This document shows, one piece after another, positions 1 through 64,000 of a stretch of 64,000 nt of DNA (position 1 is the first letter of the stretch; every line of letters starts with the position of its first letter). The stretch lies in NCBI GenBank assembly GCA_021769885.1, contig JAETSA010000002.1, positions 1 to 64,000 on the forward strand, written 5' to 3'. The stretch is from Bacillota bacterium (GTDB taxonomy: Bacteria > Bacillota > Clostridia > Oscillospirales > Acutalibacteraceae). Below the pieces are notes generated by a model that saw only the letters and a program-made list of their open reading frames with translations, was not told the origin of the DNA and did no database searches. Position numbers and translations under genes: made by a program.

Positions 1-50
<50 letters not shown>

Positions 51-302
51 ATTGTATTAACACGATTCCGCAGAACCGAATCAATCATTTTCTAAAGTGC
101 TGTTTAGCTCTTTACTTTTTTGTGTATCCCTTGCCGATTTAATCGGTTTGGAATTACTGTTCGTACTTTCGTACGTTAAAACTCTTTATGAATCTTCTCA
201 GACTCACTCAGAATCTCGGGTTCCTTTTTTCGTCGTTGTTTAATTTTCAAGGTTCGAGACTTGCGCTCTGTGGCGTTTCGGTTTTGCCCTCTCGCCTTAG
301 CG
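51..302 (-). other. rRNA operon leader (pre-16S)
   Basis: This 250-bp stretch separates the rRNA promoter from the 16S start and has no gene. Near 255-235 it reads CCTTGAAAATTAAACA on the minus strand, the kind of sequence typically found ahead of 16S genes in Firmicutes, where it takes part in antitermination and processing. No other feature is visible. Confidence 0.7.
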
Positions 303-309
303 CTCCGAT

Positions 310-338
310 ATAATATCAAAATCGCCGACAAATGTCAA
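310..338 (-). promoter_or_regulatory. rRNA operon promoter
   Basis: On the minus strand a perfect -35 TTGACA (338-333) is followed by a 17-bp spacer and a TATTAT -10 (315-310), placing the transcript start near 302. A near-consensus promoter at this spot fits a strong rRNA promoter. Confidence 0.85.
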
Positions 339-429
339 CACTTATTTTCAAAAAAGTTTCAATTTTTTTCGGGTTTTTAAAACGCCGCCGGGTGTTTTTG
401 ACAAGGTGCATAAAAATATAATTTGACAG

Positions 430-458
430 TTGAAATTTATGTGTTTCCTTGTTATGCT
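430..458 (+). promoter_or_regulatory. promoter of the candidate small RNA
   Basis: TTGAAA (430-435), a 17-bp spacer and TATGCT (453-458). The predicted start near 465 lies just before the first of three hairpins that end in a strong terminator. Confidence 0.5.
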
Positions 459-463
459 ACCCT

Positions 464-630
464 TTTCCGCAAAAGAAAAGAAACGAACAAACTGCACCGT
501 TCGATTCTTTGTCGGCAATGTTTTATTTTGCATACAGCAACTTGCTTTTGCTGTATGTTGAGGATGAATCGGATCAGGTATTATAAAAGGACTGTTTCTG
601 CAATAACGGAAACAGTCCTTTTATATTTAT
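464..630 (+). ncRNA. candidate small RNA, three stem-loops and terminator
   Basis: No convincing ORF lies here, but three stem-loops follow one another: AAAGAAaCGAAC/GTTCGaTTCTTT (477-488 with 499-510), CATACAGCAA/TTGCTGTATG (531-540 with 548-557) and a 16-bp stem (585-600 with 607-622) leading into a T-rich tract at 619-638. The last is a classic intrinsic terminator. A plausible promoter ends at 458. The fold is not that of 6S, tmRNA or SRP RNA as far as can be judged by eye. A terminator without an upstream gene supports a short untranslated transcript of about 160 nt; function unknown. Confidence 0.5.
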
Positions 631-638
631 AATTTTTA
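585..638 (+). terminator. intrinsic terminator of the candidate small RNA
   Basis: Sixteen-base-pair stem (AAAAGGACTGTTTCTG at 585-600 with its complement at 607-622, one G-U pair) and six-base loop CAATAA, followed by TTATATTTATAATTTTT. Confidence 0.85.
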
Positions 639-639
639 G

Positions 640-960
640 TTTTGCAGGCAAATGCGAAATGTCTTGATTTGTTCGGGCGGGGTTCGGGCGGACGTTACCT
701 ATCTTGCTATTGACAGTGGAAGTCCGCCCCTACGCGGGTCGATGCATTGCGTTGGGTTTGTGCAAAATTCGACCATGCGCGGGGCGCCGAGTCGTCGCCC
801 CCTACGGATTGCGTTTCACCGTTTCGTTTGCACAAATTTACAAGGGCGCTCGGGCGGATGAGGGCATCCGCCCCTACGGGATTGTGCCCGTTGGGTTTTG
901 CAGAACTTTGCGGGCGCTTCGTGAAGTGCCCCTACAGGTGTTGGAAACGGTCTTAAGTGT
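640..960. repeat. cluster of palindromic intergenic repeats
   Basis: GC-rich palindromes that end in CCCTAC(G) or CCCCTAC, for example GGGCGGATGAGGGCATCCGC followed by CCCTACGGG near 852-880 and GGGCGCTTCGTGAAGTGCCC followed by CTAC near 913-936. The same design recurs at 5630-5770, 21497-21522, 34970-35180, 35710-35915, 53890-54195 and 54890-55050. There is no gene in this stretch. Confidence 0.75.
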
Positions 961-975
961 CATTTCCTACAAGTT

Positions 976-1446
976 TCAGCTGCTTTTATTTTTTTCTAAA
1001 ATAGTTATACCTGTTTCGATTACCTTCAATGCGGTTTTGAGTTCATCCATGGTATGCGTTTTCAACAGGACTTCGGCAACTTTGGTCAGCTCTTTTCGGT
1101 CGTAGGCTTTGTGCATATCTGAAAGCTTTTGTCCGCTTTCCGTCACATAAAGGTGAATTGTTTTATGATTGCCGTTTTCTTTTTTCTTTTCAATCAAATT
1201 CTTTTTGACCAGCTTATTTATATTCTGAGAGGCGGCACTCAGTGTTCTGTTCCACATTTTTGAAACGCCGCTGACAGAAATCCCGGGATTGTCCGCAATC
1301 AAAGAAAGTGTATGGATCTGTGCCATATTCATTTTATCGCCGTTTCCGTAATCCCGTGCAGCAGAATACATATCATAGCTGTCTGAAACGAAAGTATAAA
1401 CGTGTTCCATACTTTCGGTTAATAGTTTTAAATCGTTTTTATGCAT
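976..1446 (-). CDS. MarR family transcriptional regulator
   Basis: A 156-residue winged-helix regulator of the MarR type. The DNA-binding core lies around residues 40-110 (helices before NRTLSAASQNINKLVKKNLI, then a wing rich in K and N), with dimerisation helices at both ends. I start it at the ATG at 1446 because GGAG lies six bases upstream; a longer in-frame reading would run into the preceding gene and has no better start. It overlaps the end of the upstream C26 hydrolase by 8 bp, so the two are probably coupled. It is the natural candidate to bind the twin TTAAG palindromes in the divergent promoter at 2182-2244. Ligand unknown. Confidence 0.85.
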   Translation of the reverse strand: MHKNDLKLLTESMEHVYTFVSDSYDMYSAARDYGNGDKMNMAQIHTLSLIADNPGISVSGVSKMWNRTLSAASQNINKLVKKNLIEKKKENGNHKTIHLYVTESGQKLSDMHKAYDRKELTKVAEVLLKTHTMDELKTALKVIETGITILEKNKSS

Positions 1447-2155
1447 TTGAATCTCCGAAGCTATTGGTTTGGCAGGCTGACACAAAGGCAGTGAATATTT
1501 TTCGCTGTTCGGCACTTTTTTTGCTCATATGCTCGGGATGCCATTGCACACCGATACAAAACGGATAGTTGCAAAGTTCTATTGCCTCAATATATCCATC
1601 TGCACTTTTGGCAGCCACTGTAAGCTCCGCGCCGACTTTATCAATTGCCTGATGGTGCATACTGTTTACATTTATGTTTTCTGTTTTCAATATGCTGTAA
1701 AGTATGGAGTCCTTATCAATGGAAACCCCGTGAATGCTTTCGGCTCTTGAAAAGAAATCCATATGCTTATATTGTTGTTTATCTTTTATATCCTGTAAAA
1801 GTGTCCCGCCTTTGTATACATTCAAAAGCTGTATCCCTCTGCAAATTGCCAAAACGGGTTTCTTTGTTTTGAGAAACGCCCGAAGAATGGCAGGCTCAGC
1901 GGCATCTCTGACTGCATTGGGCTTTCCGCATTTCTTATTCGGTTCTTGACCGTACAGCTGCGGATGGATATCCGCCCCGCCCGGCAAAAGCAGTCCGTCG
2001 CAGGAAAGAGCTTGTGCTACGGCTTTTTCTATATTGTCAAGCTCTATCCATTTTACGTCGGCTCCGGCGGTTTCCAGACTTTTTGTATACTTACTTTTCA
2101 TATATTTTCGGAATAAATCGTTTCCCATCTGCGGAATAGCAATCACAGGTTTCAT
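1439..2155 (-). CDS. peptidase C26 / gamma-glutamyl-GABA hydrolase family protein
   Basis: A 238-residue class I glutamine-amidotransferase-like hydrolase. The nucleophile motif AICRGIQL (Cys105), the LLLPGGADIHP stretch (56-65) and VQWHPE (His206, Glu208) give the full Cys-His-Glu triad. Relatives such as PuuD split gamma-glutamyl amide bonds in polyamine or amino-acid catabolism. It is the first gene of a leftward pair with the MarR regulator and is divergent from the PatB-fusion/permease operon, suggesting that all four serve uptake and breakdown of a sulfur-containing or gamma-glutamyl amino compound. The exact substrate cannot be read from sequence. Confidence 0.85.
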   Translation of the reverse strand: MKPVIAIPQMGNDLFRKYMKSKYTKSLETAGADVKWIELDNIEKAVAQALSCDGLLLPGGADIHPQLYGQEPNKKCGKPNAVRDAAEPAILRAFLKTKKPVLAICRGIQLLNVYKGGTLLQDIKDKQQYKHMDFFSRAESIHGVSIDKDSILYSILKTENINVNSMHHQAIDKVGAELTVAAKSADGYIEAIELCNYPFCIGVQWHPEHMSKKSAEQRKIFTAFVSACQTNSFGDSNA

Positions 2156-2181
2156 AATTCCACTCCAAATATTTTATATTA

Positions 2182-2244
2182 TTAAGCATCTTAACAAAAA
2201 ACGTTGACAATGTCAATAATGCGTGATATGATTAAGTTGCTAAA
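2182..2244. promoter_or_regulatory. divergent promoter with twin MarR-like operators
   Basis: Rightward promoter: TTGACA 2204-2209, 17 bp, TATGAT 2227-2232. Leftward promoter: TTGACA 2216-2211, 17 bp, TAAGAT 2193-2188. The two -35 boxes form the palindrome TTGACAATGTCAA. TTAAGcatCTTAA (2182-2194) covers the leftward -10 and TTAAGttgCTAAA (2232-2244) abuts the rightward -10, exactly 50 bp apart and both followed by CAAAAA. The layout suits co-repression of both operons by one dimeric regulator, presumably the MarR protein of this locus. Confidence 0.7.
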
Positions 2245-2306
2245 CAAAAAGGCAAAGGAGTTTGAATGCGCCTTTGTCTTTCATTTTTTATAAGGGGGAT
2301 TTACTT

Positions 2307-4091
2307 ATGAAATATGATTTTTCAAGTGTTCCCGACCGTTCAAAATGCGGTTCGTCCAAATGGAACAGTGCGAAGCACGCGTCTGTTGAAAATGTGCCGT
2401 TGTCCGTAGCGGATATGGAATTTCCTACCGCGCCGCCGATTGTGGATGCGATAAAAAATTTAGCGGATACGACGATTCTCGGCTATACGCAGGCAACAAA
2501 GGAATACTACGACGCCGTTTGCAGCTGGATGAAGCGCAGGCACAATTTCGAGGTGGAAAGCGAATGGATTCTCAACACACCGGGTGTTGTGGATGCACTT
2601 GCTGTGCTTGTGGATGCCGCTACAAAGCCGGGTGACGGCGTTATAATCCTTACCCCTGTTTACTATCCGTTTGATATGGCGGTGATTGCAAAAGGGAGAA
2701 AAATCATTTACAGTACACTCATCAATAACAATGGGCATTATGAAATCGACTATGCGGATTTAAGAAAAAAGGCAGGTATGCCGAAAGCAAAGGCACTGCT
2801 GTTCTGCAATCCGCACAATCCCGTAGGCAGAGTATGGACAAAGGAAGAATTGGTAAAGGTTGCGAATATCTGCTGTGATAATGATGTTTTCATTATTGAC
2901 GATGAGATTCACCACGACTTGATAATGCCCGGGTACGAGCATACCGTTATGGCAACCGTCAGCGAACGGGTCAAGGAACATATTGCCGTCTGCACAGCGC
3001 CGAGCAAAACCTTTAATATTGCAGGGCTTCAAGGGTCAAACATTATCATACCGAACAAAATTATGCGTACAAAGGCAAAAGCGTGCAGTATGCTGAATAT
3101 GCAGATGAATCTGAATATTGTTGCGTACACCGCCTGCATCGCCGCCTATAACGAGTGTGAAGAATGGCTCGACGAGCTGATCACCGTCATTGACTCGAAT
3201 GCAAAATATGTAGAAGGGTTTATGGCGGAGCATTTTCCTGAAATTAAAATCTCGCCGCTTGAGGGAACGTATCTGCAGTGGCTGGATATGCGGGCGCTCG
3301 GTATGACACATATTGAGCTTAGAAAAATGCTTGAAGATGCGGATATTTATCTCGATAACGGGGAGGTATTCGGCGAAAGCGGCAGAGGGTTTGAACGAAT
3401 CAATCTTGCCTGCGCAAGAGAAACGCTTGAAAAAACGATGCTTCGTTTTAAAGGCGCTGTGGAAAAGGTCAGAAAGGAATGGGAGATAAACGGCAAGCCT
3501 TATCACAAGACACTGACTGTCGGCACAAGCTTAGAAGAATTTATTTATGATTCGCCGAAAGGAATCGAGCAGAAGCTTGAAAACACCATTCAAAAACCGA
3601 CACTGATTGTATTTTCGCGTTACTGTGAATGCGAAATCTGCCGTGCCGTTTTGGCAATGCTCACAGCCGCCTATCCCGTCTTAAAACTGAAAGGGTATGA
3701 CGTGAAAGTCGTTTTGCAGTCCGATATGGAAACAGTCGCGCGTTATGCAAAAAAATACCCGTTTGAATTGATTGCCGATCCCAAAAAAATTCTTTACGAC
3801 AAATATAATGTTTTTGAGGCGGACGGATTTGTGCAAATGCTTGCAGGAGATAAGCTTTACGAAACCTTCGTCGGTAAAAATGTGAAAAAGCTTTTGAATA
3901 CCGATATGGTCAATTCGATTGCCTCCGCGTTGGACGGCGATGCAGAGAGCAGTGATGACGGACCGCGCCAAATGCAGTTGTCGGCATTCATTGCGGTGGA
4001 CAAAAATTTGAATGTTACCTATTCTCATTACTGTAAAACCGTTGCGGATTTTCCGAGCGCGAAAGAACTGTTATTAGATTTGAAATCATAA
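2307..4091 (+). CDS. PatB/MalY-type C-S lyase fused to a peroxiredoxin-like domain
   Basis: A 594-residue protein. Residues 1 to about 392 are a fold-type I PLP aminotransferase of the PatB/MalY (cystathionine beta-lyase-like) class: NPHNPVGRVW (168-177), DDEIHHDL (198-205) and the Schiff-base lysine in APSKTFNIAG (Lys234). Residues from about 405 onward form an extra domain starting near PTLIVFSRYCECEICR, with Cys440, Cys442 and Cys445, resembling the AhpC/TSA peroxiredoxin-like superfamily. PatB proteins are normally near 390 residues, so this is a fusion. ATG at 2307 follows GGGGGA; a longer reading from 2262 lacks a ribosome site. It is followed 25 bp later by an amino-acid permease. Confidence 0.85.
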   Translation: MKYDFSSVPDRSKCGSSKWNSAKHASVENVPLSVADMEFPTAPPIVDAIKNLADTTILGYTQATKEYYDAVCSWMKRRHNFEVESEWILNTPGVVDALAVLVDAATKPGDGVIILTPVYYPFDMAVIAKGRKIIYSTLINNNGHYEIDYADLRKKAGMPKAKALLFCNPHNPVGRVWTKEELVKVANICCDNDVFIIDDEIHHDLIMPGYEHTVMATVSERVKEHIAVCTAPSKTFNIAGLQGSNIIIPNKIMRTKAKACSMLNMQMNLNIVAYTACIAAYNECEEWLDELITVIDSNAKYVEGFMAEHFPEIKISPLEGTYLQWLDMRALGMTHIELRKMLEDADIYLDNGEVFGESGRGFERINLACARETLEKTMLRFKGAVEKVRKEWEINGKPYHKTLTVGTSLEEFIYDSPKGIEQKLENTIQKPTLIVFSRYCECEICRAVLAMLTAAYPVLKLKGYDVKVVLQSDMETVARYAKKYPFELIADPKKILYDKYNVFEADGFVQMLAGDKLYETFVGKNVKKLLNTDMVNSIASALDGDAESSDDGPRQMQLSAFIAVDKNLNVTYSHYCKTVADFPSAKELLLDLKS

Positions 4092-4116
4092 AGCATCATA
4101 AAACGGAGGAGAAATT

Positions 4117-5496
4117 ATGGAAAGCACAATAAAAGCAGAAAACAAAAAGAAGCTGGGGGTAGCCGAGCTGATGTGTTACGGCATAGGCAACTGTGTCGGC
4201 TCGGGCATATTTGTTTCTATGGGCAGCGGCATCGGTTTTACGGGACGCTCTATTCCCGTTGCGCTGATTGCCGCCTGTGCAGTGGTTCTTTTTGCATACG
4301 CGTATAAAACGATTATGGCAGGTATGTTTGTATTGCCCGGCGGCAACTACAGTCAGCAGGCTCTTCTGCAGCCGCCGCTTTTGGTTGGCGTGTCGGCGAT
4401 TTCTACTGTTTTTACAGGACTTGCTTTCGCTATGTATGCATTATCCATCGTGGAATATGCATCCACTGTTTTTCCGCAGATTACGCCGTACGGAAAATGG
4501 ATTGCGGTTGCGATTATTACAATATTTTTCATTACCACCTTCTTCGGCGGAAAATTTATGGGTAAATTTAATCTTATCCTTGTGGCTGTACTTTTGGTTT
4601 CCCTTTTGGTGTATGTCGTTGTAGGTCTTCCGCAGGTTGATTTCTCAACTGCCAATCCTTTGGGCGAGGGATATTTCAAGGGCGGCGCAACAGGGTTTAT
4701 TATGGCGGTTGCTATGATGAGCTTTGCGTGTCAGGGCGCAACCATGCCGATTGCGATGACGGCGGATGCCAAAGACCCGAAACGCAGTCTGCCGAAGGCG
4801 ATTCTGCTTGCTTCTTTCGTTGTAATGGCGATATATTGTCTGATTGGTATTGTTTCGGTCGGCATACTTCCCGTCGAACAGGTTGCAGATAAGAGCCTCG
4901 GCGTGGTGGCAAAGGAAATCTTCCCCTACGGTGTGTTCGTCGTGTTTATTATCGGCGGCGCTTGCTTCGCGATTGCCACTTCGCTTTACGGTGCGATTGC
5001 AAGCGTACAGCATCCGCTTATGGCAACGATTGAAGACGGCTGGCTTCCCGCTTTTCTCGGGAAGAAAAATAAAAAAGGCTATCCGTGGGTTATGATGCTT
5101 GTGCTTTATGTGATTGCGGTTGTGCCGATTTTTGTGAATATCGGCTTGCAGGATCTGATCTCTCTTATGATGATTCCTGTGATGGTTCTGAATCTCATCA
5201 ATAACATTTTGATGTTTAAGCTGATAAAAAAATATCCGCAGGCGTGGGAAAAAAGCTTTTTCCATATGCCGAAGTGGGCATTCTGCGTGACGATGGCTTT
5301 GGCGATTCTATGCGATTTGCTGATTAGTGTTGCGCTGTTCACCACGATGAAGTCCGGAGATCAGTATTTGATTATCATTATGATTGCCGTGCTTTTCGGA
5401 TACAGCTTTTACAGAATTAAAAGCGGCAAGGTGAATTTGAGCGATTTGGAACGTGCCAAAGCGGAAGCGGAAGAAGCCGCCCAAAAAAGTATATAA
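4117..5496 (+). CDS. APC family amino acid permease
   Basis: A 459-residue polytopic membrane protein with about twelve hydrophobic segments. The N-terminal GIGNCVGSGIFVSMGSGIGF is the glycine-rich substrate-binding helix typical of APC-superfamily transporters. A strong GGAGG lies upstream of the start, and the gene follows the PatB-fusion lyase by 25 bp, so the two probably form an operon that imports and cleaves a cysteine-conjugate or similar amino acid. The short C-terminal tail is charged (residues 440-459). Substrate inferred from context only. Confidence 0.87.
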   Translation: MESTIKAENKKKLGVAELMCYGIGNCVGSGIFVSMGSGIGFTGRSIPVALIAACAVVLFAYAYKTIMAGMFVLPGGNYSQQALLQPPLLVGVSAISTVFTGLAFAMYALSIVEYASTVFPQITPYGKWIAVAIITIFFITTFFGGKFMGKFNLILVAVLLVSLLVYVVVGLPQVDFSTANPLGEGYFKGGATGFIMAVAMMSFACQGATMPIAMTADAKDPKRSLPKAILLASFVVMAIYCLIGIVSVGILPVEQVADKSLGVVAKEIFPYGVFVVFIIGGACFAIATSLYGAIASVQHPLMATIEDGWLPAFLGKKNKKGYPWVMMLVLYVIAVVPIFVNIGLQDLISLMMIPVMVLNLINNILMFKLIKKYPQAWEKSFFHMPKWAFCVTMALAILCDLLISVALFTTMKSGDQYLIIIMIAVLFGYSFYRIKSGKVNLSDLERAKAEAEEAAQKSI

Positions 5497-5508
5497 TCAA
5501 AAATAAGA

Positions 5509-5546
5509 AAAAATCTGTATCGGCAAGAGCTGATACAGATTTTTTT
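5509..5546 (+). terminator. terminator after the lyase/permease operon
   Basis: AAAAATCTGTATC ... GATACAGATTTTTTT: a 9-bp core stem (5513-5521 with 5532-5540) extended by A/T pairs and ending in seven T residues. Confidence 0.9.
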
Positions 5547-5838
5547 GTGGGTATTTATTACGATTATAGGCTCGACGGGTCTTGATTGACCGTGAAAAGC
5601 AAACCAAGTCGCCGAGTCGTCGATCCCTACAGAGTATGGAATACACGCGTAGGGGCGCGCATCGCGCGCCCGCGGAATGGGCATTGCCCATTCCCTACGG
5701 ATTTATAAAATTCACTTCGCGTGCTCTGAATCTTCGGAACGACACTGGGGTCGTTCCCTACGGTTTTATCAAATGCACGCTGTGGGATGTGAGTTCCTTG
5801 CGCTTCTCAGAATAACAAAATACAGTTCTTTTTTGCAT
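5547..5838. repeat. palindromic intergenic repeats
   Basis: No gene. It contains GTAGGGGCGCGCATCGCGCG followed by CCCGCGG near 5650-5677, GAATGGGCATTGCCCATTC then CCTACGG, and GGAACGACactggGGTCGTTCC then CTACGG (5736-5762). Near 5790 is a degenerate copy of the CTTCTCAGAATAACA motif, related to one at 21550 and 35690. Confidence 0.7.
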
Positions 5839-6198
5839 TTATTTTTGAATATTCTTTTTCTCTTTATTTGCAAAGTATTCCATAATGCCTATACTAACAG
5901 CTGCTCCCCACAGTCCGAGTAAAAATCCGTATACCGTGTTATGCATTACCATAGAGAGCAACACATATATCAGCGCATAAATCAACGTCGAAAGAGAAAA
6001 TCTGCGTCTCCACTTCTGTTTATGCTTTTTGTATGCTGTACTTTTTATAAGCGTATTATATTCTGCGTAGTCTTTTGGCTGAATTGACGGAAATATTTTC
6101 ACGAAAACGCCTATATAATCCACAAAAGACAGGTATGCAACAAGCACGCATAACAACATACCGATACACAGCAAAGCAACAAACGCAGCAACTTTCAT
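5839..6198 (-). CDS. small membrane protein, function unknown
   Basis: A 119-residue protein with three likely membrane spans: residues 3-27, about 70-85 and about 90-108. A hydrophilic, lysine- and arginine-rich loop (YKKHKQKWRRRF) separates the first from the second. AGAGG lies upstream of the ATG. I recognise no family. It stands alone between repeat-rich DNA and araD, on the same strand as araD, 27 bp downstream of it, so it may be read through from the arabinose operon. Confidence 0.6.
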   Translation of the reverse strand: MKVAAFVALLCIGMLLCVLVAYLSFVDYIGVFVKIFPSIQPKDYAEYNTLIKSTAYKKHKQKWRRRFSLSTLIYALIYVLLSMVMHNTVYGFLLGLWGAAVSIGIMEYFANKEKKNIQK

Positions 6199-6225
6199 TT
6201 TTATCCTCTTTCTTCTTTTTCCGCT

Positions 6226-6921
6226 CTACTTCTTTTGCCCGTAGTAGGCGTTTGCGCCGTGTTTGCGCAGGTAGTGTTTGTCTAACAGCTCCTGCTGCAT
6301 CGGCGGCAAGTCAGGGTTCATTTGCAAGGCGTGCCAGCCCATAAAGGCAACTTCTTCCAACACCACGGCATTATGTACGGCGTTTTTCGGGTCTGTGCCC
6401 CAACAGAACGGACCGTGTGAATGCACGAGCACAGCGGGGATATCCTTTGCACTTTTATCTTGAAATGTTTCGACAATCACATTGCCCGTTTCCCATTCAT
6501 AGCGTCCGCCGATTTCGGCGGGCGTCATTTTTCTGGTGCAGGGAATTTCGCCGTAAAAATAGTCGCCGTGCGTTGTACCGAGGGCGGGAATCCCCCGCCC
6601 CGCCTGCGCAAAGGTCGTTGCCCAGCGCGAATGGGTATGCACAATCCCGCCGATTTCGGGGAACGCGTTATATAGCATGACGTGCGTATCGGTATCGGAA
6701 GAGGGATTCAAATCCCCTTCCACCTTTTTGCCCGTTTTCAAATCGACAACCACCATATCCTCCGCACGCATAGTATCATATTCGACACCTGAGGGCTTAA
6801 TCACCATTAACCCCTGTTCGCGGTCTACACCCGACACATTGCCCCAAGTAAAGGTGACAAGTCCGTGCTTCGGGAGCAACAGATTTGCTTCGTAAACCGA
6901 TTGCTTTAATGCTTCTAACAT
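6226..6921 (-). CDS. araD: L-ribulose-5-phosphate 4-epimerase
   Basis: A 231-residue class II aldolase-family protein, the normal AraD length. It converts L-ribulose 5-phosphate to D-xylulose 5-phosphate, the last step of bacterial L-arabinose breakdown. TWGNVSGVD (25-33), KPSGVEYD (42-49) and [11 protein letters not shown] carry the usual substrate contacts, and the zinc histidines lie in [11 protein letters not shown]. Third gene of a leftward operon after the FGGY kinase and araA, with AGGAAA ahead of the ATG. Nothing unusual. Confidence 0.96.
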
Positions 6922-6932
6922 ACTTTATTTCC

Positions 6933-8408
6933 TCATTTCAGCTTCCACGCAAGGTCATTTAAAAACAGCTCACGTTCCAACGCGTCGGGCGTGGTATCCT
7001 TTGTGATATGTACAAATTCAATTTCCATCATCCGTGCCCAATCGCGCAGCATTTCGGGCGTTGCGTCATAAGTCAGCACGGTATGATGTGCACCGCCCGC
7101 TAAAATCCAGCATTCCGCACCTGTTCTGAGGTTAGGCTCCGCGCGCCACATCACGCGTGCCACGGGCAGATTCGGCATATCCAAAATCGGCTTTACCGCT
7201 TCGATATCCTGGCAAATCATACGCAGTCTGCCGCCCATATCCACAAGGCTTACGACACACGCTTTGCTTGCGTGCCCCTCGAATACCAGACGCGCGGGGT
7301 CGCCCTTGCCGCCGATACCCAACGGGTGCACTTCAATACGCGGACGCGCCGCCGCCACGGACGGGCAGACCTCCAGCATATGCGCGCCGAGGGAATACTC
7401 GTTGCCGCTTTCGAGGTGATAGGTGTAATCCTCCATAAACGCCGAACCGCCTGTCATCCCCTCTGTCATCGCTTTGATGACCGCCGTAAGCGCCGACACC
7501 TTCCAGTCACCCTCGCCGCCGTAGCCGTAGCCCTGCGCCATCAGACGCTGTGAGGCAAGCCCGGGGAGCTGTTCCATACCGTACAAATCCTCAAAGGTAT
7601 TGGAAAATGCTTTGCACCCCTCGCGGTCGAGCATTTTCTTCATCGCAATTTCTTCTTTTGCCTGATAGCGCACCGCCGCAAGATTCTCGGTCGCCATATC
7701 ATAAAGCGATTCGTACTCTGCCATCAGCGCGTCAACTTCCGCTTCGGTAACGGCGTTGATTTCTTCTACCAATTCCCCGACAGGCCAAGTATTCACCTGC
7801 CAGCCGAGTTTCATTTGGGTTTCGACCTTATCGCCCTCGGTCACGGCAACATTGCGCATATTGTCGCCGAAGCGCATCACCTTCAAGGACTTGGAAAACG
7901 CCACCGCCGCCGCAGAGCGCATCCAATCCCCAAGGCGAGAAAGGACATCGGCATCCTGCCAATAGCCCATAATCACCTTGCGCGGCATACGCAGACGCGC
8001 GGCGATAAAGCCGTGCTCACGGTCGCCGTGCGCCGCCTGATTCAGATTCATAAAATCCATATCAATTTCTTCATTGGGGATGGTGCGGTTGTACTGTGTG
8101 GCAAAATGGCAATACGGCTTTTGCAGTTTTTGCAGTCCGTCAATCCACATTTTGCTCGGAGAAAACGTATGCATCCAAGCAATTACGCCCGCACAGGTAT
8201 CCTGATAATTCGCTTCCTTGACCACATCGGAAATTTCTTCGGGCGTTTTCGCGGTCACTTTGTACACGATTTTGCAGGGCAAAACGCCGCTTTCGTTCAT
8301 TTTTGCCGCCATTTCTTCGGCTCTTGCCGCCACGGTTTCCAAAACCTCAGGGCCGTACAAAAACTGACTGCCGACCACAAACCAAAATTCATATTCTTTT
8401 AACTGCAT
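6933..8408 (-). CDS. araA: L-arabinose isomerase
   Basis: A 491-residue protein starting LKEYEFWFVVGSQFLYGPE, the hallmark N-terminus of AraA, which interconverts L-arabinose and L-ribulose using Mn2+. Typical inner stretches are CAGVIAWMHTFSPSKMWIDG and GGEGDWKVSALTAVIK; the metal ligands are the usual two Glu and two His residues, including the C-terminal GAHHTVL. GAGGAG precedes the start. It lies between the kinase (21 bp) and araD (11 bp). Confidence 0.97.
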   Translation of the reverse strand: MQLKEYEFWFVVGSQFLYGPEVLETVAARAEEMAAKMNESGVLPCKIVYKVTAKTPEEISDVVKEANYQDTCAGVIAWMHTFSPSKMWIDGLQKLQKPYCHFATQYNRTIPNEEIDMDFMNLNQAAHGDREHGFIAARLRMPRKVIMGYWQDADVLSRLGDWMRSAAAVAFSKSLKVMRFGDNMRNVAVTEGDKVETQMKLGWQVNTWPVGELVEEINAVTEAEVDALMAEYESLYDMATENLAAVRYQAKEEIAMKKMLDREGCKAFSNTFEDLYGMEQLPGLASQRLMAQGYGYGGEGDWKVSALTAVIKAMTEGMTGGSAFMEDYTYHLESGNEYSLGAHMLEVCPSVAAARPRIEVHPLGIGGKGDPARLVFEGHASKACVVSLVDMGGRLRMICQDIEAVKPILDMPNLPVARVMWRAEPNLRTGAECWILAGGAHHTVLTYDATPEMLRDWARMMEIEFVHITKDTTPDALERELFLNDLAWKLK

Positions 8409-8429
8409 AATAAGCTCCTCTTTTCGTAA

Positions 8430-10028
8430 TTACAATACTTCTGCCGCCAGTTTTTCGACGGGCAGACCGTTTTTATAGCGTGCAAGAAAATGTTCGAACC
8501 GCGCGATATCCTCGGCATTGGGAGACAAGCACGTTCCGTCGTCATTCGCAAAGACACGGTTGTTCAAATACTGTGCCAAGGATTCGTTTTCCGACTTTTC
8601 GCGTAAGTACGCCGCCAAAAGCGCAATGCCCCACGCACCGCCCTCCCCTGCAGTTTTCATAACCGCTACAGGTGTATGCAGTGCCGCCGCCGCAAGCTGC
8701 TGACCGACCGTAGGTGTTTTGAACAGACCGCCGTGCCCGTACAGCCGCGTTAAGGTAATCTGCTCTTTTTCAAATAAAATATCCATACCGATGCGAAGTG
8801 TTGCAAGCGTGCTGAAAATCAGGTTGCACATAAAATTCGGCAGTGTGAATCGGCTCTCGGCAGTTCTCACGAACAGCGGTCTGCCGTCCGCCGCGTCTGT
8901 GACCGGCTCACCCGAATAATAATTATAGGAAAGCAGATTGCCGCATTCGGTATCCGCAGACAGTGCGGCATTATACAGCATATCGTAAAGCGCACCTTTT
9001 TGCATTGGATTGCCCGAGGCTGAGAGCAGTTCCGAAAACAGACGCACCCACGCATCTAAATCAGAGGTACAGGTATTGCAGTGCACCATCGCGACGGGCG
9101 CACCCACCGGTGTTGTGACCATATCAATTTCTTTGTAAACGCCTGTAAGCGGTTTTTCGAGTACCGCCATTGCGAAAATGGACGTGCCTGCCGAAACATT
9201 GCCCGTACACGGTGCGATGCTGTTGGTCGCGACCATACCCGTACCTGCATCACCCTCGGGCGGACACAGCGGGATGCCCGCCGACAGGTCGCCGCTCGGA
9301 TCAATCAATTTCGCGCCCGATTCGGTCAAAACACCTGCCGCTTCGCCCGCCGTCAAAACACGGGGCAAAATCTGCAAAAGCGGTGTGGTAAATCCGTGTT
9401 CTGCGGCAAGCCTTGAGAATTTCTCACACATAGATATATCATAATTGCCGGTACTGCTGTCAATCGGAAACATCCCCGATGCTTCGCCGACGCCGAGCAC
9501 CTTTTCGCCTGTCAAAAGCCAATGCACATAGCCTGCAAGGGTGGTTAGAAACGAAATATCTTTTATGTGCGATTCTTGATTTAAAATTGCCTGATACAAA
9601 TGCGCAATACTCCAGCGTTGCGGAATATTAAAGGAAAACGCCGTTGTCAGCTCTGCCGCCGCCTGTTCGGTTATGGTGTTGCGCCATGTGCGAAATTCCG
9701 TCAGCTGATTGCCCTCTCCGTCAAACGGCAAATAGCCGTGCATCATCGCAGAAATCCCGATACTGCCTACGGTTTTTAAGGTCACACCGTATTCTGACTG
9801 CACCTGCGCTTTCAACTGCGCATAGCTTGCCTGCAAGCCCTGCCACACTTCGGAAAGCGGATACGTCCATACGCCGTTTTCCAATCGGTTTTCCCACGAA
9901 TATTCCCCGCTCGCGAGCACTTTGTAATCTGCGCCGATGAGCACCGCCTTGATGCGCGTAGAGCCAAACTCCACGCCGAGGGATGTGCGCCCGCTTTCGA
10001 GCATATCTGTAATTGAATCTGAATACAA
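8430..10028 (-). CDS. FGGY-family carbohydrate kinase, probable ribulokinase of the ara operon
   Basis: A 532-residue FGGY sugar kinase with the N-terminal ATPase motif [17 protein letters not shown] and the second-domain [14 protein letters not shown] and [13 protein letters not shown]. It is not the classic AraB type, but its place ahead of araA and araD predicts L-ribulose as substrate. I start it at TTG 10028: GGAGG (10040-10036) lies seven bases upstream. An in-frame ATG at 10046 has no ribosome site and would lie within about 12 bases of the predicted transcript start. If the ATG were used, the protein would be six residues longer. Confidence 0.85.
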
Positions 10029-10064
10029 GACAATACCTCCAAACATCTGTAAGGTCTTTTACTC

Positions 10065-10136
10065 ATAATAGCGCAAAGCTCGCGCTTTCGCAAGTGTTTT
10101 TTAAAACTTTACAAGCGGCGCAAACCGTGCTATACT
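10065..10136. promoter_or_regulatory. divergent ara / TetR promoter region
   Basis: Leftward: TTGCGA (10093-10088), 17 bp, TATTAT (10070-10065), for the kinase-araA-araD operon. Rightward: TTTACA (10108-10113), 17 bp, TATACT (10131-10136), for the TetR gene. The imperfect inverted repeat AAGTGTTttttAAAACTT (10093-10110) lies across both -35 regions and is a candidate TetR operator. Confidence 0.7.
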
Positions 10137-10168
10137 CAATAAATCAGATGAATGGGGGAAGCGATTTT

Positions 10169-10792
10169 TTGAAGCAAACGCAAAAGAGCCAAATCAGCAA
10201 AGAACATATCATAAAAACGGCAATTGAGGAATTTGGGAAGTACGGCTTTGCCAGTGCCTCTGTAAACCGTATTTGCAAAAACGGCGGCATTTCCAAAGGG
10301 CGGCTATATCACCACTTTAACGGCAAGTCCGAGATTTATTTGGATGCAATCACCTATTGCTACGAGATGTTTTCCGAGCATATGCGGCAATTTCAGGTGG
10401 ATACCGCAATCACCTTAGAGGAAAATCTGCTTGCCTGCTATAAGCTGTTCAGCAAATTTTGGGCTTTACATCCGGAAATGCTGAATTTATTTGTGGAATC
10501 CCGTACTTTTCCGCCGATAGAACTGCGGGAGGAAATTATGCAGACCCGCGCACAGTTCTTTCATCAAGCCGTCAAAGAAAAGCTGCGCGATATCGTGCTG
10601 TTTCATTTTCCGAATGACGAACGGCGGCAGCAGATGTTAGTCAGTCTTTGCTTTACGGCAATCGATTACATCACCTCCAGCGTCGCCTCACCTGCGATTC
10701 GGCCGCAGGAGAATTTAGAGGGCTACATCGACGCACAAAACGATCTATTTCAGTCCGCCATTCACGTTTTGCTGTATGGGTGTTTATCCTAA
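10169..10792 (+). CDS. TetR family transcriptional regulator
   Basis: A 207-residue regulator with an N-terminal TetR helix-turn-helix: ISKEHIIKTAIEEFGKYGF, then ASVNRICKNGGISKGRLYHHF. The C-terminal ligand domain is not recognisable. The predicted transcript start is near 10142, so an ATG at 10148 would be nearly leaderless; the TTG at 10169 has GGGGGAAG ten bases upstream and I prefer it. The gene is divergent from the arabinose operon and shares its promoter region, which suggests local control of that operon and of itself, although AraR-type regulators are more usual there. Confidence 0.8.
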   Translation: MKQTQKSQISKEHIIKTAIEEFGKYGFASASVNRICKNGGISKGRLYHHFNGKSEIYLDAITYCYEMFSEHMRQFQVDTAITLEENLLACYKLFSKFWALHPEMLNLFVESRTFPPIELREEIMQTRAQFFHQAVKEKLRDIVLFHFPNDERRQQMLVSLCFTAIDYITSSVASPAIRPQENLEGYIDAQNDLFQSAIHVLLYGCLS

Positions 10793-10802
10793 AAGAAGAA
10801 AA

Positions 10803-10840
10803 TGCCGCTCAGATTTTGGAGCGGCACTTATTCTATTCTT
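10803..10840. terminator. terminator between convergent genes
   Basis: TGCCGCTC (10803-10810) pairs with GAGCGGCA (10819-10826) around AGATTTTG, followed by a T-rich stretch. It lies between the TetR gene and the oppositely oriented HAD gene. Confidence 0.7.
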
Positions 10841-11660
10841 GAAAATCCTTTAAAAGAAACTTTGCTACACCGTCTGCGCGATTGCTTTCGAGAATCGCAT
10901 TTGCGGCGGCTTTGATTTCGGAAACGGCATTTTCCACCGCATAGGCTTCATCGGCAACCGAAAACAGGGTTAAATCATTCAGATTATCCCCGAACGCGGT
11001 GATGCGGTCGGCATTTACAAGCGTTTTGAGCTCCAAAGCGGCGTTTGCCTTACTCGCCTGCGCACTATATACCTCTAAAAACCAATATTCCGTATAGGTA
11101 TCCGCATAAAACGCAAAGGAAACATCCTCTAAGGACTTCAACGCTTCGGCAATCGGGCGGAGTGCTTCAAAGGTATCGACCAAATTGATATAAACCGCGT
11201 GCTGTCCCTGCGGAACAGAAAGGCTGTCGACCATTTTGAAGCGACCTTCGAAGCTGTCCTTACGCTTTTCGTAAAAATCACGGTTTACCTGCAGTTCCAA
11301 CTGCGTATACTGCACCGACAGCAATCCGTCGTCGCCGTACAGCCAAAGCATCGGCGATTTGCCGTTTTGCCGAAAGCACGCAACAACAGCTTCAAATGCA
11401 TCTGGCGCAATTTCGTGAAAGGATACTACCTGTGCCTTTTGGATATCAAACAGGAATACGCCGTTCATCAAAACAACGGGTGCGTTTATCTGCAAGCCGC
11501 GAAGCAACTCGCCCGCAGTCATAATGCTGCGCGCCGAAGCGACAGAAAAAAGCAAGCCTTTTTCGGAAAGCGTATTGACTACACGGCGGCTTTCTTCGGA
11601 TACAACACCTTTTTCATTCAAAAATGTACCGTCTAAATCGGTAATATACAATGTTTTCAT
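10833..11660 (-). CDS. HAD superfamily (Cof-type) hydrolase
   Basis: A 275-residue Cof-subfamily phosphatase of the HAD superfamily. Motif I is ITDLDGTF with the nucleophile Asp8 and Asp10; motif IV is AFGDNLNDLTLF near the C-terminus. Such enzymes dephosphorylate small phosphorylated sugars or cofactors; the substrate is not predictable. The ATG at 11660 has AAGGAA upstream; a longer in-frame reading up to 11714 lacks a ribosome site. It is divergent from the GNAT gene. Confidence 0.9.
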   Translation of the reverse strand: MKTLYITDLDGTFLNEKGVVSEESRRVVNTLSEKGLLFSVASARSIMTAGELLRGLQINAPVVLMNGVFLFDIQKAQVVSFHEIAPDAFEAVVACFRQNGKSPMLWLYGDDGLLSVQYTQLELQVNRDFYEKRKDSFEGRFKMVDSLSVPQGQHAVYINLVDTFEALRPIAEALKSLEDVSFAFYADTYTEYWFLEVYSAQASKANAALELKTLVNADRITAFGDNLNDLTLFSVADEAYAVENAVSEIKAAANAILESNRADGVAKFLLKDFQE

Positions 11661-11735
11661 AGAATTTGTTCCTTGGTTAAAATGTATATGAACAGTATAC
11701 AAAATTCCGAACAAATTTGCAATGGAGGATGCACA

Positions 11736-12269
11736 ATGATATTGGAAACCGATCGCTTATATTTACGCAAGCTTTGCCAATCCGATTATAAGGCACTTTG
11801 CAAAATTTTGCAGGACAAAGATGTGATGTATGCCTATGAACACGCTTTTTCCGATGAAGAGGTGGAGGCTTGGCTGCAAAATCAGCTTCGGCGTTACCGT
11901 GAAAACGGCTTTGGCTTATGGGCAGTTATCTTAAAAGAAAATGAAGAACTAATCGGACAGTGCGGACTGACGCTGCAAGCTACGCCGCACGGAGAAGTGC
12001 TTGAAATCGGGTATTTGTTTCAAAAGGCGTACTGGCACAGGGGCTACGCCACGGAGGCGGCGCACGCCTGCAAAAAATATGCGTTTGAAACACTTGGGGC
12101 GAAAGAGGTTTATTCCATTATTCGCGAAAACAACCTTGCCTCTCGGCGCGTTGCCGAGCGCAACGGAATGACGGCAAAAGGTTCCTTTGCAAAGCAGTAT
12201 TACGGGTTTCAAATGCCGCATATTTTATATTCCGTAAAAAATGAGATTCAGCACAAATCCTGCCAATAA
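11736..12269 (+). CDS. GNAT family N-acetyltransferase
   Basis: A 177-residue RimJ/RimL-like acetyltransferase. ILETDRLYLRKL at the N-terminus, EIGYLFQKAYWHRGYATEAA (acetyl-CoA loop) and SIIRENNLASRRVAERNGM are typical of GNAT enzymes that modify small amines or protein N-termini. GGAGG precedes the ATG at 11736. The last 22 bp overlap the end of the convergent XRE gene. Acceptor unknown. Confidence 0.9.
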   Translation: MILETDRLYLRKLCQSDYKALCKILQDKDVMYAYEHAFSDEEVEAWLQNQLRRYRENGFGLWAVILKENEELIGQCGLTLQATPHGEVLEIGYLFQKAYWHRGYATEAAHACKKYAFETLGAKEVYSIIRENNLASRRVAERNGMTAKGSFAKQYYGFQMPHILYSVKNEIQHKSCQ

Positions 12270-12496
12270 ATCCCGCGTTCATCGCATTCGACATATTGCT
12301 TCAATTCGTTCAAATCGATATTCAGACATACAGCAAGCCGAAGCACCAAGGAAAGCCCCGGATTGCTCTTGCCCACTTCAATATTGTGCACATGCCGTGC
12401 ACTGATGTCAACCAGTTCCGCAAGCTCCTCCTGTGAAAGCCCAAGTGCCTTACGCCGGTAATATACCGTATCTCCGAATTTCGTTTTTAATTTCAT
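12248..12496 (-). CDS. XRE family transcriptional regulator
   Basis: An 82-residue protein consisting almost only of a Cro/CI helix-turn-helix: FGDTVYYRRKALGLSQEELA, then DISARHVHNIEVGKSNPGLS. GGTGA precedes the ATG at 12496; a start four codons earlier is possible. The perfect palindrome at 12539-12560 lies just upstream and is a likely operator for autoregulation. It overlaps the convergent acetyltransferase gene by 22 bp. Target genes unknown. Confidence 0.85.
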   Translation of the reverse strand: MKLKTKFGDTVYYRRKALGLSQEELAELVDISARHVHNIEVGKSNPGLSLVLRLAVCLNIDLNELKQYVECDERGIYWQDLC

Positions 12497-12538
12497 AAAA
12501 ATCACCACGCAACTATTTTATAAATACACACTGATTTG

Positions 12539-12560
12539 ACTACGCACTGCGGTGCGTAGT
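12539..12560. promoter_or_regulatory. perfect inverted repeat upstream of the XRE gene
   Basis: ACTACGCAC tgcg GTGCGTAGT, nine perfect base pairs around four bases. It lies 43 bp ahead of the XRE start; no T tract follows, so an operator is likelier than a terminator. Confidence 0.5.
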
Positions 12561-12715
12561 TTCACATTAAAATGGATTGTATATTACGTTGTTGGTTCTG
12601 TCAGCCGATTTTGTTTGAACGCAATAAAATCTTGTCTGAATGCAATATTTTAAGGGCTTTTCAGATCAACTACTTGCGTGCGCCCGCTGTCAAAAAGTGC
12701 TGTCGAATCCATCCC

Positions 12716-12758
12716 TTTTTCACGGAAAGTTTTGGTTTTTCACGGAATGTTTTGGTTT
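12716..12758 (+). repeat. 20-bp tandem direct repeat ahead of the metK promoter
   Basis: TTTTTCACGGAAAGTTTTGG and TTTTTCACGGAATGTTTTGG follow each other with a period of exactly 20 bp (CACGG at 12721 and 12741), ending five bases before the -35 box of metK. Confidence 0.75.
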
Positions 12759-12762
12759 GCAG

Positions 12763-12791
12763 TTGACAAACAGGCAAAAACAGTATAGAAT
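12763..12791 (+). promoter_or_regulatory. metK promoter
   Basis: TTGACA (12763-12768), 17-bp spacer, TAGAAT (12786-12791). Transcription from near 12798 reads straight into the S-box. Confidence 0.75.
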
Positions 12792-12810
12792 ACTTTTGAC
12801 AAATGAAGAT

Positions 12811-12950
12811 TTCCTTATAGAGAGTGACGGAGGGACAGGCCCTGTGAAGTCCGGCAACCTGCATTAAGCAAGGTGCCAAATCCCACAGCAATTTTGCTGA
12901 AAGATAAGGTGACAAAAAGCACCTTGGCCTGCGCGCTGCGGTGCTTTTTA
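12811..12950 (+). promoter_or_regulatory. SAM-I (S-box) riboswitch with terminator
   Basis: S-box landmarks appear in order: CCTTAT (P1, 12813-12818), AGAG, GGAGGGACAGGCCC, TGAAGTCCGGCAACC, AAGGTGCCAAATCC, and GATAAGG closing P1 (12903-12909). AAGGTG (12906-12911) can pair with CACCTT (12920-12925) as antiterminator; alternatively AAAAAGCACC (12914-12923) pairs with GGTGCTTTTT (12940-12949) as terminator. SAM binding holds P1 and frees the terminator, so metK is shut off when SAM is plentiful. The adjacent SAM synthetase gene agrees. Confidence 0.96.
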
Positions 12951-12983
12951 TTTGTGTAATCGGTTAAAGGAGTACATAGTATT

Positions 12984-14174
12984 ATGGCAAGACATCTTTT
13001 TACATCTGAATCGGTCACAGAGGGACATCCCGACAAAATCTGTGACAATATTTCCGATGCTGTGCTGGATGCAATTCTCGCACAGGATCCCAACGGTCGT
13101 GTAGCGTGCGAAACCACCTGCATCACCGACCACATTATGGTTATGGGCGAGATTACCACCAGTGCAAAAATCGACATCGAGAAAATCGCGCGCAGCATCG
13201 TTTGCGACATCGGCTATGACAGCGATGAAAAAGGCTTTAACGGCAACACCTGCAAGGTGGATATTGCGATTGATAAGCAATCGGCGGACATTGCTTTGGG
13301 CGTGGATGCCTCCTATGAATTAAAGGAAGGGCAAAAGGACGACTACAATCTGCACGGCGCAGGCGACCAGGGTATGATGTTCGGCTATGCCTGCGATGAA
13401 ACCGAGGAGCTGATGCCCCTACCGATTTCTTTGGCACATCGGCTTGCTATGCAGCTCACAAAAGTGCGTAAGGACGGCACGCTCCCCTACTTACGTGCAG
13501 ACGGCAAAACGCAGGTCACCGTTGAATACGATGAAGGCGACCGGCCCGTGCGTGTGGATACAATCGTCATCTCCTCTCAGCACAGCGCAGATGTGGAATT
13601 ACAGAAAATCCGCACGGATATTTTAAAATATGTCATTAAGCCCATTGTTCCCGAAAACTTGTTTGACGATGATACCATCATTTACGTCAATCCTACAGGG
13701 CGCTTTGTGACAGGCGGCCCTGCGGGTGACAGCGGTCTTACGGGGCGTAAGATTATTGTAGATACGTACGGTGGCATCGGCCGTCACGGCGGCGGTTGTT
13801 TCTCAGGCAAAGACCCGACAAAGGTTGACCGTTCGGCGGCATATGCGGCACGCTATGTGGCGAAAAATATTGTTGCAGCAGGGCTTGCAAAAAAATGTGA
13901 AATTCAGTTGGCGTACGCCATCGGTGTAGCGAATCCTGTTTCGGTTATGGTGGACACCTTCGGTACGGGTGTGCTTGCCGACGATGTTTTAAGCGAAATC
14001 GTAACAGAAGTATTTGACCTTCGCCCTGCGGCGATTATAGATTATTTGGATTTGCGCCGTCCGATTTACCGTCCGCTTGCGGCGTACGGGCATATGGGTC
14101 GCACCGATTTAAACGTCCGTTGGGAGCAGACAGATAAGGTCGATGACTTAAAGCGCGCCGCAGGTACAAAATAA
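12984..14174 (+). CDS. metK: S-adenosylmethionine synthetase
   Basis: A 396-residue MetK of normal length, making SAM from methionine and [22 protein letters not shown] at the N-terminus, [12 protein letters not shown] and [17 protein letters not shown] are the family signatures for ATP, Mg2+ and K+ binding. AAGGAG lies ahead of the ATG. It is a single-gene unit controlled by the S-box riboswitch directly upstream. Confidence 0.98.
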
Positions 14175-14397
14175 TTCAAAAATCCAAAATTCGGGAAACG
14201 AAATTTGTTGAATCCCCGAAGACGTCCGTCCATAAGGCTAACTACCCCTCAGTCTCGCTACGCTCGACAGCTCCCCTGACAAGGGGAACTGAATTTACAT
14301 TTCCGCCGGGCTCGATTTTTTCTAATTTTTGGAAAACGTATAAAGCAGTTTTTTCAACGCATACTACTCATAAGCATTGATAAGGAGTTGAAAAAAT
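14175..14397. repeat. intergenic repeat region
   Basis: No gene. Positions about 14239-14292 hold a repeat of the CCCCTCAGTCTCGCTACGCT type, ending in GACAAGGGGA, unlike the CCCTACG palindromes elsewhere in the window. Otherwise nothing recognised. Confidence 0.5.
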
Positions 14398-14613
14398 ATG
14401 CTGGATAGAATCGCATTGATTTTGGTTATCATCGGCGGCATCAACTGGGGCTCGATCGGTCTTTTTCAGTTTGACATTGTCGGCTGGATTTTCGGCGGTC
14501 AGGCAGCCATCGTCAGCAGAATCATCTATACCCTCGTGGCAATCGCGGCGGTTTGGTGTATTTCCCTGCTGTTCCGTGAAAACGAAGTTCTTGCCTCCAC
14601 ACGGGATGAGTAA
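14398..14613 (+). CDS. DUF378 family membrane protein
   Basis: A 71-residue protein with two membrane spans (residues 5-25 and 43-60). IGGINWGSIGLFQFDIVGWI is characteristic of the DUF378 (YuzA-like) family, whose function is unknown. A ribosome site (AAGGAG) precedes the ATG. It stands alone, followed by a strong bidirectional terminator. Confidence 0.9.
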   Translation: MLDRIALILVIIGGINWGSIGLFQFDIVGWIFGGQAAIVSRIIYTLVAIAAVWCISLLFRENEVLASTRDE

Positions 14614-14642
14614 TTTTTATAAAATCGATTCGAATCAAAAAA

Positions 14643-14690
14643 ACACCCCGATTTTCCGTACATCACGCGCGGAAAATCGGGGTGTCTGTT
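14643..14690. terminator. strong bidirectional terminator
   Basis: ACACCCCGATTTTCCG (14643-14658) pairs perfectly with CGGAAAATCGGGGTGT (14670-14685). It lies between DUF378 and the end of the leftward ileS-to-rqcH operon and can serve both. Confidence 0.9.
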
Positions 14691-14726
14691 TTGTTTTATC
14701 ATCGGATACAGTTCATCGGCATAAAT

Positions 14727-16460
14727 TTATTCCGTCTCCGGATTTTTGGGTGTCACGTAAATTGTATTGTATACGTGATAAATCACTTTGCCCGGCTTTG
14801 CACCCACAGGCTTTTTGATATTTTTAATCCGTGTATAATCCACGGGCACTTTTTGCGCCTCGCGCGCGCTGCTGAAAAATGCGGCGATTTGCGCGGCTTC
14901 CGAGATAGCAAGGTCGGTAATTTCACGGTTTTCGGAAAGTAAAATGGTGTGCGACCCCGCAAAATTCTGCGTGTGCAGCCACACGTCATAATTTTTCGCC
15001 GTTTTCAAGGTCAGCTTATCATTTTGCACGTTATTGCGCCCGACCAAAACCTTGAAGCCCTCGGACGTTGTAAAGCTGTAGGGCGGTGCTTCTTTCGGCA
15101 AACGCTGTTTGCCGCCTTTTTTGCGTTTTAAATAGCCGCCGTCAATCAACTCCTGCCGAATCAGTGCCAATTCGCTTTCGGTATCGGCGCGGGAGAGCGT
15201 ATCTAAAACACTTTCAAAATATACAAGCTCCTGCTCGCCCTTTTCAATGAGCTGTTGCAGCATTTTTTCGGCGGTGTGCGCTTTTTTATAGGCTTTATAA
15301 TACTTCTGTGCATTCTGTGCGGGGGTTAATGCAGGATTTACCGCAATACGTTCGGTTTGCCCGTCTTCATAATAATTGGGAACTTCATAAACAGCCGTGC
15401 CTTTTTTCAGCATATACTGATTTGCCTGTATCAATTCTGCGGATACACGCAGGTTTTCCTTATCGGCACACGCTTGCAATTCGCCTTTTTGATTGGCAAT
15501 TTTGCGTGCAGTGCGCTCCTGTAAGGTGTGCAGAGTTCGATACAAATCGCCCGCCTTACGCTTGGCGCGCAATTGACGGTCGCGTTCGAAATAAAATGCA
15601 TCTAAAAGCGCACAGAAAGAAGTGGTGTATGTTTTTTTGAAAAAGTTTTCGTATTGTGCAATATCTAAAAACGAAAAATCACAGGGCTTTTCTTCTGCGT
15701 TGTATACCACACAATAGGCAGGGGCGTTTTTCTGCAAAGCGTCGGTGACCGCGTTCAGCGCGGAGATGACACGCGCCGCATCCGTTTCGTACACGGCGGC
15801 GGTACTGTCACCCGCCGCGCGGTAGGCAAGCTCTCGGCTGACGATTGGGGAAATCCCCTCGACCGCTTTCATAAATGCAGACGAAAGCTGTGCATTCGGA
15901 TTGGAAAGCACACGTTCTGCCGCCGATTCTGCGCTGTCGGTCAGCAGATTGATTTTATCCTGCCGCGGTGGCAAAACATAGGTGCCGCCGGGCAAGACCT
16001 CGCGGTACGAAGATTTGGTTTCATCCACACGCTTTACCGCATCAATAATTTTGCCGTTTTGGTTGATTAAAATAATGTTGCTGTGCTGACCCGTAATTTC
16101 AATGCAAAGCGTAATTTTGACCTTGTCGCCGATTTCATTTGTCGCATCGAAATCCAAAAACAAAATACGGTCCAACCCCGCTTGACGAATCGCACACAGC
16201 TGTGCGCCTGTTAAGTGCTTGCGAAACAGCATACAGAGCATCGGCGGATTTTGCGGATTCTCCGTAGGATATGCCGTCAAATGAATGCGCGGAGATGCGG
16301 ATTCCGCTGACAAAAACAAGCGATATGCACCGCCGCGTGTGCGCAGATGCAACACAATTTCCGCCTTTGCGGGCTGGTGCACTTTTTCCACCCGTGCACC
16401 GAGCAAGGCTTCCTCTAATTCGTTTTTTATGAAATGTAATGTAATACCGTCGAGTGCCAT
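14727..16460 (-). CDS. rqcH: NFACT family protein, Rqc2 homolog RqcH
   Basis: A 577-residue NFACT protein, the bacterial RqcH that binds obstructed 50S subunits and directs C-terminal alanine tailing of stalled nascent chains. The NFACT-N domain starts at the N-terminus (ALDGITLHFIKNELEEAL), a long coiled-coil region spans about 270-420, and the NFACT-R end holds YDVWLHTQNFAGSHTILL. AAGGAG precedes the ATG. Last gene of the ileS operon, followed by a terminator. Older names include fibronectin-binding protein A. Confidence 0.94.
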   Translation of the reverse strand: MALDGITLHFIKNELEEALLGARVEKVHQPAKAEIVLHLRTRGGAYRLFLSAESASPRIHLTAYPTENPQNPPMLCMLFRKHLTGAQLCAIRQAGLDRILFLDFDATNEIGDKVKITLCIEITGQHSNIILINQNGKIIDAVKRVDETKSSYREVLPGGTYVLPPRQDKINLLTDSAESAAERVLSNPNAQLSSAFMKAVEGISPIVSRELAYRAAGDSTAAVYETDAARVISALNAVTDALQKNAPAYCVVYNAEEKPCDFSFLDIAQYENFFKKTYTTSFCALLDAFYFERDRQLRAKRKAGDLYRTLHTLQERTARKIANQKGELQACADKENLRVSAELIQANQYMLKKGTAVYEVPNYYEDGQTERIAVNPALTPAQNAQKYYKAYKKAHTAEKMLQQLIEKGEQELVYFESVLDTLSRADTESELALIRQELIDGGYLKRKKGGKQRLPKEAPPYSFTTSEGFKVLVGRNNVQNDKLTLKTAKNYDVWLHTQNFAGSHTILLSENREITDLAISEAAQIAAFFSSAREAQKVPVDYTRIKNIKKPVGAKPGKVIYHVYNTIYVTPKNPETE

Positions 16461-16503
16461 AGAAAGGACTCCTTACTTTAGGGTTCGGATTTGTCGGTTA
16501 ACC

Positions 16504-17244
16504 CTATATCGAAAAAATCGGAGAGGTTTGTTCTGAAAGAATGCATTCCGTTTGCGGGAACTGCGCCTGTACGCGTGCGCACAACGCACGGACGGCAGGC
16601 AATTCCGTTTCAAAATGCCCCGCGCATACGATGGAAATTCCCAAAGCAGCGGCATCCAGAATTTCGTGGTGCTTAGCTTCCCCTGTCAAAAATAAATCTG
16701 CACCTTGTGCTTTTGCGTCGATCATAAATTCCGCGCCTGCGCCGCCGCAAACGGCGACACGTTGAATGGATTTTTCAGGCAGAGAAACTGAAACTTGTGT
16801 TTGCAATGCACTCTTGACAGCTTTCGCAAAATCCTTTGCAGACTGCGCGGGAACTGTACCGATGCGGAACATTCCGCAGTCGGAGGTTCTAATATCCGAA
16901 AGCCCGACCGTTTCCGCCAATATATCATTTACACCGCCCGCCGCGCAGTCATAGGATGTATGCGCGGAAATCACGGCGATATTGTGCTTCGCAGCCTGGA
17001 ACGCAGGAGAAGCATCCAAAAACTGCTTTTGCGGATGAAACAGAAACGGATGGTGTGTCACAATCAGGTCGCATTCAGACTCGACAGCCTCACGCACCAA
17101 ATCGGCGGTCGCATCCAGCGCGAACAGAATTTTTTGCACTTCTTTTGTGCGTTCTCCGACTTGAAAGCCGCTGTTGTCCCAATCCTCCTGCGCCGAAAAT
17201 GGCGCAATTGCATTTATGTACTCATAGATCTGCTCGGCACGCAT
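16504..17244 (-). CDS. Nif3-like dinuclear metal centre protein
   Basis: A 246-residue NIF3/YqfO-family protein (the short form without the inserted domain). DNSGFQVGE, DLIVTHHPFLFHP and SAHTSYDCAAGGVNDILA supply the metal-binding histidines and acids; the C-terminal FLTGEAKHHE and GHFETE complete the site. Biochemical role unsettled; GTP cyclohydrolase 1 type 2 has been proposed. The start overlaps the end of trmK by 23 bp, an arrangement seen widely in Firmicutes. Confidence 0.93.
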   Translation of the reverse strand: MRAEQIYEYINAIAPFSAQEDWDNSGFQVGERTKEVQKILFALDATADLVREAVESECDLIVTHHPFLFHPQKQFLDASPAFQAAKHNIAVISAHTSYDCAAGGVNDILAETVGLSDIRTSDCGMFRIGTVPAQSAKDFAKAVKSALQTQVSVSLPEKSIQRVAVCGGAGAEFMIDAKAQGADLFLTGEAKHHEILDAAALGISIVCAGHFETELPAVRALCARVQAQFPQTECILSEQTSPIFSI

Positions 17245-17905
17245 TTTTAATCTCCTTTATGATTTTGAAGAGTCGTTCGGATTCCGTTACATCTGTTTCC
17301 TGCAACGCTGATGCCCGTTTTTGCAGGCGGGCAAGCACCTTTTTTAAGAAAAGTAGATTTGTTTCTGTGGGATTTTGCGGCAGTGTACCCGCATAGTCAT
17401 ACCATTCAGGGTATTCCCGAGGTTCGCCGCTGTAGCGCGCGGAAATCGCCAAATATACGCGCGCCCCTTCTGCCACGGTTTCTTCACGCAAAACAGAGAA
17501 GCCGTTTTCGCGCAAAGCACGGCGCACATCCTCAAAATGTGTCATTGGCTGTAAAACAAGCTGTATTTCTGCATTTTGCAGCCACGGCGTGCCCGCAATC
17601 ATATCGGCAATCTGATTGCCGCCCATACCCGCAACGGCAATCGCCCCGACTTCCCACGGGGCAATATTTTGCAGTCCGTCGGAAAGGCGCAGTTCAATTT
17701 GCTCCGCGAATCCGTATTGTGCAAGAGTATTTCGAGCATTTTTCAAAGGATTCGGGTTGATGTCTGCCGCAACGGCATACCGCGCTTTGCCGTTTTGGAG
17801 CATCCAAACGGGCAAATAGGCGTGATCTGTACCGACGTCGGCAAAGCATTCGCAGGGGTCTAAAAAAGCTGCCACCAGCTGTAAGCGTTCGGTTAATTTT
17901 AACAT
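17222..17905 (-). CDS. trmK: tRNA (adenine(22)-N(1))-methyltransferase
   Basis: A 227-residue class I SAM methyltransferase that makes m1A22 in tRNA. CFADVGTDHAYLPVWML is the SAM-binding motif and VAGMGGNQIADMI the TrmK signature. I start it at the ATG at 17905 because LKLTERL is where TrmK proteins usually begin; the reading frame also has a TTG at 17941. Neither has a clear ribosome site. In many Firmicutes trmK and nif3 follow rpoD; here they sit behind ileS. Confidence 0.92.
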   Translation of the reverse strand: MLKLTERLQLVAAFLDPCECFADVGTDHAYLPVWMLQNGKARYAVAADINPNPLKNARNTLAQYGFAEQIELRLSDGLQNIAPWEVGAIAVAGMGGNQIADMIAGTPWLQNAEIQLVLQPMTHFEDVRRALRENGFSVLREETVAEGARVYLAISARYSGEPREYPEWYDYAGTLPQNPTETNLLFLKKVLARLQKRASALQETDVTESERLFKIIKEIKNACRADL

Positions 17906-17956
17906 ACTTTTATAAAACAGGGGTTGTGACAGCCGTCCCAACCCCTTTTCCGTTTC

Positions 17957-18163
17957 TTATTTATTCTTCAGAAATTCGTTGATTTTCGCGACCAGTGCAT
18001 CGGCATCTACACCGTGCACCATACAAGCCTGCTCTACGGTTTCGCCGCGTGAGGACGGACAGCCGAGGCAGTGCATTCCCATTTCCAAGAAAAACGGAAC
18101 GGTTTCTCTTTCTTTATCCAAAATATCGCCGATGGTCATATCTTTTGTAATCTCTTTCAGCAT
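17957..18163 (-). CDS. DUF1858 domain protein
   Basis: A 68-residue protein matching the whole DUF1858 domain, with MTIGDILDKERETVPFFLEM and the paired cysteines in GMHCLGCPSSRGET. The family is thought to use the CxxC pair as a redox-active disulfide or metal site; its partners are unknown. AAGGAG precedes the ATG. It sits 28 bp after ileS and 51 bp before trmK, within the operon. Confidence 0.9.
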   Translation of the reverse strand: MLKEITKDMTIGDILDKERETVPFFLEMGMHCLGCPSSRGETVEQACMVHGVDADALVAKINEFLKNK

Positions 18164-18191
18164 AGCAATACGCTCCTTTATTAAATTCCTT

Positions 18192-21100
18192 TTACGCTTT
18201 TACAACAGACAGGCTGACAGTACTGCCCGCAATGTCTACGTCCTTTTGCAGGTCTGCCGCAAGAGTTTCGTTCAGCAGAATTTCATCCGCCAACAGTTCT
18301 GCGGCAAGATAGTCGGTCTTTTCGCGAAGTGCGTCCATAATGTCGGCATTTTCGGAAGAAATTGCCATTTTGACGCGCTGTTCCACTTCATAGCCCGCCT
18401 CTTTGCGAATCAGCTGGCACTGACGAATGACATCACGAACCAAGCCTTCACGCACAAGCTCGTCTGTCAAAACGGTGTCGAGTGCAATCACTGCACTGCC
18501 GTTTTGGAACTCTGCAGAAACAATGCCTGCTTTGGTCTTGGATGCCACATTGAAAATGGATGCGTCAAAGGCTTCCTCCCAACCGGGAATAGAGACCTGC
18601 TCGCCTGCTGCAGCGCTTGCGACAGCGGCGGCCATATCCGCATCGGACAGTGCTTCCAAAGACTGCTTCATCTTATTGACATTCTGCTTCAGCACCGCGC
18701 CCGCAACCTTGAAGTTGACGGTCAGGTATTTATCCTCAAGCACGGAAGCGTCCGTCAAATAATCAATCGCTTTGATGTTCAGTTCATCTAAAATATTTTT
18801 CTCAAAAGTGCGGATTTTATCCGCATCCTCTGCACTGCTGCAAATATACAACTTAGAGAGCGGCTGACGAACCTTCAACTGCTGTTCGTTACGAAGGCGC
18901 ATTGCGACAGCGATTGCGTCACGCACCAAGGCAGTCTGCTCAATAATGCCGTCATTTTCGAAGCCTGCAACGGGAGTCGGCCAATCGCTCAGATGCACGG
19001 AAATCGGTGCAGACGGCAACACCTTGCGCGTCAGATTTTGCCAAATATACTCCGTCATAAACGGGATGACAGGCGCCATAATTTGAACCGCAGAATTGAG
19101 TGCATAGAACAGCACCCAATATGCCAGCTGTTTATCCTGCTCGTCGCCTGTTTTCCAGAAACGGCGGCGATTGGTACGGATGTACCAGTTGGAAATATCA
19201 TCGACAAAGACTTCAAAGTCCTTGACCATCATATAAACCTTATAATCATTGTAGCAATCGGTTGCACGTTTGATAAATTCGTTTGTACGTGTAACCAGCC
19301 ACAAATCGGTCGGGCTCATTTTAGATTTGTCAGGCGTGTAGCCTTCAAAATTCGGTTTGTCGATTTTGGCATAGGTTTCAAAGAATGTATAAATATTCCA
19401 GAATGACAGTAATTTTCTGCGTGCTTCGTCGCCGAGATTATAACCGAAACGCACATCGCTCGACACGGGCGCACCCGCATACATATAGCGAACGGTATCT
19501 GCGCCGATTTTCTCCGCCGCCTCGTCAAAGCGAATCATAAAACCTGTTTTGGAGAATTTTGAGCCGTCCTCAGAAACGACCGCGCTGTTGGTCAGCACGC
19601 GCTCATATGGCGCTCTGTCCTCTAAAACAACGCTCATAAAGAGCATCGAATAGAACCACAAGCGCACCTGCTCGTGCATTTCGGTGACCCATTCGGCAGG
19701 ATAGTTCTTTTTCCATTCTTCTTTGTCGCGGAAATAGCCGAGCGTAGAGAACGGGACGATGCCTGCATCGAGCCACACGTCGCCGATTTCGGAAACGCGG
19801 GAAACGGGCTTGCCGCAGTGCGGGCATTTAATTTGAATTTCATCGACCCACGGGCGGTGCAGTTCGGGAAGTGCATCCACCTTCTCAGGGTCAACCGCCA
19901 ATTCGCGCAGTTCCTCACGCGAGCCGACAACGGTCGTATGACCGCAGTCGCATGGATAGAACGGCAACGGCATACCGTAATAGCGTTTTCTGGAGATATT
20001 CCAGTCGCCCATATTGGAAAGCCAATCGTGCATACGCTTGCCGTTCGAAGCGGGCTCCCATTTGACGGAATCCGCCGCCTTCATCAAGCGGGGCTTTAAT
20101 TCCTCGGTGCAAATATACCAAGCCGGTACCAAGCGGAACACGACTTCGGATTTACAACGCCAGCAAACAGGATAGCTGTGCTCGTGCGGCTCTACCTTAT
20201 AAAGCTTATTGGCTTCTTTCAGATGCTCGAAAACTTCGTCGGCAATGGTGTGGCTGTCCTTGCCCGTCATCCAGCCGAAGCCGTCCAGATAAATGCCTGT
20301 ATCGTCAATCGGCATCACTTTGGGAAGCCCCAAGCGTTCGCCGAGCTCAAAGTCCTCCACGCCGCAACCGGGTGCGATATGCACAACGCCTGTACCTTCA
20401 TCTGCGGCAACGTCTTCCCAAGCGACGATTTTGTGCTCAATACCTGCCTGTGCAGGAATGTCGGGGAAGCAGGTTTCGAAATGGTAGCCGACCAATTCTG
20501 CACCTTTCAGACCGCGAACTACTTCGATTTTATCATCGCCCAGATATTTAATGGCATTTTTCGCCAAAATCAAGGTCTGCTCGTCGCTCTTGACCTTCAC
20601 TTCCACATAATCGATTTCGGGATTGACCGCCAGCGCGATATTCGAAGACAACGTCCAGGGGGTGGTCGTCCAAACCAAAATCTTGCAGCCGAGCTCTTCA
20701 ATCGGAAGCTTAAAGAACACGGAATTGTGGGTCATCATTTTGTAAGAGCCCGTCATTTCGTGTTCCGATAACGAGGTACCGCAACGCGGGCACCAGGGCA
20801 TCGGTTTATATTCACGGCGAATCCAGCCGTTCTCGTCGCATTTTTTCAGGAAATGCCAAATGCCTGCAATGTTTTCATCGGTATTGGTAAAATAGGAGTT
20901 TTCCCAATCCATCCACTGCCCGAGGCGTTTAGACTGCTCGGTAATAATACCCGAAAAGTGTTTCACACGGTCTTTACAAGCCTTTGTAAACTTGTCCATC
21001 CCATAGGCTTCAATATCTTTTTTGGTTTCAAAGCCGAGTGCTTTTTCGACCTCAACCTCTACCCAAAGTCCTTGGGAGTCAAAACCGTTTTGATAGCGGC

Positions 21101-21326
21101 AGTCACAGCCGTTCATTGCGTGATAGCGAATGAAAATATCTTTGATACTGCGTCCCCATGCGTGATGAATACCCATCGGGTTATTCGCTGTAATCGGGCC
21201 GTCCAAAAAGCGGAACATTTTGTTGCCCTTATTTTTTTCAACCAGCTTTTCAAAGCATTTTTCTTTTTCCCAAAAATCCAGTACGGTATGTTCAAGCTCT
21301 ACGAACATATTTTTTTCTTCTGCCAC
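18192..21326 (-). CDS. ileS: isoleucyl-tRNA synthetase, divergent form
   Basis: A 1044-residue class I aminoacyl-tRNA synthetase with IleS layout: editing domain, a zinc-like MPWCPRCG pair, anticodon domain and a long C-terminal extension. The HIGH box reads PMGIHHAWG (about 50-58) and KMSKS reads KFSKT, both divergent from the common bacterial form. I start it at GTG 21326, six bases after GGAGG; an internal ATG at 21308 lacks a good site and anything longer would pass the predicted promoter. I see no T-box leader. First gene of the operon to rqcH. Confidence 0.9.
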   Translation of the reverse strand: MAEEKNMFVELEHTVLDFWEKEKCFEKLVEKNKGNKMFRFLDGPITANNPMGIHHAWGRSIKDIFIRYHAMNGCDCRYQNGFDSQGLWVEVEVEKALGFETKKDIEAYGMDKFTKACKDRVKHFSGIITEQSKRLGQWMDWENSYFTNTDENIAGIWHFLKKCDENGWIRREYKPMPWCPRCGTSLSEHEMTGSYKMMTHNSVFFKLPIEELGCKILVWTTTPWTLSSNIALAVNPEIDYVEVKVKSDEQTLILAKNAIKYLGDDKIEVVRGLKGAELVGYHFETCFPDIPAQAGIEHKIVAWEDVAADEGTGVVHIAPGCGVEDFELGERLGLPKVMPIDDTGIYLDGFGWMTGKDSHTIADEVFEHLKEANKLYKVEPHEHSYPVCWRCKSEVVFRLVPAWYICTEELKPRLMKAADSVKWEPASNGKRMHDWLSNMGDWNISRKRYYGMPLPFYPCDCGHTTVVGSREELRELAVDPEKVDALPELHRPWVDEIQIKCPHCGKPVSRVSEIGDVWLDAGIVPFSTLGYFRDKEEWKKNYPAEWVTEMHEQVRLWFYSMLFMSVVLEDRAPYERVLTNSAVVSEDGSKFSKTGFMIRFDEAAEKIGADTVRYMYAGAPVSSDVRFGYNLGDEARRKLLSFWNIYTFFETYAKIDKPNFEGYTPDKSKMSPTDLWLVTRTNEFIKRATDCYNDYKVYMMVKDFEVFVDDISNWYIRTNRRRFWKTGDEQDKQLAYWVLFYALNSAVQIMAPVIPFMTEYIWQNLTRKVLPSAPISVHLSDWPTPVAGFENDGIIEQTALVRDAIAVAMRLRNEQQLKVRQPLSKLYICSSAEDADKIRTFEKNILDELNIKAIDYLTDASVLEDKYLTVNFKVAGAVLKQNVNKMKQSLEALSDADMAAAVASAAAGEQVSIPGWEEAFDASIFNVASKTKAGIVSAEFQNGSAVIALDTVLTDELVREGLVRDVIRQCQLIRKEAGYEVEQRVKMAISSENADIMDALREKTDYLAAELLADEILLNETLAADLQKDVDIAGSTVSLSVVKA

Positions 21327-21363
21327 GAATTGCCTCCACCTTTCAGTGCGCATAATATGTTTA

Positions 21364-21392
21364 ATTATATCTAAAAAAGCCCATAAATACAA
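21364..21392 (-). promoter_or_regulatory. ileS operon promoter
   Basis: Minus strand TTGTAT (21392-21387), 17 bp, TATAAT (21369-21364). The start near 21357 gives a leader of only about 30 bases, too short for a T-box. Confidence 0.7.
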
Positions 21393-21429
21393 GGCTTATT
21401 TCAATTTTTTTCGATTTTTCAGGGTAAAA

Positions 21430-21457
21430 AAGAACGCGGTCACGAAAACCGCGTTTT
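21430..21457. terminator. terminator downstream of spoIIID
   Basis: AACGCGGT cacgaa ACCGCGTT stem with T tracts on both strands (TTTTT to the right, TTCTTTTTT to the left). It ends the leftward spoIIID transcript ahead of the ileS promoter. Confidence 0.8.
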
Positions 21458-21496
21458 TGAAAAGGGAAACATCCGCCAAGGTCTGACGTTTTTTGC

Positions 21497-21578
21497 GGAA
21501 CAACACAGAGGTTGTTCCCTACGCAATGCTGACTTCACTTTCTGCTAAGTGAGATTCTTCGCTCCGCTCAGAATGACA
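21497..21578. repeat. intergenic repeats
   Basis: GGAACAACacagaGGTTGTTCC followed by CTACG (21497-21522), a stem-varied copy of the palindromic family, and GAGATTCTTCGCTCCGCTCA followed by GAATGACA (21550-21577). The second has a close copy near 35689. Confidence 0.65.
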
Positions 21579-21583
21579 GACAG

Positions 21584-21841
21584 CTATGCATCCGTATTCG
21601 CCTTATATTTTTCACGCGTGGCAAGGCCGCCGCGGATGTGGCGCTGCGCTTTGTTGACGTCGAGCACCTCGCGCACTTCGTTGTAAAGACCCGGACTGAT
21701 TTTTTCCAAACGCTTGGCAACATCCATATGTACAGTGCTTTTGCTGATGCCGAAAACCTTTGCGGCGGCACGAACCGTCGCTTTATTCTCTACAATATAT
21801 TCCCCCAGCTCCACGGCGCGGTCTTCTACACAATCTTTCAA
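21584..21841 (-). CDS. spoIIID: stage III sporulation transcriptional regulator SpoIIID
   Basis: An 85-residue SpoIIID, the mother-cell DNA-binding protein that adjusts sigma E and sigma K regulons during endospore formation. DRAVELGEYIVENKATVRAA then VFGISKSTVHMDVAKRL is the family's helix-turn-helix. The start codon is TTG at 21841, seven bases after GGAGGG. A possible sigma E promoter lies upstream (21873-21897). It shows that the organism makes endospores. Divergent from the interrupted SASP gene. Confidence 0.96.
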   Translation of the reverse strand: MKDCVEDRAVELGEYIVENKATVRAAAKVFGISKSTVHMDVAKRLEKISPGLYNEVREVLDVNKAQRHIRGGLATREKYKANTDA

Positions 21842-21872
21842 TGTCGAACCCTCCTTACCTTATCAATACATA

Positions 21873-21897
21873 GATATGATAAGGCAAAGCGGGTTAT
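21873..21897 (-). promoter_or_regulatory. possible sigma E promoter of spoIIID
   Basis: Minus strand ATA (21897-21895) and CATATC (21878-21873) spaced 16 bp, near the sigma E pattern of ATA and CATACA-like boxes. Weak by itself but expected ahead of spoIIID. Confidence 0.35.
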
Positions 21898-22022
21898 GCC
21901 TGCACCGCGGATGCATCATTTCAAAATTTTAGCAATATTAGAATTTATTCTCTTTCATATCTGCACAAAGAAAGTTCAAAATACTATTGCAAACGCAAAT
22001 ACAAAGCAAAGGAGTGTTTACA

Positions 22023-22124
22023 GTGGCTAGCAGAAACAAAACAGTTGTTCCCGAGGCTCGTGCGGCTCTTGACAAGTTCAAGATGGAAGCTGCTTCTGAC
22101 CTTGATGTACCCCGCCCATATTAA
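22023..22124 (+). pseudogene. alpha/beta-type SASP gene, 5' half, interrupted
   Basis: GTG at 22023 follows AAGGAG by eight bases and opens a reading frame starting VASRNKTVVPEARAALDKFK, the N-terminus of an alpha/beta-type small acid-soluble spore protein. Native coding ends with MEAAS and GA at 22098-22099; beyond that the frame enters the inserted element and stops at 22122-22124 after eight foreign residues. The break falls in the conserved germination-protease recognition stretch (EAASE). The rest of the gene is at 31405-31522. In the present arrangement only a 33-residue fragment could be made, lacking the second DNA-binding half. Confidence 0.93.
22098..22112. other. attL of the SASP element
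   Basis: The crossover dinucleotide GA (22098-22099) is followed by CCTTGATGTACCC, the element's left half-site. It is the exact inverted copy of GGGTACATCAAGG at the right end (31390-31402), which is again followed by GA. Confidence 0.88.
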
Positions 22125-22140
22125 AACGGGAGGTTTGTTG

Positions 22141-23787
22141 TCATTCCGTGTTCAATTCTTCCATTTCACCTACAAATTTATAAAAAATCCGTATGGATTG
22201 CTCGAATGGAGAACTATCGTGTGTTGCTCTTGTCATTCCTTGCGGAAGGATTTTCGGTCCAACCTCAATTCTATCCACAAAAGTAAGCAGAATATCTCTA
22301 TCCAATTTTTCAATATAGGTATATTTTTTTGTAAGCTCGAAGAACATTTTGTAGTTGTTACTTTTGCTCTCAGCTATCGTATTATCATTAAGCTCCAAAA
22401 GTTCTTTATGAATTGCAGCCGATTCTTTCTGTAAGTCACCCACCATTTGTTCAAGGCGTTCATCTTCCAGTCTGCCCTCGGCATTGTCTACATAAATTTT
22501 CGGAATGATTTTATCAATAACTTTTAAACGAGCTTCTAATTTTTCCGCCCTTGCTTTTTTCGCCTTAACAGCTTTGTCAGAATTTTCCGCTTGTATTATA
22601 TTTTCGACAATCGCATCAATTTGTTCGTCGCTTAAAGCAAGTAACGAATTAAGGTCATCTTTCACAAGAGTCATAAGCGTTTCATAGCGAATTCGCGACC
22701 CTGTACAAGGATTCGAGATGTCTTTGCGCTTATTGATACAACCAAGATACCAATACTTTTCCCGTTCTCCTTTGTATACCGTTCCGCAGGAACAAAGCGC
22801 GTGTCCGCATAAAGCACAATAAGCAATACCGGAAAAAATGCTTTTTCTTACACGGTCATATGCACGATAATCACGTGTGCCTTTCCCCAAATTTTCTTGT
22901 GCTCGTTGAAAAATTTCTTCCGATACCAAAGGCTCGTGCGTGTTTTTGGTAACAGCCCATTCTTCTTTTGGTACCGGTATTTTCTTTTTGGATTTCACAC
23001 TGACTTTTTTCGATTTTCCTAAAATGGTATGTCCTAAGTACACCTGATTTTTAAGAATTCGCTTAACAGTTGTGTAATTCCAAACGTCTGATGCCCTTGT
23101 AGCACCTTCTTCGGTAAAAGTGCCGGTAAACAGAACCCTATACTTCAGCGGCGGAAATACCCCGTCTTTGTTTAAATCCATTGCAATTTTGCGAGAGGAG
23201 TCCCCTCTTGCAGCAGAATGAAATATGCGTTGAACAATTGGAGCAGTCATTTCATCAGGAATGAGCAAATTATTGTTGTTCTTTGCTTTTTTGTAACCGT
23301 ATGGCGCACAAGCGCAATACAGCCCTTCTTCGCGTTTATTGCGAAGAACATCCTTGACTTTTTTTGACCCGTCTCTCAAATACACTTCATTCATTGCAAA
23401 TTGAAACGGCGCCATAATATTTTCCCGCTCACTGTCAAAATTATCTGCAATCGCAATATATCGAATAGCGTGTTCCGGGAAAAACTGCTCGGCGTAATAA
23501 CTGGATTCCCGCATATCACGCCCAAGTCTTGAAAGGTCTTTCGTGATTATCGTATTTGCTAAGCCCTTATCCAACTCACGCATCATATTTTGAAAATCAG
23601 GTCTGTCAAAGTTACCGCCGGAATAACCGTCATCAACAAACTCTCGAACAAGTGTTATACCATTTTGTTTACAATAGTTGGAAACAATCATTCGTTGATT
23701 TGTGATACTGGACGATTCTCCGCTTTGTGCTTCTTCTCTTGAAAGCCTGAAATAAGCAAAGGCGATGCTTTTTTGAATGGTTCTCAT
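22141..23787 (-). CDS. large serine recombinase (TndX/TnpX-like)
   Basis: A 548-residue site-specific recombinase. The resolvase domain (about 1-160) has the catalytic serine in AYFRLSREE (Ser16) and the arginine motif KDLSRLGRDM; the Recombinase domain follows to about 280; then a zinc ribbon (YCALCGHALCSCG with a distant GC and PC) and a lysine-rich coiled coil (about 410-500). Size and GA crossover match the enzymes of Tn5397 (TndX) and Tn4451 (TnpX). It begins 41 bp inside attL and reads toward it. It should catalyse both integration and excision here. The start overlaps the end of the 63-residue ORF by 4 bp. Confidence 0.95.
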   Translation of the reverse strand: MRTIQKSIAFAYFRLSREEAQSGESSSITNQRMIVSNYCKQNGITLVREFVDDGYSGGNFDRPDFQNMMRELDKGLANTIITKDLSRLGRDMRESSYYAEQFFPEHAIRYIAIADNFDSERENIMAPFQFAMNEVYLRDGSKKVKDVLRNKREEGLYCACAPYGYKKAKNNNNLLIPDEMTAPIVQRIFHSAARGDSSRKIAMDLNKDGVFPPLKYRVLFTGTFTEEGATRASDVWNYTTVKRILKNQVYLGHTILGKSKKVSVKSKKKIPVPKEEWAVTKNTHEPLVSEEIFQRAQENLGKGTRDYRAYDRVRKSIFSGIAYCALCGHALCSCGTVYKGEREKYWYLGCINKRKDISNPCTGSRIRYETLMTLVKDDLNSLLALSDEQIDAIVENIIQAENSDKAVKAKKARAEKLEARLKVIDKIIPKIYVDNAEGRLEDERLEQMVGDLQKESAAIHKELLELNDNTIAESKSNNYKMFFELTKKYTYIEKLDRDILLTFVDRIEVGPKILPQGMTRATHDSSPFEQSIRIFYKFVGEMEELNTE

Positions 23788-23975
23788 AATACCTCCTTTG
23801 ACTGAATCGAACCATCAAATTGATTATACACCGAAGCATTATTTTCAGTCAATGGTGGTATATTGGATTTTCTATCTAAAACTCGCTGTTCAATGAGCAT
23901 TGCAGGTGTTTTATCTCCTACAAATACTCTGTTGATAACGTACTTTGTGTTTTCCGCATTTTTATTCACTCGCAT
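23784..23975 (-). CDS. small protein coupled to the recombinase
   Basis: A 63-residue protein (contains TKYVINRVFVGDKTPAMLIE) with GGGAGG seven bases before the ATG and an ATGA overlap with the recombinase gene. No domain recognised. The tight coupling to the recombinase makes it a candidate accessory factor, for instance a directionality factor, but that rests on position only. It is the first gene after the tandem-terminator leader at 24041-24133. Confidence 0.65.
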   Translation of the reverse strand: MRVNKNAENTKYVINRVFVGDKTPAMLIEQRVLDRKSNIPPLTENNASVYNQFDGSIQSKEVL

Positions 23976-24040
23976 CGGTATACCTCCCTTTTATATTTTT
24001 TCCTTTTTTTTGAAATTTAACACAACAAAAAATAATCAAG

Positions 24041-24133
24041 AAACAAAAAAGAGCCGCAGCTACACCAAAACGGTATAGATACGACTCTATGCTTTGAAAA
24101 TAAAAAAACGCCACCCATAAACGAATAGCAGAT
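24041..24133 (-). promoter_or_regulatory. tandem-terminator leader, copy A
   Basis: Read leftward there are two hairpins. The first (GCTATTC ... GGGTGGC, 24129-24109) runs into seven T residues; the second (GAGTCGTA ... TGCGGCTC, 24087-24051) runs into six T residues. Both pair with several G-U pairs. The same two hairpins occur at 29823-29921. They stand between a plausible promoter (TTGACT 24192-24187, 16 bp, TAGATT 24170-24165) and the small ORF plus recombinase, so expression should be attenuated unless an antitermination event occurs. Confidence 0.65.
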
Positions 24134-24192
24134 TTGAGTAAAATTATTTTGTTATATTATATGTAATCTAACATAAAATCTCAAAAAGTCAA

Positions 24193-25562
24193 GAGAAAAT
24201 ACAGAAAAATTTTCAAACTTTTATTCAAGTATTACACCCCAAAATACCGTAGGTAACGTACATACGAAGGCAGACCAAATGTTAATCACGCTCCTTCTTT
24301 TCACTTATGTACTGCGACATTTAATTTTTGTTCTTTAATATTGTTTCGGTATGTAAGGCTTTTTTGAAAGTGTTTGCTTCTGTTCTTCGCTAGTTTTAAT
24401 GAAGCATAAAAAATGCTGTCTATTTATGCTGTATTTTTTCCTTTCTTATGTTCCTTACTTGGAGTTTATTAAAATTATTACGCCCTTTAAATATCATAGG
24501 TACTGTAGATAAATGTTAATATGGCTTTCTTCCTTTTACATAGCCGTTCGGCGCAAATTTGAGCCGCCTAAAACAGCAGTCATTTTCCACTGCGCAAATA
24601 AAAACATATCCTGTGCACCTAAATTCAAATTCGCGCCGGAGAGCTTATGTTGTGACATTTTATTATTCTTCTTTAATGTTGTTTCTGTGTGTAAGTTCTT
24701 TTGATTTTGCCGTTAGATTTTTGTGCGTAAGAAAATATTAAATATCAAGTTATATTGGTCTTTCTTATTCTCCTTACTTGGGTCAGTGTTCAAAAATGTT
24801 GTGCGTGCTGACGATTTAGTTTTATACGTAAAGGCTTTTGATTTTTTTGAGATTGTGCGTTTAGGCAAACACCTTTTTCTTTGCTTAAAAAAATTCATCG
24901 TGAACACACAGTAAAAATTGCCTATATCGGTGTTTTCGAAGGATTTTTCGGGAACAAAAAGCACGCAAAATCAAGCTTTGTACGCGTTTGCTTTTGTGCT
25001 AAAATTAAAGAGTCAAATTTTTGCTTATTTTTAGCACAATTACATTACCCTTTTTGAGCCTTTTTGCTATGCGATTATAGAAAATTTTGACCGTTTCATT
25101 GCCATTTATAATAACCGTATCGTGTAAATGCGCAATACAATTAGGGCTGTCGTCAGCAAGAAAAGCCGAGAAAATTGTGTCAAATTATACTTGATATTAG
25201 AGATTATCTGTGTCAAGAACAAACGGTTTAGGTATTGAATTTCAACAACATTTTGATTATGAAAAAGGCCTTTTTGTTGTAAAATTTGATGCAATTTCCT
25301 TTATAAAATGTTTTTAAACTGCATAAAAACTCGTGAAAATTCGGTTGAAAAGTGTAACCTTCCGTTCAAAAAATTCTTGTGTATTTGGCTTCTTGGAATG
25401 ATTTTTTTGCGTAATGACGGCAAAATCATTTGCAAAATTTCACCGTGTTTTTCAATATGTTATCCAAAAATATTGACATTTTCAGTTGTACTCATCATGA
25501 TTTTTCCTTTTTCAAAAATGCAAAAGGATTGTGAGAACTGCATCTTTTTTGGCAAGAAAAAA
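24193..25562. other. AT-rich stretch without a convincing gene
   Basis: About 1.4 kb with only short, low-quality reading frames lacking ribosome sites. It holds an imperfect direct duplication (about 24278-24470 and 24500-24790; shared pieces AAATGTTAAT, GACATTT, TTCTTTAAT, TGTTTC, TGTAAG, CTCCTTACTTGG-like), with a small MITE-like insertion in the second copy. Possibly decayed former cargo. Confidence 0.5.
24541..24643. repeat. MITE-like element, short copy
   Basis: Left end TAGCCGttCGGCGCAAATTT, right end AAATTCGCGCCG followed by GAGAG. The ends match the termini of the 273-bp element at 44549-44821. The neighbouring duplicate at about 24300-24330 reads TTTTCACTTATGT without the insert, whereas here TTTTACA and CTTATGT flank it, so an empty site is visible. 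Confidence 0.65.
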
Positions 25563-25594
25563 GCAGACCTGAGATAACGGGTTCTCAAGTCTGC
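25553..25594 (-). terminator. terminator after the DUF3990 gene pair
   Basis: On the minus strand GCAGACTTGAGA pairs with TCTCAGGTCTGC (25594-25583 with 25574-25563, one mismatch), followed by TTTTTTCTTGCC. Confidence 0.85.
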
Positions 25595-25608
25595 GGTAAA
25601 TTTTGAAT

Positions 25609-26037
25609 TTAGATTTTTTTCTTTGCGTTGTAGGTATCTTTCAAGCGGTCGATTGCCATTTCAGGACTCATCGTGTGATACATCAGATACATCGCTCGCA
25701 TTGTCTTTGCAGGAGCTTGCTTGTAAATATCACGGCTGCGCTCTCCGGTGTAAATATTCCAATAGCGGTAAATGTACCCCATCCAATATAAGGTTTCCGT
25801 ATCATAAACTTGACCTTTTTTTAGTTCTTCTTTGCATTCATCCTCCATTCGGGAAAGAATATAGCTTTTGCCTGCCCATTGGATGTGGTTGAAGTCCTTA
25901 TCCATATCTGCCGCAACATTTGTGGTCATAAAAGCCTTTGCAAAGCTTTCGGATTCATACTCCTCTGTGCCGGACAGTTCAAAAAGTTTTCCTTGCGTAT
26001 CGCATAACGCCAGTTGCAATGATTTATTCATTTTCAT
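25609..26037 (-). CDS. partner protein of the DUF3990 gene
   Basis: A 142-residue soluble protein; I do not recognise a named domain. The second half is rich in aromatic and basic residues (YWMGYIYRYWNIYTGERSRD). Its start overlaps the stop of the XRE-DUF3990 gene by 4 bp (ATGA), so the two are translated together. By analogy with other two-gene cassettes it may be the second component of a toxin-antitoxin-like pair. A terminator follows. Confidence 0.75.
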   Translation of the reverse strand: MKMNKSLQLALCDTQGKLFELSGTEEYESESFAKAFMTTNVAADMDKDFNHIQWAGKSYILSRMEDECKEELKKGQVYDTETLYWMGYIYRYWNIYTGERSRDIYKQAPAKTMRAMYLMYHTMSPEMAIDRLKDTYNAKKKI

Positions 26038-26879
26038 TTACCTCCGAGGATCTCGTCAAAGAATTTTCCTTCTCTGCGGTATGAAACCTCGATTTCCTCA
26101 GCCAGTGCGATGCCTTCCTTTCGGCGTGCAGCGCTTAGATCAATCAAAGCAGAAAGTTCCAACGGCTGCAATGGAATTTCATTGACAATTTTTATCTGAC
26201 GGCACGCCTTTTCAGAGATTGCCACATACTGTCTTCCAAGATCCAATGCGGAAAGGCAATTTATTAACGCAACATCTGTAAGTGTGCGATTGAAAAATCG
26301 GGACAGTTCGGTATACATACGGTCATTGGCAATATAGCCGGTAATGATATCATACCCCTCTGCCATCTCCGAATACTTCTCATAAATTTCGGTGCCTTTT
26401 GCCGATTCCATTTCCTTGCGGTAGTATGCAATCAGCATAGCCCAATCCATATCAATTCCGACCTCTAAAACCTTTAAATCGGAAAGGTCAAGCTCTACAG
26501 TATAGAAAACAGGCTTGTTTTCACCGCAAACAAGAGTCAGCGGCTGCAGAGTGCTTGTTCCCATATAAAAGCCCTGACCGAAATCACACTCTTCACGGCT
26601 GATGGGTGCTATATCACCCACAATGCCGGACTTGGAGCCATGATATAAAATAAGCCTATCATCCGTATGCTTATATTCCTTGGATTTAACAATCCATCCG
26701 GCAATATTAATTCCACGGTCCAAGCAAAACTGATACAACTGCCTTTGCGCCATTTTATTCGGGACAGATTTTCCGTTCTCCCATCGGTTAATCGACGGTA
26801 CTGTTGTACCGAGGCTTGCAGCAAAATCCTCCTGGCTCAGGTTTGTTTCGGTACGAATAAACTTTATTAAATCCTTCAT
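26034..26879 (-). CDS. XRE-DUF3990 fusion, toxin-antitoxin-like
   Basis: A 281-residue protein. Residues 1-60 are an XRE helix-turn-helix (FIRTETNLSQEDFAASLGTT, then VPSINRWENGKSVPN); residues from about 75 form a DUF3990 domain (LILYHGSKSGIVGDIAPI, CDFGQGFYMGTS), a family with ADP-ribosyltransferase-like sequence features. DNA-binding domain and effector are therefore in one chain. ATG at 26879 has AGGTGA eight bases upstream; a start six codons earlier is less likely. Its promoter overlaps an inverted repeat, suggesting autoregulation. Activity unproven. Confidence 0.8.
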   Translation of the reverse strand: MKDLIKFIRTETNLSQEDFAASLGTTVPSINRWENGKSVPNKMAQRQLYQFCLDRGINIAGWIVKSKEYKHTDDRLILYHGSKSGIVGDIAPISREECDFGQGFYMGTSTLQPLTLVCGENKPVFYTVELDLSDLKVLEVGIDMDWAMLIAYYRKEMESAKGTEIYEKYSEMAEGYDIITGYIANDRMYTELSRFFNRTLTDVALINCLSALDLGRQYVAISEKACRQIKIVNEIPLQPLELSALIDLSAARRKEGIALAEEIEVSYRREGKFFDEILGGK

Positions 26880-26889
26880 ATAAGCATCA

Positions 26890-26940
26890 CCTATCATTTG
26901 ATTGCTTTTTTATTATACGCTATGATAGGCGAAAAGTCAA
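26890..26940 (-). promoter_or_regulatory. promoter and operator of the XRE-DUF3990 gene
   Basis: Minus strand TTGACT (26940-26935), 17 bp, TATAAT (26917-26912). The inverted repeat CCTATCAT (26890-26897) / ATGATAGG (26922-26929) flanks the -10 box and start site, a typical autorepression layout for an XRE protein. Confidence 0.75.
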
Positions 26941-27010
26941 CGACTTTTGCAATATCCGTGTCAGAAGTTTCTGTGATGTAAATAGATGTAACCCATTTTA
27001 GATAAAAAAT

Positions 27011-27102
27011 GTGGTTTTCTGTTGCGCGTTGCCTCGCGAAACTGTCTTAAGACACGAACAGAAACCATCCCGCGGCGACTGTCAGTTAACGCGGGATGGT
27101 TT
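27011..27102. other. two adjacent hairpins in a gene-free gap
   Basis: GGTTTTCTGTT (27013-27023) pairs with AACAGAAACC (27057-27066), and CCATCCCGCG (27065-27074) pairs with CGCGGGATGG (27090-27099), with TTTTG after the second on the plus strand. TGTCTTAAGACA (27043-27054) is a perfect palindrome inside the first loop. The stems share two bases and so compete. It may be a terminator or a small structured RNA; no gene lies between 26898 and 27212. Confidence 0.5.
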
Positions 27103-27212
27103 TGTTCAGCAAATCGGATATTATATTATTTCTTATGCTATATAGCTTTTAAGGCGCAAAGCACAATCCATACAAATATCCTATCCGCAAGAAAGATAGT
27201 GCATCACACGGA

Positions 27213-27866
27213 TTATTTCGCGATGTATTGCACCCATTCTTGGATATTGCTGATATTGTCTCCGCTCGGGTAGGTTGCCGATTCTTTGGATTCGTCCTTA
27301 TAGTAATAATAGGTGTAAACCGGTTCCTGATAATACCAGCGAGTTGCATAATGGTTTTCATCGTATTCATAATCATACAACCACATATTTTTCGCGCCGC
27401 AAGTCGGACATGCGTATGAGCCTAAGAACTGTATGCCATACTCAGCTGAATAATATCCGTTTCCTAAAGCCCATGTCAAATCAATTTGGTGACGTGCCCA
27501 GTTGGGGGCTGTTGAATCTGTACCCCATTTGCTTCCACTACATCTATGATAATACACATAGTGATGTGTGGTAGAAGAAACATATTGCTCGCTCCAAACA
27601 TTTCTTGAACCGTTGTTTGGATCAGAATAAACCGGTCCTTGCGTTGCGCCCCAATCGGTTCTCTTGGTGTCATACTTCGTCCAACCGCTCATACTTGAGG
27701 AGCCGGAGGTTGTATAGGAACGCAGAGTATAGGTATACTTTTGATTTACAATTGTTGCACCGACAGGTGCTTCGGAGGCCAATACCCAGTCTAAAGTTTC
27801 ATTCAGTAACTGCTGATATGCATTCTCGCTGATTAAAACAATCTTTTGTGCAGTTGTATCTGTCAT
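27213..27866 (-). CDS. hypothetical protein, probable frameshifted gene
   Basis: A 217-residue reading frame rich in Tyr and Trp, with one CPTCG pair near residue 155 and no recognised domain. The ATG at 27866 has no ribosome site. In contrast, ATG 27976 follows GAGAGG and opens MPISSVLDVAQYILEKGK, which ends after 22 codons; a one-base shift near 27915 joins it smoothly (GNVVDAYDYLQQADGTK) to this frame. The intact gene would span 27976-27213. The N-terminus resembles the start of DUF4065 (Panacea) antitoxins, but the rest does not, so this is tentative. Confidence 0.5.
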   Translation of the reverse strand: MTDTTAQKIVLISENAYQQLLNETLDWVLASEAPVGATIVNQKYTYTLRSYTTSGSSSMSGWTKYDTKRTDWGATQGPVYSDPNNGSRNVWSEQYVSSTTHHYVYYHRCSGSKWGTDSTAPNWARHQIDLTWALGNGYYSAEYGIQFLGSYACPTCGAKNMWLYDYEYDENHYATRWYYQEPVYTYYYYKDESKESATYPSGDNISNIQEWVQYIAK

Positions 27867-28042
27867 CTTCGTGCCGTCAGCCTGCTGTAAATAATCGTAT
27901 GCGTCTACTACATTTCCGCAAGCTTACCTTTTTCTAAAATGTATTGTGCTACGTCTAAAACGCTTGATATCGGCATAGTAACCTCTCCCGTGGGATAGTT
28001 TTTAATAGACATTCATTTTTACGCCTCGCTTCTTTATATAAT

Positions 28043-28071
28043 ATTATACTAATAGCCACACCCAATTACAA
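28043..28071 (-). promoter_or_regulatory. promoter module shared with fic
   Basis: Minus strand TTGTAA (28071-28066), 17 bp, TATAAT (28048-28043), then GAGGCGTAAAAATG. The same promoter and ribosome-site DNA stands before fic (31046-30981). Here the ATG is followed after three codons by a stop. Confidence 0.7.
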
Positions 28072-28215
28072 GAAAGACAGCTGTGAATCGGCGAATGCTT
28101 GCGCTGGTTGAATTCGGATATTCTGCATTTACGCAAAACAGGAGGGAATACAAGGGATAGGCTATGCGTGTAATAGGCCCGGGCAGGAGATGGCGCTCCT
28201 GCCGGGTTGCAAAAA

Positions 28216-29460
28216 TTACGATGCGGATTCTAATTGCTGTGAAGATTTTATGAGTTTTGCTGCTCCGTTTCCATTCACATAGTCTTCATCAATGGTGACG
28301 CGCTTGACCGTTTCATCACTCGGCAGTTTGAACATCAACGGATTTAAGATCCTTTCCACAATACTGCGCAAGCCTCTTGCTCCGGTTTGATTTTCAATCG
28401 CCTCTTTTGCAATACACACCAATGCATCGTCTGTAAACTTTAAATCAATCCCGCTCAATTTGAATAGTTTTTTGTATTGAGCGATGATAGAATTTTTCGG
28501 CGTATCTAAAATGCGACGTAAATCATCGATATGTAAGTCTTGCAAAGTACATATTATCGGCAGTCTGCCAACTAATTCAGGCAGCATGCCGAATTTGTGC
28601 AAATCGCACGGTAACGGCGTACACACCTTCGACGACGTTTTGTTTGTATTTTCATTATGGAAGCCAATCGTACTTTTTCTGGACAGCCGATGTTCGACAA
28701 TATCCGAAAGCCCGACAAACGCACCGCCGCAAATAAACAGGATATTTGTGGTATCGATTTGCAGACAGTTTTCGGTTGGGTGCTTTCTGCCGCCGTTCGG
28801 CGGTACACTGGCAAGCGTGCCTTCCAAAATCTTTAAAAGGGCTTGCTGAACGCCCTCGCCGCTCACATCGCGGGTGATAGAAACATTCTCTCCCTTTCGG
28901 GCAATTTTATCAATCTCATCGATATAAATAATTCCCTTTTGCGCCAGTTTAATATCATAATTCGCGGCTTGAATCAATCTTAAAAGGATATTTTCGACAT
29001 CATCACCCACATAGCCTGCCTCTGTCAGCGTCGTCGCATCCGCAATGGCGAACGGCACCTCTAAATATTCTGCGAGTGTTTTGGCGAGCAAGGTTTTTCC
29101 CGTACCTGTTGGACCGAGCAATAACACATTGCTTTTATCCAGTTTCATTCTCGGATGGAAGATACGCATATAATGATTGTAAACCGCCACCGACAGCGTT
29201 TCCTTCGCCTCGTTCTGACCGATGATATGCTTATCGAGATGCGCCTTAATATCCATTGGCTTCGGCAATTCTTTTCCTCCTTTCTCTTCCTTGGGCTTTT
29301 CAGGTTGTTTGTCCAATCCTTGGTCTGAAAGTATGCCGTTGCATATTTCCAGACAGGACTCACAAATAAAGCCGTCACCGCCCTTAATTAGGTACTGCAC
29401 ATCGCTTTGCTTTTTTAAGCAGAATGAGCAGCGTGCTTCTTTTGTTTGTTTTGTTGACAT
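28216..29460 (-). CDS. clpX: ClpX-type AAA+ unfoldase encoded on the element
   Basis: A 414-residue ClpX: zinc-binding domain with Cys11, Cys14, Cys33 and Cys36; Walker A GPTGTGKT (116-123); pore loop GYVG (149-152); Walker B IIYIDEID (177-184); RKH loop (225-227); and the IGF loop (265-267) that docks on ClpP. All parts of a working ClpXP unfoldase are kept, so it is not a remnant. Lying inside the inserted element, it is a cargo paralog rather than the usual clpP-clpX locus. GAAGGGAGC precedes the ATG. Targets unknown. Confidence 0.95.
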
Positions 29461-29773
29461 AAAAGTCAGCTCCCTTCAAAAAATGTGTTGGAAATCCAAC
29501 TGTATATATATCGTAAAAATCCGTCTTTTTTTGCCCCTGTTTTTGAAAAAAGTTTTTATTTTTTGCATATTTTAGTGCTTTTTCAGGATTTGTACTGCGA
29601 AATCTCGACAAAATCTCCGCCAAAAGCCCCATCTTTGTTACGGGCAAACGAAAAACGCAAGCGTTTTCGCCTGCAAGTGTGCAGGCGTTTTTGCTGCCGC
29701 AAAAATTCGTTTGCCCTACGCTTTTTGGTTGACATTTTCTCAATCCTTCCCAAGTTCCAACCGGAACTATCAT
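29384..29773 (-). CDS. cysteine-containing ORF ahead of clpX
   Basis: A 129-residue frame with an excellent ribosome site (AAGGAGG, seven bases before ATG 29773). The first 60 residues ([16 protein letters not shown], then [20 protein letters not shown]) look like a real peptide with spaced cysteines; the rest runs through the clpX ribosome site and overlaps clpX by 77 bp, so it may be a leader or a decayed gene. A second frame starting [16 protein letters not shown] near 29734, with AAGGA upstream, overlaps it. Which is used is unclear. Confidence 0.4.
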
Positions 29774-29822
29774 AACAAATCCTCCTTGTTTTATAGATCG
29801 GATTTCCTTGATAACAATATAT

Positions 29823-29921
29823 AAACAAAAAGAGCCGCAATTTTGCCCGAAAAGGCAAAAATACGACTCTATTTTTTATTACTATATAAAAAACTGCCAC
29901 CCGTGGACGGATAGCAGATAT
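29823..29921 (-). promoter_or_regulatory. tandem-terminator leader, copy B
   Basis: Leftward, CTGCTATCC ... GGGTGGCAG (29916-29893) runs into TTTTTTATATAG, then GAGTCGTA ... TGCGGCTC (29869-29832), enclosing a TTTTGCC/GGCAAAA inner stem, runs into five T residues. Paired bases differ from copy A at 24041-24133 yet keep pairing. It follows a consensus promoter (TTGACA 29984-29979, 17 bp, TATACT 29961-29956) and precedes the Cys-rich ORF and clpX. Confidence 0.7.
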
Positions 29922-29955
29922 AAGTTATTTTTTATTATAATTATTATATTAAAGA

Positions 29956-29984
29956 GTATAACGCCTATTTTATGATGTGTCAAG
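29956..29984 (-). promoter_or_regulatory. promoter of the clpX operon
   Basis: Minus strand TTGACA (29984-29979), exactly 17 bp, TATACT (29961-29956). It should be strong by itself, so control probably lies in the terminators downstream. The rest of 29985-30173 shows nothing further. Confidence 0.75.
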
Positions 29985-30173
29985 AGTTATTTTTGATTTT
30001 AATTTCCTACTTTCATTGACGAAAAACAGGCTCACAGATTAAAACAGGGTTAAAAACAACAGCGTTGCAGATAACTGTGCTGTCGTTTCTGCTTCCTATC
30101 TCCGGCAATTATATATAGGTATTTCCGAATACTTATTGCCCCGGTCGGATATTTTAATGTCACATTTTTAATC

Positions 30174-30983
30174 TTAAATGTGTAAATCTCGGTTGTGCAA
30201 TTCGTTTTTCTCATCCAAAAGGAGATTTTTTAAAAACAGTTCAAGATATTCCGTTGTTTCGTGAATGTCTTTTTTTAGGTTTGTATAATTTGCACGAACG
30301 AGGGCATTTCGGAAGTACCACGCATTTTCAGCAAAAATATCATTATCCGCCGAAAAGCCAAGCATACGCAAATATTTTATCAGGAACACGGCTGTCGTTC
30401 TTGTATTTCCTTCGCCAAAAATATGAATTTGCCACAACCTTGAAATAAAGACCGCTAAATGATGTATAATTTCGTCCATAGAAAGTCCTTTGTAACTAAA
30501 TTCCTTTTCTTGTGAAAAATCATATTCCAGAGCGGCTTTCAACTCAAACGCACTACCGTACAAAACAGTTTCGCCGTCCAAAACCCATTCTTTTTTTGTA
30601 ATATTGTAGTCTCTGATTTGCCCGGCAAACTTATAAATACCTTGGAACAATTTTCGGTGAATCGCAATGTATTCATTCGGAGAGAAAGTAAATGCGTTTT
30701 CCGAAAGAATTTTCGCAATTCGCGCCGAAACCTTGTCAGCTTCTTCGGTTCTGTTTGTATCGACATGTTTCGGCTTTTCCTCGTAATAACTGCTGATAAG
30801 CGATTGGGCTTCTTGCATTGTAATTTTGCCTTCAATATTTTGAATAGCCGTATCGATTAAGTATTGAGACGGACTGAGCCCGTCCACAGCCTGCAACCCG
30901 ATTGCGGTATTCCACGCATAGCCTTTTTTGGCTTTGTCAGGTTCACCTTCTTTGATATATGCTTTGAACGGGTCTTTGTTCAT
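30174..30983 (-). CDS. Fic family protein
   Basis: A 269-residue Fic-domain protein. The active-site loop is HIFGEGNTRT (187-196), with the catalytic histidine and the GNxR phosphate grip; Fic enzymes transfer AMP or other nucleotide parts to target proteins. An upstream IQNIEGK (47-53) sits where class II proteins carry the inhibitory (S/T)xxxE(G/N) helix, but the Ser/Thr is missing. GAGGCG precedes the ATG. It is the cargo gene nearest attR, behind the promoter module it shares with the frameshifted gene. Confidence 0.9.
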   Translation of the reverse strand: MNKDPFKAYIKEGEPDKAKKGYAWNTAIGLQAVDGLSPSQYLIDTAIQNIEGKITMQEAQSLISSYYEEKPKHVDTNRTEEADKVSARIAKILSENAFTFSPNEYIAIHRKLFQGIYKFAGQIRDYNITKKEWVLDGETVLYGSAFELKAALEYDFSQEKEFSYKGLSMDEIIHHLAVFISRLWQIHIFGEGNTRTTAVFLIKYLRMLGFSADNDIFAENAWYFRNALVRANYTNLKKDIHETTEYLELFLKNLLLDEKNELHNRDLHI

Positions 30984-31017
30984 TTTTACGCCTCATTTCT
31001 TTTCTCAAGTCATTAAT

Positions 31018-31046
31018 ATTATACTAAAAATCACGCCTAATTACAA
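31018..31046 (-). promoter_or_regulatory. fic promoter
   Basis: Minus strand TTGTAA (31046-31041), 17 bp, TATAAT (31023-31018); nearly the same DNA as 28043-28071. Confidence 0.75.
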
Positions 31047-31250
31047 GGCAAACGCTTGTGTTTTCTGATTTTATTCAAACTTGTTATTGCGGCAGTCAGC
31101 GCAGATTCCGCTGCATTTGCGTTATTCTTTCGTGTGGTTGTCGTTGACAGCGTTTCAGGTATTTCAGCTATAGTTTATATGCCTATTCCTAACGTCCTTA
31201 TATGCGGTCGTGTACTCTTTTTCGGGCAGTTTATCCGCAACGGTGTATCA

Positions 31251-31286
31251 AAAAAGCATCGCTTTTTGAATTGCGATGCTTTTTGA
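31251..31286. terminator. terminator-like hairpin near the right end of the element
   Basis: AAAAAGCATCGC (31251-31262) pairs perfectly with GCGATGCTTTTT (31273-31284). It can stop transcripts in either direction. No gene lies in 31050-31404. Confidence 0.8.
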
Positions 31287-31389
31287 GATTCGATTCAGTT
31301 CATTCTTGTTTGATGTGTGGAACATCAGCCCCATTTTAGGGTTAAAATGCCAACAATCATTGATTATACTCAATTCTTTAATAACACTC

Positions 31390-31404
31390 GGGTACATCAA
31401 GGGA
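31390..31404. other. attR of the SASP element
   Basis: GGGTACATCAAGG (31390-31402) followed by the crossover GA (31403-31404) and then chromosomal AGTGGGCGTAAAC, which continues the SASP frame. Confidence 0.88.
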
Positions 31405-31522
31405 AGTGGGCGTAAACCTGAAGCAGGGCTACAACGGTGACCTTACCTCTAAGCAGGCAGGCTCCGTCGGCGGTCAGATGGTTAAAAAGATGATCAAGTC
31501 TTATGAAGACGGCTTGAAATAA
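31405..31522 (+). pseudogene. alpha/beta-type SASP gene, 3' half, detached
   Basis: With GA supplied by the core, this reads E-VGVNLKQGYNGDLTSKQ, then AGSVGGQMVKKMIKSYEDGL and K, stop TAA at 31520-31522: the DNA-binding second half of an alpha/beta-type SASP. It has no start or promoter of its own. Joined to 22023-22099 it gives a 64-residue protein without any frameshift or missing residue. A normal terminator follows, so the gene was intact before the insertion and could be again after excision. Confidence 0.93.
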
Positions 31523-31553
31523 CTTCGTTCAGAAAATTTTTTCGGACAAAAAG

Positions 31554-31595
31554 GTCTGCCGGAGCATTTGCTTCGGCAGACTGCTTTTTTATTTT
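31554..31595. terminator. terminator of the SASP gene
   Basis: GTCTGCCGGAGC (31554-31565) pairs with GCTTCGGCAGAC (31570-31581, one G-U), followed by six T residues (31585-31590). It separates the SASP 3' half from the convergent aminotransferase gene. Confidence 0.88.
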
Positions 31596-31598
31596 CTG

Positions 31599-32816
31599 TT
31601 ACGCTTGGCTGTAGTTTTTCAGGAAATCCGCCAGTGCATCTGTTGCCTCTGTGAGTTTTTTGGTATTCGGCAAATACACAATGCGGATGTGGTCGGGGGT
31701 CGGATAATGGAACGCTGTTCCGTGCATCACCAAAATCTTTTTTTGTCGCAGAAAATCCAGTACGAGCCGCTCGTCATTTTTAATGTTGAACTTTTTTATG
31801 TCAAATTTCGGGAATATATAAAATGCCGCTTTCGGCTTTACGACACTGACGCCGTCTATTGAAGACAGTGCATTGTAAATGCATTCACGCTGTTCATAAA
31901 TCCGCCCGCCCGGCTGTAAAAGCTTATCTACACTTTGCACCCCGCCGAGCGCAGTCTGAATAATCTGCTGTGCGGGTACATTGGAGCAAAGGCGCATAGA
32001 GGAAAGCAAATTCAAGCCCTCAATATAGCCCTTAATTTTTTTCTTATCGCCGCTGATAATCATCCAGCCGCAACGGAAGCCCGCCACGCGGTGGGATTTT
32101 GACAGCCCGTTAAAGGTCACGCACGGCACATCGGGTGCAAGCGCAGCAATGGAAATATGTTGAAGACCGTCCATCACCAAACGGTCGTAGATTTCATCCG
32201 CAAAAATAATCAGTTCGTGTTCACGCGCGATTTGAACAATCTCTTCCAAAATTTCTTTGGAGTAAAGCGCACCTGTCGGATTGTTCGGGTTAATAATAAT
32301 AATCCCTTTTGTCTTATCGGTAATTTTCTTCCGAATATCGTCAATATCGGGATTCCATTCGTTCTGCTCATCGCACATATAATGCACGGCGTTGCCGCCT
32401 GCAAGCGTCACGGATGCCGTCCACAACGGATAATCAGGCGCGGGCACAAGCATTTCGTCGCCGTTATCCAAAAGACCCTGCATAGACATCGTAATCATTT
32501 CGCTGACGCCGTTGCCTGTGTAGATATCGTTAATCCCGACGCCTTCAATATTTTTCAGCTGGCAATACTGCATAATGGCTTTGCGCGCGGAAAAAATGCC
32601 TTTAGAATCGGAATACCCTTCCGCATCACGCAGGTTGAACTGCATATCCTGAATAATTTCATCGGGAGCGGTGAAATGGAACGGTGCGGGATTGCCGATA
32701 TTCAGCTTCAAGATTTGCACACCGTTTTGCGCCATACGGTCTGCTTCCTCTAAAACCGGTCCGCGCAGGTCGTAGCAAACGTGGTCAAGCTTGTGGGATT
32801 TTTGAAATTCGCGCAT
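31599..32816 (-). CDS. class I/II aminotransferase, alanine-transaminase-like
   Basis: A 405-residue fold-type I PLP enzyme similar to the AlaA/AlaT group that forms alanine from pyruvate and glutamate. INPNNPTGALY, FADEIYDRLV, the PLP-lysine motif FNGLSKSHRVAGFRCGW and the C-terminal HIRIVYLP are clear. ATG 32816 follows AGGTGA; a GTG three codons earlier overlaps that site. It is divergent from nadE and converges on the SASP terminator. The substrate call is by similarity. Confidence 0.9.
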   Translation of the reverse strand: MREFQKSHKLDHVCYDLRGPVLEEADRMAQNGVQILKLNIGNPAPFHFTAPDEIIQDMQFNLRDAEGYSDSKGIFSARKAIMQYCQLKNIEGVGINDIYTGNGVSEMITMSMQGLLDNGDEMLVPAPDYPLWTASVTLAGGNAVHYMCDEQNEWNPDIDDIRKKITDKTKGIIIINPNNPTGALYSKEILEEIVQIAREHELIIFADEIYDRLVMDGLQHISIAALAPDVPCVTFNGLSKSHRVAGFRCGWMIISGDKKKIKGYIEGLNLLSSMRLCSNVPAQQIIQTALGGVQSVDKLLQPGGRIYEQRECIYNALSSIDGVSVVKPKAAFYIFPKFDIKKFNIKNDERLVLDFLRQKKILVMHGTAFHYPTPDHIRIVYLPNTKKLTEATDALADFLKNYSQA

Positions 32817-32874
32817 ATATATCACCTAAAAATCGTTTTTTCCTATTATATCACGTTTGTCAATAGGGAAACAC

Positions 32875-32903
32875 TTGCGAAAATTACCGCTTTCATATAT
32901 AAT
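32875..32903 (+). promoter_or_regulatory. nadE promoter
   Basis: TTGCGA (32875-32880), 17 bp, TATAAT (32898-32903). The start near 32910 leaves a leader of about 40 bases. Confidence 0.7.
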
Positions 32904-32948
32904 GATTGCATACAATAAAAAGATTTTTCGGACTGTGAGGGTTACCGA

Positions 32949-34871
32949 ATGAACAGTGGATTTGTAAAGGTACGCGCCGCCTCGCCGCGTGTAAGTGTGG
33001 GCGGTGTGCGAAAAAATTTAGAAAATGCACTCGCGGAAATCGAGCTTGCAAAAAAAGACAGGGTGAAGATTTTAACCTTTCCCGAGCTGTATCTTTCGGG
33101 CTACACCTGCGGTGATTTGTTTTTGCAGAAAACGCTGACAGATGCGTGTATGCGCGCCCTCGAAACGATTTGTGAAAAAACCGAAGATTTGGATATGATC
33201 ATTTGCATCGGACTGCCTGTGCGTGCGGACAATCGTCTCTATAACTGCGCGGCGGTGCTTTTTCGCGGAGAGATTTTGGGATTCGTGCCGAAAACGTATA
33301 TTCCGAATTACGGGGAATATTACGAAAAGCGTTGGTTTGCGAGTGGGGCAGAAATCAAAGATGATAATTGGGGACGCTTTTCCTACGGATTTCAGTCAAA
33401 CTTAACCTTTCGCCTCTCCCCTGACATCGTTCTCGGTGTGGAAATCTGTGAGGATTTGTGGGTACCGAATCCGCCGAGTACAGAGCTTGCACTTTCGGGT
33501 GCAAACATTATTGTAAATCTTTCGGCGAGTAACGAGGCGGTTACAAAGAACGATTACCGCAAAAGCATTATTGCCGCGCAGAGTGCAAAATGCTTCTGCG
33601 CATATGTATACGCTTCGGCGGGTGTCGGCGAATCCTCTACGGATTTGGTGTTTTCGGGGGCTTGCACGATTGCGGAAAACGGCGCGATTTTAGCCGAGGG
33701 CGAACGGTTCGCCTTTGACGGCAGCCGCTGTACGGCAGATATTGATATAGATAAGTTGAATGCGGAACGGATTCGGAACGGGTCGTTTTCGGATAATTTT
33801 CATTGGGAGAAAAATTCTATTTTTGAAAACTATGTAGTTGCAAATGAGAATGGCGCGGCAGAAACCGATTTTGCCGACATCACCCGTACCTTTGACCCGC
33901 ATCCGTTTGTGCCGTCGAATTCGGCGGAGAAGGACGAGCGCTGCCGTGAGATTTTGGCGATTCAAAGCCACGGTCTTGCGAAGCGGCTGTCACATACGGG
34001 ACTGCAAAAAGCCGTTATCGGCATTTCGGGCGGTTTGGATTCCACACTTGCGCTGTTGGTTTCCGTCCGCGCGATGGAGATTTTGAAGCTCCCGCCCGAA
34101 AATATTCTTTGTGTAACGATGCCGGGCTTCGGCACGACAGACCGCACCTACCACAATGCGGTGGCGCTCATCAAAGCATTCGGCGCGCAGTTTTTGGAGA
34201 TTCCGATTCGCGACGCGGCGATGCAGCATATGAAAGATATCGGACACGACCCGCAAATTCACGACATCACCTATGAAAACACACAGGCGCGGGAACGCAC
34301 GCAGATTCTAATGGATTTGGCGAATAAGAACGGCGGAATTTTGGTGGGTACAGGCGATTTAAGTGAACTGGCACTCGGCTGGTGCACCTACAACGCCGAC
34401 CATATGAGTATGTACGGCGTAAATGCCGGCGTACCGAAAACTTTGGTGCGCCATTTAGTGGAAAACGAGGCGGAGCACCTGCCGAAAGAGATTGCCGACA
34501 TTTTATATGATGTGTTGGATACCCCCGTCAGCCCCGAGTTGCTCCCGCCCGACGAAAACGGCAAAATCCAGCAAAAGACCGAGGATACGCTTGGCCCTTA
34601 CGAGGTGCACGATTTCTATTTATATCATTTCCTGCGGTTCGGCACACGTCCCGAAAAAATGCTGTTTATGGCAAGCCGCGCGTTTTCGGGCGTTTATACG
34701 GAAGAGCAGTTAAAGCGTTGGCTTCGGCTGTTTATCAAGCGATTTTTCAATAATCAATTTAAGCGTTCCTGCCTGCCCGACGGCCCGAAGGTCGGCTCTG
34801 TAAGCCTTTCTCCGCGCGGGGACTGGCGTATGCCGTCCGATGCGGATATGGAAATTTGGCTGGAATTTTAA
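32949..34871 (+). CDS. nadE: glutamine-dependent NAD+ synthetase
   Basis: A 640-residue two-domain enzyme that makes NAD+ from deamido-NAD using glutamine nitrogen. The N-terminal nitrilase-type glutaminase (about 1-290) has TFPELYLSGYTCGDLF, the lysine region and the catalytic cysteine in GVEICEDLWVPNPP. The synthetase domain has the ATP loop VIGISGGLDSTLALL and the GDLSELALGWCTY stretch. GAGGG precedes the ATG. Single gene with its own terminator. Confidence 0.96.
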   Translation: MNSGFVKVRAASPRVSVGGVRKNLENALAEIELAKKDRVKILTFPELYLSGYTCGDLFLQKTLTDACMRALETICEKTEDLDMIICIGLPVRADNRLYNCAAVLFRGEILGFVPKTYIPNYGEYYEKRWFASGAEIKDDNWGRFSYGFQSNLTFRLSPDIVLGVEICEDLWVPNPPSTELALSGANIIVNLSASNEAVTKNDYRKSIIAAQSAKCFCAYVYASAGVGESSTDLVFSGACTIAENGAILAEGERFAFDGSRCTADIDIDKLNAERIRNGSFSDNFHWEKNSIFENYVVANENGAAETDFADITRTFDPHPFVPSNSAEKDERCREILAIQSHGLAKRLSHTGLQKAVIGISGGLDSTLALLVSVRAMEILKLPPENILCVTMPGFGTTDRTYHNAVALIKAFGAQFLEIPIRDAAMQHMKDIGHDPQIHDITYENTQARERTQILMDLANKNGGILVGTGDLSELALGWCTYNADHMSMYGVNAGVPKTLVRHLVENEAEHLPKEIADILYDVLDTPVSPELLPPDENGKIQQKTEDTLGPYEVHDFYLYHFLRFGTRPEKMLFMASRAFSGVYTEEQLKRWLRLFIKRFFNNQFKRSCLPDGPKVGSVSLSPRGDWRMPSDADMEIWLEF

Positions 34872-34898
34872 AGCGCAAAATCCATTTTCCACACAGTG

Positions 34899-34926
34899 AA
34901 ACCCTGTACGCAGTTGTACAGGGTTT
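34899..34926 (+). terminator. nadE terminator
   Basis: AACCCTGTAC (34900-34909) pairs with GTACAGGGTT (34915-34924), followed by a T tract. Confidence 0.88.
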
Positions 34927-34929
34927 TTG

Positions 34930-35200
34930 TTTTGGGGCGGATGCGGAGGAGTTGCATAAGGTTGGATAGACGGTAGGGGCGCGCATTGCGCGTCCGCGAT
35001 TTGTGCGATGTTTGACATACCGCAGGGACAGCCCGGGCTCGCTGTCCGCTTTTTCGTACACGGGTCGTCGAGGACGCCGACCCCTACAGCGTAGGGCGCG
35101 GGCTTGCTCGCGCCGTGGAATCTCACACTGCACAAGATAAATTTGATTTGCAAATCGTAGGGAACGACCGGAGACGCGTTCCGTGCACTCACAGCGATTT
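34930..35200. repeat. palindromic intergenic repeats
   Basis: No gene. It includes GTAGGGGCGCGCATTGCGCG then TCCGCG (34974-34999), GGTCGTCGAGGACGCCGACC then CCTACA, and TTTGCAAATCGTAGGGAACG, all built from a variable stem next to a constant CCCTAC or GTAGGG tag. Confidence 0.65.
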
Positions 35201-35440
35201 TCACTCCAGTGCAAAATCCGCATTGGTAAACATATCGGCAAATTTTATGTTAAACTCTCGGTTCAGATTCTGAAAGACGCTACAGCGCACGCCATCGGGA
35301 AAGTGATTTTGTTCAATTTTTTGCAAGCTTGCAACGCTGACGCCCAGCCTTTTTGCCATTTCCTGTTGTGACAAATTGTTTTGTATACGTAGGAAGCGGA
35401 TTTTCCGACAAAGCAAAGCCAATTCAGCATCTGTGTACAT
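35201..35440 (-). CDS. XRE family transcriptional regulator
   Basis: A 79-residue Cro/CI-type protein: ALLCRKIRFLRIQNNLSQQE, then MAKRLGVSVASLQKIEQNHF. Perfect ribosome site GGAGG seven bases before ATG 35440. A long structured leader with a UUCG-capped terminator lies directly upstream, so its expression is probably set by attenuation. No clear partner gene; its targets are unknown. Confidence 0.87.
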   Translation of the reverse strand: MYTDAELALLCRKIRFLRIQNNLSQQEMAKRLGVSVASLQKIEQNHFPDGVRCSVFQNLNREFNIKFADMFTNADFALE

Positions 35441-35629
35441 CTTTTTACCTCCGATAAATAAAAAAAGTGCGCAGCCGAAGCCACGCACGAAAAATGCATA
35501 GCTCCCAACTGTCGCCAAACAAATTCAAACAAACCGATACAAGTATGCTGAATTAGAGCATGCATTTTTACCAAAAGATAAAAAATACACACCTATATCG
35601 GTTAAAATATTGAATTTGTTTGGCATTTT
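35441..35629 (-). ncRNA. structured leader RNA of the XRE gene, possible riboswitch-like attenuator
   Basis: Read leftward from about 35623: a 15-bp perfect stem (GCCAAACAAATTCAA at 35513-35527 with its complement at 35609-35623), an inner stem (ACCGATA 35532-35538 with TATCGGT 35595-35601), further small hairpins, then a terminator, GTGCGTGGC-TTCG-GCTGCGCAC (35487-35466) with six T residues, ending about 20 bases before the gene. GAGCATGCATTTTT (35555-35568) can also pair with AAAAATGCATAGCTC (35489-35503), which is incompatible in simple nesting with the first stem: a pseudoknot or a switch. No known riboswitch class recognised. Confidence 0.6.
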
Positions 35630-35659
35630 TAGTATATCATTCTCGGCACGTTTCGTCAA
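35630..35659 (-). promoter_or_regulatory. promoter of the structured leader
   Basis: Minus strand TTGACG (35659-35654), 18 bp, TATACT (35635-35630). The predicted start falls at the first base of the 15-bp closing stem. Confidence 0.65.
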
Positions 35660-35688
35660 TCTCAAATTTATTTTGTTCTGATTGAGAT

Positions 35689-35915
35689 TCTTCGCTATCG
35701 CGCAGAATGACGGTAGGGGCGAACTGCGTTCGCCCGCGGGCTACGCGCAATCGCCCCTACGAAGTTACACACAGAACAGCCTAAATTCGATTTGCAAATC
35801 GTAGGGGACGCTGCCCTCAGCGTCCCGCGAAATTTTATCAGACTTCTGCGGGCGGTGCGTTACCGTTGGGTTGGGGGGGATTTTGCGGAACGACACAGGG
35901 GTCGTTCCCTACATA
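35689..35915. repeat. palindromic intergenic repeats
   Basis: No gene. GAGATTCTTCGCTatcgcgcAGAATGACG (copy of the 21550 motif) leads into GTAGGGGCGAACTGCGTTCG, then CCC; next come a TTTGCAAATCGTAGGGGACG unit with GCTGCCCTCAGCGTCCCGCG, and GGAACGACacaggGGTCGTTCC then CTAC near 35886-35912. Confidence 0.65.
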
Positions 35916-35952
35916 TTTGCCACATTTCTGCGTGCTCTTTGTATAAGTAAAT

Positions 35953-35987
35953 CCCCGCATCCTGTTCGATATGTACAGGATGCGGGG
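35953..35987. terminator. terminator downstream of the dCMP deaminase operon
   Basis: CCCCGCATCCTGT (35953-35965) pairs perfectly with ACAGGATGCGGGG (35975-35987). It likely ends the leftward nrdD-nrdG-deaminase transcript. Confidence 0.75.
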
Positions 35988-36069
35988 GGATGTAATTATG
36001 CAGATTGAATTGTGCGAATTTAATTGTACAGATCGAATTGTGCGGATGTGTTCTATGCGGTGTTTTGCT

Positions 36070-36558
36070 TTAATAGCCCTTTGTGCCCTCTAAGGATTCG
36101 TCGTCATCAATCCATTTTTGCACGTGGACAATGCGGTAATCGTCTTTGGTATCGCGGATAATTACGTGTGCAATGCCTGCATTGATGATTTGACGCTTGC
36201 ACATCGAGCAGCTGTTGGCGTTTTTGACATATTCGCCTGTATCGCATTCAATACCGACCAAGTAAAGGGTACTGCCGAGCATTTTATTGCGCGAAGAGCT
36301 GATGATGGCGTTTGCTTCGGCATGGACGCTTCGGCAAAGCTCATACCGCTCGCCGCGCGGCACTTCCAATTTTTGCCGCACGCAATAATGCAAATCCGTG
36401 CAGTTTTTCCGTCCGCGTGGTGCGCCGACATATCCTGTGGAAATCACTTCATCGTTCTGCACGATAACTGCGCCGTAATGCCGCCGCAGGCAGGTACTTC
36501 TTTGCGAAACGATTTCTGCCAAATCCAAATAATAATTGATTTTGTCACGTCTTTCCAT
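36070..36558 (-). CDS. deoxycytidylate (dCMP) deaminase family protein
   Basis: A 162-residue zinc deaminase of the ComEB/dCMP deaminase family, feeding dUMP to thymidylate synthesis. The zinc histidine and catalytic glutamate are in VHAEANAI; the two zinc cysteines are in SCSMCKRQI, where Ser replaces the usual Pro. GGAG precedes the ATG. It follows nrdG by 18 bp, so deoxynucleotide production and interconversion are grouped here. Confidence 0.92.
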   Translation of the reverse strand: MERRDKINYYLDLAEIVSQRSTCLRRHYGAVIVQNDEVISTGYVGAPRGRKNCTDLHYCVRQKLEVPRGERYELCRSVHAEANAIISSSRNKMLGSTLYLVGIECDTGEYVKNANSCSMCKRQIINAGIAHVIIRDTKDDYRIVHVQKWIDDDESLEGTKGY

Positions 36559-36576
36559 AAGCTTTCTCCTGCTCTT

Positions 36577-37101
36577 TTATGATTTTGCCGACCACCAAAC
36601 GATTTGTCCGCTTTTGAGGGTTTTCGGCACGTCAATAAGCCTTTGATTTTCACTGCCGCGGAATTGCAGGGAGATATTGCGCTTTTCCTCTACAAACTCG
36701 CCGTCCACAAGCACATCGACCATCGAAAGCATCTCGTCCGTTACGGCGCAACGCGCGCGGCTCTCCCCTGTCAGTTCTTCAAAGGTATAGCCCGAAAATG
36801 CCCAAACCGTTTTTTCGGGCAATTCTTTTCGAATCCGCCGCAAAAGCTTTATCAGTTCCGCTTGATTCTGCGGCTCGAACGGTTCGCCGCCGAGCAGTGT
36901 TAAACCGTCGATAAACGCAGGACGCAGGGCTTCTATGAGTTCATCCTCGGTTGCCTTTGTATAGTTCTGCCCGTAGTCAAAGCTCCAGGTTTCGGGCTGA
37001 AAACAGCCTTTGCAATGGTGGGTACAGCCCGAAACGAACAGCACCACACGCACACCGATGCCGTTGGCGATATCTCTTTTTTTAATTGCTCCGTAGCGCA
37101 T
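36577..37101 (-). CDS. nrdG: anaerobic ribonucleotide reductase activating protein
   Basis: A 174-residue radical-SAM activase. SGCTHHCKGCFQPE is the CxxxCxxC 4Fe-4S cluster motif, and TLLGGEPFEPQN the SAM-binding GGE region. It generates the glycyl radical on NrdD under anaerobic conditions. Its ATG overlaps the nrdD stop codon (TAATG at 37103-37099), so translation is coupled. Confidence 0.96.
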   Translation of the reverse strand: MRYGAIKKRDIANGIGVRVVLFVSGCTHHCKGCFQPETWSFDYGQNYTKATEDELIEALRPAFIDGLTLLGGEPFEPQNQAELIKLLRRIRKELPEKTVWAFSGYTFEELTGESRARCAVTDEMLSMVDVLVDGEFVEEKRNISLQFRGSENQRLIDVPKTLKSGQIVWWSAKS

Positions 37102-39284
37102 TACAGATGCAACACTCTTTCTTTAATTTCCTGCGTTCTGCCCTGATTCCAGAACTGCGAACCGATGTAGCCGCAGGTACGTCTTGCGACGTTCATTTTG
37201 TCCTGATCGCGGTTGCCGCAGTTCGGGCATTCCCAAACAAGCTTGCCGTCCTCTTCGACAATCTGAATTTCGCCGTCGTAGCCACACACTTGGCAATAGT
37301 CGCTCTTGGTGTTCAATTCCGCATACATAATGTTATCGTAAATGAATTTTACGACCTCTAAAACAGCGGGAATATTCTGCTGCATATTCGGCACTTCGAC
37401 ATAGGAAATCGCGCCGCCGGGCGACAATGCCTGGAATTTAGACTCGCGCGCGAGTTTTTCGAACGCGTCAATTTCCTCTGTCACGTGGATATGATAGGAA
37501 TTGGTGATATAGTTGCGGTCAGTGACACCCGGAATAATGCCGAAACGCTTTTGCAAACATTTCGCAAATTTATAGGTCGTGGACTCCAGCGGTGTGCCGT
37601 ACAGAGAATAGTGAATATTCTCCGCATTGCGCCATTTTAAGCACGCATCGTTGAGTGCCTGCATCACGCGCAGACCGAAGGCTTCGCCCTCGGGGTCAGT
37701 CAAGCGCTTGCCTGTGACCTCATAGACGCACTCCCAAAGACCTGCATAGCCGAGAGAAATGGTGGAATAGCCGCCGTGGAGCAGTTTGTCAATCGTTTCG
37801 CCTTTTTTGAGTCTTGCCAATGCGCCGTACTGCCACAAAATCGGTGCGGCGTCGGAAAGCGTACCCTCTAAGCGCTCGTGTCTGCACTGCAGTGCTCTGT
37901 GGCAAAGCTCCAAGCGGTCCTCGAGAATCTCCCAGAATTTGCTTTCATCCTTTTTCTCACGGCACGCCGTGCAGGCAACGTCCACCAAGTTAATGGTGAC
38001 AACGCCTTGATTGAAGCGGCCGTAATATTTCGGCTTGCCGTTTTCATCGACCCACGGGGTCAAGAAGCTGCGGCAGCCCATACAAGTATAGCAGTTCCCG
38101 TTGCCGTTGTCGTCGATTTTCAACTCCAGCATAATTTTTTCGGAGATGTAGTCAGGCACCATCCGCTTTGCGGTACATTTTGCCGCAAGCTCGGTTAAGT
38201 ACCAGTATTCGGAGTCCTCGTGGATATTGTCCTCTTCCAAAACATAGATAAGCTTCGGGAACGCAGGTGTGACCCACACGCCCGCCTCATTTTTCGTGCC
38301 GATGATGCGCTGGTTGAGCACTTCTTCAATAATAATGGCAAGGTCTTTCTTTTCCTGCTCGTTTTTCGCCTCGTTAAGATACATAAAGACGGTGACGAAC
38401 GGTGCCTGTCCGTTGGTGGTCAGCAATGTTACGACCTGATACTGAATGGTCTGCACGCCGCGCTGAATCTCCTCGCGCACACGCTTTTCAACCAAGTTAT
38501 CGATTTGCTCTGCCGTCGCTTCAATGCCGAATTTCTGCATTTCATCCGCCAGCTGACGGCGAATCTTTTCACGGGAAATCTGCACAAAGGGTGCCAAATG
38601 CGCAAGCGAGATAGACTGCCCGCCGTACTGATTGGAGGCAACCTGTGCAATAATCTGTGTGGCGATGTTGCACGCAGTGGAGAACGAGTGGGGCTTTTCA
38701 ATCATTGTATCGGAAATGACTGTGCCGTTTTGAAGCATATCCTCCAAATTCACCAAGTCGCAGTTGTGCATATGCTGTGCGAAATAGTCGGCATCGTGGA
38801 AGTGGATAATACCCTCCTCGTGCGCTTTGACGATATCGTCAGGCAACAAAATACGCTTGGTCAGGTCTTTCGACACCTCGCCCGCCATATAGTCGCGCTG
38901 AACGGAGTTAACCGTGGGGTTTTTATTGGAATTTTCCTGCTTGACCTCTTCGTTGTTGCACTCAATCAAAGAAAGAATCTGGTTGTCGGTCGTATTGGCA
39001 ACACGCGCAAGGTTACGGGTGAAGCGATAACGGATATACCGTTTCGCGGTTTCGGGTGCGCCCTGCAAAATGATGTGCGTTTCGACAAGCTCCTGCACCT
39101 CTTCCACCGTAAGCGCACGGCCGATGTCGTTGATATAGTCCTCAATCACCAAGGAGATATAATCAATTTGGCGGTCGGTCAATTCCTTTGCGCCCTCGGT
39201 TTCGTTGTTCGCTTTTGCAATCGCGTTTTTGATTTTCTGCCGCTCAAAGGTTTCCTCCGAGCCGTTTCTTTTAATGATTTTCAT
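37101..39284 (-). CDS. nrdD: anaerobic ribonucleoside-triphosphate reductase
   Basis: A 727-residue class III reductase that makes dNTPs from NTPs without oxygen. An ATP-cone starts at residue 1 (MKIIKRNGSEETFERQKI); the C-terminus holds the zinc site (CQVCGYDG ... CPNCGNRD) and the glycyl-radical motif RRTCGYIGSQFWNQGR. ATG 39284 follows GGAGA by seven bases. Promoter and two NrdR-like boxes lie upstream, fitting repression by the ATP-cone protein NrdR when dATP is high. Confidence 0.97.
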   Translation of the reverse strand: MKIIKRNGSEETFERQKIKNAIAKANNETEGAKELTDRQIDYISLVIEDYINDIGRALTVEEVQELVETHIILQGAPETAKRYIRYRFTRNLARVANTTDNQILSLIECNNEEVKQENSNKNPTVNSVQRDYMAGEVSKDLTKRILLPDDIVKAHEEGIIHFHDADYFAQHMHNCDLVNLEDMLQNGTVISDTMIEKPHSFSTACNIATQIIAQVASNQYGGQSISLAHLAPFVQISREKIRRQLADEMQKFGIEATAEQIDNLVEKRVREEIQRGVQTIQYQVVTLLTTNGQAPFVTVFMYLNEAKNEQEKKDLAIIIEEVLNQRIIGTKNEAGVWVTPAFPKLIYVLEEDNIHEDSEYWYLTELAAKCTAKRMVPDYISEKIMLELKIDDNGNGNCYTCMGCRSFLTPWVDENGKPKYYGRFNQGVVTINLVDVACTACREKKDESKFWEILEDRLELCHRALQCRHERLEGTLSDAAPILWQYGALARLKKGETIDKLLHGGYSTISLGYAGLWECVYEVTGKRLTDPEGEAFGLRVMQALNDACLKWRNAENIHYSLYGTPLESTTYKFAKCLQKRFGIIPGVTDRNYITNSYHIHVTEEIDAFEKLARESKFQALSPGGAISYVEVPNMQQNIPAVLEVVKFIYDNIMYAELNTKSDYCQVCGYDGEIQIVEEDGKLVWECPNCGNRDQDKMNVARRTCGYIGSQFWNQGRTQEIKERVLHL

Positions 39285-39332
39285 AGCCGATTCTCCGTTA
39301 TCATATGTAATATCTTGTTGCAATGCTTGATT

Positions 39333-39422
39333 ATTCTACTACATCTTGTGGAGATTTGCAATAGGTAAAATACAATATATTGAATATTTTTCTAATTTTT
39401 TTGAATTTGCTTCTATATATTG
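39333..39422 (-). promoter_or_regulatory. nrdD promoter with two NrdR-like boxes
   Basis: Minus strand TTGCAA (39361-39356), 17 bp, TAGAAT (39338-39333). CAATATATTG (39373-39382) and CTATATATTG (39413-39422) both match the NrdR core CWATATATWG and lie 40 bp apart, close to four helical turns. Confidence 0.65.
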
Positions 39423-39502
39423 TGCAGGTTTTGCAGTCCTGCCGTAAAACTTGTACAAAAAAAGAGAGGGCTTTTTGGGAAGTTTGCTAAATTTTGGAAA
39501 TA

Positions 39503-39533
39503 AAAAAATCGGGCGACCGAATCGACCGCCCGA
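39503..39533 (-). terminator. rpoD operon terminator
   Basis: Minus strand TCGGGCG (39533-39527) pairs with CGCCCGA (39515-39509) around a partly self-paired loop, followed by seven T residues. Confidence 0.82.
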
Positions 39534-39556
39534 AATACACATACAATGCGAAAACA

Positions 39557-40654
39557 TCAATCTAAAAAGTCTTTTAATTTTTTACTGCGGCTGGGGTGGC
39601 GCAGTTTGCGCAGTGCTTTGGCTTCGATTTGGCGGATGCGCTCACGCGTGACCCCAAATTCACTGCCGACCTCCTCCAAGGTGCGCGGATGCCCGTCCTC
39701 AAGACCGAACCGCAGGGAAAGCACCTTTGCTTCCCGCATCGTCAAGGTCTTGAGCACTTCATTGAGCTGTTCTTTCAAAAGCAGCATTGAGGCAGCATCG
39801 GCAGGTGCCAATGCGTCATCATCGGGAATAAAGTCGCCCAGGTGGCTGTCCTCTTCCTCACCGATGGGGGTTTCCAAAGAAACCGGCTCCTGCGACACAC
39901 GCAAAATCTCGCGTACTTTTTCGACCGGCATATTGATTTCCGCCGCAATTTCCTCTGCCGTCGGATCTCTGCCGTTTTTATGCAGCAGCTGGCTGTTGGT
40001 CTTTTTCACCTTATTGATGGTTTCCACCATATGCACGGGGATGCGGATGGTACGCGCCTGGTCAGCGATAGCGCGGGTGATAGCCTGACGAATCCACCAA
40101 GTGGCATACGTGGAAAATTTGAAGCCCTTGGTATAATCAAACTTGTCCACTGCCTTAATCAAACCGAGGTTGCCTTCCTGAATCAAATCCAAAAACTGCA
40201 TACCGCGACCGACATAGCGTTTCGCAATGCTGACGACCAAACGCAGGTTTGCTTCAGCAAGACGCTGTTTTGCCTGCTGGTCATTGTCGCCGATGCGAAT
40301 GGCGAGTTCAATCTCCTCTTCCGGCGTGAGCAACGGGACGCGGCCGATTTCTTTCAAATAGACCTTAACCGGGTCGTCCATCGCGACATTGCGGGTATCC
40401 GCCGCCGCGGCCGCAGCCTCCTGCCCTTTGGGAAGCTCTGAGTCAAAATTCAGTTCTTCGAGCATGGAATCGTTCATATCGTCGATAATCTCGATATTCT
40501 GCGACTCAATGGTTTCGTAAAGCTTGTCCAGCTCGTCCATATCGAAGTCCATTTCCAAAATGACGGCATCGATTTCCTGCGTGGTCAGCTTTCCGGTTGC
40601 CTTGCCCCGCTCTAACAGGGAAGAAACCGATGTTTTTTTCTCTGTGTTGTCCAT
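39557..40654 (-). CDS. rpoD: primary RNA polymerase sigma factor (sigma A/70)
   Basis: A 365-residue group 1 sigma factor. Region 1.2 starts near residue 90 ([20 protein letters not shown]), region 2 includes [20 protein letters not shown] and [17 protein letters not shown] (-10 recognition), region 4 ends with [20 protein letters not shown] (-35 recognition). Short acidic region 1.1, typical of Firmicutes. GGAG precedes the ATG. Last gene of the dgt-dnaG-rpoD run, 26 bp after dnaG. Confidence 0.97.
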
Positions 40655-40680
40655 ACTTTCTCCTTCACTCGTATGTAAAA

Positions 40681-42441
40681 TTAGTTTTGAAACAGCTTTA
40701 AAAAGTCCTCGTCGGAGAGCTCTGACGGCGCCCCTTTCACCGTTTTAGCCTTTTCCTCTGCAATGACTTTTATACAATCCCGACACTCCGACAGTGTATT
40801 GGCAAGCTGTGGAATCAGGGTTTGAATGCGGGCAACCGCACCGATCTCCTCTGCGGAAAATCCGTCCAGTGCGGAAATGGAAAACATTCTGTTTTCGAAA
40901 AGCTGTACCGCAATTTCCGAAAACACGCGCGCATTGAACGATGTGACGAAATTTTCCGCAGTGATTTCTTCCTTAATTTGACTGAAAAACTCCGGATTAT
41001 GCATCAAAGACGCACAAAGCAATTCTTCCGCCTTTGCGGCACGCATATGTTTTGCCCGCTCGGGATTCACGGCATTGATGACCTTGTCCGCTTTTTTTTC
41101 CACATCCTGTGCGTCGCGCAGGACATTTTTCTCACTGTGCTTTATGCGGGTCTGTGCAATTTTTTTCGTCTGCGCTAAAATGGCTTCCTTGGCGACACCG
41201 AGTTCTTCGGAAAGCCGTGCGGCATAGATATCCAATTCCACGGGGCTTCGAAGCTCCGCAAGCACTCTGCACGCCGCTTCGAGAAAACGGTTTTTGCCGT
41301 CGGGTGCAGATACATCGATTCCGTCCCGCGCACGCAGAATACGGTATTCTACATCGTTTGCCGCGCCCTCCAACAAAGATTTAAACCGCGCCGTACCAAA
41401 TTTTTTCAATATTTCGTCAGGGTCCTTGCCGCCCTCCAAATGAATGACCTTGACACGCAAAGTGGTGTTCTCAAACAGGCGCAAGGCTTTCTGCGCCGCC
41501 TTTTGCCCTGCCTCATCGGCATCATAGCAAAGATACACAGCACCCGTATAACGGGAAAGCAAAGCGACCTGATGCTCTGTAAGTGCCGTGCCTAAGCCCG
41601 CCACGGCATTGTCAAAGCCCGCCTGATGGAGCGAAATTACATCCAAATTCCCCTCACAGAGAATCAGAAAATCCTGCGCCGTTTTTTTTGCAAAATTCAG
41701 AGCAAAAATGTTTTCGCCCTTTTTATAAATCAATGTGTCGCTCGTGTTGACATATTTTCGCTGTGCATCGCTTGTCAGCGCTCTGCCGCTGAACGCCAGT
41801 ACATTGCCGCGCAAATCAAGCACAGGGAACATGGCGCGGTCTACAAATGCGTCGTAGTAATGCTTTTTTCCGTTTTTATCGCTCATACGGAGCAAATTTG
41901 CTTCATACAGCTCTAAATCCGTAAAGCCCTGCTTTTTCATAAAGCTCCGAAGCTTGTCCCAACCCGCAGGCGCATAGCCCAAACCGAATTTTCGGATAGT
42001 CGCGTCCGTAAGCCCGCGATTGTGCAAATACTGTAAGCCCGCTTCGCCCTCAGGCGAATACAGTGCGGCATGGAAAAAACGTGCCGCCAAGCGATTGGCT
42101 TCAAACATACGGCGGCGTTTTTCGTAAAGGTCGGAATTGAACTTCTCCTGCGGCATAGCCATTCCGACGCGTTCTGCGAGGTAACGCACCGACTCAATAT
42201 AATCTAAATTTTCAATGTTCTTTATAAATGTAATCACATCGCCGCCGCTCCCGCAGCCGAAGCAATAGTAAGACTGCGTTTCGGGATACACCGTAAACGA
42301 GGGCGTTTTTTCACTGTGGAACGGACAAAGACCTGTCAATATCCGTCCGCGCCGTTTGAGCGACACATAGGAGGACACCGTAGATTCAATATCCGCCCGT
42401 GTGCGCAATTCGGAAAGAAAATCTTCATTTAACTTTGCCAT
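40681..42441 (-). CDS. dnaG: DNA primase
   Basis: A 586-residue primase that lays RNA primers for replication. N-terminal CHC2 zinc finger ([13 protein letters not shown] ... [11 protein letters not shown]), TOPRIM domain with [16 protein letters not shown] and [13 protein letters not shown], and a helical C-terminal domain for DnaB. Normal length. GGGGTGA precedes the ATG. Placed between dgt and rpoD as in many Clostridia. Confidence 0.97.
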
Positions 42442-42482
42442 TGCGTCACCCCGCTTCCCGTTTTCAATTCAAATTATATCCT

Positions 42483-43496
42483 TTAATATAGCCCTTTTTC
42501 GAGCCACGCTTTCGGAATGAATATCTGATGATAGACGCTTAAAACGTAACTGTCCGACATACTGGCAACGTAATCGCACGCCGCACGTGCGGCACCCTCG
42601 GAAATCGAGGTCTGCCAAAAAGAGGACGGCAATTCGTTCGGATGCTCCGCATAATAAAAATACAAACTTTTAATCAGCGATTCCGCTTTGGTTTCCTCGC
42701 CCTTGCAGATAGGGTTTGTGTATACGCTTTTAAACATAAATTTGTTCAACTGCGAAAATGCCTGTCCGACATCCAGCGCAAGGGCAATATCCGCGCCGCT
42801 GTTTTCAATGGCGGAAAGCACAAGCGTGTTGATACGCTTGGATTTCGAATCCCCCAAGGTTTCGCGGACATCTAAGGGGATATCCGATTCCGTCATCACG
42901 CCTGCGCGAATCGCATCGTCAATATCGTGATTAAGATAAGCAATTTTATCCGCAAGCTTCACGATGCGCCCTTCTAAGGTATCGGCTTCCTTACCTGTGG
43001 TGTGGCATCGGATACCGTCGCGCACTTCGTAGGTAAGATTTAAGCCCTTGCCGTTTTTTTCAAGCTTATCCACCACGCGCAGGCTTTGCTCATAATGGCG
43101 GAAGCCGCCCTCGAACACCTCGTTCAGTGCCCGCTCGCCCGCGTGCCCGAACGGCGTATGCCCAAGGTCGTGCCCTAAAGCGACAGCCTCGGTCAAATCT
43201 TCATTGAGCCGCAGGGCGCGCGCAATGGTGCGGGCGATTTGCGATACCTCTAAGGTATGCGTCAAGCGCGTGCGGTAATGGTCGCCCTCCGGTGATAAAA
43301 ACACCTGTGTTTTATGCTTCAGACGGCGAAATGCATTGCAGTGCAAAATGCGGTCGCGGTCACGCTGAAACGGCGTGCGAATCGGGCACGATTCTTCCTG
43401 CCGGATGCGCCCGCGGGAATCCGCAGAACAGCAGGCATATTGTGACAGGGTTTCTTTCTCTATACGCATTGTAGTTTCACGAACGGAAGCGTCCAT
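42483..43496 (-). CDS. dgt: deoxyguanosinetriphosphate triphosphohydrolase-like protein
   Basis: A 337-residue HD-domain dNTPase of the dGTPase-like family. RDRDRILHCNAFRRLKHKTQ, HTLEVSQIARTIAR and the metal motif GHDLGHTPFGHAGE are diagnostic. It splits dNTPs into nucleoside and triphosphate, helping balance pools. GGTGAG precedes the ATG. First of three closely spaced genes with dnaG and rpoD. Confidence 0.94.
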   Translation of the reverse strand: MDASVRETTMRIEKETLSQYACCSADSRGRIRQEESCPIRTPFQRDRDRILHCNAFRRLKHKTQVFLSPEGDHYRTRLTHTLEVSQIARTIARALRLNEDLTEAVALGHDLGHTPFGHAGERALNEVFEGGFRHYEQSLRVVDKLEKNGKGLNLTYEVRDGIRCHTTGKEADTLEGRIVKLADKIAYLNHDIDDAIRAGVMTESDIPLDVRETLGDSKSKRINTLVLSAIENSGADIALALDVGQAFSQLNKFMFKSVYTNPICKGEETKAESLIKSLYFYYAEHPNELPSSFWQTSISEGAARAACDYVASMSDSYVLSVYHQIFIPKAWLEKGLY

Positions 43497-43543
43497 TTTC
43501 TCACCGCCTATCTAATATATACGCACAAAATTTTATTTTCCCT

Positions 43544-44173
43544 TTATTTTTCGGCAAATTTTTCATTTATTTTTTCAGGACGCACTTTTCCGCCCGAAAA
43601 ATCAAAAACCGCGTCGCAAAATGCATCCGCCTTTTCTATAGAAATACTGACTGTCAGCGTGACGAAATCGGAAAATTCGGTATTTAAAACAATAGCGTCC
43701 GTGTTTTCCATAAAATTGGAAAGCTTTGCGTGGGAGGCGTAGTCTGTGCGGATTTCTAAAATCGCACACAGCCCCATTGTGATGATTTTGCCTGCTTCCA
43801 ATGCCAAATGCGCCGCATGGGAATAGGCACGCACAAGCCCGCCCGTACCCAAAAGCACACCGCCGAAGTACCTTGTGACGACCACTGCCGTGTCGCACAC
43901 ACCGGATTTTTCGAGCACGTCCAAAACAGGCACGCCTGCCGTCCCCTGCGGCTCACCGTCATCGCTGTAACGCTTCACACCGCCCTCACGCAAAATGTAA
44001 GCATACACGTTGTGCTTGGCGTCCCAATGCTTCTTTTGAATCTCCGCAATAAATGCGGCGGCCTCTGCCTGTGTTTTGACAGGCTTTACATAGCCGATAA
44101 ATCGGGAACGCTTTTCGCAAAACTCGTCGGACGCGCTCTGCTTTACGGTTTTGTATGCACATTCAGCGGACAT
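43544..44173 (-). CDS. YigZ/IMPACT family protein
   Basis: A 209-residue member of the UPF0029 (Impact) family. KRSRFIGYVKPVKTQAEA, the signature SDDGEPQGTAGVPVLDVLE and VVVTRYFGGVLLGTGGLVRA are all present, followed by the C-terminal DUF1949-type domain. The role in bacteria is uncertain, possibly linked to translation stress as in eukaryotic Impact. GAGGG precedes the ATG. Upstream of dgt on the same strand. Confidence 0.93.
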   Translation of the reverse strand: MSAECAYKTVKQSASDEFCEKRSRFIGYVKPVKTQAEAAAFIAEIQKKHWDAKHNVYAYILREGGVKRYSDDGEPQGTAGVPVLDVLEKSGVCDTAVVVTRYFGGVLLGTGGLVRAYSHAAHLALEAGKIITMGLCAILEIRTDYASHAKLSNFMENTDAIVLNTEFSDFVTLTVSISIEKADAFCDAVFDFSGGKVRPEKINEKFAEK

Positions 44174-44204
44174 AACCTTTCCCTCTCAAACCTTGCAGGT
44201 ACAA

Positions 44205-44229
44205 CAAAAAAGCGGTGCCTCGCACCGCT
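44205..44229 (-). terminator. rpmE terminator
   Basis: Minus strand AGCGGTGC (44229-44222) pairs with GCACCGCT (44218-44211) around a three-base loop, followed by six T residues. Confidence 0.88.
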
Positions 44230-44242
44230 TTTCGCTTTGCAA

Positions 44243-44449
44243 TTATTTTGCGTTGATGTTGAATCTCTTGTTGAAACGATCCACACGCCCGCCGGTATCC
44301 ACCAATTTCTGTTTACCGGTAAAGAACGGATGGCAGTTGGAGCAAATATCCACACGAAGATTTTCCTTTGTGGAACGTGTTTCAAATTCAGCGCCGCAAG
44401 CGCATTTCACGGTCGTGGTTTTGTAATCGGGATGAAGTCCCTCTTTCAT
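44243..44449 (-). CDS. rpmE: 50S ribosomal protein L31
   Basis: A 68-residue L31 starting [20 protein letters not shown], with the zinc-binding CxC and CSNCHPF cysteines of the zinc-containing (C+) form; it ends [19 protein letters not shown] 44449 follows GAGGTGA; a GTG two codons earlier is possible. Monocistronic with its own terminator. Confidence 0.97.
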
Positions 44450-44548
44450 TGTCACTCACCTCTTTCGGAATCCTTATATAACAGCACTACGGATTTTAAC
44501 ACATCAAGAACAAAAAAGCAAGTCTTTTTTTCAAAACGGTCAAATATT

Positions 44549-44821
44549 TAGCCGGACGGCGCAAATTTGAACTCGGTTTTGCAGGATATCTTTTCCCCTG
44601 CACGGCGTCAAAAATGCTCGCAATCCGGCAGGATTGCTGTGCTTTTTTCCTTGTTCAGGAAAAAATCTATTCCCGCAAAACTCTGCGACCTAAAACGGAT
44701 GAGATTTTCGCCGATTTTTGGTGCATAGGGCGACGGTTGGCTTTCGCCAACCAAGACCGTACGCTAAAAAGCGGCAAAAGACCGCCGTTTTAGGCGGGTT
44801 CAAATTCGCGCCGCCCGGCTA
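44549..44821. mobile_element. MITE-like element, 273 bp
   Basis: Ends are inverted copies: TAGCCGGaCGGCGCaAATTT on the left and, read from the right, TAGCCGGgCGGCGCgAATTT, both continuing GAAC. It encodes no transposase. A 103-bp relative sits at 24541-24643. The right end lies inside addA: the last codons of addA and its stop at 44790 are supplied by the inverted repeat. Confidence 0.7.
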
Positions 44822-47800
44822 CAAGAATTTCCCGTTCCAGGCAAAAAGAATACAAAAGTGTTTCCCGAACGGGCATACCGAAAATCTCCTCGGCGGCGCG
44901 TTTGTATACGGCAAGCTGATTTTGATACCGTTCGGAAAGTTCCTCTGCTTCGCGGACGCGGTCGGTCTTATAATCAACAACCGTCAAATTGCCGTTCTCT
45001 ATAAAGGCACAGTCGATGATGCCCTGCACCATCACCTGTTCGCCTTTGAAACGCGTGTGCAGTGTGGGCTGTACCGCATTTGCGGGGAAAAACACCGTGA
45101 ATTTCTGCTCACGGTACAGCGCGTCTGCGTGCCGCATTCTTTCGAACAGCGGCGAGGCAAAAAACGCGCGCAGTTTTGCACGGTCAAGCACGGCGGCTTC
45201 GTCTTCGGTAAACTGATGTAAGGCGGTCAGGCGCGCAATCTCCGCGTCTAAATCTGCGGCGGCGCGGTCAAAATCACACACCTCTGCAAAGCGGTGCGTC
45301 AGCGTACCGCGTACGGCGGGTGCGATGCCGTCCTTACCCAAAAATGCAGGGCGCGCAGAAGCGAAGAAATCCAAAGCGGTGTCTGCGCTGTTCAAGGAGG
45401 AAGCAGAAACCTTGGACGGGCAAGCGGACAGCGGCAAACGGTCATAACGGTAGTTTACACGCGCATCGATTTCCGAAAGCAGCTGTACATCCGGCAAAGC
45501 GGGCTCGGCTTCCGTCGGTTCCTCCTCTGCCGTCGGCTCCGCGTTCGGCAGAACGACCTTTAGGGAGAACCCGCCGACAGTGGACTGTCGCACGCCGATA
45601 TCCGTCAGTGTGCGGAGCGATTCCGCCTGCGGATGATGCATACACGCCGCCAAAATCCAGTCTAAATAGCTTCCTGCACGCCGCACAAACATCGGCGGCA
45701 CGGTGGACTCTCCTAAAACCGCCTGTGCGGCGGCGCGCACAAAGGATTCGGTTTTGCGCTGACCGTTCCCGCCGCCGACCAAAATCAGCTTTTCCCGTGC
45801 ACGCGTCAGCGCGACATACAGCACGCGCAGTTCCTCTGCCTGCTCGTCATCCTGCACCGCAAGCTGAATGGCTTTATAGGGCACGGAATCAAAGGTACGG
45901 CGGTTTTCACGGTCATAAACACGCAAGCCGAGTTTTAAGGACGGATGAATCAGCATTTTTTTCATTTGGTTCTGCCGATTGAAGGAAGAACCGCATTTCG
46001 CGAGAATCACAACGGGGAACTCCAAGCCCTTGCTTTTGTGGATTGTCATAATGCGTACAACGTCGGCATATTCGGAAACGCCCGACGCCGCCTCGACATT
46101 CGATGCGTTTTCGCGCATTCTCGCAAGATAGCGCAAAAATCCCGACAGGCTGTTTTTGCCGTTTTCGGTGTATTCCTCGGCGAAGGTCAGCAAAAGCAAC
46201 AGGTTGAGCTTTCGGTTCTCGCCGCCCGGCAAAGCACCGACCACGGCGGGAAAGCTTGTTTTTTCGTAGATTGTCCGTAAAAGCTCTGCAGGGGTTTGCA
46301 CAGTGCTCAAGCGGCGAAGCTCGTTGTAATCCGCCAAGAACGCACGGCATTTCGGCGTATCGCAGGCACGCAGTTTTCGAAACAACGTTTCTTCGTGCGA
46401 ATCCATTTGCAGTTCCGCCAATTCATCCGGCGTAAAGCCCCAAATCGGCGACAGCAAACAGGCACACAGCGGGACATCCAACAGCGGATTGTTGAGAATC
46501 TCTAAAAGTGAGGTCATAATTTCAATTTCGCGCATAGCGAAAAATCCGCCTTTTTTCTGATAAAACGCAGGGATACCGACCGCCTCCAGCGCAGTCCTGT
46601 ATTCCTCGCCGCCCGTAGAAGCACGCATCAAAATACAGAAATCGCCGTAGCGCACAGGGCGTTTTTCACCGTTTTTCGCTGTAATCAGCATTTTTGAGTC
46701 CACCGCCTGCCGAATCACTTCGGCAATGTGGCGGCACTCAAGCGCACGGGCGCCTTCTTCGCCGTCGGACGGCAACAGGTGCAGTTCGACTTCCGTATCC
46801 TCACACGCGTCATATGCGGCGGCGGGATTCAGGCGTTCTGTGGCATTGTAATCCACCCCGCCGAAGTCCTGCGTCATCAGCTGCCCGAAAATGTAGTTGA
46901 TGCCGTCCGCCACATTTTTACGGGAACGGAAGTTGCGGTCGAGCGTAATGCGCGCAGGGAAATGTGTACCGTCATAATCGTGATATGCCGCACGGCGGCG
47001 CAAAAAGATTTCGGGCATAGCCAAGCGGAAGCCGTAGATGCTCTGCTTTAAATCGCCGACCGTAAACAGGTTGTTCCCGTCGTTAGAGATGGCGGAAAAG
47101 AGCATATCCTGCGCCTCGTTGGTATCCTGGTATTCGTCAAGTAAAATCTCATAATAGCGTGTGCGCAGTTCCTCTGCAACCGCAGTGCGGTGCACTTCGC
47201 CGTTTTCATCACAGGTGACAAGCAGGCGCAGTGCAAAATGCGCAACATCGTTAAAATCATATACATTCTGTGTTTTTTTCTCCGCAAGCAACCGAGAAGA
47301 GAAATCCAAAACCGTATCGCACAGCAAAGAAACAATCGGCTGTAAATATTCCATATCTGCGCGGTGCTGTGCTTCCGTGGCGGGGAACATCGCAGAAAGC
47401 CCCGACAGCGTCTTTTTGGCGGCGTCACGCATATTTTTGGCAATATCCTTCATCGCACTGCCGCTGTATTCGCGCGGTGCGGCTTTTAAGCGTGCGGGCA
47501 CATAGGCTTCGGCGCGTGCTACCGCCGCGTCCCAATCGCCTGCTTCCAGTGCGGAAAGCACGGCTTCATTAGACGCGATGTCACTCAAAAAGGTCGGCTC
47601 ATATGCCGCGAGCAATGCGGGTTCGTCGGCGAGCATATCCGTCGCCTTGTGCAATATACGCAGATTGTCCGCAACCTTTGCGACGGCACATTCCAGGATT
47701 TTTTTGCCGAAAAGGGTTTTTGCAACCGGGATATTCGGCGCATACATCGGCGCAATCTCTGAAAGCCACCGCTCGGGAAACGGATACGCCTGCGCATAGC

Positions 47801-48341
47801 GGTACAGCTCTAAAACAGTTTCTTTTAACGCACGATCGGAAGAACCGAGCACAAACAAATCGGAAAGATTTGAAAAGGTATCGCTTCGGTCTGTATACAG
47901 CTCCTCAATACAGTCGGAAAGCACCGCATCCTCCACGGCACGGCGTTCGCTGTCGTCTGCCAGACGGAAATCCGGCGCGATATCCAATTCGTGAAAATAC
48001 TGTTTGACAAGCGTGTTGCAGAAGCTGTCCATCGTGCAGATTTGCGCTGAGGGCAAAAGCATTTGCTGACGCAGAAGGTAAGCGTTTTCGGGATTTTCCG
48101 AAAGCTTTTCGCCGAGCGCTTGCCCGATGCGTTCGCGCATTTCTGCCGCCGCCGCTTTTGTAAAGGTCACAATCAGCAACCGGTCAAGCGAAACGGGATT
48201 TTCTTCGGCACACACCATCCGAATTACGCGCTCTACAAGCACGGCGGTTTTGCCTGAGCCTGCCGCCGCAGAAACCAGCACCGCGCCGCCGCGCGCATCA
48301 ATTGCGTTCTGCTGTTCAGGTGTCCAAATTCGTGCACTCAT
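44790..48341 (-). CDS. addA: ATP-dependent helicase/nuclease subunit A
   Basis: A 1183-residue AddA. UvrD-type helicase motor with Walker A VSAAAGSGKTAVLVERVI, DEYQDTNEAQ, and motif VI VLYVALTRAREKL; the C-terminal RecB-like nuclease has GIIDCAFIENGNLTVVDYKT with DR after it. With AddB it resects double-strand breaks and reads Chi. The start overlaps addB by 4 bp. The C-terminal nine or ten residues (VAGRREFEPA) come from the MITE-like element, so the native tail was slightly altered; all catalytic parts precede this point. Confidence 0.95.
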   Translation of the reverse strand: MSARIWTPEQQNAIDARGGAVLVSAAAGSGKTAVLVERVIRMVCAEENPVSLDRLLIVTFTKAAAAEMRERIGQALGEKLSENPENAYLLRQQMLLPSAQICTMDSFCNTLVKQYFHELDIAPDFRLADDSERRAVEDAVLSDCIEELYTDRSDTFSNLSDLFVLGSSDRALKETVLELYRYAQAYPFPERWLSEIAPMYAPNIPVAKTLFGKKILECAVAKVADNLRILHKATDMLADEPALLAAYEPTFLSDIASNEAVLSALEAGDWDAAVARAEAYVPARLKAAPREYSGSAMKDIAKNMRDAAKKTLSGLSAMFPATEAQHRADMEYLQPIVSLLCDTVLDFSSRLLAEKKTQNVYDFNDVAHFALRLLVTCDENGEVHRTAVAEELRTRYYEILLDEYQDTNEAQDMLFSAISNDGNNLFTVGDLKQSIYGFRLAMPEIFLRRRAAYHDYDGTHFPARITLDRNFRSRKNVADGINYIFGQLMTQDFGGVDYNATERLNPAAAYDACEDTEVELHLLPSDGEEGARALECRHIAEVIRQAVDSKMLITAKNGEKRPVRYGDFCILMRASTGGEEYRTALEAVGIPAFYQKKGGFFAMREIEIMTSLLEILNNPLLDVPLCACLLSPIWGFTPDELAELQMDSHEETLFRKLRACDTPKCRAFLADYNELRRLSTVQTPAELLRTIYEKTSFPAVVGALPGGENRKLNLLLLLTFAEEYTENGKNSLSGFLRYLARMRENASNVEAASGVSEYADVVRIMTIHKSKGLEFPVVILAKCGSSFNRQNQMKKMLIHPSLKLGLRVYDRENRRTFDSVPYKAIQLAVQDDEQAEELRVLYVALTRAREKLILVGGGNGQRKTESFVRAAAQAVLGESTVPPMFVRRAGSYLDWILAACMHHPQAESLRTLTDIGVRQSTVGGFSLKVVLPNAEPTAEEEPTEAEPALPDVQLLSEIDARVNYRYDRLPLSACPSKVSASSLNSADTALDFFASARPAFLGKDGIAPAVRGTLTHRFAEVCDFDRAAADLDAEIARLTALHQFTEDEAAVLDRAKLRAFFASPLFERMRHADALYREQKFTVFFPANAVQPTLHTRFKGEQVMVQGIIDCAFIENGNLTVVDYKTDRVREAEELSERYQNQLAVYKRAAEEIFGMPVRETLLYSFCLEREILVAGRREFEPA

Positions 48342-51300
48342 TCTTCCTCGCCCTCCTCTTGCTGCAGCTGTTTTTTCACGGTGTCAAATCTCCCCAAATT
48401 CACAATTTGCCGTGTTTCATTTCCGTTTTCAAAGCCGCATACAGCGGCATAATCGCAATAGGTACACGCCAAATTTTTGTTGCCGCTGACGGCGGGCAAC
48501 ACAGGAATCACGCCCTTGTGCAGGAGCGTACCGAGCTCTGTTAAGTTTTCATCCACTTTTTCTTTTAAGGCGGCAAATTCGCGTGCGGTCAGCAGATTGC
48601 CCGCATATGTGCCGTCTGCTTTCGCCGTGACGGGCACAAACTTACCCGATACAGTCGAATCCATACCGAGAATGGCTTCGGTGTTCTCCAACACAACGCC
48701 GTGCATACGGCTGTTGCGCAAACGCGCATTCACGATATCCTGTGGCTTTGCATTACGCGGAAGCTTATCTTCAATCGACTTTGCAGGTAGATACAGCACG
48801 CCTGCAGGGACAATATCGCCGAATTTTTCCGTGCCGTTTTCGCAAATGGCATACAGATAAATCAGCATTTGCATATTCAGCCCCGAAAACACCTCGGACA
48901 GATTAAACTCCTTGCCGCCGGATTTGTAATCAATCACGCGCAAGTAGGTTTTTTCGTCCTTTTGCATCGTATCAACGCGGTCTACCGAGCCGATAAGCCG
49001 CACACTGCCGCCGTCGGGAAGCGGCAGGCAGTAAGGCGCAATCTCCCCGTCAGGTGCAACGGAAAGCTCAAATGCGACAGGCACAAAGGCACTGACGGAG
49101 AACTCCGAAATAATACGCTTGACCACATCCAGCACGGACGCCTGCAAACGCTCCAAAAGATAGGTGAGCCGCGCCGATTTGCCCGCACTGCCGCCCATAT
49201 TCTCCGCAGTATAGCGTGCCATAGCGTCGGCAATTTTTTCCCGCAGAGCGTCATCGGACATTTGTGAGAGTGTGTCACGGTCGTTTTCGGACAGCAATAT
49301 TTCCAGACAATAGTGAATAACCGTACCGCTTTGCGCGACATCCAGTTCCGCTTTTTTGAGGGGCTTTAAATGCAGACCGAATTTACAGAAATAGGAAAAC
49401 GGGCATTTATAATACCCTTCCGTTTTCGAAGCGGACAGCTGAATATCCTTGTGAAACAGCCGTTCGGCGATTTCGGGATTTTGAAAAGCCATCTCCCCGC
49501 CGTGCACCGCCTGCTCTAAGGCAGAAAGGCGTGCGCGGTAATTCTCTTTTTCGGAAAAATAGGATTTTAAGGTTTCAGACAGCGCGGTGTTCTCATCGTA
49601 GACCGACGCAAGTGCTTCAAATGCAGAATCCGCACTTTCCACGCGAGAGTCGGCGGGAAGCGTGTTGGAATCTGCAATCGAAATTTCGGGAAACATCGTG
49701 CGCAGTTCCGCCACGACCGAGGATTCCGCCATCGCGCTGCCTTTATAATCGGACATTGCAAAGGAGACAAACACCCGTTCGCGCGCAAGCGTCAGCGCGT
49801 AATACACAAAAAATCGCTCGTCTACGGCTTTCACCTCTGCGGTTTCGGTCAATTGGAGACCTAAGGTGTGCAGAGTCTTTCGGTCGGTATCGTTCAAAAT
49901 GCCGTCCGTCGGCGGATTTTCGGGGAATACGCCGTCGTTCATTCCAAGCAAAAACACGGCGCGCGGCGGTGCGATGCGAACACGATCCGCCGTACCGAAG
50001 CAAACGGTATCTAAGCCCTCGGGAATCTGCCCGAGATCGGTATTCTCCAGCAAAACGGAAAACAAATCCCGATACCGTGCGGCGGAGACCGTACGGTCGG
50101 CAACAGCATTCGCCAAATCGTCTAAAATGCGCATCAGTTCCGCCCACACAGCGTCCTGCTGTGCGGCGGCTTCGCGGTGACCCGACTCTAAAAGCTCGGC
50201 GGCAAAGTCGCGCAAGGCAGTATCCACGCCGTTTTTGCGCAGGAAATGATACAGCAATTCGGACTTTCGAATCCCGCTCTCCTCTGCAAAAGCGTTTCGC
50301 AGTTCCAGAATCGGTTCGACCGCACGGTGGCGCAGTGCATTTAAGTATTGTAGCTTTTGCTCGTCACGCGTTTGCAGGGCTTTGCCGAAGCCGTTGGGAT
50401 TTTCGGTGAAATCCGCGCGCCATGCGGCACAGTCGATTCCCCAAACCGTTACGTAATTTTCAAGCTCGGCGGTTTCCTCCGCAGTCAAGCCGAACAGCCC
50501 TGTTTTTAAACAGCGAAGCAAGGACTCGGTTGTGATGCCGTCCGCCAAAATATCCAAAAGTGAGGTAATGAACAGCATTAAAGGCTGTGTAGAAACAGGA
50601 CGGCGCTTGTCCTCAAAAAACGGAATTTCATATTTTCGAAATGCTGCTGCAAGGGCACTGTCGTAAGTATCTTTGCGGCGCTGTAACACGGCAATCTCCG
50701 AAGCGCGGTAGCCCTCTTCGCGCAGTAATCGGCGGATGGCACGCGCGGCGAGGTCACATTCCTCCGTACGGTTTGAGGCACTCGCCAAGCGGATTGCGGT
50801 TTGCGCCCCGTTGAATTGCGGCTTGCGGCAGTTGTATAAATTTTCTTCCAAAAACGTAAGCGAAGCGGGCTTTTGCCCTTTCGGGGCGTGCAAAAGGATC
50901 GGCTTTGCAACAGGCACATTCGCCCGAGCCGCAACGGTTTTCAGCTTCTCTAATTCGTCATCGATATTGTCAAACACGCAGGCATTCTGCACCGTTTTCG
51001 CGCCTTCGGTGCACAAGGTGACGTAAACATCACGGCAACGCGGCAAAAGTGCTTCAATCACGTTGCGTTCCTGTTTTGTAAAGCCCGCAAAGGTGTCAAA
51101 CACCACCGTTTTTCCGTCAAAGCAATCGGAAGCATAAATTTCTTCGGCGAGCAACGTCAAAAGGTCGGTGTCATCCGAAAAACGCACGGAAACGGCGGCT
51201 CCGTACATTTGTGTAATCAGCGAAAGCTCCGTAAGCTTTTCTTTGAGCACGCCGTTTTTCAAGACGCTGCCCGCCGTATGCAATTCCGCAGGAGAAACGG

Positions 51301-51691
51301 CGCACTGCTTCAATTCCGTAGAAAATGTGACCAAACTGCTCAGAAGCGCGGCACGGTTTTTATATTTTTTGAAAATCTCAAGCTTATCTTCTAACGCTTC
51401 CAAGGTCAGGCTCATCAGCACGGCACGCATACCGTCGGTGATTTGCGGCTGGGAAAGCCTGCCCGCCGCTGACAGCACAGTGTGCGCCAAACGAGAGAAG
51501 CTCAAAATCTCCAAATGCAGCATATTCTGCGCGCCGACGCGCTTCAGCATTTCGCGTTCTGTTTCAAAAGAAAACTGCTCGGGAACGACTAAAATCAGCC
51601 CCGTTTCCCCTGCGCACAAGCGTTCCGACAGCATTTGCCGCACATATTCGGTTTTACCGCTCCCGTTTCTGCCGAGAATAAAACGAAGCAT
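48338..51691 (-). CDS. addB: ATP-dependent helicase/nuclease subunit B
   Basis: A 1117-residue AddB partner of AddA. Walker A-like FILGRNGSGKTEYVRQ at the N-terminus, VVPEQFSFETE, and the nuclease domain with VIDYKSGGKEF; the 4Fe-4S cluster cysteines include CTYCDYAAVCGF near the C-terminus and SYFCKFGL upstream. AGGGG precedes the ATG. Translationally coupled to addA (ATGA). Confidence 0.95.
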   Translation of the reverse strand: MLRFILGRNGSGKTEYVRQMLSERLCAGETGLILVVPEQFSFETEREMLKRVGAQNMLHLEILSFSRLAHTVLSAAGRLSQPQITDGMRAVLMSLTLEALEDKLEIFKKYKNRAALLSSLVTFSTELKQCAVSPAELHTAGSVLKNGVLKEKLTELSLITQMYGAAVSVRFSDDTDLLTLLAEEIYASDCFDGKTVVFDTFAGFTKQERNVIEALLPRCRDVYVTLCTEGAKTVQNACVFDNIDDELEKLKTVAARANVPVAKPILLHAPKGQKPASLTFLEENLYNCRKPQFNGAQTAIRLASASNRTEECDLAARAIRRLLREEGYRASEIAVLQRRKDTYDSALAAAFRKYEIPFFEDKRRPVSTQPLMLFITSLLDILADGITTESLLRCLKTGLFGLTAEETAELENYVTVWGIDCAAWRADFTENPNGFGKALQTRDEQKLQYLNALRHRAVEPILELRNAFAEESGIRKSELLYHFLRKNGVDTALRDFAAELLESGHREAAAQQDAVWAELMRILDDLANAVADRTVSAARYRDLFSVLLENTDLGQIPEGLDTVCFGTADRVRIAPPRAVFLLGMNDGVFPENPPTDGILNDTDRKTLHTLGLQLTETAEVKAVDERFFVYYALTLARERVFVSFAMSDYKGSAMAESSVVAELRTMFPEISIADSNTLPADSRVESADSAFEALASVYDENTALSETLKSYFSEKENYRARLSALEQAVHGGEMAFQNPEIAERLFHKDIQLSASKTEGYYKCPFSYFCKFGLHLKPLKKAELDVAQSGTVIHYCLEILLSENDRDTLSQMSDDALREKIADAMARYTAENMGGSAGKSARLTYLLERLQASVLDVVKRIISEFSVSAFVPVAFELSVAPDGEIAPYCLPLPDGGSVRLIGSVDRVDTMQKDEKTYLRVIDYKSGGKEFNLSEVFSGLNMQMLIYLYAICENGTEKFGDIVPAGVLYLPAKSIEDKLPRNAKPQDIVNARLRNSRMHGVVLENTEAILGMDSTVSGKFVPVTAKADGTYAGNLLTAREFAALKEKVDENLTELGTLLHKGVIPVLPAVSGNKNLACTYCDYAAVCGFENGNETRQIVNLGRFDTVKKQLQQEEGEEE

Positions 51692-51714
51692 ACGTTTCGC
51701 CCCTTACTTTTTAC

Positions 51715-53010
51715 TTATTTTAACTGATACAGTGCCGATGCATGCGGACGCAGTGTGCAACTGAAATCCGCCGTCGTTTTCGAAAAATCTTGCCGTGCCC
51801 ATAAATCGCGAAGCGCGGTGCATTCCCGCAAGCCCTCGATTTCGGTTTGCAAAGTCACGGTACACGGCTCGTCGGATACATTGAACACGGCAAAAAAGCG
51901 TTCGCTGTGTTCGCCGTGTGAAGTCCACAGGCGGATATTTGAATCCGCTACCGACACGGGATGCGGGTCTTTGCCGTGCTGATTGACGTAAAGCACCTCG
52001 GGATTTTGAAGCAGTGCATTGGTCCGGGCATCGTTTTCCCGAAGCTCACCGCCGAGCATTAAGGGCGAACGGAAAACCGACCACAGGGTCAGCATCGTTT
52101 GCTGTTCATCCGAAGTAAAATTCGAATAGCGGTTTTGTGCACCGCAATACGGCGCATTTTTACAGAGCCGCCCGAGCGGGAGCATATCACAATCGGGAAA
52201 TCCGCCTTTGCCGACAGAACGGTACCATTTTTCGCAGAGGTCAAACATCTCATATAATTTATCCCAACGGTCCCAAAAATCGCCCGTCATCCGCCACATA
52301 TCCGCGTGGTCGGAAAGGTGCTGTGCTTCATTCACGGGCGCAGGACCGGGCGAAAGGCTCAAAACCATATCGCGTCCGCAGTTATCCAAAGCCTTACGAA
52401 TCATTTCGATTTCTGCACGGGCGGAATACGGATTCGACGGCAAAAATTCCGTGTTGGCAATATCGTCTACCTTCACAAAATCTACGCCCCATTCGGCATA
52501 CAGAGAAAACAGCGAATCATAATATGCCTGCGCGCCGTCTTTTTGCGTATCGACACCGTACATATCGGTATTCCACGGGCAAACGGAGTAGCTCCCGGCG
52601 ATTTCGCGGGCAGTTTTATCTGTCCCCAACAGCTTTGTGTTGCGGTGCACCGCCTGCCGCGGAATCCCGCGCATAATGTGAATGCCGAATTTCAGTCCCA
52701 TGGCGTGGATTTTGTCGGCAATCGGGCGAAAGCCCTTGCCCCCTGCCGAGGACGGAAAGCGATTCGGGGCAGGAATCAGGCGCGAATACGCATCCATACA
52801 AAGCTCGATAAAGGGATGATAATCGTTGCCGCTTGCCGTCGGCTCAGACCACTGAATATCACAGACAATATATTCCCAGCCGTAAGCTTTCAAGTGCTTT
52901 GCCATATATTCGGCGTTGCCGAGCAGCTGTTCCTCATTGACGGCGGCACCGTAGCAGTCCCAGCTGTTCCAGCCCATCGGCGGCGAGGAAAGGATTCGTT
53001 TTTTGGACAT
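51715..53010 (-). CDS. alpha-galactosidase, glycoside hydrolase family 27
   Basis: A 431-residue GH27 enzyme beginning with the conserved SSPPMGWNSWDCYGAAVNEE. The nucleophile motif is VDFVKVDDI; a further acid lies in the SDHADMWRMTGDFWD stretch. It removes terminal alpha-linked galactose (or a related sugar) from oligosaccharides. No signal peptide, so it acts inside the cell on imported sugars. ATG 53010 follows AGGTGA. It stands 23 bp before addB on the same strand, but no other sugar gene is near. Confidence 0.92.
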   Translation of the reverse strand: MSKKRILSSPPMGWNSWDCYGAAVNEEQLLGNAEYMAKHLKAYGWEYIVCDIQWSEPTASGNDYHPFIELCMDAYSRLIPAPNRFPSSAGGKGFRPIADKIHAMGLKFGIHIMRGIPRQAVHRNTKLLGTDKTAREIAGSYSVCPWNTDMYGVDTQKDGAQAYYDSLFSLYAEWGVDFVKVDDIANTEFLPSNPYSARAEIEMIRKALDNCGRDMVLSLSPGPAPVNEAQHLSDHADMWRMTGDFWDRWDKLYEMFDLCEKWYRSVGKGGFPDCDMLPLGRLCKNAPYCGAQNRYSNFTSDEQQTMLTLWSVFRSPLMLGGELRENDARTNALLQNPEVLYVNQHGKDPHPVSVADSNIRLWTSHGEHSERFFAVFNVSDEPCTVTLQTEIEGLRECTALRDLWARQDFSKTTADFSCTLRPHASALYQLK

Positions 53011-53165
53011 ACAATCACCTATCGGAAAAATATATGTATATTGTAGCATATCAAAATTCGATTGACAACTGAGTACATCGGCATATGGGGCATATTCTGC
53101 GCATAAATTAAAATATTCTTACATTTTTGCGGTTCGGTTGACGGGCAAAGGGAAAATGTGTTACA

Positions 53166-53870
53166 GTGATTTCGGTGATGGTGATGCAAATTCAAAAAAA
53201 GAAGCTGCTCGGTACGGCGGCGGTTTTGCTGATTGCGGCAGTGCTGATTGTCGGCACGGTGGCGGTCGTGTGGATGCAAAGCGTACAGCCCGAAATTTCC
53301 GTTTGCATTGACGCGGGGCACGGCGCGCACGACAGCGGCGCAACGTACGGCACGCGATTAGAGAAAGACGACAATCTGCGTTTGGCGCTTTCTGTTCGGG
53401 AAAAGCTGGAAGCCAAAAACATAAAAGTATATATGACGCGGGAGGATGACACATTTTTAAGTCTTGACGAACGTTGCCGCGTAGCGAACAAAAAGAAATG
53501 CACCCTGTTTGTGGCACTCCACCGCAACAGCGCCGAAAGCGGCAACGGTGTGGAAATGTGGATTCAAAGCACGCCGACCGATACAGATTGGGCACTGGCG
53601 GAAAATATGCTGAATGCGCTCTCCGAAGCGGGCATTTCCAAGGCGCGCGGCGTGAAAACGGGATACGCCAAAAACGCAGACGGCAACTATTATGTGAATG
53701 CACACACGGATATGCCGAGCTGTCTTGCAGAGATTGGATTTGTCACGAGCGAGCAGGACAACGAATTATTTGACGCGAATTTGGATGCGTATGCGGAAGC
53801 GATTGCCGACGGGATTGAAAAGACCCTGCGGGATATGGGGAAGCTAACAACGGAAGCGGATGAAAAGTGA
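53166..53870 (+). CDS. N-acetylmuramoyl-L-alanine amidase
   Basis: A protein of up to 234 residues with an N-terminal membrane anchor (KKKLLGTAAVLLIAAVLIVG) and an Amidase_3 domain. Zinc ligands and catalysis: VCIDAGHGAHDSGA (His), RLEKDDN (Glu), FVALHRNSAE (His) and CLAEIGFVTS (catalytic Glu). It cuts the bond between muramic acid and the stem peptide in peptidoglycan; with an anchor it would act at the outer face. The start is uncertain: GTG 53166, ATG 53178 or ATG 53184 are all in frame. Possible roles: growth, division or spore cortex. Confidence 0.92.
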   Translation: MISVMVMQIQKKKLLGTAAVLLIAAVLIVGTVAVVWMQSVQPEISVCIDAGHGAHDSGATYGTRLEKDDNLRLALSVREKLEAKNIKVYMTREDDTFLSLDERCRVANKKKCTLFVALHRNSAESGNGVEMWIQSTPTDTDWALAENMLNALSEAGISKARGVKTGYAKNADGNYYVNAHTDMPSCLAEIGFVTSEQDNELFDANLDAYAEAIADGIEKTLRDMGKLTTEADEK

Positions 53871-54236
53871 TAAGAACTCCAACCGTGCTCGGGCGGATGA
53901 GGTTACGGCTTCGCCATTACCCTTTTGTCTGCTTCGCAGACATTTCCCCTATTAGGGGAATCTTCATCCGCCCCTACGGGGGTTGGACTTCGCCATTGGG
54001 TTTGTGCGAAAGTCCAACTGTGCTCGGGCGGGCGTGGAATGTCTCGCCTACCGGCTCGGTCGGTGCTTCTGCATACCTCCGTATGCAGAGGTCTCCACCG
54101 GAGACCCGCACCCCGCCCCTACGGGATTGTGCATCGCCGTTTCGTTCGCGTAAATTTTCAAGGTTGCGCGGGCGCTTCGTGAAGCGCCCCTACGTGAGGG
54201 ATGCGTTCATAACGAACATTTTTCGGAAAAGTATAA
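53871..54236. repeat. dense cluster of palindromic repeats
   Basis: No gene. It has several units such as GGGGAATCTTCATCCGCCCC followed by TACGGG, GCATACCTCCGTATGC, and GGGCGCTTCGTGAAGCGCCC followed by CTACG (54169-54194). This is the richest cluster of the CCCTACG family in the window. Confidence 0.7.
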
Positions 54237-54271
54237 AAAATCCCGCCCGAACGGTTTTGGGACGGGATTTT
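54237..54271. terminator. terminator after the deoxyinosine glycosylase gene
   Basis: AAAATCCCG (54237-54245) pairs with CGGGATTTT (54263-54271), with an inner CCC/GGG; T and A tracts allow either direction. Confidence 0.8.
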
Positions 54272-54280
54272 CAGTTAATT

Positions 54281-54796
54281 TTAGATACAATTTTCCGCAA
54301 TAACTTTCCACGCTTCGTACAGGCGTTCCATATTCCACGTCGCATTGGCGGGGCTTGTGGACGGCAGACAGACGGCGGGTCGCCCGATTTGCGGCAGAAT
54401 ATAGCGGTCATACAGCTTTGCGGCAGTTTTACCGTTTACAAAAATGCGTTCAATCGGCGCGGCTGACAAAATTGCGCTGATGTCGTTTGCCTTTGCATTT
54501 TTGATACTGCTGTCGGACGAGCCGACGATTTCGCAGGATTCGATGACATCCCACAGCGCGATATGATGCGCAAGGCAAAGCGTGCGTTTTTCAAGGGTAG
54601 ACTGCGGAACGGGTTCACCGAAAAGCAAAGCAAGCAATCTCCAAAATCGGTTTTGCGGATGGCCGTAGAAAAACGCCTGTTCTCGTGATTTCACAGACGG
54701 AAAGCTGCCTAAAATCAGCACGCGGCTGTTTTCGTCATACAGCGGGTCAAAGGGATGTTCTAAAAAGGTGCAGGCTGTTCTATTTGGGTTTGGCAT
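54281..54796 (-). CDS. DNA-deoxyinosine glycosylase (uracil-DNA glycosylase superfamily)
   Basis: A 171-residue base-excision repair enzyme of the uracil-DNA glycosylase fold. VLILGSFPSVKSREQAFFYG with the following HPQNRFW is the active-site stretch of the hypoxanthine/mismatch group, and LPSTSPANATW closes the fold. It probably removes deaminated adenine. ATG 54796 follows GAGAGGATTCTT. A hairpin (ACACTCCCT/AGGGAGTGT, 54823-54845) sits in its leader. Confidence 0.85.
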   Translation of the reverse strand: MPNPNRTACTFLEHPFDPLYDENSRVLILGSFPSVKSREQAFFYGHPQNRFWRLLALLFGEPVPQSTLEKRTLCLAHHIALWDVIESCEIVGSSDSSIKNAKANDISAILSAAPIERIFVNGKTAAKLYDRYILPQIGRPAVCLPSTSPANATWNMERLYEAWKVIAENCI

Positions 54797-55087
54797 AAGA
54801 ATCCTCTCGAAGTAAAATAACACTCCCTGTTTTATAGGGAGTGTCTTTCATGATGAAATGTATTGTAGGGAGTGTCAATCTCCTCGACCTGCGGGCGAAC
54901 GCAGTTCGCCCCTACGGGGTTGGCGTACAACCGTTGACTCGTGCGAATTTTGCGGGCGGATGAAGGCATCCGCCCCTACGGGTTGTGTTTCGCCGTTTGG
55001 CTTGTGTAGAATCCAACCGTGCTCGGGCGATTCGTGAAGCGTCCCTACAAATATGAATTAAATTTACGTTGCTTTGTGTGCGCTTTC
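54797..55087. repeat. hairpin and palindromic repeats
   Basis: No gene. A perfect hairpin ACACTCCCT/AGGGAGTGT near 54823-54845 is followed by CGGGCGAACGCAGTTCGCCC then CTACGG (54892-54918) and GGGCGGATGAAGGCATCCGC then CCCTACGG (54953-54981). Confidence 0.6.
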
Positions 55088-55717
55088 TTATTTTGTACCG
55101 AAAATGCGGTCGCCGGCATCGCCGAGTCCGGGGATGATATAGCTGTGCTCGTCCAATCTCTCATCGAGTGCGGCGCAATAGATATCTACATCCGGATGTG
55201 CGGTCGTGAGTGCCTCTAACCCCTCGGGCGCGGCAATAATGCCCATAAATTTAATGGATTTCGGATTAAAGCTCTTAATCTGCGAAATCGCATCAATTGC
55301 AGATCCGCCCGTTGCCAGCATCGGGTCGAGCACGATGACTTCACGCTGAGAAATATCCGACGGCATTTTGCAGTAATACGGAACGGGCTTGACGGTTTCG
55401 GGGTCGCGGTACATACCGATATGACCGACCTTTGCAGACGGTACCAATTCCAACACACCGCCGAGCATACCTGTGCCCGCGCGCAGAATCGGCACAAAGG
55501 CAAGTGTTTTGCCTGAAATCACCTTGGTTTTTGCCATCGCAATCGGGGTTTCGATTTCAACTTCTTGCAGCGGCAGGTCGCGTGTTGCCTCATAGCACAT
55601 CAGCATAGCGATTTCCTGCACAAGTGCGCGGAACTCTTTAGAGCCTGTGTTTTTGTCGCGCAATAAAGTGAGTTTGTGCTGAATTAACGGATGATTGGTA
55701 ATGGTAACCTTACCCAT
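55088..55717 (-). CDS. upp: uracil phosphoribosyltransferase
   Basis: A 209-residue Upp that salvages uracil to UMP with [24 protein letters not shown], the PRPP loop [16 protein letters not shown] and [11 protein letters not shown] at the C-terminus are standard. ATG 55717 follows GGAGG. Single gene; separated from rpiB by a hairpin. Confidence 0.97.
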
Positions 55718-55760
55718 AGTGTACCTCCAAAACAATTTTTACTTCTGAAATATTATATAA

Positions 55761-55796
55761 CAGCAGACAAAAAATTACAAGATTTTTTGTCTGCTG
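55761..55796. terminator. hairpin between rpiB and upp
   Basis: CAGCAGACAAAAAA (55761-55774) pairs perfectly with TTTTTTGTCTGCTG (55783-55796). It is likely the end of the tsaE-tsaB-rpiB transcript, although the T tract is inside the stem rather than after it. Confidence 0.6.
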
Positions 55797-55804
55797 AAAA
55801 TAGA

Positions 55805-56254
55805 TTATTTATAGCTTTCTTCAATTGCGGCGATTTGGTCAATACGTCTTTGGTGACGGCCGCCCTCAAACCCGGTATGCAGGAAAACATCCACCAATTC
55901 GCAGGCAAGCCCCGCACCGATCACGCGGCCGCCGAGACACAGCACGTTTGCATCATTGTGCAGTCTTGTATATTTTGCGCCGAAATAATTGGAACAGCAC
56001 GCCGCACGAATCCCGCGCACCTTATTCGCCGCCATTGAAATACCGATGCCCGTGCCGCAGCAAAGCACGGCAAGCGAGGATTTGTCGCTGTCGGAAAGCA
56101 GACGGTCACAGGTATCTTTCGCAATCGGTGCATAATCCACCGACTCTGCGGAATGTGTACCGCAATCGGTAAAGGCAATGCCCTGTTCCGTCAAATGCGC
56201 TTTAATCGCTTCCTTCAATTCGTAACCACCGTGGTCTGCACCAAGATAAATCAT
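55805..56254 (-). CDS. rpiB: ribose-5-phosphate isomerase B
   Basis: A 149-residue RpiB/LacB-family isomerase interconverting ribose 5-phosphate and ribulose 5-phosphate. IYLGADHGGYELKEAIKAHL, the catalytic cysteine in AVLCCGTGIGISMAANKVRG and HNDANVLCLGGRVIG are typical. AAGGAG precedes the ATG. It directly follows tsaB in an operon. Confidence 0.96.
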   Translation of the reverse strand: MIYLGADHGGYELKEAIKAHLTEQGIAFTDCGTHSAESVDYAPIAKDTCDRLLSDSDKSSLAVLCCGTGIGISMAANKVRGIRAACCSNYFGAKYTRLHNDANVLCLGGRVIGAGLACELVDVFLHTGFEGGRHQRRIDQIAAIEESYK

Positions 56255-56962
56255 TTACATACTCCTTGTCTTATTTAATTTGTTATTTAATTCCCGCTGT
56301 GCCTGCGGCAAACGCAGATACAACGGCTGTAACGCTTTGGCAGGTACGGCTTCTGCGCCGCTTTGCAATTTCTCATATGCCAAATACGCCACGCTTGAGG
56401 CTCTCGGATAACAGAACTGCGCCGCGGCCGCTGTCAACGGAAAACCACAGCTTTCGCCAATCGTTTCCAGTACCTTTTGTGCACCGTCACCCGTGAGCAA
56501 TACGGGACGGTTATACCCAGAAAGCAAATCTGCAAGCTCGGTAATTTTCATTGCCGCATCTTCCGTTAAGCGCGTGCCGCCCGAAAAAGACGCGGTATAC
56601 ACTTGTGCACAGCGGGCATCCATCACCGCGCAGACGATCCCGTCAAACGTGCGAAACGGATATGCCGCCGCTTCCAAAGCAGACACGCCAAAGCACGGCT
56701 TGCCTGCAGCATCTGCAAGACCTTTGAGTGCCGCCACACCGATGCGCACGCCCGTAAACGAGCCGGGTCCTACCGTTGCGGCAAAGACATCCACTTCCGA
56801 AAAGCGCGTACGGCAAGTTTCCATAAGCGTCTCTGCCATCGGTAAAAGCGTTTGGCTGTGGGTCAATTTGACATTTGAAAAGCTTTCGCCGAGTAAAGTT
56901 TCATCCTCTGTCAGCGCAACGCTTGCCGAAACAGACGCACAATCCAATGCAAATATTTTCAC
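56255..56962 (-). CDS. tsaB: tRNA threonylcarbamoyladenosine complex subunit TsaB
   Basis: A 235-residue ASKHA-fold protein with ILALDCAS-like start (IFALDCASVSASVALTEDET) and VGPGSFTGVRIGVAALKGLA, the TsaB signature. It dimerises with TsaD to make t6A37 of tRNA. Its start overlaps the tsaE stop by 4 bp, and rpiB follows. Two partners of the same pathway are therefore together. Confidence 0.96.
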   Translation of the reverse strand: MKIFALDCASVSASVALTEDETLLGESFSNVKLTHSQTLLPMAETLMETCRTRFSEVDVFAATVGPGSFTGVRIGVAALKGLADAAGKPCFGVSALEAAAYPFRTFDGIVCAVMDARCAQVYTASFSGGTRLTEDAAMKITELADLLSGYNRPVLLTGDGAQKVLETIGESCGFPLTAAAAQFCYPRASSVAYLAYEKLQSGAEAVPAKALQPLYLRLPQAQRELNNKLNKTRSM

Positions 56963-57390
56963 AGCTCTGCCTCCAGTCCGTCTATCAAAATCATACGTGT
57001 ATCCGTGCCGTCGCCCCGTGTAATTTCCACACGCACGGCGTCAGCGGGCAATGCATTTTCAATATTTTCGCTCCACTCCACACAAAGGACAGAGCCGTTT
57101 TCCATATACTCAAAAAAGCCTGTGGAATCTAAATCCTCCCACGATTCTACGCGGTACATATCAAAATGGCAAAGCTCGGCGTTTTTACCGTACACGTTCA
57201 CAATGGAGAAGGTCGGACTGCTGACGTCATCTGACAGCCCCATCCCTTTTGCAACACCTGTGACAAAGGCAGTCTTGCCCATACCCATACCGCCGAAAAA
57301 GGCGATGACGCGGCCGCCGTGAAGCGTCTTTCCGAGGCGTTCGCCCAAGGCGCAGGTTTCCCTATAGCTGTTTGTCACAAATTTCTGCAC
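56959..57390 (-). CDS. tsaE: tRNA threonylcarbamoyladenosine biosynthesis ATPase TsaE
   Basis: A 143-residue P-loop ATPase of the t6A pathway: Walker A FFGGMGMGKTAFVTGVAKGM, then VSSPTFSIVNVYG and the FDMYRVESWEDL stretch. I start it at GTG 57390 (AGGTGA just upstream); a longer in-frame GTG at 57441 lacks a ribosome site. Coupled to tsaB by ATGA. Confidence 0.93.
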   Translation of the reverse strand: MQKFVTNSYRETCALGERLGKTLHGGRVIAFFGGMGMGKTAFVTGVAKGMGLSDDVSSPTFSIVNVYGKNAELCHFDMYRVESWEDLDSTGFFEYMENGSVLCVEWSENIENALPADAVRVEITRGDGTDTRMILIDGLEAEL

Positions 57391-57547
57391 AAAATCACCT
57401 AAGCTGCATAAAAATCGTAAAATCCGCCGCGCCTTGCGCACGGTTTTTTATATTGTAACACGCTTTCGCGGCAGAGTAAATACTTTTTGCTTGAATTTCG
57501 CAGACAGGCATACTATAATAAAAACAATACTTACGAGGTTTATCATT

Positions 57548-58717
57548 ATGAAAAAGATTTTAAACGCTGTTCGGCTTTTTTTCAGCGAAACGGACAAGCT
57601 TCTGCTGTTTTCTTCGATACTGACATCCATATTCGGGCTTGTGATGGTTTACAGCGCGACGCGGTGCAATCTGAAACCGAATGAAATTTTCTCGCGCGAT
57701 TTTCTGATTATGCTGATTGCCGTTACGCTCGGCATTGTGCTCTGCCTGTGTATTTCATATTTCAATTATGAAGTGTTTACGCGATTTTGGATTCCGATTG
57801 GGATTCTTTGCTTAGCCGCACTGCTGCTGTTGTTCCCGTTCGGTTCGGGTCCTGAGGCGCGCCCCGATGTGCGCACGTGGCTGGATTTTAAGATATTCAG
57901 TATTCAGCCGTCGGAATTTGTCAAAATCGGGTTTATTATTACGTTCGGTGTGCATCTTGACAAGCTGCGCGACAAAATCAACAAGCCCTTAAGCATTTTA
58001 CAGCTTGGTGTACACGCGGTGATTCCGACCTTTTTGGTTATGGAAACGGGCGATATGGGCTCGGCGCTTGTGTTCATTGTGATTGCGGCAGCAATGCTGT
58101 TCGCGGCAGGCGTGCATTGGGGTTACTTCTTGGGCGGCGCGGCACTCATCGGCGCGGCGACACCGCTTGTATGGACATATGTATTTTCTGCCATTCAAAA
58201 GAATCGGTTTTTAGCCCTTGTTTACCCCGATTTGTATCCTGATATTATTTACCAGCAAAAATGCGGCATCACGGCGATAGGCGCAGGCGGCATTACGGGG
58301 CAAGGTCTTTTCAAGGGCGCGTACACGCAGGCAGGCGTTGTTCCCGAACGGCACAACGATATGATTTTCTCGGTCATCGGCGAAGAGCTTGGGTTTATCG
58401 GCTGTATTGCGGCACTCGCGTTGCTGTTCTTGATTGCGGTTCGCATTTTGATGATTGGCAAAAAATCCCGTGAGCATTCCACAAATTTGATTTGCAGCGG
58501 TATGGCGGCGATGATTATCGGGCAGGTCGTCATCAATGTTGGGATGTGCTTAATGCTTTTGCCCGTCATCGGCATTACGCTCCCCTTTTTCTCGGCGGGC
58601 GGTTCGGCAAACCTCGGGGTATATATCGGTATCGGACTTGTGCTGAGCATCTACCGTCACAACTGCGAGCAAAAAGCCGTGAACGTGCGGGTATATGATT
58701 CGTTAAAAAAGAGCTAA
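57548..58717 (+). CDS. rodA: SEDS peptidoglycan polymerase, RodA-type
   Basis: A 389-residue SEDS membrane protein with ten or so spans. The conserved RTWLDFKIFSIQPSEFVKIG, GQGLFKGAYTQAGVVPERHN and NVGMCLMLLPVIGITLPFFS are the family hallmarks; sequence and isolation from division genes point to RodA, the glycan polymerase of cell elongation, rather than FtsW or SpoVE. ATG 57548 with GAGG nine bases upstream; the longer frame is non-coding upstream. Confidence 0.92.
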   Translation: MKKILNAVRLFFSETDKLLLFSSILTSIFGLVMVYSATRCNLKPNEIFSRDFLIMLIAVTLGIVLCLCISYFNYEVFTRFWIPIGILCLAALLLLFPFGSGPEARPDVRTWLDFKIFSIQPSEFVKIGFIITFGVHLDKLRDKINKPLSILQLGVHAVIPTFLVMETGDMGSALVFIVIAAAMLFAAGVHWGYFLGGAALIGAATPLVWTYVFSAIQKNRFLALVYPDLYPDIIYQQKCGITAIGAGGITGQGLFKGAYTQAGVVPERHNDMIFSVIGEELGFIGCIAALALLFLIAVRILMIGKKSREHSTNLICSGMAAMIIGQVVINVGMCLMLLPVIGITLPFFSAGGSANLGVYIGIGLVLSIYRHNCEQKAVNVRVYDSLKKS

Positions 58718-58736
58718 AGGAAAATATTCTAAAAAG

Positions 58737-58782
58737 CACTGAAAGCAGATGCGGATTTTCTGCTTTCGGTGTTTTTCTTTTT
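58737..58782 (+). terminator. rodA terminator
   Basis: CACTGAAAGCAGA (58737-58749) pairs with TCTGCTTTCGGTG (58759-58771), then TTTTTCTTTTT. Confidence 0.87.
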
Positions 58783-58786
58783 GGGC

Positions 58787-58840
58787 TTGACAAACCGTTC
58801 TACACTGTGTAGAATATAATTGTACTACAGGTTGTAGAAT
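58787..58840 (+). promoter_or_regulatory. promoter and BlaI-type operators
   Basis: TTGACA (58787-58792), 17 bp, TAGAAT (58810-58815). A perfect palindrome TTCTACAC-T-GTGTAGAA (58798-58814) spans spacer and -10, and CTACA-GGT-TGTAG (58825-58837) covers the start region. Both contain TACA...TGTA, the BlaI/MecI recognition core, so the repressor gene just downstream is probably autoregulated. Confidence 0.8.
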
Positions 58841-58858
58841 ACTTGAAGGAGGCGTTCT

Positions 58859-59224
58859 ATGCACGATTTACAGCTGGGGGCTGTAGAGTCCCGCTTCGCA
58901 GACATCATTTGGCAGCACGAGCCGATTTCTTCTTCGGCACTTGCACAATACAGTGCAGAGCAGTTAAACTGGAAAAAAACCACTTCTTACACGGTTTTAA
59001 AACGGCTTTGTGATAAGGGCATATTCCAAAACAACAAAGGAACGGTTACTGCTTTAATCTCCAGAGCGGATTTTTATGCGATGCAAAGCGAAAAATTTGT
59101 GGACGAAACCTTTGACGGCTCGCTCCCCGCTTTTCTTGCCGCCTTTACGGCGAGAAAGCATCTGTCTTCTGAGGAAATCGCGGCACTGCGCCGAATGGTT
59201 GCGGAATATGAGGAGGACACATAA
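58859..59224 (+). CDS. BlaI/MecI/CopY family repressor
   Basis: A 121-residue winged-helix repressor of the penicillinase-repressor family: LGAVESRFADIIWQHEPISS, NWKKTTSYTVLKRLCDKGIF, then EEIAALRRMVAEYEED. GGAGG precedes the ATG. Its stop overlaps the start of the BlaR1-like gene by one base. Such repressors are cleaved when the partner metalloprotease is activated. No beta-lactamase gene is next to it, so the signal may be cell-wall stress of another kind. Confidence 0.92.
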   Translation: MHDLQLGAVESRFADIIWQHEPISSSALAQYSAEQLNWKKTTSYTVLKRLCDKGIFQNNKGTVTALISRADFYAMQSEKFVDETFDGSLPAFLAAFTARKHLSSEEIAALRRMVAEYEEDT

Positions 59225-61248
59225 TGGAAGCTGTATTTTTGAAACTCTTCAATATGAGCATTGCGGCAAGCTTTATGATATTGGCGGTGGTTCTGCTTCG
59301 TGCTCTGTTCAAAAAAGCACCAAAGGCACTGCGCCCCGTGCTGTGGGCTTTGGTCGGCATTCGGTTGATTTGCCCGTTTTCGTTCGAAAGTGCGCTGAGC
59401 CTGATTCCGAGCGCGCAGACCATCCCCGACAGTGTGCTCAGTGAGCCTTCCTTTTCCGTGCAGACGGGATTTGAGGGTGTAGACACGCGCGTCAACGCCG
59501 AGCTTGCCTCCCGTTATTATGAAGGCGTGACCGTGCCGACAAACACAGGACTGCACATCACATCTTTGCTTGCGGCAATTTGGGGCATCGGTATTTTTGC
59601 CTTGGCAATCTATGCGGCGGTAAGCTTCGTAAGGCTTCGCAGACAAACTGCTGAGAGTATAAAATACGCCGAAAATATTTACCTTTGCGACCGCATCCCC
59701 TCGCCGTTTATTCTTGGGATTGTGAAACCGCGTATATTCCTGCCCTCTTCTATAAAAGAAACGGATATACCTTATGTGCTTGCACACGAACAGGCACATT
59801 TAAAGCGGCGCGACCATTTGTGGAAGCCGCTTGGGTTTGTGCTGTTGAGCATATATTGGTTCAATCCCCTCATTTGGGTTGCCTATATTTTGCTCTGCCG
59901 CGACATTGAGCTTGCCTGCGATGAAAAGGTCATCAAATCGATGGGCACGGAATGCAAAAAGCCGTATGCCGATGCGCTCATCAATTGCAGTGTGTCACAA
60001 AGAAAAATTTCCGCCTGCCCCGTGGCGTTCGGAGAGACAGATATCAAAGGTAGAATCCAATCGGTTTTAAAGTATAAAAAGCCTGCGTTTTGGGTTATTC
60101 TCGTTGCCGTTTTAACCTGTGTTGCCGTGGCGGTATGCTTTTTGACCGTGCCGAAGGGCATTCGGCTGATTGAATTGGGAGCAGTCAACAGTGAGCCGCA
60201 GTCTGTTACGGTAGTTATGGAGGGTGAAGCTTACGAAATCCCTCGCAGAAGCATTCCCTTTGTCCGTAATTTTTTTAATCAGGTGTCTGTCAGCAGAACA
60301 CCGATTACGCATAGACGCGACGAAAGGGATAAAACCAACGCGGTGATTTTCCATTTTGACAGCGGTGATATCTGCTATTACTTTAACAAAGACTGCACGG
60401 AGCTTTGGGTAGACGATACAATCAAGCCGTCTCTCACGCACAGGGTCAAAGACCCGCTGGCGGTTCGGCAGTTCTTTGAAAATCGGGAAAACGACTTTCT
60501 GCCTGCGGAATTAGAGGGGCTTTCTCTTCAAGCGACCGACGCCGATTTCTCAAGTGACCCACCGTATTTGGAAATCGAATGGATCAATACGACAAAGCAA
60601 GATTTGGTATTCGGTGAAAGTTATTGCATCTATCGGGAAAATAACGGCACTTGGGAAAGAATAGAGTTCCGTGAAGGCTACGGCGTATTTGATGCGGTAG
60701 GGATTCTACTGCATGCAAACAGTTCCCGTACGCATACATATCGGTTTTGGGGACTGGATATGGCGCATCCCGGAAAATACAGATTGGAAAGCGACTGTTT
60801 CAAAGACATTGCCGACGGTGACACCGATTACAGACAGGAATACATGGTACATTTTGATTTTGAACTGGTGGAAAACGCGGACGGCGGACTTTCGTGCAAA
60901 AGCCTTACAACCGGCGTAGACGCAGAACAGCTCTATATATACAAAGACTCTGTTGACCCGATGGCACCGCGGTTCTCACTGTCCCCAAGCACAAATCAGT
61001 TTCAATTCAGCTATTCCGCATTCAGCAGTTATTTTCCCGTCGGAACATACGAATTGACGGCAGACACGCTCACCCTGCGGACAGACGACGGTGAAAAAGT
61101 TTATGTATTCCATCAATCGGAAGACGGATTTGTATTTGATGCGGCACAGTCTTCAAAAATCCCGCAATACAAATATTCGGGTAATTCAAATGAAACGCAG
61201 TCGCCCGTCCCCGACGGTGCGGTATTTACACGTACCGACACACTGTGA
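59224..61248 (+). CDS. M56 family (BlaR1-like) membrane metallopeptidase
   Basis: A 674-residue sensor/protease. Four membrane spans (first near residues 10-28, 35-50, about 105-125, last about 285-305) surround a cytoplasmic gluzincin domain with VLAHEQAHLKRRDHLW (HExxH) and ELACDEKVI. The outer C-terminal region (from about 310) is not a penicillin-binding domain as in BlaR1; it includes a beta-rich stretch (DPPYLEIEWINTTKQDLVFG) and a C-terminal TFxxxY-like lipocalin-type piece. The ligand is therefore probably not a beta-lactam. Confidence 0.88.
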   Translation: MEAVFLKLFNMSIAASFMILAVVLLRALFKKAPKALRPVLWALVGIRLICPFSFESALSLIPSAQTIPDSVLSEPSFSVQTGFEGVDTRVNAELASRYYEGVTVPTNTGLHITSLLAAIWGIGIFALAIYAAVSFVRLRRQTAESIKYAENIYLCDRIPSPFILGIVKPRIFLPSSIKETDIPYVLAHEQAHLKRRDHLWKPLGFVLLSIYWFNPLIWVAYILLCRDIELACDEKVIKSMGTECKKPYADALINCSVSQRKISACPVAFGETDIKGRIQSVLKYKKPAFWVILVAVLTCVAVAVCFLTVPKGIRLIELGAVNSEPQSVTVVMEGEAYEIPRRSIPFVRNFFNQVSVSRTPITHRRDERDKTNAVIFHFDSGDICYYFNKDCTELWVDDTIKPSLTHRVKDPLAVRQFFENRENDFLPAELEGLSLQATDADFSSDPPYLEIEWINTTKQDLVFGESYCIYRENNGTWERIEFREGYGVFDAVGILLHANSSRTHTYRFWGLDMAHPGKYRLESDCFKDIADGDTDYRQEYMVHFDFELVENADGGLSCKSLTTGVDAEQLYIYKDSVDPMAPRFSLSPSTNQFQFSYSAFSSYFPVGTYELTADTLTLRTDDGEKVYVFHQSEDGFVFDAAQSSKIPQYKYSGNSNETQSPVPDGAVFTRTDTL

Positions 61249-61271
61249 GGACAACAAAACCATATAAAAAC

Positions 61272-61306
61272 GGCGGTACAGCTTGTTTGCTGTACCGCCT
61301 GTGTTT
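61272..61306. terminator. bidirectional terminator
   Basis: GGCGGTACAGC (61272-61282) pairs perfectly with GCTGTACCGCC (61289-61299), between the convergent M56 peptidase and pcrA genes. Confidence 0.88.
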
Positions 61307-61312
61307 TATACA

Positions 61313-63736
61313 TTATACTTTTTTCAAATTCGCCATACGTGCCATCAGCTTTTTCGTGCCTGCCTTTTGGAACACGACCTCTAACAGCATATCGTTGCCC
61401 ATGGGTCGGACAGTGGAAATTACGCCTGTGCCGAATGCCTTATGTTCTACCGTGTCGCCGGGCTTGAAGTCAGGCAGTGCGGCAGAGGATTTCGCCCCGC
61501 CTGCAGATTTTGAGAACCCACGGTTCACTGCACTGCCGCCCGCATTCCCCGCAGAACTGCCGACGCTTGTATATGTACCGCCGCCCGCATTGGATTTTGT
61601 GTGACCGTTGTAACCGCCGCCTGTAAGCCCCGCGCGTTCGCGGAAGCCGACGGAACGGTGAATCTCCAACAGCTTTTCGGGGATTTCCGCCACAAAGCGG
61701 GACGGTCTGTAGTAGTTTGTCGAGCCGTAAATCATACGGGATTTGGCGTGCGTCAAATAGAGCTTCTGCTTTGCGCGGGTGATGCCCACGTAAGCGAGTC
61801 TGCGCTCCTCCTCGACCTCGGATTCCACATACATACTCTGCATTCCCGGGAACACGCCCTCTTCCATACCGGGGATAAACACCACAGGGAACTCCAAGCC
61901 CTTTGCGGAGTGGAGCGTCATCAGCACGACGGTGTCCGCTTCGGAATTGTAATTGTCGATATCTGTTAAGAGCGCGACCTCTTCCAAATAATCATTCAAT
62001 GTGCCCTCAGGATTTTCCTCGGAAAACCGCGTTAAGGTTGCGGAAAGCTCGTTTAAGTTTTGCACACGGTCTTCAAATTTTTCGGGTTCGGCACGCAGAG
62101 AATTGACATAATCGGTTTCTTCCAAAATGCGGTTCAGGGTATCGGCAAGCGGCGCATCCTCCGAAAATGCGGCTATGCCTTCAATCATTGCGGCAAACGC
62201 CTTTAATTTGCCTGCGGCACGCTTGAGTACCTCGTATTCATCCGCCGTTTTAAACACCTCGAACAGGGAAACGCCCAGCAAATCGGCAATCTCGTTGGCT
62301 TTTTGGACGCTTGTGTCGCCGATGCCGCGTTTCGGCGTATTGATGATGCGCTGTAAGCGGATTTTGTCGGCAGGATTGTTGACCACCGACAAATATGCGA
62401 GCGCATCCTTAATTTCCATACGGTCATAGAACTTGTGCCCGCCGATGATGCGGTAGGGTATCGCATTCTTGACCAGCGCACGTTCGATAGGCCCTGACAT
62501 TGCATTCATACGGTACAGCACGGCGTGGTCACCGAAATGCCGCCCTTTCGCAACGGAAGAAAGGATTTTATCGGCAATAAAATTCGCTTCACCTGTTTCA
62601 TCCTCTGCCGTTTCCAGTTCGATTTTTTCACCCGCGCCGTTCGCCGTCCAAAGATTTTTACCCTTTCTTTGGCTGTTGTTTTCAATAACGGCATTGGCGG
62701 CATCCAAAATGCACTGTGTAGAACGGTAGTTTTGCTCCAAGCGAATAACCGTGGCATCGGAATAGCGCGTTTCAAAGCTTAAAATATTTTCAATCGTTGC
62801 GCCGCGGAAACGGTAAATACTTTGGTCATCGTCGCCGACCACGCAGATGTTGCGGTAGCCGTCGGCAAGGAGAGAGGTCAATTTATACTGCGCGTGGTTG
62901 GTATCCTGATACTCGTCCACCATCACATAGCGAAATTGGTGCTGATAGTGCTCCAATACGTCGGGATTTTCTTCGAACAGCCGCACGGTATTGAAAATGA
63001 TATCGTCAAAATCCATCGCATCGGCGTTTTTTAACAAACTTTGATACTTTTTATAGCATTCGCCGATTTTCTGCATACGGGTATCCTGCCCCGCTGTTTT
63101 CAAAAATTCGTCGGGCGGTACAAGGGAATCCTTAGCGCGGCTGATTTCGCCCAAAATCGTTTTGTGCGACAGGAATCGGTCTTCAATCCCCAACAGGCGC
63201 TGACATTCCTTCATCACGCGGCGGCTGTCATCGGTATCGTAAATCGTGAAACGGTTGGTAAAGCCCAGCTTATCCGCATTGCGGCGCAGGATTTTGACAC
63301 AGCTCGAGTGAAAGGTGCTCGCCCAAATGTCATTTGCCTCGTCGCCGAGCATCGCGCACAAGCGTTCTTTTAATTCGTTTGCCGCTTTATTGGTGAAGGT
63401 AATCGCCAAAATCTGCCACGGCTTCGGCGCACGGTCAGAAAGCACATCGGCAATATCGGGATAAACGGATTTGTCGCCCGCGAGGTAAGCTTGCATCAGT
63501 GCGATATCGTCCGTGTCGGGCGTGCGGTCAGCAAATTCAGAGGTGTACGCATGCCCAAAGCGCAGCATATTCGCAATGCGGTTGACGAGCACTGTCGTTT
63601 TGCCGCTCCCCGCGCCTGCCAGAATTAAAAGCGGTCCATCGATTTGAAAGACCGCTTTTTTTTGGCATTCATTCATTCGTTTAAATTCATTTTCAATAAT
63701 TTGACGGCGTAAAGAGAGAAATTCTGTTTGATTCAT
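61313..63736 (-). CDS. pcrA: ATP-dependent DNA helicase PcrA/UvrD
   Basis: An 807-residue superfamily 1A helicase. Walker A ILAGAGSGKTTVLVNRIA, Walker B region VDEYQDTNHAQY, QNYRSTQCILDAANAVI and VYVGITRAKQKLYL-like motif VI are present; an insertion of about 50 residues (about 63-112) separates motifs I and Ia. The C-terminus is Gly/Ser-rich and ends in a Tudor-like FKPGDTVEHKAFGTGVI segment that binds RNA polymerase in PcrA. Role: repair, plasmid replication and transcription-coupled functions. Confidence 0.95.
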   Translation of the reverse strand: MNQTEFLSLRRQIIENEFKRMNECQKKAVFQIDGPLLILAGAGSGKTTVLVNRIANMLRFGHAYTSEFADRTPDTDDIALMQAYLAGDKSVYPDIADVLSDRAPKPWQILAITFTNKAANELKERLCAMLGDEANDIWASTFHSSCVKILRRNADKLGFTNRFTIYDTDDSRRVMKECQRLLGIEDRFLSHKTILGEISRAKDSLVPPDEFLKTAGQDTRMQKIGECYKKYQSLLKNADAMDFDDIIFNTVRLFEENPDVLEHYQHQFRYVMVDEYQDTNHAQYKLTSLLADGYRNICVVGDDDQSIYRFRGATIENILSFETRYSDATVIRLEQNYRSTQCILDAANAVIENNSQRKGKNLWTANGAGEKIELETAEDETGEANFIADKILSSVAKGRHFGDHAVLYRMNAMSGPIERALVKNAIPYRIIGGHKFYDRMEIKDALAYLSVVNNPADKIRLQRIINTPKRGIGDTSVQKANEIADLLGVSLFEVFKTADEYEVLKRAAGKLKAFAAMIEGIAAFSEDAPLADTLNRILEETDYVNSLRAEPEKFEDRVQNLNELSATLTRFSEENPEGTLNDYLEEVALLTDIDNYNSEADTVVLMTLHSAKGLEFPVVFIPGMEEGVFPGMQSMYVESEVEEERRLAYVGITRAKQKLYLTHAKSRMIYGSTNYYRPSRFVAEIPEKLLEIHRSVGFRERAGLTGGGYNGHTKSNAGGGTYTSVGSSAGNAGGSAVNRGFSKSAGGAKSSAALPDFKPGDTVEHKAFGTGVISTVRPMGNDMLLEVVFQKAGTKKLMARMANLKKV

Positions 63737-63752
63737 AAAATGATATGCTCCG

Positions 63753-64000
63753 TTATTTTTGAAATAAATTGCCGCCGTGACAGTCGATTGCCACAGTCAG
63801 TGGAAAATCTTTAAAGGTCAGGCGTTTGACAGATTCACAGCCGAGGTCATCGTAAGCGATGACCTCGCATTCGGTAATGCATTTGCTCGCAAGCGCACCC
63901 GCGCCGCCTATGGCACAGAAATACACTGCGCCGCCCTTGACAATCGCGTCACACACAGCCTTTGTGCGCGGTCCTTTGCCGACCATCGCGGCAAGGCCCA
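63753..64000 (-). CDS. Fe-S hydro-lyase, fumarase beta-type (partial)
   Basis: The last 82 residues of a class I (iron-sulfur) fumarate hydratase or tartrate dehydratase beta subunit; the 5' part lies beyond the right edge. GLAAMVGKGPRTKAV, GGAVYFCAIGGAGALASKCI and TFKDFPLTVAIDCHGGNLF match the C-terminal catalytic domain. In Clostridia alpha and beta subunits are often separate adjacent genes. Transcribed toward pcrA, 17 bp away. Confidence 0.9.
   Translation of the reverse strand, partial: GLAAMVGKGPRTKAVCDAIVKGGAVYFCAIGGAGALASKCITECEVIAYDDLGCESVKRLTFKDFPLTVAIDCHGGNLFQK

What the first reader, a model, noticed from the sequence alone, without database searches (positions are those of the whole stretch)
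22023..31522. A SASP gene split by a 9.3-kb recombinase element that could restore it exactly
The 5' half (22023-22099) and 3' half (31405-31522) of an alpha/beta-type SASP gene flank the element. Joining them at GA gives a complete 64-residue SASP with no frameshift, its own ribosome site upstream and its own terminator downstream. The layout is that of sporulation intervening elements (skin in sigK, prophage elements in spsM or spoVFB), which are excised during sporulation. Those known to me interrupt mother-cell genes. A SASP is made in the forespore, so excision there would be inherited by the germinated cell. It may be a new type of developmental rearrangement, or simply a decayed copy in a redundant gene family.
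Basis: partly seen in the sequence, partly recalled or inferred. Interest (0 to 1): 0.95.

Follow-up and report, generated by a model that had tools for sequence, protein, structure and literature searches.

The report
Mobile elements splitting the spore-DNA-protector gene
The cell's only gene for the protein that shields DNA inside its spores is cut in two by a mobile element that can cut itself out exactly, and the same cut at the same spot turns up in dozens of related bacteria, so these cells probably have to remove the element to make well-protected spores.

Summary
A 9,305-bp element sits in an alpha/beta SASP gene (22023-22099 / 31405-31522), joined at GA. The restored attP has perfect 13-bp arms; the element encodes an intact large serine recombinase. 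This is the only PF00269 gene in the 97.6%-complete genome, so 'redundant copy' is excluded. Of 80 related recombinases from species-representative genomes, 76 lie beside a SASP half; 73 of those 76 genomes show no other full-length SASP, and the 4 others all have one. 55 of 56 pairs of halves were joined, all in frame. In six Agathobaculum species both halves stay under purifying selection while host and recombinase diverge, hard to explain unless the gene is regularly restored. The recombinase has a housekeeping-type promoter and a conserved small upstream ORF (75 of 75), a candidate directionality factor. Excision, its timing and its cell are not shown. Described sporulation elements interrupt mother-cell genes; SASP is a forespore gene, so excision would enter the germ line unless the circle reintegrates. 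Eight library searches found no report of this.

The parts
21971..22002 (+). conserved upstream element of the SASP gene (AAGTTCAAAATACTATTGCAAACGCAAATACA), probable forespore promoter region
   Evidence: motif learned from 38 intact SASP upstreams; the window scores 17.1 against a training median of 16.2; 32 of 55 split genes pass the 5% shuffle threshold; promoter role inferred
22008..22014 (+). ribosome-binding site AAAGGAG
   Evidence: sequence
22023..22099 (+). 5' half of the only alpha/beta SASP gene (GTG start), ends in core GA; reads on as a 33-residue truncated product to 22124
22098..22099 (+). attL crossover dinucleotide GA
22100..22127 (+). recombinase-side attP arm: CCTTGATGTACCC (22100-22112) and distal motif CCCATATTAAAA (22116-22127)
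22141..23787 (-). large serine recombinase, 548 aa (Resolvase, Recombinase, Zn_ribbon_recom, DUF4368); catalytic motif YFRLS intact
23823..23852 (-). SigA-type promoter-like site TTGACT-18-TATAAT of the recombinase, inside the end of the small ORF
   Evidence: conserved in the family
23784..23975 (-). 63-aa small ORF overlapping the recombinase start; family present in 75 of 75 elements tested; candidate recombination directionality factor
   Evidence: function inferred
25609..26037 (-). cargo: 142 aa, sub-threshold DUF3791 match
26034..26897 (-). cargo: HTH + DUF3990 protein
27213..27866 (-). cargo: 217 aa, no family
28216..29460 (-). cargo: ClpX-type AAA+ ATPase with zf-C4_ClpX
30174..30983 (-). 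cargo: Fic-domain protein
31390..31402 (+). distal attP arm GGGTACATCAAGG
31403..31404 (+). attR crossover dinucleotide GA
31405..31522 (+). 3' half of the SASP gene with stop codon
31553..31582 (+). terminator-like hairpin of the SASP gene
21584..21841 (-). spoIIID, sporulation regulator beside the SASP gene, outside the element

Best explanation
A non-phage integrative element carrying a SASP-specific large serine recombinase. Shown: it is inserted at one GA dinucleotide of the host's only alpha/beta SASP gene; related elements do this in dozens of related species; the att sites and recombinase are intact; conservative recombination between attL and attR would restore the gene exactly. Inferred: the recombinase, made from a SigA-type promoter in growing cells, holds the element integrated; when a directionality factor is also made (best candidate: the small ORF just upstream, which an upstream transcript would co-express) the element excises as a circle and SASP is restored in cells that become spores. 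SASP acts in the forespore, so excision must happen there or before septation; persistence of the element then requires incomplete excision or reintegration of the circle at outgrowth, which the vegetative recombinase alone could do.
For: Only SASP in the genome. gpr (the SASP-specific protease) is kept in G000, as is a sigG match over positions 1-251 (407.9 bits, under the curated 457 that only B. subtilis reached); spoIIID is next door. 76 of 80 related recombinases lie beside a SASP half; 73 of those 76 genomes show no other full-length SASP, and all 4 others have one (completeness of these genomes not given). 55 of 55 joined genes in frame across the junction; 44 run to the normal SASP end, 11 are cut again near the 3' end. 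gpr in 58 of 76 split genomes and in 11 of 12 split or partly split genomes. Agathobaculum: recombinases of seven species form one clade and diverge with host flanks in the six compared (dS 0.37-3.1, one pair saturated, against 0.28-1.76); four species also share element cargo genes. Yet the SASP 5' coding half has no amino-acid change and the 3' half changes only in its last six residues, with pS 0.29 and 0.28. SASP upstream motif intact in the window. Conserved SigA-type promoter (59 of 75, shuffle mean 0.3) and small ORF (75 of 75).
Against: No excised junction or attP circle was seen; the assemblies looked at show the integrated form. No sporulation-type promoter was found on the small ORF or recombinase. 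18 of 76 split genomes have no detected gpr, nor has G373. Recombinase dS exceeds host dS in most Agathobaculum pairs, so related elements may have replaced one another. Nothing here shows that any carrier sporulates. Forespore excision would tend to purge the element from the lineage.
Confidence: 0.62

Rival explanations
1. Ordinary integrative element that uses the highly conserved SASP coding sequence as a safe landing site. Excision is rare and unregulated; carriers either seldom sporulate or make spores without alpha/beta SASP, and the gene looks intact because insertions are recent.
For: Near-identical recombinases in different families, e.g. G087 and L105 (= G275) 96.5% identical; 3 insertions at other genes; no sporulation promoter seen; 18 of 76 genomes without detected gpr.
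Against: No stop or frameshift across the junction in 55 of 55 joined genes; Agathobaculum clade with deep co-divergence and purifying selection on both halves; gpr kept in 58 of 76.
Confidence: 0.28
2. Population switch: excision and reintegration go on at low rate during growth, so a subpopulation with intact SASP makes the resistant spores; no developmental trigger.
For: Recombinase promoter is of housekeeping type in 59 (strict) to 71 (loose) of 75 elements; SASP is not needed in growth (established knowledge).
Against: No restored allele recognised beside a split one: of three genomes with an extra full-length match, G468's aligns at only 88.6% to its joined gene, G461's differs from its 3' half, G500's was not resolved. 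Serine integrases usually need a directionality factor for excision (PMC5025042 passages).
Confidence: 0.07
3. Non-functional relic or redundant copy.
For: Gene is interrupted; 3' half lacks its own start.
Against: Only SASP in the genome; same site cut in dozens of species; recombinase, att sites and halves intact.
Confidence: 0.02
4. Assembly artefact.
For: Many relatives are metagenome bins.
Against: Named strains have the recombinase beside a SASP half: Agathobaculum massiliense Marseille-P4005 (3.2-Mb contig), Flintibacter muris DSM 110149, bacterium D16-76.
Confidence: 0.01

Closest known systems
skin element in sigK (B. subtilis SpoIVCA; C. difficile CD1231 with RDF CD1234)
   Same: serine recombinase element splits a single sporulation gene at an att core; in C. 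difficile the recombinase is constitutive with a SigA-type promoter, as predicted here (PMC5025042 passages)
   Different: sigK is a mother-cell gene and excision is confined to the terminal mother cell; SASP is a forespore gene
SPbeta prophage in spsM (SprA/SprB)
   Same: constitutive serine integrase plus small directionality factor (PMC8270828 and PMC4191935 passages); YokA, which I recall to be SprA, is the closest long solved relative (9dxh, E 3e-21)
   Different: an active phage; excision seen only in mother-cell DNA; no phage gene among the 7 window-element ORFs tested
gin element in gerE (B. cereus ATCC10987; GirC/GirX)
   Same: non-phage element with cargo, splitting a very short sporulation gene (PMC5595907, introduction and discussion read)
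   Different: mother-cell gene; reported there from few strains rather than dozens of species
TnpX of Tn4451/Tn4453
   Same: closest solved catalytic domain (2mhc, E 1.2e-34)
   Different: transposon-type recombinase (recalled); no SASP specificity known to me

Membership tests
sporulation gene-intervening elements (skin, SPbeta, vfbin, gin) | exogenous element splits a sporulation gene at a recombinase att core | tested here: met
sporulation gene-intervening elements (skin, SPbeta, vfbin, gin) | element encodes an intact serine recombinase | tested here: met
sporulation gene-intervening elements (skin, SPbeta, vfbin, gin) | precise excision restores an intact reading frame | tested here: met
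   in silico only
sporulation gene-intervening elements (skin, SPbeta, vfbin, gin) | excision happens during sporulation | not testable with these tools
   no reads or cultures
sporulation gene-intervening elements (skin, SPbeta, vfbin, gin) | recombinase or directionality factor under a sporulation sigma factor | tested here: inconclusive
   recombinase promoter is SigA type; the B. subtilis SigG consensus fails on SASP promoters of this clade too
sporulation gene-intervening elements (skin, SPbeta, vfbin, gin) | typical, not defining: target is a mother-cell gene | tested here: not met
   target is PF00269 alpha/beta SASP, forespore-made by established knowledge
large serine recombinases | Resolvase + Recombinase + zinc ribbon domains, catalytic serine motif, attP with symmetric arms about a dinucleotide | tested here: met
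prophage | phage structural or lysis genes | tested here: not met
   7 of 7 element ORFs tested (recombinase, small ORF, five cargo ORFs) have no phage structural match in Pfam or NCBIfam; other ORFs not tested
integrative conjugative element | relaxase or conjugation genes | tested here: not met
   none among the same 7 ORFs of the window element; not tested for all relatives

The most novel reading that the evidence does not exclude
A reversible germ-line gene switch: the element is held inside the sole SASP gene during growth by a housekeeping-expressed integrase, leaves as a circle in the cell that becomes the spore so that spore DNA can be coated, travels in the spore, and is put back into the same dinucleotide at outgrowth. 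To my knowledge this would be the first programmed rearrangement of a forespore gene, used by a whole family of elements across many related species.
Probability: 0.3. Interest if true: 0.96.

Novelty: new variant of a known kind. Interest (0 to 1): 0.88.

Why it matters
In the papers seen, programmed excision in spore formers is a somatic event in the doomed mother cell. A widespread family of elements that splits the only SASP gene either means programmed rearrangement also occurs in the germ line, with a reintegration cycle, or that many carriers make spores without the main DNA-protecting protein. Both can be tested by simple PCR on named cultured strains, and either would change ideas on spore resistance and transmission. 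The recombinases are also a large natural set of integrases with one shared, strongly conserved attB.

Tried and rejected
Redundant-copy explanation: rejected, one PF00269 gene only. Excised circle in viral contigs: attP 24-mer 0 hits. Circle among the four loci without an adjacent SASP half: L060, L109 and L122 do not continue into anything like a known distal arm (judged by eye), L113 ends 2 bp after the recombinase match; all four genomes have an intact SASP. MT836041.1 looked like a possible circle but holds an inverted SASP 5' half, so it is an integrated copy. Both alleles in one assembly: the G468 and G461 extra copies differ from the split ones; the long-form match in G500 was not resolved. 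Sporulation promoters: not found, but the consensus is uninformative here; a clade-specific SASP upstream motif is not enriched convincingly upstream of the small ORF (10 of 75 above a 5% shuffle threshold) or the recombinase (12 of 75). Small-ORF identity: no Pfam, PHROG or PDB family worth naming, none in NCBIfam for the window's copy; AlphaFold2 model poor (mean pLDDT 68), so no fold search was run. Host SASP promoter reading straight into a directionality gene at the left end: not seen in the few elements I looked at by eye (ORF lists). Cargo as defence genes: type I restriction and Gabija-like genes in some relatives; the one window cargo protein scanned with PADLOC (ClpX) gave only weak AAA matches.

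Rows dropped or limits before counts: G496 fell out of the junction script (its MESASD did not fit my pattern); 103 relatives were found and the best 80 kept by the tool; the 18 genomes were chosen by eye, whose match list was cut, so the split rate there (11 of 333 genomes with SASP, two of them partial) is a lower bound; loci with under 300 bp upstream were left out of the small-ORF test, and its profile was seeded with nine of the ORFs themselves; start codons of small ORFs were chosen by rule; promoter shuffles were mononucleotide shuffles in 30-base blocks; the SASP 5'-half windows include one codon before the ATG, which causes the nd=1 entries; species pairs there are not independent.
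Full report
WHAT IS THERE. The window holds an alpha/beta SASP gene cut in two (22023-22099 and 31405-31522) by a 9,305-bp element. Both junctions show GA, and the inner ends form a near-ideal serine-integrase attP: GGGTACATCAAGG-GA-CCTTGATGTACCC, with further symmetry 20-26 bp out. Joining through GA gives a 64-residue SASP. A Shine-Dalgarno sequence and a strong terminator-like hairpin flank the gene, spoIIID lies next door, and a clade-specific SASP upstream motif is present at full strength (score 17.1, median of 38 intact relatives 16.2; over all split genes 32 of 55 pass the 5% shuffle threshold). The element carries a 548-aa large serine recombinase with an intact catalytic motif, a 63-aa ORF overlapping its start, and cargo: HTH-DUF3990, a ClpX-type ATPase, a Fic protein and two unassigned ORFs. 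In-frame restoration by itself is no surprise, since precise recombination always restores the target.

IT IS THE ONLY SASP. PF00269 finds these two halves and nothing else in the 2.32-Mb, 97.6%-complete genome. Of 118 genomes (the window's and relatives), 100 have a match, 90 of them a single one. In the order, 333 of 394 genomes matched. Nine of these have both halves cut at the same place: the window, G059 and G087 and six of 18 genomes that I chose for a closer look (G149, G275, G321, G375, G391, G443); two more (G373, G379) have the 3' half beside the recombinase. G027 of the window's own genus has a 5' half whose contig ends 58 bp later.

A FAMILY WITH ONE TARGET. Nine recombinases from such genomes are 52-65% identical to the window's. 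A scan of species-representative genomes with their alignment found 103 relatives, of which the tool kept 80 (49-76% identical). 76 of the 80 have a SASP half within about 300 bp of the end of the recombinase match: 65 the 3' half on the same strand, 11 the 5' half on the other strand, as in the window. The genomes of these 76 show no other full-length SASP in 73 cases (exceptions G461, G468 and a long-form match in G500); the 4 genomes whose recombinase is not beside a SASP half all have an intact SASP, three of these elements sitting at other genes and one at a contig end. Eighty more distant relatives from viral contigs (at most 49% identical) show no SASP half. I could join the halves in 55 of 56 genomes tried: 54 with core GA on both sides, one with CA on both sides, all in frame across the junction; 44 run to the normal end and 11 are cut again near the 3' end. 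The attP arms share the plan CCTTGGTGTnCC, a short gap, CCATCTTAAA on both sides of the core, with variation. On the recombinase tree the inverted orientation needs 6 changes, at least 4 of them forced by well-supported branches, as expected if orientation depends only on the core dinucleotide (inference).

IS THE SPLIT GENE STILL USED? Agathobaculum answers best. Seven recombinases from this genus form one clade. In six species with both halves in hand they diverge in step with host flanking genes: dS 0.37-3.1 (one pair saturated) against 0.28-1.76 for two host genes, with the same closest pair. Four of the species (L094, L101, L104, L106) also share element cargo genes at 88-98% identity, close to the identity of their host flanks; elsewhere in the genus element size differs (4.1 kb in G375, 19.7 kb in G391, 23.1 kb in G443). 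Over those distances the SASP 5' coding half shows no amino-acid change in 15 pairs, and the 3' half changes only in its last six residues, although about 0.28 of synonymous sites differ in both halves. Eight intact genomes of the same genus encode nearly the same protein. A 3' half without start codon should not be kept by selection unless it is rejoined; that is my main argument for regular restoration. Limits: pairs are not independent, and recombinase dS is mostly above host dS, so replacement by related elements is possible. The forespore programme is largely kept: gpr in 11 of 12 split or partial genomes (absent in three SASP-less controls, present in three intact ones) and in 58 of 76; 18 of 76 lack a detectable gpr, which counts against.

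HOW IT PROBABLY WORKS. Every one of 75 elements with enough upstream sequence has a small ORF just before the recombinase, on the same strand (40 to 99 aa by my start rule, 57 of 75 between 50 and 69), of no known family. A SigA-type promoter, TTGnnn-16 to 19-TATAAT, lies within 180 bp upstream of the recombinase in 59 of 75 (shuffle mean 0.3), a looser form in 71 of 75 (3.7); in the window it lies inside the small ORF. This suggests integrase alone in growing cells (integration), and small ORF plus integrase from an upstream start (excision). That the small ORF is the directionality factor is inference. In C. difficile skin and SPbeta the integrase is likewise constitutive and the small factor is the regulated part (PMC5025042 and PMC8270828 passages). 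B. subtilis-type SigG, SigF or SigE sites were not enriched, but the same SigG pattern finds 0 of 38 intact SASP promoters of this clade, so it cannot decide. No excised junction or circle was found.

WHAT IS KNOWN. The papers seen describe elements in sigK, spsM, gerE and other mother-cell genes, with excision in the mother cell so that the spore genome keeps the element (PMC4191935 passages; PMC6957869 passages; PMC5595907 introduction and discussion). Eight searches of the held library found no SASP gene as such a target; most subscription journals are not held. Closest solved relatives are TnpX and YokA, which I recall to be SprA of SPbeta. So it works like a gene-intervening element; membership in that class is met on anatomy, untested on sporulation-specific excision, and the target's compartment differs.

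SECOND OBSERVATION, SAME GENES. Eleven of the 55 joined genes are cut again near the 3' end, apparently by a second, unrelated serine recombinase family (23% identity). Its recombinase was seen in L067 and L083, where its own reading frame ends in the last SASP residues, and a 67% relative in L273; in the other cases the fetched stretch did not show it. And in Agathobaculum the forespore sigma gene sigG is itself split at YAVPM/IIGE, with a serine recombinase abutting the 3' part in 13 of 13 examined. Both suggest forespore genes as recurrent targets, but neither was worked out here.

Noticed in passing
Agathobaculum genomes: L284-L309, e.g. L285 (A. massiliense 3' part), L290/L291 (single-contig 4.0-Mb genome G397): sigG is split at YAVPM/IIGE with a shared TGCCGATGA in most: both parts in 13 of 15 genomes looked at, one (G498) with the 5' part only, one (G325) in one piece. 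A serine recombinase frame (459-532 aa open) ends 34-36 bp before the IIGE codons in 13 of 13. The parts are 112 kb apart in A. massiliense and 757 kb apart on opposite strands in G397, so restoring sigG would need an inversion or larger rearrangement, or the parts act as two proteins.
   Followed up: partly
L083:17547-19214, L067:9900-11567, L273; cut SASP in L062, L064, L067, L068, L075, L076, L078, L083, L117, L128, L132, L261, and SASP matches ending at position 52-54 in L273-L279: A second serine recombinase family (23% identical to the first) apparently cuts SASP near its 3' end; in L083 and L067 the recombinase reading frame ends in the last SASP residues, and the cut SASP gains a similar element-coded tail in many loci. 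Some genomes have SASP in three pieces.
   Followed up: partly
L084/L239 (G482); L063: Core dinucleotide is CA instead of GA in both SASP halves of G482, so att core and codon changed together; the 3' half in L063 also reads CA at that place.
   Followed up: no
L060, L109, L122: Members of the family inserted in other genes while the genome's SASP is intact: natural secondary sites for measuring specificity.
   Followed up: partly
window 28216-29460, 30174-30983, 26034-26897: Cargo with an extra ClpX, a Fic protein and a DUF3990 protein; relatives of two cargo genes (25609-26037, 26034-26897) occur in the G275 element. Other elements carry type I restriction, Gabija-like and S-layer genes.
   Followed up: partly
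L040, G391:3209811-3211418: Another serine recombinase (30% identical) about 2.7 kb from the split SASP in A. massiliense.
   Followed up: no
L120 (JAMPEQ010000003.1, G059): Record is titled Bacteroides sp. but groups with the window's family and carries SASP, gpr and a sigG match, so the name looks wrong.
   Followed up: no
L127 (G525): Seven partial SASP matches in one genome, several beside the recombinase, suggesting repeated or rearranged insertions.
   Followed up: no
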